7,526 bases of DNA from a bacterium ADurb.Bin374 (GTDB lineage: Bacteria; Riflebacteria; Ozemobacteria; Ozemobacterales; Ozemobacteraceae), in NCBI GenBank assembly GCA_002068715.1, contig MWAR01000486.1:1-7526 (forward strand). Direction: 5' to 3'. The notes under the pieces were generated by a model. The model was not told the origin of the DNA, searched no databases, and saw only the letters and a list, made by a program, of their open reading frames with translations. The translations under genes and the position numbers were made by a program. This document shows, one piece after another, positions 1 to 7,526 of the stretch (within the stretch, counting starts at the first letter, position 1; each line of letters begins with the position of its first letter).

Positions 1-1
1 G

Positions 2-346
2 TTCCTGTTCGATGTGTTCAATCCCAGTATTCACCTGATGGTCGAACGCGAGCGGGTGTCCACCGAGGCGTTCAACTTCCGAACCGCCGACGGGAAGCGG
101 ATCGTCGTCAGGGAGACGTGCCAATACCACGCCCTGACCCAGGTCAACCGGGTGCGGTGGCACTTCGATATCGAGGGCGTCGAGAGCATCGAGGAGTTCG
201 GCATGCGGTGCTATTATCCGCTCGAGCTCGAGCTCCTGCTGAAGTATAACGGGTTCCGCATCCTCCACAAGTTCGGAACGTTCGAAGAGGAACCCTTCGT
301 CGAAGAGTCGAAGAAGCAGATTTTCGTCTGTTCGCCGGCCGAGTAA
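2..346 (+). CDS. Class I SAM-dependent methyltransferase, C-terminal part (5' truncated)
   Basis: An open frame enters from the left edge and ends at TAA 344-346, giving 115 codons with no start in the window; the internal GTG at 14 is not a credible start. What can be seen is the typical tail of small-molecule class I methyltransferases: an opening 'FDVFNPS' strand/loop after the last Rossmann strands, a region of beta strands ending in 'VRWHFDIEG', then 'RCYYPLELELLLKYNGF', which matches the family's 'YYPxELexLLxxaGF' segment, and a closing 'EESKKQIFVC' strand. The SAM-binding glycine-rich motif I would lie upstream of the window, so it cannot be checked. The protein is expected to be cytoplasmic and to transfer a methyl group from SAM to an unknown substrate. 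The next gene starts only 7 nt downstream, so co-transcription is possible, but the two products share no obvious function. Confidence 0.85.
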   Translation, partial: FLFDVFNPSIHLMVERERVSTEAFNFRTADGKRIVVRETCQYHALTQVNRVRWHFDIEGVESIEEFGMRCYYPLELELLLKYNGFRILHKFGTFEEEPFVEESKKQIFVCSPAE

Positions 347-353
347 AATATAT

Positions 354-1634
354 ATGAACATATACAACTGGCGACATGAAATGAAACGATTCGGACTGCT
401 GTGCGTTGCAGTCCTGTTTCTCGCCTCGACCGCTTCGACATGGCAGATTGCTGGAACGAGCGCCGGAGCCGACCCGCACGAGGCGGGAAGTGGGCCGGCG
501 GCGCCTGGATGGCGCATTCCAGCCGGAGCCGACCCGCACGAGGCGGGAAGTGGGCCGGCGGTGCCTGAGCGCACCCGAACGCAGTGCGTCGACCTGCCGG
601 AAATGAACACCTGGTTCCAGTGGAGCCGCGGCTGGATCGGCGGGGACGGCGTCTTCACGATTCCGCTCGACGGAAACCGCATCCTGTGGCTGTTCAGCGA
701 CAGCTTCGTCGGCCGGGTGGCCGAGGGACAGCGGCGGCGGGTGACGATGGTGCACAACGCCGTCGCGATCCAGGAGAACACCGCGGTACGACCGGAAATT
801 TTCTTTGGGAAAACAGCCGTCGGCGGCCCCGAGTCGTTTTTCGATCCGCCCGACGGTCGCGGATATTTCTGGCTGTTTCACGGCGCGACGAACCACCAGG
901 GGCTGTGGCTGTTCCTCATCCAGGTCGAGACGACCGACGCTTCGTCGGCGTTCGGCTTTCGGACGATCGGCACCTGGCTCGCCCATATTTCGAACCCGCA
1001 CGACGCTCCGCCCGCCTGGCGGGTCTCGATGCGTAAAATACCGTGGAAAATATTTCCAACGGACAAGGCCGGCGGCGATGATCCCGGACGGACGCTCCAC
1101 TTCGGATCATGGGTGACGCCGGTCGGAGACGATCTGTATATCTACGGCGTCGACGAGCGGCCCGGAAAGCGCGGCATGATCGTAGCGAAGGTTCCCGTTT
1201 CCCGCATCGGCCAGTTCGACCGGTGGCGGTTTCTCGGCCCCGACGGCTGGGTGAAGGATTTCCGGGCCTGTCGCACGCTGGCCGACGACATCACCACGGA
1301 ATACTCGGTCACGCCGATGAAGACCGGGCAGGGAGCGGAAAAGAGCCGGTATCTGCTGATCCAGTCAGCAGGGAACCTGTCGCCGGATATCCTCGCCCGC
1401 GAGGCCGCTTCCCCTGTCGGGCCCTGGAGCGAGCCACGTGTGATCTACACCTGCCCCGAACCTTTGCGGCGGAAGGGCGTCTTCACCTACGCAGCGAAAG
1501 CCCATCCCGAACTCTCTCGCGAGTCGGGCACGGTCATTTCCTACGTGGCGAACTCCGTGAATTTCAAGGACCTCATCGAGCACGCCTGGATCTACTGGCC
1601 CAGGTTCATCCTTCTTCCCGCGACGGGCAATTGA
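354..1634 (+). CDS. Secreted beta-propeller protein (DUF5005/DUF4185-like) with in-frame repeat insert
   Basis: This frame encodes 426 aa. ATG 354 is the outermost start; ATG 381 (residue 28 nt downstream, product beginning MKRFGLL) gives a more canonical Sec signal peptide, and neither has a strong Shine-Dalgarno, so the start is uncertain. After a hydrophobic segment at about residues 13-27 comes a Gly/Pro/Ala linker of two near-identical 20-residue units (A37-P56 and A57-P71). The globular part runs from about residue 78 to the end. It has 'GGDGVFTIPL', 'WLFSDSFVG' (112-120), 'TMVHNAVAIQ', 'YFWLFHGA', 'SWVTPVGDDLYIYG', 'SPVGPWSEPRVIY' (353-365) and 'TYAAKAHPEL...ISYVAN'. These blade-like strands and acidic loops match five-bladed, GH43/GH62-like propeller families of unknown activity, so a carbohydrate-binding or glycosidase role outside the cytoplasm is inferred. 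I cannot assign catalytic residues. The linker repeat looks like an insertion (see repeat entries). The coding call is secure; the exact family is moderately sure. Confidence 0.85.
   Translation: MNIYNWRHEMKRFGLLCVAVLFLASTASTWQIAGTSAGADPHEAGSGPAAPGWRIPAGADPHEAGSGPAVPERTRTQCVDLPEMNTWFQWSRGWIGGDGVFTIPLDGNRILWLFSDSFVGRVAEGQRRRVTMVHNAVAIQENTAVRPEIFFGKTAVGGPESFFDPPDGRGYFWLFHGATNHQGLWLFLIQVETTDASSAFGFRTIGTWLAHISNPHDAPPAWRVSMRKIPWKIFPTDKAGGDDPGRTLHFGSWVTPVGDDLYIYGVDERPGKRGMIVAKVPVSRIGQFDRWRFLGPDGWVKDFRACRTLADDITTEYSVTPMKTGQGAEKSRYLLIQSAGNLSPDILAREAASPVGPWSEPRVIYTCPEPLRRKGVFTYAAKAHPELSRESGTVISYVANSVNFKDLIEHAWIYWPRFILLPATGN
462..567 (+). repeat. Two in-frame tandem copies of a GC-rich palindromic element (period 60 bp)
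   Basis: Bases 462-507 and 522-567 are identical except for one C/T change (502 versus 562), with a period of exactly 60 bp, or 20 codons. Each unit contains an inner stem CCCGC/GCGGG (473-477 with 483-487) and an outer GCCGG/CCGGC pair (462-466 with 495-499). Because the period is a multiple of three, both units translate to AGADPHEAGSGPA and keep the frame of the host gene. A third copy lies inverted at 4026-4073, where 46 of 48 bases match 469-516. The position between signal peptide and folded domain is one where an insert would be tolerated. I infer a dispersed palindromic element that entered the gene and then duplicated. Confidence 0.85.
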
Positions 1635-1659
1635 TACGGGGGCGGAGTTGTACTATGAT
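1631..1659 (+). promoter_or_regulatory. Sigma70-like promoter for the 124-aa zinc-ribbon-like gene
   Basis: TTGATA (1631-1636) and TATGAT (1654-1659) are separated by exactly 17 bp and each matches its sigma70 consensus at 5 of 6 positions. The -35 box overlaps the TGA stop codon (1632-1634) of the upstream gene. Transcription would begin near 1666, giving a leader of about 39 nt before the Shine-Dalgarno and ATG 1705. This argues that the downstream gene is expressed independently of the beta-propeller gene. Confidence 0.6.
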
Positions 1660-1704
1660 TGGACCGACCCGAGGGATTCCCTATCGTGCGGAGCGAGGTG
1701 TGTG

Positions 1705-2079
1705 ATGACGCAACGGATGTCCATGGAAGCCTGGGAAGAAGCGTTCGAGAAGATCTGCGAGGAAAAACTCGAGGAAGAACCTCTGTATGATTATATTCAC
1801 CTGTATAAAAAAGGCCTGACTCCCGAGAAGGCGTTTCTCGCCTACCTGAAAGAGAACCCCGACTATCAGGAGAAAATGCAGGAGCTCCTCGAGGAAAAAC
1901 AGCCGGAGGAGATTCCGCCGATGGATTCGGCCGAGCTCGCCCGGATCCAGGAGAAAGTGAAGCTCCGCCAGGAGGCGATGGAGCGGCTGAGCCGCTACTG
2001 CCCCGAGTGCGCCCGCGACATGGCCGGCAAGAAGGTCTGCAAGTGCGGCTATAAAAAGAAAAAACCCGCGGCCTTCTGA
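1705..2079 (+). CDS. Small acidic helical protein with C-terminal CxxC/CxC tail, unknown function
   Basis: The product is 124 aa (MTQRMSMEAWEEAF...). ATG 1705 is chosen because GAGCGAGG at 1691-1698 sits 6 nt upstream; the in-frame TTG at 1648 would fall before the predicted transcription start. Residues 1-100 are rich in Glu and Lys and predicted to be mostly alpha-helical, including 'TPEKAFLAYLKENPDYQEKMQ'. The last 25 residues carry CPEC, eight residues, then CKCG and a run of lysines. This CxxC-x8-CxC pattern could bind one zinc ion in a rubredoxin/zinc-ribbon-like knuckle, followed by a basic end that could contact nucleic acid. There is no signal peptide, so it should be cytoplasmic. 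I do not recognise the family. Composition and GC-ending codons are typical of its neighbours, so it looks like a real gene. Confidence 0.8.
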   Translation: MTQRMSMEAWEEAFEKICEEKLEEEPLYDYIHLYKKGLTPEKAFLAYLKENPDYQEKMQELLEEKQPEEIPPMDSAELARIQEKVKLRQEAMERLSRYCPECARDMAGKKVCKCGYKKKKPAAF

Positions 2080-2088
2080 ACCGCGTTT
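2067..2088 (+). terminator. Weak terminator-like hairpin at the end of the 124-aa gene
   Basis: CGCGG (2067-2071) pairs with CCGCG (2081-2085) around a 9-nt loop that contains the TGA stop, followed by TTT. The stem is short and the T-run minimal. A second perfect hairpin lies at 2142-2159 and could equally serve. Confidence 0.25.
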
Positions 2089-2141
2089 CCATCAACAAAC
2101 AACGCACCACAGAGATGAAGAACTGATAGGAGCGAGCACCT

Positions 2142-2159
2142 GGAAAACACCTGTTTTCC
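2142..2159. repeat. Perfect 7-bp hairpin (GGAAAAC / GTTTTCC)
   Basis: GGAAAAC (2142-2148), loop ACCT, GTTTTCC (2153-2159). The stem is perfect, and the TTTT lies in the 3' arm rather than after it, so terminator function is possible but not typical. A smaller AT-rich hairpin TGAAAA/TTTTCA follows at 2179-2195. Confidence 0.45.
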
Positions 2160-2201
2160 GTATGCGCCGAAAACTCCTTGAAAAGAAGATTTTCAGAATT
2201 T

Positions 2202-2228
2202 CATCTGCGCCATCTGTGTCATCTGCGG
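2202..2228 (+). repeat. 9-bp tandem repeat, three units (CATCTGYGN)
   Basis: CATCTGCGC, CATCTGTGT and CATCTGCGG follow one another without gap. Such 'CATCTGCG' strings recur between genes in many environmental bacterial genomes, from my general recollection. No coding role is supported here. Confidence 0.6.
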
Positions 2229-2258
2229 ATCGGTTCTTGTAACGAAATCCACATACCA

Positions 2259-2306
2259 GACGCCGAGACACAGAGAAACTCTTACAAACCTCTGTGTCTC
2301 GGCGTC
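2259..2306. repeat. Perfect 17-bp inverted repeat with 14-nt loop
   Basis: The left arm 2259-2275 (GACGCCGAGACACAGAG) is the exact reverse complement of 2290-2306, around a 14-nt AC-rich loop. The first 15 bases of the right arm recur exactly at 3845-3859 in another gap, so it belongs to a dispersed family. It sits 3' of both flanking genes, between the + strand gene ending at 2079 and the - strand gene ending at 2357, so it could also help separate convergent transcripts. Confidence 0.85.
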
Positions 2307-2316
2307 CTTGTGGCGA

Positions 2317-2348
2317 AACGGCCTTCGGACCTTGGCTGTGAAGCCGTT
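2317..2348 (-). terminator. Possible terminator of the 206-aa secreted protein gene
   Basis: AACGG-C-CTTC at 2317-2326 pairs with GAAGCCGTT at 2340-2348, giving nine pairs with one bulged C and a 13-nt loop. It lies 9 bp beyond the - strand stop codon at 2357. Read on the - strand it is followed by only a short T stretch, so the call is tentative. Confidence 0.35.
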
Positions 2349-2356
2349 CCCCGAAG

Positions 2357-2977
2357 TCAGTCCAGCGTGCGGGTCGAGCCTTCGGCGAAGGTGACGCTGA
2401 AGATCCGGTTTTCCTCGACGGCCTTGAGGCTGTAGAACGTCACGTCGATCTGCGGGTTGACGAGCTTCCCGCCGAGAAGATGCTTCTGGTAGTTCTTGGG
2501 ATTCGACGCCTTGAACTCGTTCCAGAGAGCGTTGTCGGACTTGCCCTTGATGGTGGCGACGGCGTTGCGGATGTTCGGGAATTTTTTCTGGAGCACCGTC
2601 GAGATCGTGCTTTCGCCGACGTTCGGGTCGCCCTTGCTCGAGTAGACGGACTGGACGACGACGTCCTTCACGAAATCACCCTCGTAGGGGCCGCTGGAGA
2701 GGAACGCGGTGACGTCCTTCTCGAGGCCGGCGAACACCAGGGTCACCGTGTATTTCTTGAAGAAGACGATGCCGTTGGCAACCTTGTGCCTGAACAGCAG
2801 CTCGCCTTTGTCCCACCCCTTGATGAGCCGCTCGATCGTGGTCACTTCGCGGTCGAGGGCGTCTTCGCTCTTGCCCTTCACGACCACGTATCCGTAGGTT
2901 GCGGCGTGAACGGCACCCGTGACGAAGAGGGCGAGCAGAACGGCGGCGATGAGTCTGAGAGACGGTTTTCCGAACAT
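2357..2977 (-). CDS. Secreted/periplasmic protein of unknown function with internal KGKS duplication
   Basis: The product is 206 aa. Start ATG 2977-2975 is supported by AGGGAG at 2985-2990, about 7 nt upstream. Residues 1-25 form a clear Sec signal peptide (basic start, hydrophobic core, GAVHA before the cut), so the mature protein is exported. The mature part has no motif I recognise. It does show a faint internal repeat: VVVKGKSEDAL at 31-41 resembles ATIKGKSDNAL at 141-151, and each is followed by a helix and later by a beta-rich stretch ('FFKKYTVTLVFAG' and 'PQIDVTFYSLKAV'). This suggests two copies of a small alpha/beta module. There are no cysteines in the mature part. A promoter and a terminator candidate bracket it, so it is probably monocistronic. 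The function is unknown. Confidence 0.85.
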   Translation of the reverse strand: MFGKPSLRLIAAVLLALFVTGAVHAATYGYVVVKGKSEDALDREVTTIERLIKGWDKGELLFRHKVANGIVFFKKYTVTLVFAGLEKDVTAFLSSGPYEGDFVKDVVVQSVYSSKGDPNVGESTISTVLQKKFPNIRNAVATIKGKSDNALWNEFKASNPKNYQKHLLGGKLVNPQIDVTFYSLKAVEENRIFSVTFAEGSTRTLD

Positions 2978-3010
2978 GCGTTTTCTCCCTTTTGTTATGA
3001 ATGTCGTTCA

Positions 3011-3039
3011 ATTGTACGGAAAAAAGCCACAATCGACAA
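3011..3039 (-). promoter_or_regulatory. Sigma70-like promoter for the 206-aa secreted protein gene
   Basis: Read on the - strand, TTGTCG (3039-3034) and TACAAT (3016-3011) are 17 bp apart, matching the consensus at 4 and 5 of 6 positions. Transcription would start near 3004, giving a leader of about 27 nt that contains the Shine-Dalgarno. Confidence 0.5.
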
Positions 3040-3098
3040 ATTACGGCCGGAATCACGATTGCCAGCCTGTTTTGGAAGACGGTGCGCGGCCCCGGAGA

Positions 3099-3126
3099 TT
3101 GACATTCCCGGAGGGGGGGATACGTT
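3099..3126 (+). promoter_or_regulatory. Candidate promoter for the eRF1-like gene, with downstream GTTCCCGGAAC palindrome
   Basis: A perfect TTGACA (3099-3104) is followed after 16 bp by TACGTT (3121-3126), which keeps only the key T1, A2 and T6 of a -10 box. The leader of about 64 nt would carry a small hairpin ACATC/GATGT (3128-3142) and an 11-bp palindrome GTTCCCGGAAC (3150-3160) that could be an operator. The -35 box is strong and the -10 is weak. Confidence 0.35.
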
Positions 3127-3196
3127 TACATCAAACAGATGTTTTTCCCGTTCCCGGAACAAGAGGATATCCGTTCTGCTGTGAGAGGAGCCTTGT

Positions 3197-3595
3197 ATGG
3201 ATAAACAGATCGGTGTATGGGTAGACCACAGGAAGGCCGTTATCGTGACGCTCTGGGAAGAAAAAGAAACGGTGCAGGTCGTTCACTCGGAGATCGAGAC
3301 GACCGGCCGTCCTTCGGGTGTCGAGACTCAATACGGGGGCCAGGACATGTTTTCCGATGACTCCCTGCAACGGCACTCGTCCGTTCATCTGAAGAAATAC
3401 TACAACGATATCGCGGCGTATGTGAAAAACGCCGATTCCATCATGCTGATGGGGCCTGGCGAGGCCAAAGTCGAGCTTCACAAGAGCCTCGAGCGGCACA
3501 TGATGGGCGAAAAGGTTGTTGAGGTTCTGCCGGCCGACAAGATGACCGAACGCGAGATCACCCTCAAGGTTCGCGACTACTACGCCAGATCCTGA
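3197..3595 (+). CDS. Small eRF1/Pelota middle-domain-like protein
   Basis: The product is 132 aa and cytoplasmic (no signal peptide or membrane segment). ATG 3197 is preceded by AGAGGAG (3184-3190) at 6-nt spacing. The start 'GVWVDHRKAVIVTL' (6-19) is a beta strand with a conserved D-H-R-K turn. It is followed by a spacer, 'HLKKYYNDIAAYV' (64-76), 'ADSIMLMGPGEAK' (79-91), and 'ADKMTEREITLKVRDYY' (113-129). The GPGxxK loop after a hydrophobic strand, with helices before and after, is how the RNase-H-like middle domain of eRF1/Pelota and the bacterial baeRF families is built. This protein is that one domain alone. By analogy it may act near ribosomes or RNA, but no partner is visible and the role is inference. 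It seems to be transcribed alone, flanked by palindromes built from GTTCC/GGAAC at 3150-3160 and 3598-3618. The coding call is secure; the family call is moderate. Confidence 0.85.
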   Translation: MDKQIGVWVDHRKAVIVTLWEEKETVQVVHSEIETTGRPSGVETQYGGQDMFSDDSLQRHSSVHLKKYYNDIAAYVKNADSIMLMGPGEAKVELHKSLERHMMGEKVVEVLPADKMTEREITLKVRDYYARS

Positions 3596-3597
3596 GT

Positions 3598-3618
3598 GTT
3601 CCCTTCCGCTCCGGGAAC
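3598..3618 (+). terminator. Hairpin just after the eRF1-like gene
   Basis: GTTCCC (3598-3603) pairs with GGGAAC (3613-3618) around 9 nt, starting 3 nt after the stop codon. No T-run follows, so it is at best a weak terminator or a transcript-end stabiliser. Confidence 0.3.
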
Positions 3619-3631
3619 GGGACCATACTTG

Positions 3632-3663
3632 GAAGTTTGAAATTCGAAGTTCGAAGTTTGAAA
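3632..3663. repeat. Heptamer tandem repeat (GAARTTY), 4.5 units
   Basis: GAAGTTT, GAAATTC, GAAGTTC and GAAGTTT are followed by GAAA. Adjacent units differ at only one to three positions. Similar 7-bp arrays are common between genes in repeat-rich environmental bacteria, from recollection rather than a search. Confidence 0.8.
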
Positions 3664-3676
3664 CACAGAGCCCAAA

Positions 3677-3708
3677 GTTCACGGAGATTTTTTCTCTTCT
3701 CCGTGAAC
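3677..3708. repeat. 10-bp perfect inverted repeat (GTTCACGGAG)
   Basis: GTTCACGGAG (3677-3686) and CTCCGTGAAC (3699-3708) flank a T-rich 12-nt loop. Outside the arms, ACACAGAG (3663-3670) and CTTTGTGT (about 3719-3726) extend the symmetry imperfectly. Confidence 0.75.
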
Positions 3709-3751
3709 CCTCTGTTCGCTTTGTGTCCTGGTATGTTGAAATTCCCTGAAA

Positions 3752-3831
3752 TCACCACGAAGGCACAAAGACACAAAGCAGCTTTATTGCATGTTCCATC
3801 CGATCTTCGTGCCTTGGTGCCTTTGTGGTGA
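3752..3831. repeat. 27-bp imperfect inverted repeat (TCACCACRAAGGCAC...)
   Basis: Arms 3752-3778 and 3805-3831 are reverse complements at 23 of 27 positions, around a 26-nt loop. Each arm is itself built from an 8-bp CACAAAGR-like unit. It shares AAAG/CTTTG and ACAC vocabulary with the repeat at 2259-2306, and the 15-mer CTCTGTGTCTCGGCG (3845-3859) follows 13 bp later, so all of these probably belong to one dispersed family. Confidence 0.8.
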
Positions 3832-3951
3832 ATTATGCTCCGGACTCTGTGTCTCGGCGGTGAAACGGTCTTTGTCTCTCGGTGATTCAGCGGGTGTGAA
3901 AACTTATGCGATCGTCCCCGCCTGGGTTCGCGAAGGTTTTGCGGGAAGTGG

Positions 3952-3957
3952 TATAGT
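3952..3957 (+). promoter_or_regulatory. Possible -10 box (TATAGT) for the alarmone hydrolase gene
   Basis: TATAGT matches TATAAT at 5 of 6 positions, in a GC-rich setting 159 bp before ATG 4111. No good -35 box exists at 16-18 bp. If used, the leader would be about 147 nt and would contain hairpins at 3975-3995, 4000-4020 and 4055-4069. Confidence 0.25.
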
Positions 3958-4025
3958 GCTTTCCGGGAGACGTTCGCGGGTTTCTGCTGCCCGCGAGGTG
4001 CCGGTAAGACCGGGCCCGGCTGAAC

Positions 4026-4073
4026 TGCGCCATCCAAGCGCCGCCGGCCCACTTCCCGCATCGTGCGGGTCGG
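4026..4073 (-). repeat. Inverted third copy of the GC-rich palindromic element, in the hydrolase leader
   Basis: Read on the - strand, these 48 bases match 469-516 (inside the beta-propeller gene) at 46 positions; the differences are at 4060 and 4037. The change at 4060 turns the imperfect inner stem into a perfect one, CCCGCA-TCG-TGCGGG (4055-4069). The copy ends 23 bp before the Shine-Dalgarno of the hydrolase gene, so it would be transcribed as part of that gene's 5' leader. Confidence 0.85.
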
Positions 4074-4110
4074 ACCAGGAAAACATCGCCAGATGACGGG
4101 GGAGATTTCG

Positions 4111-4659
4111 ATGGCGCAGAAGGAATATCAGCTGGGCACGTTCGTGAAGGCACTTGCGTTTGCCGCCGCAAAACACCGGAACCAGCGTCGCAAGGACGCC
4201 GAGGCGTCGCCGTATATCAACCATCCTATCGCCCTCGCGGATGTTCTCGTCAACGAAGGCAACGTGACGGACGACGTCGTTCTTTGCGCCGCCATCCTGC
4301 ACGACACGATCGAGGACACGAAAACGACGGCAGAAGAGCTGAAAGAACAGTTTGGGGCGAGAGTCACGTCGGTCGTTCTCGAGGTCACCGACGACAAGTC
4401 CCTCGACAAAGAGGTCCGGAAGCAGAAGCAGATCGAGCACGCCCCGCACGTCTCGCGCGAGGCGAAGCTGGTCAAGCTTGCAGACAAGATCTGCAACCTG
4501 CGCGACATCCTGGCCTCGCCGCCGGCCAACTGGACACCGGAGCGCAAACAGAGGTATTTCGAGTGGGCTTCGAACGTGGTCGCGGGCCTGCGCGGCGCTC
4601 ACCCGGGCCTCGAAGCCGTTTTCGACGGCCTCTTCGCGCGCCGCACCGAGCTCGGCTGA
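4111..4659 (+). CDS. Stand-alone HD-domain (p)ppGpp hydrolase, MESH1/SpoT-hydrolase type
   Basis: The product is 182 aa. ATG 4111 is chosen for GGGGGAG (4097-4103) 7 nt upstream; an ATG at 4093 is in frame but lacks such a site. The protein is one all-helical HD domain that hydrolyses the 3'-pyrophosphate of (p)ppGpp, given family knowledge. Metal ligands expected for MESH1 are all visible: H38 in 'YINHPI', H64-D65 in 'HDTIED' (with E68-D69), and D125 in 'KLADKICNLRD'. The N-terminal 'AFAAAKHRNQRRKD' and 'SVVLEVTDDKSL' are also typical. No synthetase, TGS or ACT domain is present, so it is a pure small alarmone hydrolase (NADPH phosphatase activity is also known for animal MESH1). It is cytoplasmic. 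Its leader is long and highly structured and carries the dispersed palindromic element, so post-transcriptional control is plausible. No synthetase gene is in the window. Confidence 0.9.
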   Translation: MAQKEYQLGTFVKALAFAAAKHRNQRRKDAEASPYINHPIALADVLVNEGNVTDDVVLCAAILHDTIEDTKTTAEELKEQFGARVTSVVLEVTDDKSLDKEVRKQKQIEHAPHVSREAKLVKLADKICNLRDILASPPANWTPERKQRYFEWASNVVAGLRGAHPGLEAVFDGLFARRTELG

Positions 4660-4673
4660 GAGGCGCGCGCCGC

Positions 4674-4766
4674 ATGGACGTTCCGCCGAACGATCCGAAC
4701 CCGGAACGAGACCCGTTCGCCCGTGACGAGCGCGGGCGCACGCCCTCGATGGAGTTCTTCGAGTGA
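4674..4766 (+). CDS. Possible 30-aa small protein downstream of the hydrolase
   Basis: ATG 4674 opens a 30-codon frame (MDVPPNDPNPERDPFARDER... to ...SMEFFE) that ends at TGA 4766, 14 nt after the hydrolase stop. GAGAGG at 4658-4663 is a weak and rather distant ribosome site. About 85% of its third codon positions are G or C, as in the neighbours. The peptide is highly charged, proline-rich and probably disordered. It could be a translationally coupled small protein or simply chance; I do not recognise it. Confidence 0.35.
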   Translation: MDVPPNDPNPERDPFARDERGRTPSMEFFE

Positions 4767-4774
4767 CGCCCCCG

Positions 4775-4807
4775 GTCGCTCCGTTGCCGGCGACTGAAGC
4801 TTTTCAG
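4775..4807. terminator. Convergent gap with weak terminator-like hairpins
   Basis: GTCGC (4775-4779) pairs with GCGAC (4790-4794), and CTGAA (4794-4798) pairs with TTCAG (4803-4807) around GCTT. They lie between the + strand hydrolase genes and the - strand gene whose stop is at 4804-4806. Stems are only 5 bp and the T-run short. Confidence 0.25.
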
Positions 4808-5568
4808 AACTGAATCGGGCTCTTGTAGGGCAGAAGCACCTTTTCCTCGACGGAAACGAGGCGATGGGGAAATTCCCGGCTCACCGTCCAGACGATGCGC
4901 TTGATGCCAGTCCATTCGCTGAAAACGAGGTATTCCACGCGTGCCTGCTTCTGATCCAGGAAGACTCGGGGCCGGAAGTCGATCGCGCGCCCTTTCTCGG
5001 CATCTTCTTTCTTGTACGCCCTCAGAATGCCGTTGAACGTCTCCTGGTCGAGGATCGGAAGAAACAGGTAATACACGGCGTGCCAGTGGGTATAGAACTG
5101 CTCGCCCGTCAGCACCATGATCGCCAGCTGAAGGAAACCATCCGGCGTGCCGTCGGCCACGATACTGCCGAGATATACGGGATCGTATCGGGTCGCGTCG
5201 CCTATGAAATATCTCTTTGGATATATTTTCTTGAATTCGGCGAAGCCGGGAAATGGCGTCTGGTCTTTGGGCCGTGCGTAGACGACGGGATGCCCGCCGA
5301 GTTCCTGAAGATCGTATACGAAGTCCAGGGCCTGCCCTGACGCGATGCCCAGCCGCGGAAAAAGCGCCAGAAACACGTTGGGGTCGTAGCCGCCCTTGTC
5401 GAGCGCCCCGCCCTTCGTCGTCAGCGCCTTCGGCGTCGGCTTACCGTGCAGTTTCTGAGCCTCCTTCAGGATCTTCGCCATCCCAGCGAGATCGAGCGCC
5501 TCTTCCGCGAACGCGCCGGGGCTCAGAATCAGGCCGAGCAACAGAAAAAACGTCGTGAATGTGCGCAT
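4804..5568 (-). CDS. Secreted/periplasmic protein of unknown function
   Basis: The product is 254 aa. ATG 5568-5566 is chosen because GGGAGG (reverse complement of 5576-5581) lies 7 nt upstream and the product then starts with a textbook Sec signal peptide at residues 1-21 (MRTFTTFF, a leucine-rich core, then GAFA before the cut). The frame stays open another 55 codons upstream, but that stretch is low-complexity and unconvincing. No lipobox or later membrane segment is visible. The mature protein has an 'LYGKPTPKALTTKGG'-like helical start, an aromatic-rich middle ('RYDPVYLGSIVADGT', 'YTHWHAVYYLFLPIL') and a strand-rich end ('ARVEYLVFSEWTGIKRIVWTV'). I recognise no family. It is convergent with the hydrolase and divergent from the helicase, so it is likely transcribed alone. 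Confidence 0.85.
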   Translation of the reverse strand: MRTFTTFFLLLGLILSPGAFAEEALDLAGMAKILKEAQKLHGKPTPKALTTKGGALDKGGYDPNVFLALFPRLGIASGQALDFVYDLQELGGHPVVYARPKDQTPFPGFAEFKKIYPKRYFIGDATRYDPVYLGSIVADGTPDGFLQLAIMVLTGEQFYTHWHAVYYLFLPILDQETFNGILRAYKKEDAEKGRAIDFRPRVFLDQKQARVEYLVFSEWTGIKRIVWTVSREFPHRLVSVEEKVLLPYKSPIQF

Positions 5569-5649
5569 CTTGCATCCTCCCGCCGGCTCGCCGCCGGAGC
5601 GTGTCACACGCCTTCCGGCCGCTCCTTTTTCCGGCGGTGCCGCCGTTTT

Positions 5650-5695
5650 TTGTAGCCATGCGCGAAAGAGTGTGTTATCCTCATATAAGTCACAC
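5650..5695. promoter_or_regulatory. AT-rich divergent promoter zone with GTGTG-N16-CACAC dyad
   Basis: This is the main AT-rich patch between the two divergent genes. On the + strand TTGTAG (5650-5655), 17 bp, TGTTAT (5673-5678) is a weak match, and TATAAG (5684-5689) is a better -10 without a -35. On the - strand a TTGCAA/TTATAT pair spans 5713-5684 with an 18-bp spacer. GTGTG (5670-5674) and CACAC (5691-5695) form a 5-bp dyad over both, a possible operator. Confidence 0.25.
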
Positions 5696-5827
5696 GATGC
5701 ATATTTTTGCAATTGGTGACCGGCCGGAAGCATCCGGCCCGCGAAGAGGTCTGACGATCCTTCGCTTCCACGGGGCCATCATGGCCCGGACGGCGGCCTG
5801 ACCGGCGCATCCACCGTTTCTCCCCTC

Positions 5828-5870
5828 CGCCGGAGGAGCCGGCGCACTGACGCTTTTTTTGCGGCGCCGG
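5828..5870 (+). promoter_or_regulatory. Mutually exclusive hairpins in the helicase leader
   Basis: CCGGCG (5839-5844) can pair with CGCCGG (5828-5833, loop AGGAG) or, as part of CCGGCGC (5839-5845), with GCGCCGG (5864-5870). The 18-nt loop of the second hairpin holds a run of seven T (5854-5860). The second 3' arm touches the likely ribosome site GAAAGG (5871-5876). Competing stems next to a T-run and ribosome site are the usual layout of a leader switch; the trigger is unknown. Confidence 0.4.
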
Positions 5871-5892
5871 GAAAGGTTTTTCATTTATTTCC

Positions 5893-7526
<1,634 letters not shown>

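Follow-up and report, generated by a model that had tools for sequence, protein, structure and literature searches.

Short palindromic DNA elements, probably mobile, lie between genes and in frame within genes of Ozemobacteraceae

Rickettsia and Wolbachia are the best-known carriers of palindromic repeats that sit in frame inside protein-coding genes; such repeats are also reported from Methanocaldococcus jannaschii and enterobacteria. According to passages of PMC2229807, the Rickettsia palindromic elements (RPEs) are 105 to 146 bp long and insert within genes, guanylate kinase being the tested case. Protein-coding palindromes are described for Wolbachia and M. jannaschii in sections of PMC2996958, and enterobacterial mobile repeats of small size whose open frames have become joined to genes in part of PMC2759123. 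Here we describe palindromic DNA modules of the bacterial family Ozemobacteraceae, very probably a family of short mobile elements that are non-autonomous and have multiplied in some of its members. The modules are scattered, often in tandem, mostly between genes and also in frame within genes whose relatives have the site empty. We found no description of the element in the titles and abstract openings of the open literature searched on Ozemobacteraceae or Riflebacteria repeats and on in-frame palindromes. Here in-frame palindromes occur in a little-studied lineage, at high copy number, with an allelic copy-number difference and clear empty sites. The element makes three things testable: the mode of movement, selection for keeping the frame and the entry of new linkers into essential proteins.

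A preliminary description of this DNA likened the repeat to RPEs, and in behavior the likeness is supported: like the RPEs and the Wolbachia palindromes, these are dispersed hairpin repeats found between genes and in frame in unrelated conserved genes (excerpts of PMC2229807 and PMC2996958). The modules measure 60 bp (type A) and 81 or 84 bp (type B), with a further form of 56 bp, and so fall outside the 105 to 146 bp given for RPEs in the consulted part of PMC2229807; they also share their first hairpin, form tandem units inside genes and belong to another lineage. The palindromes of M. jannaschii and the PARCEL repeats are likewise palindromic DNA with coding potential (PMC2996958), but PARCEL is a tandem domain of repeat proteins, whereas the Ozemobacteraceae element has a peptide without fixed sequence, because several frames are used. 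With the REP, BIME and REPIN repeats and their Y1 transposase, RAYT, the element shares short hairpins, high copy number, arrays and a mostly intergenic location (PMC3733652, in part). Unlike them, it has no GTAG/CGTC tag in the first or last 10 bases on either strand (27 type A and 15 type B copies) and no linked Y1 gene as judged by the type A model on the fetched loci, and it inserts repeatedly in frame into genes. ERIC/RU and Correia elements are also mobile and small, and their open frames can be joined to genes (portions of PMC2229807 and PMC2759123); Correia and ERIC copies have a target-site duplication (a table of PMC2229807), whereas none was detected among 112 single type B copies.

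The window, by which we mean the whole 7,526-nt stretch analyzed, holds three copies of type A, with these features.

354..1634, + strand: DUF4185/DUF5005 protein, the open reading frame hosting the tandem; start at 354 or 381, with 603 also possible
462..468, + strand: by direct reading, the same 7 bp with which a unit ends, possibly the remnant of a further type A copy
469..528, + strand: type A, full 60-bp unit; reads in frame with the ORF (ADPHEAGSGPAAPGWRIPAG) and follows a signal-peptide-like N terminus
529..567, + strand: type A, second tandem copy, cut to its first 39 bp; the sequence departs from the unit after 567
4014..4073, - strand: type A, full unit, intergenic, in reverse orientation, directly 5' of the HD-domain gene
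4093..4659, + strand: HD-domain protein (Pfam HD_4, 69.7 bits), a neighbor outside the element

The initial reading had two units with a 60-bp period and one mismatch in 46 bp, and direct comparison agrees: 462-507 and 522-567 are 98% identical, with one mismatch, at an offset of 60 bp. The natural repeat unit is 60 bp and begins CCGACC. A third copy, said to lie outside genes in the opposite orientation, is there at 4014..4073 (469-531 and 4011-4073 are 90% complementary); the codon-usage gene finder places it between coding regions, 13 bp ahead of the HD-domain coding signal, and a GTG start at 4063 would extend the HD-domain ORF into it. What was called a palindrome is better described as two consecutive hairpins. 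The covariance model scores 82.7 bits at 469-530, a window copy that belongs to the model's own training set. That the repeat is no product of chance follows from its recurrence in a related genome (E 4e-20) and in two more of the 24 family genomes by plain BLAST.

The tandem had been placed between a signal peptide and a folded domain. By eye it does lie in frame after a signal-peptide-like N terminus, but the gene finder detects the coding signal of the DUF4185 gene only from 588, past the element, and there is an in-frame ATG at 603. Pfam gives the ORF 30.9 bits for DUF5005, above the cut-off, and 36.2 bits for DUF4185, below it. The starts at 354 and 381, the signal peptide seen by eye and the similar N terminus predicted for relatives suggest that the tandem may be translated. 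The insertion in the window is nonetheless less secure than the others, because the start codon may lie 3' of the element. Among the 605 homologous proteins found, we inspected seven sequences. The closest, 99% identical to the window protein outside the gap, has one unit against the window's two, which we read as a copy-number difference between very close alleles. A search of orthologues for an empty site had been set beforehand as a test, and the next three homologues spanning the region (83, 74 and 66% identity) have neither unit. The last of these and one other among the best relatives, P0005, are labeled Candidatus Ozemobacteraceae.

Type A runs from CCGACC into a short hairpin, followed by a spacer and then a longer second stem-loop. 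Type B has the first hairpin in common with type A and then an outer stem around two hairpins; it is 81 bp long, with an 84-bp variant. The 56-bp form is without the third hairpin of type B and occurs at two intergenic loci (L096, 784-839; L098, 2003-2058). Type A copies from the window and three family genomes (Go_SlDig_bin_287, hereafter G001, with G013 and G014) form a gap-free alignment of 62 columns. Our type A alignment holds 27 of 33 copies, leaving out the truncated second window copy, L026 with its altered right half, and L030, L034, L037 and L040, which repeat used copies or are their tandem neighbors; the type B alignment holds 15 of 16. The column pair 7-17 is C-G in 17 of the 27 type A copies and G-C in the other 10, and pair 8-16 shows four pair types. 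Cells changed on both sides of a stem number 46; shuffles average 15.3 and slid controls give 2-7, and none of 500 shuffles equaled the covariation score. Two other measures are weak: seven pairs changed on both sides against 5.8 expected from shuffles (136 of 500 reach it), and 21 of 500 shuffles match the count of further pair types. Aligned in this way, the copies indicate that the stems keep pairing through compensatory changes between genomes. GGA stands in the loop of the main hairpin in 26 of 27 type A and all 15 type B copies; a loop kept while the stems vary could point to loop recognition.

The family is unevenly spread. By plain BLAST, type A is present in 3 of the 24 Ozemobacteraceae genomes; the type A model at E up to 0.01 gives matches in six (10 in G001, 7 in G002, 37 in G014, 74 in G013, of which part are type B, and a single weak one apiece in G020 and G021). 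The type B model at E up to 0.001 matches four of the 24, with at least 150 copies in G013, 14 in G014, 4 in G001 and 1 in G002. Types A and B are thus strong in four family genomes, and a search of 39 genomes of the phylum at E up to 0.001 gave matches in four, all of them from the family. Element-bearing genomes reach about 7 Mb, and the assemblies are fragmented. The window's exact core, a pattern specific to its own version and blind to those of G013 and G014, occurs in the species collection only in Go_SlDig_bin_287 (Candidatus Ozemobacteraceae), on two contigs with two matches each, 60 bp apart. A copy search in relatives was the other test set at the outset; it returned many more, within genes as well as between them, and in either orientation. 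Neither result named beforehand as speaking against the idea, a lack of other copies or the same peptide in distant orthologues, came about, the latter judged on the sequences inspected.

Gene calls came from a codon-usage gene finder trained on the element loci, which found the main genes of the window and made one call that is likely false (5281-5338). To be called inside a gene a site must lie in one unbroken frame, so frame-breaking insertions would be missed. For type A we chose 74 sites, mainly strong ones, out of the window and the 130 model matches; the set includes some weak and some type B matches, and part of it coincides with the 135 type B sites. Ten of the 74 lie inside genes, six at a gene edge (the window tandem among them) and 58 between genes. 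For type B we used 150 listed matches of 169, all from G013: of the 135 sites in that genome, 24 are inside genes, 10 near an N terminus, 2 near a C terminus and 99 intergenic. Since 99 of 135 are intergenic though 77% of the G013 type B loci is coding, genes are avoided but far from excluded. All 24 inside sites have coding signal on both flanks, 10 of them in sense and 14 antisense to the gene, and five of the six frames are used; at the ten inside sites of the type A model four frames are in use, three of them sense and one antisense. Insertion without breaking the frame, which the preliminary description had proposed, is seen at 10 of the 74 sites of the type A model and at 24 of the 135 of type B, with a gene finder that accepts open frames only. 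Codon scores are weak at L001 and L009, the two inside sites of G001, yet both show a whole-unit insert relative to their relatives.

The host genes are a varied lot. Pfam families in type A hosts are DNA_pol3_delta2 (two stretches around the insert), Porphobil_deam, saccharopine dehydrogenase domains, FAD_binding_2 with Succ_DH_flav_C (L-aspartate oxidase-like), trehalase, polysaccharide pyruvyl transferase, a PEP-utilising enzyme and a protein kinase; two of ten type A host frames have no family, and L091, inside by the type A count, was left out of the Pfam search. Type B hosts include YdjC (insert inside the domain match), Epimerase (two stretches), HhH-GPD (MutY-like), and sensor and signaling proteins; among the 28 host frames (24 inside, 4 at an edge), nine have no family and two have only families below the cut-off. 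L271 and L272 are two sites in apparently one gene. A PPDK/PEP-synthase-like gene of G013 (L075 and L218) contains units of both types, in two or more places.

Four host genes besides the window's have empty sites in relatives. In G013, HolB (the delta-prime subunit of DNA polymerase III) contains two identical 20-residue units absent from all 21 relatives spanning the site, the nearest at 79% identity; 23 relatives were compared, two of them not spanning the site, and one of the 21 is probably a DnaX paralogue. HemC (porphobilinogen deaminase) of G001 contains two 20-residue units, absent in 19 of 19 relatives, and saccharopine dehydrogenase of the same genome one such unit, absent in the four relatives compared. 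YdjC of G013 has a single 27-residue unit that is absent in the one relative, from G012. Palindromic DNA is thus inserted in frame in unrelated protein genes, without counterpart in relatives. The structure model of HolB has a mean pLDDT of 87.1, against about 36-63 for the insert blocks, and its best PDB matches are clamp-loader subunits.

The lengths of the modules suit life inside genes. Among 150 type B copies, 121 are 81 bp, 19 are 84 bp, one is 78 bp and nine have other lengths, so that 141 are divisible by three; tandem spacings are 81 bp in 14 cases and 84 bp in one. The full 60-bp length is found in 49 of the 56 best-scoring matches, and it is the 56-bp form that breaks the multiple-of-three rule. 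Type B lengths not divisible by three occur at none of the 24 inside sites, none of the 12 gene-edge sites and 9 of the 99 intergenic sites, a weak comparison and a partly circular one, as an open frame was demanded. Of the 27 type A copies, 17 are free of stops in all six frames (5.5 in base shuffles), as are 14 of the 15 type B copies (0.65 in base shuffles). This is suggestive, not a formal test, because the copies are related and not independent. Tentatively, and at a little under an even chance, we would see here a frame-neutral mobile element. Its successful forms would be divisible by three and nearly free of stops in six frames; it would enter genes either way round, grow in tandem and lengthen essential proteins by disordered segments, with a copy number of 150 or more in one 7-Mb genome.

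How might such an element move? Transposases of the IS200/IS605 and REP kinds recognize hairpins on single-stranded DNA. A trans-acting enzyme could in the same manner recognize the element's hairpins on single-stranded DNA and copy or move the module beside a short CC-rich site. Tandem arrays would grow because the right end resembles the left, or by slippage. In-gene insertions would survive since the usual lengths are divisible by three and stops are absent from most copies in most frames, each unit adding a predicted 20 or 27 linker residues that would be tolerated in loops, between domains or after signal peptides. Across 112 single type B copies the right flank, CC(G)(T/A)CC, is conserved, and the flanks show no correlation. 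A left end that runs from CCGACC into a hairpin, the conserved right flank and the absence of a detected target duplication would together be the layout that one expects of single-strand transposition of the IS200/IS605 or REP kind, to which we give about one chance in three.

A Y1 transposase search of 12 genomes found one gene each in G013 and G014, none in G001 or G002, and one or two in five other genomes that have no element match or one weak one. The pattern does not follow the element, and we rejected Y1 presence as its tracker. On the loci around six Y1 genes the type A model found no match; the nearest type B pair among the matches listed for G013 is about 6.6 kb from the Y1 gene, on the same contig. 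The single Y1 genes of G013 and G014 (L112 and L113) look RAYT-like by eye and are a candidate, but unlinked, partner.

Other explanations deserve a hearing. The 20-residue peptide could be a functional tandem motif of an ordinary protein repeat, its DNA symmetry incidental, as the exact 20-codon period and the in-frame position would have it. The same DNA, however, occurs between genes, inverted, in unrelated genes, in other frames and on the opposite strand; relatives of the window protein are without the peptide, and the stems covary. Because copies are read in different frames this idea is already refuted, and we leave it next to no probability. Far closer to the data is an extragenic repeat of the REP/BIME type with its main job in non-coding DNA, as a terminator or in RNA stability, its in-gene copies being rare accidents or misannotated starts. 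The hairpins are stable, intergenic sites number 58 of 74 for the type A model and 99 of 135 for type B despite the 77% coding share of the B loci, and REPs in coding regions, some from misannotated starts, are reported in the part of PMC3733652 consulted; the window's own copy could be such a case. The 24 type B sites with coding signal on both sides, the whole-unit inserts in HolB, HemC, saccharopine dehydrogenase and YdjC, and the GTAG/CGTC tag in 0 of 27 and 0 of 15 copies speak against it. On balance we think it unlikely, while giving it real weight; it overlaps with a mobile, multiplied palindromic family, and both could be true together.

That mobile family must also be set against three further alternatives. 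GGA is a CsrA-binding motif, and with GGA in nearly every main-hairpin loop and CsrA in 22 of 24 family genomes, the element might be a structured regulatory RNA such as a CsrA decoy. CsrA is also present in most element-free genomes, however, so its presence does not distinguish; the Rfam covariance models gave no match over the window's copies at E up to 1, and the orientation relative to host genes is mixed. We regard a regulatory RNA as improbable. Inserts that ribosomes skip are known in other systems, and hairpins within coding sequence bring programmed bypassing to mind, the in-gene copies then going untranslated. Bypassing needs neither divisible lengths nor open frames, yet the in-gene copies have both (the gene finder itself requires the open frame), which makes it very improbable. 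Fragmented assemblies and several copies at contig ends could suggest an assembly artefact or chimeric contigs. Against this, separate genomes share the family with lineage-specific compensatory stems, and the inserts compared are whole units; we consider an artefact extremely improbable.

A few smaller matters remain. Similarity searches against plasmid and phage DNA gave short, weak matches only, and a 19-base core had no occurrence in the viral contigs searched. An Rfam match to mir-999 elsewhere in the window was weak, under the gathering score, and was discarded. By eye, the window has other intergenic inverted repeats, at 2250-2310 and 3750-3835, of type gacgccgagacacagag and caccacgaaggcacaaag, unrelated in sequence to the element. 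The element lies, again by eye, just past a signal-peptide-like N terminus in three ORFs: L079, L040 and the window's 354-1634.
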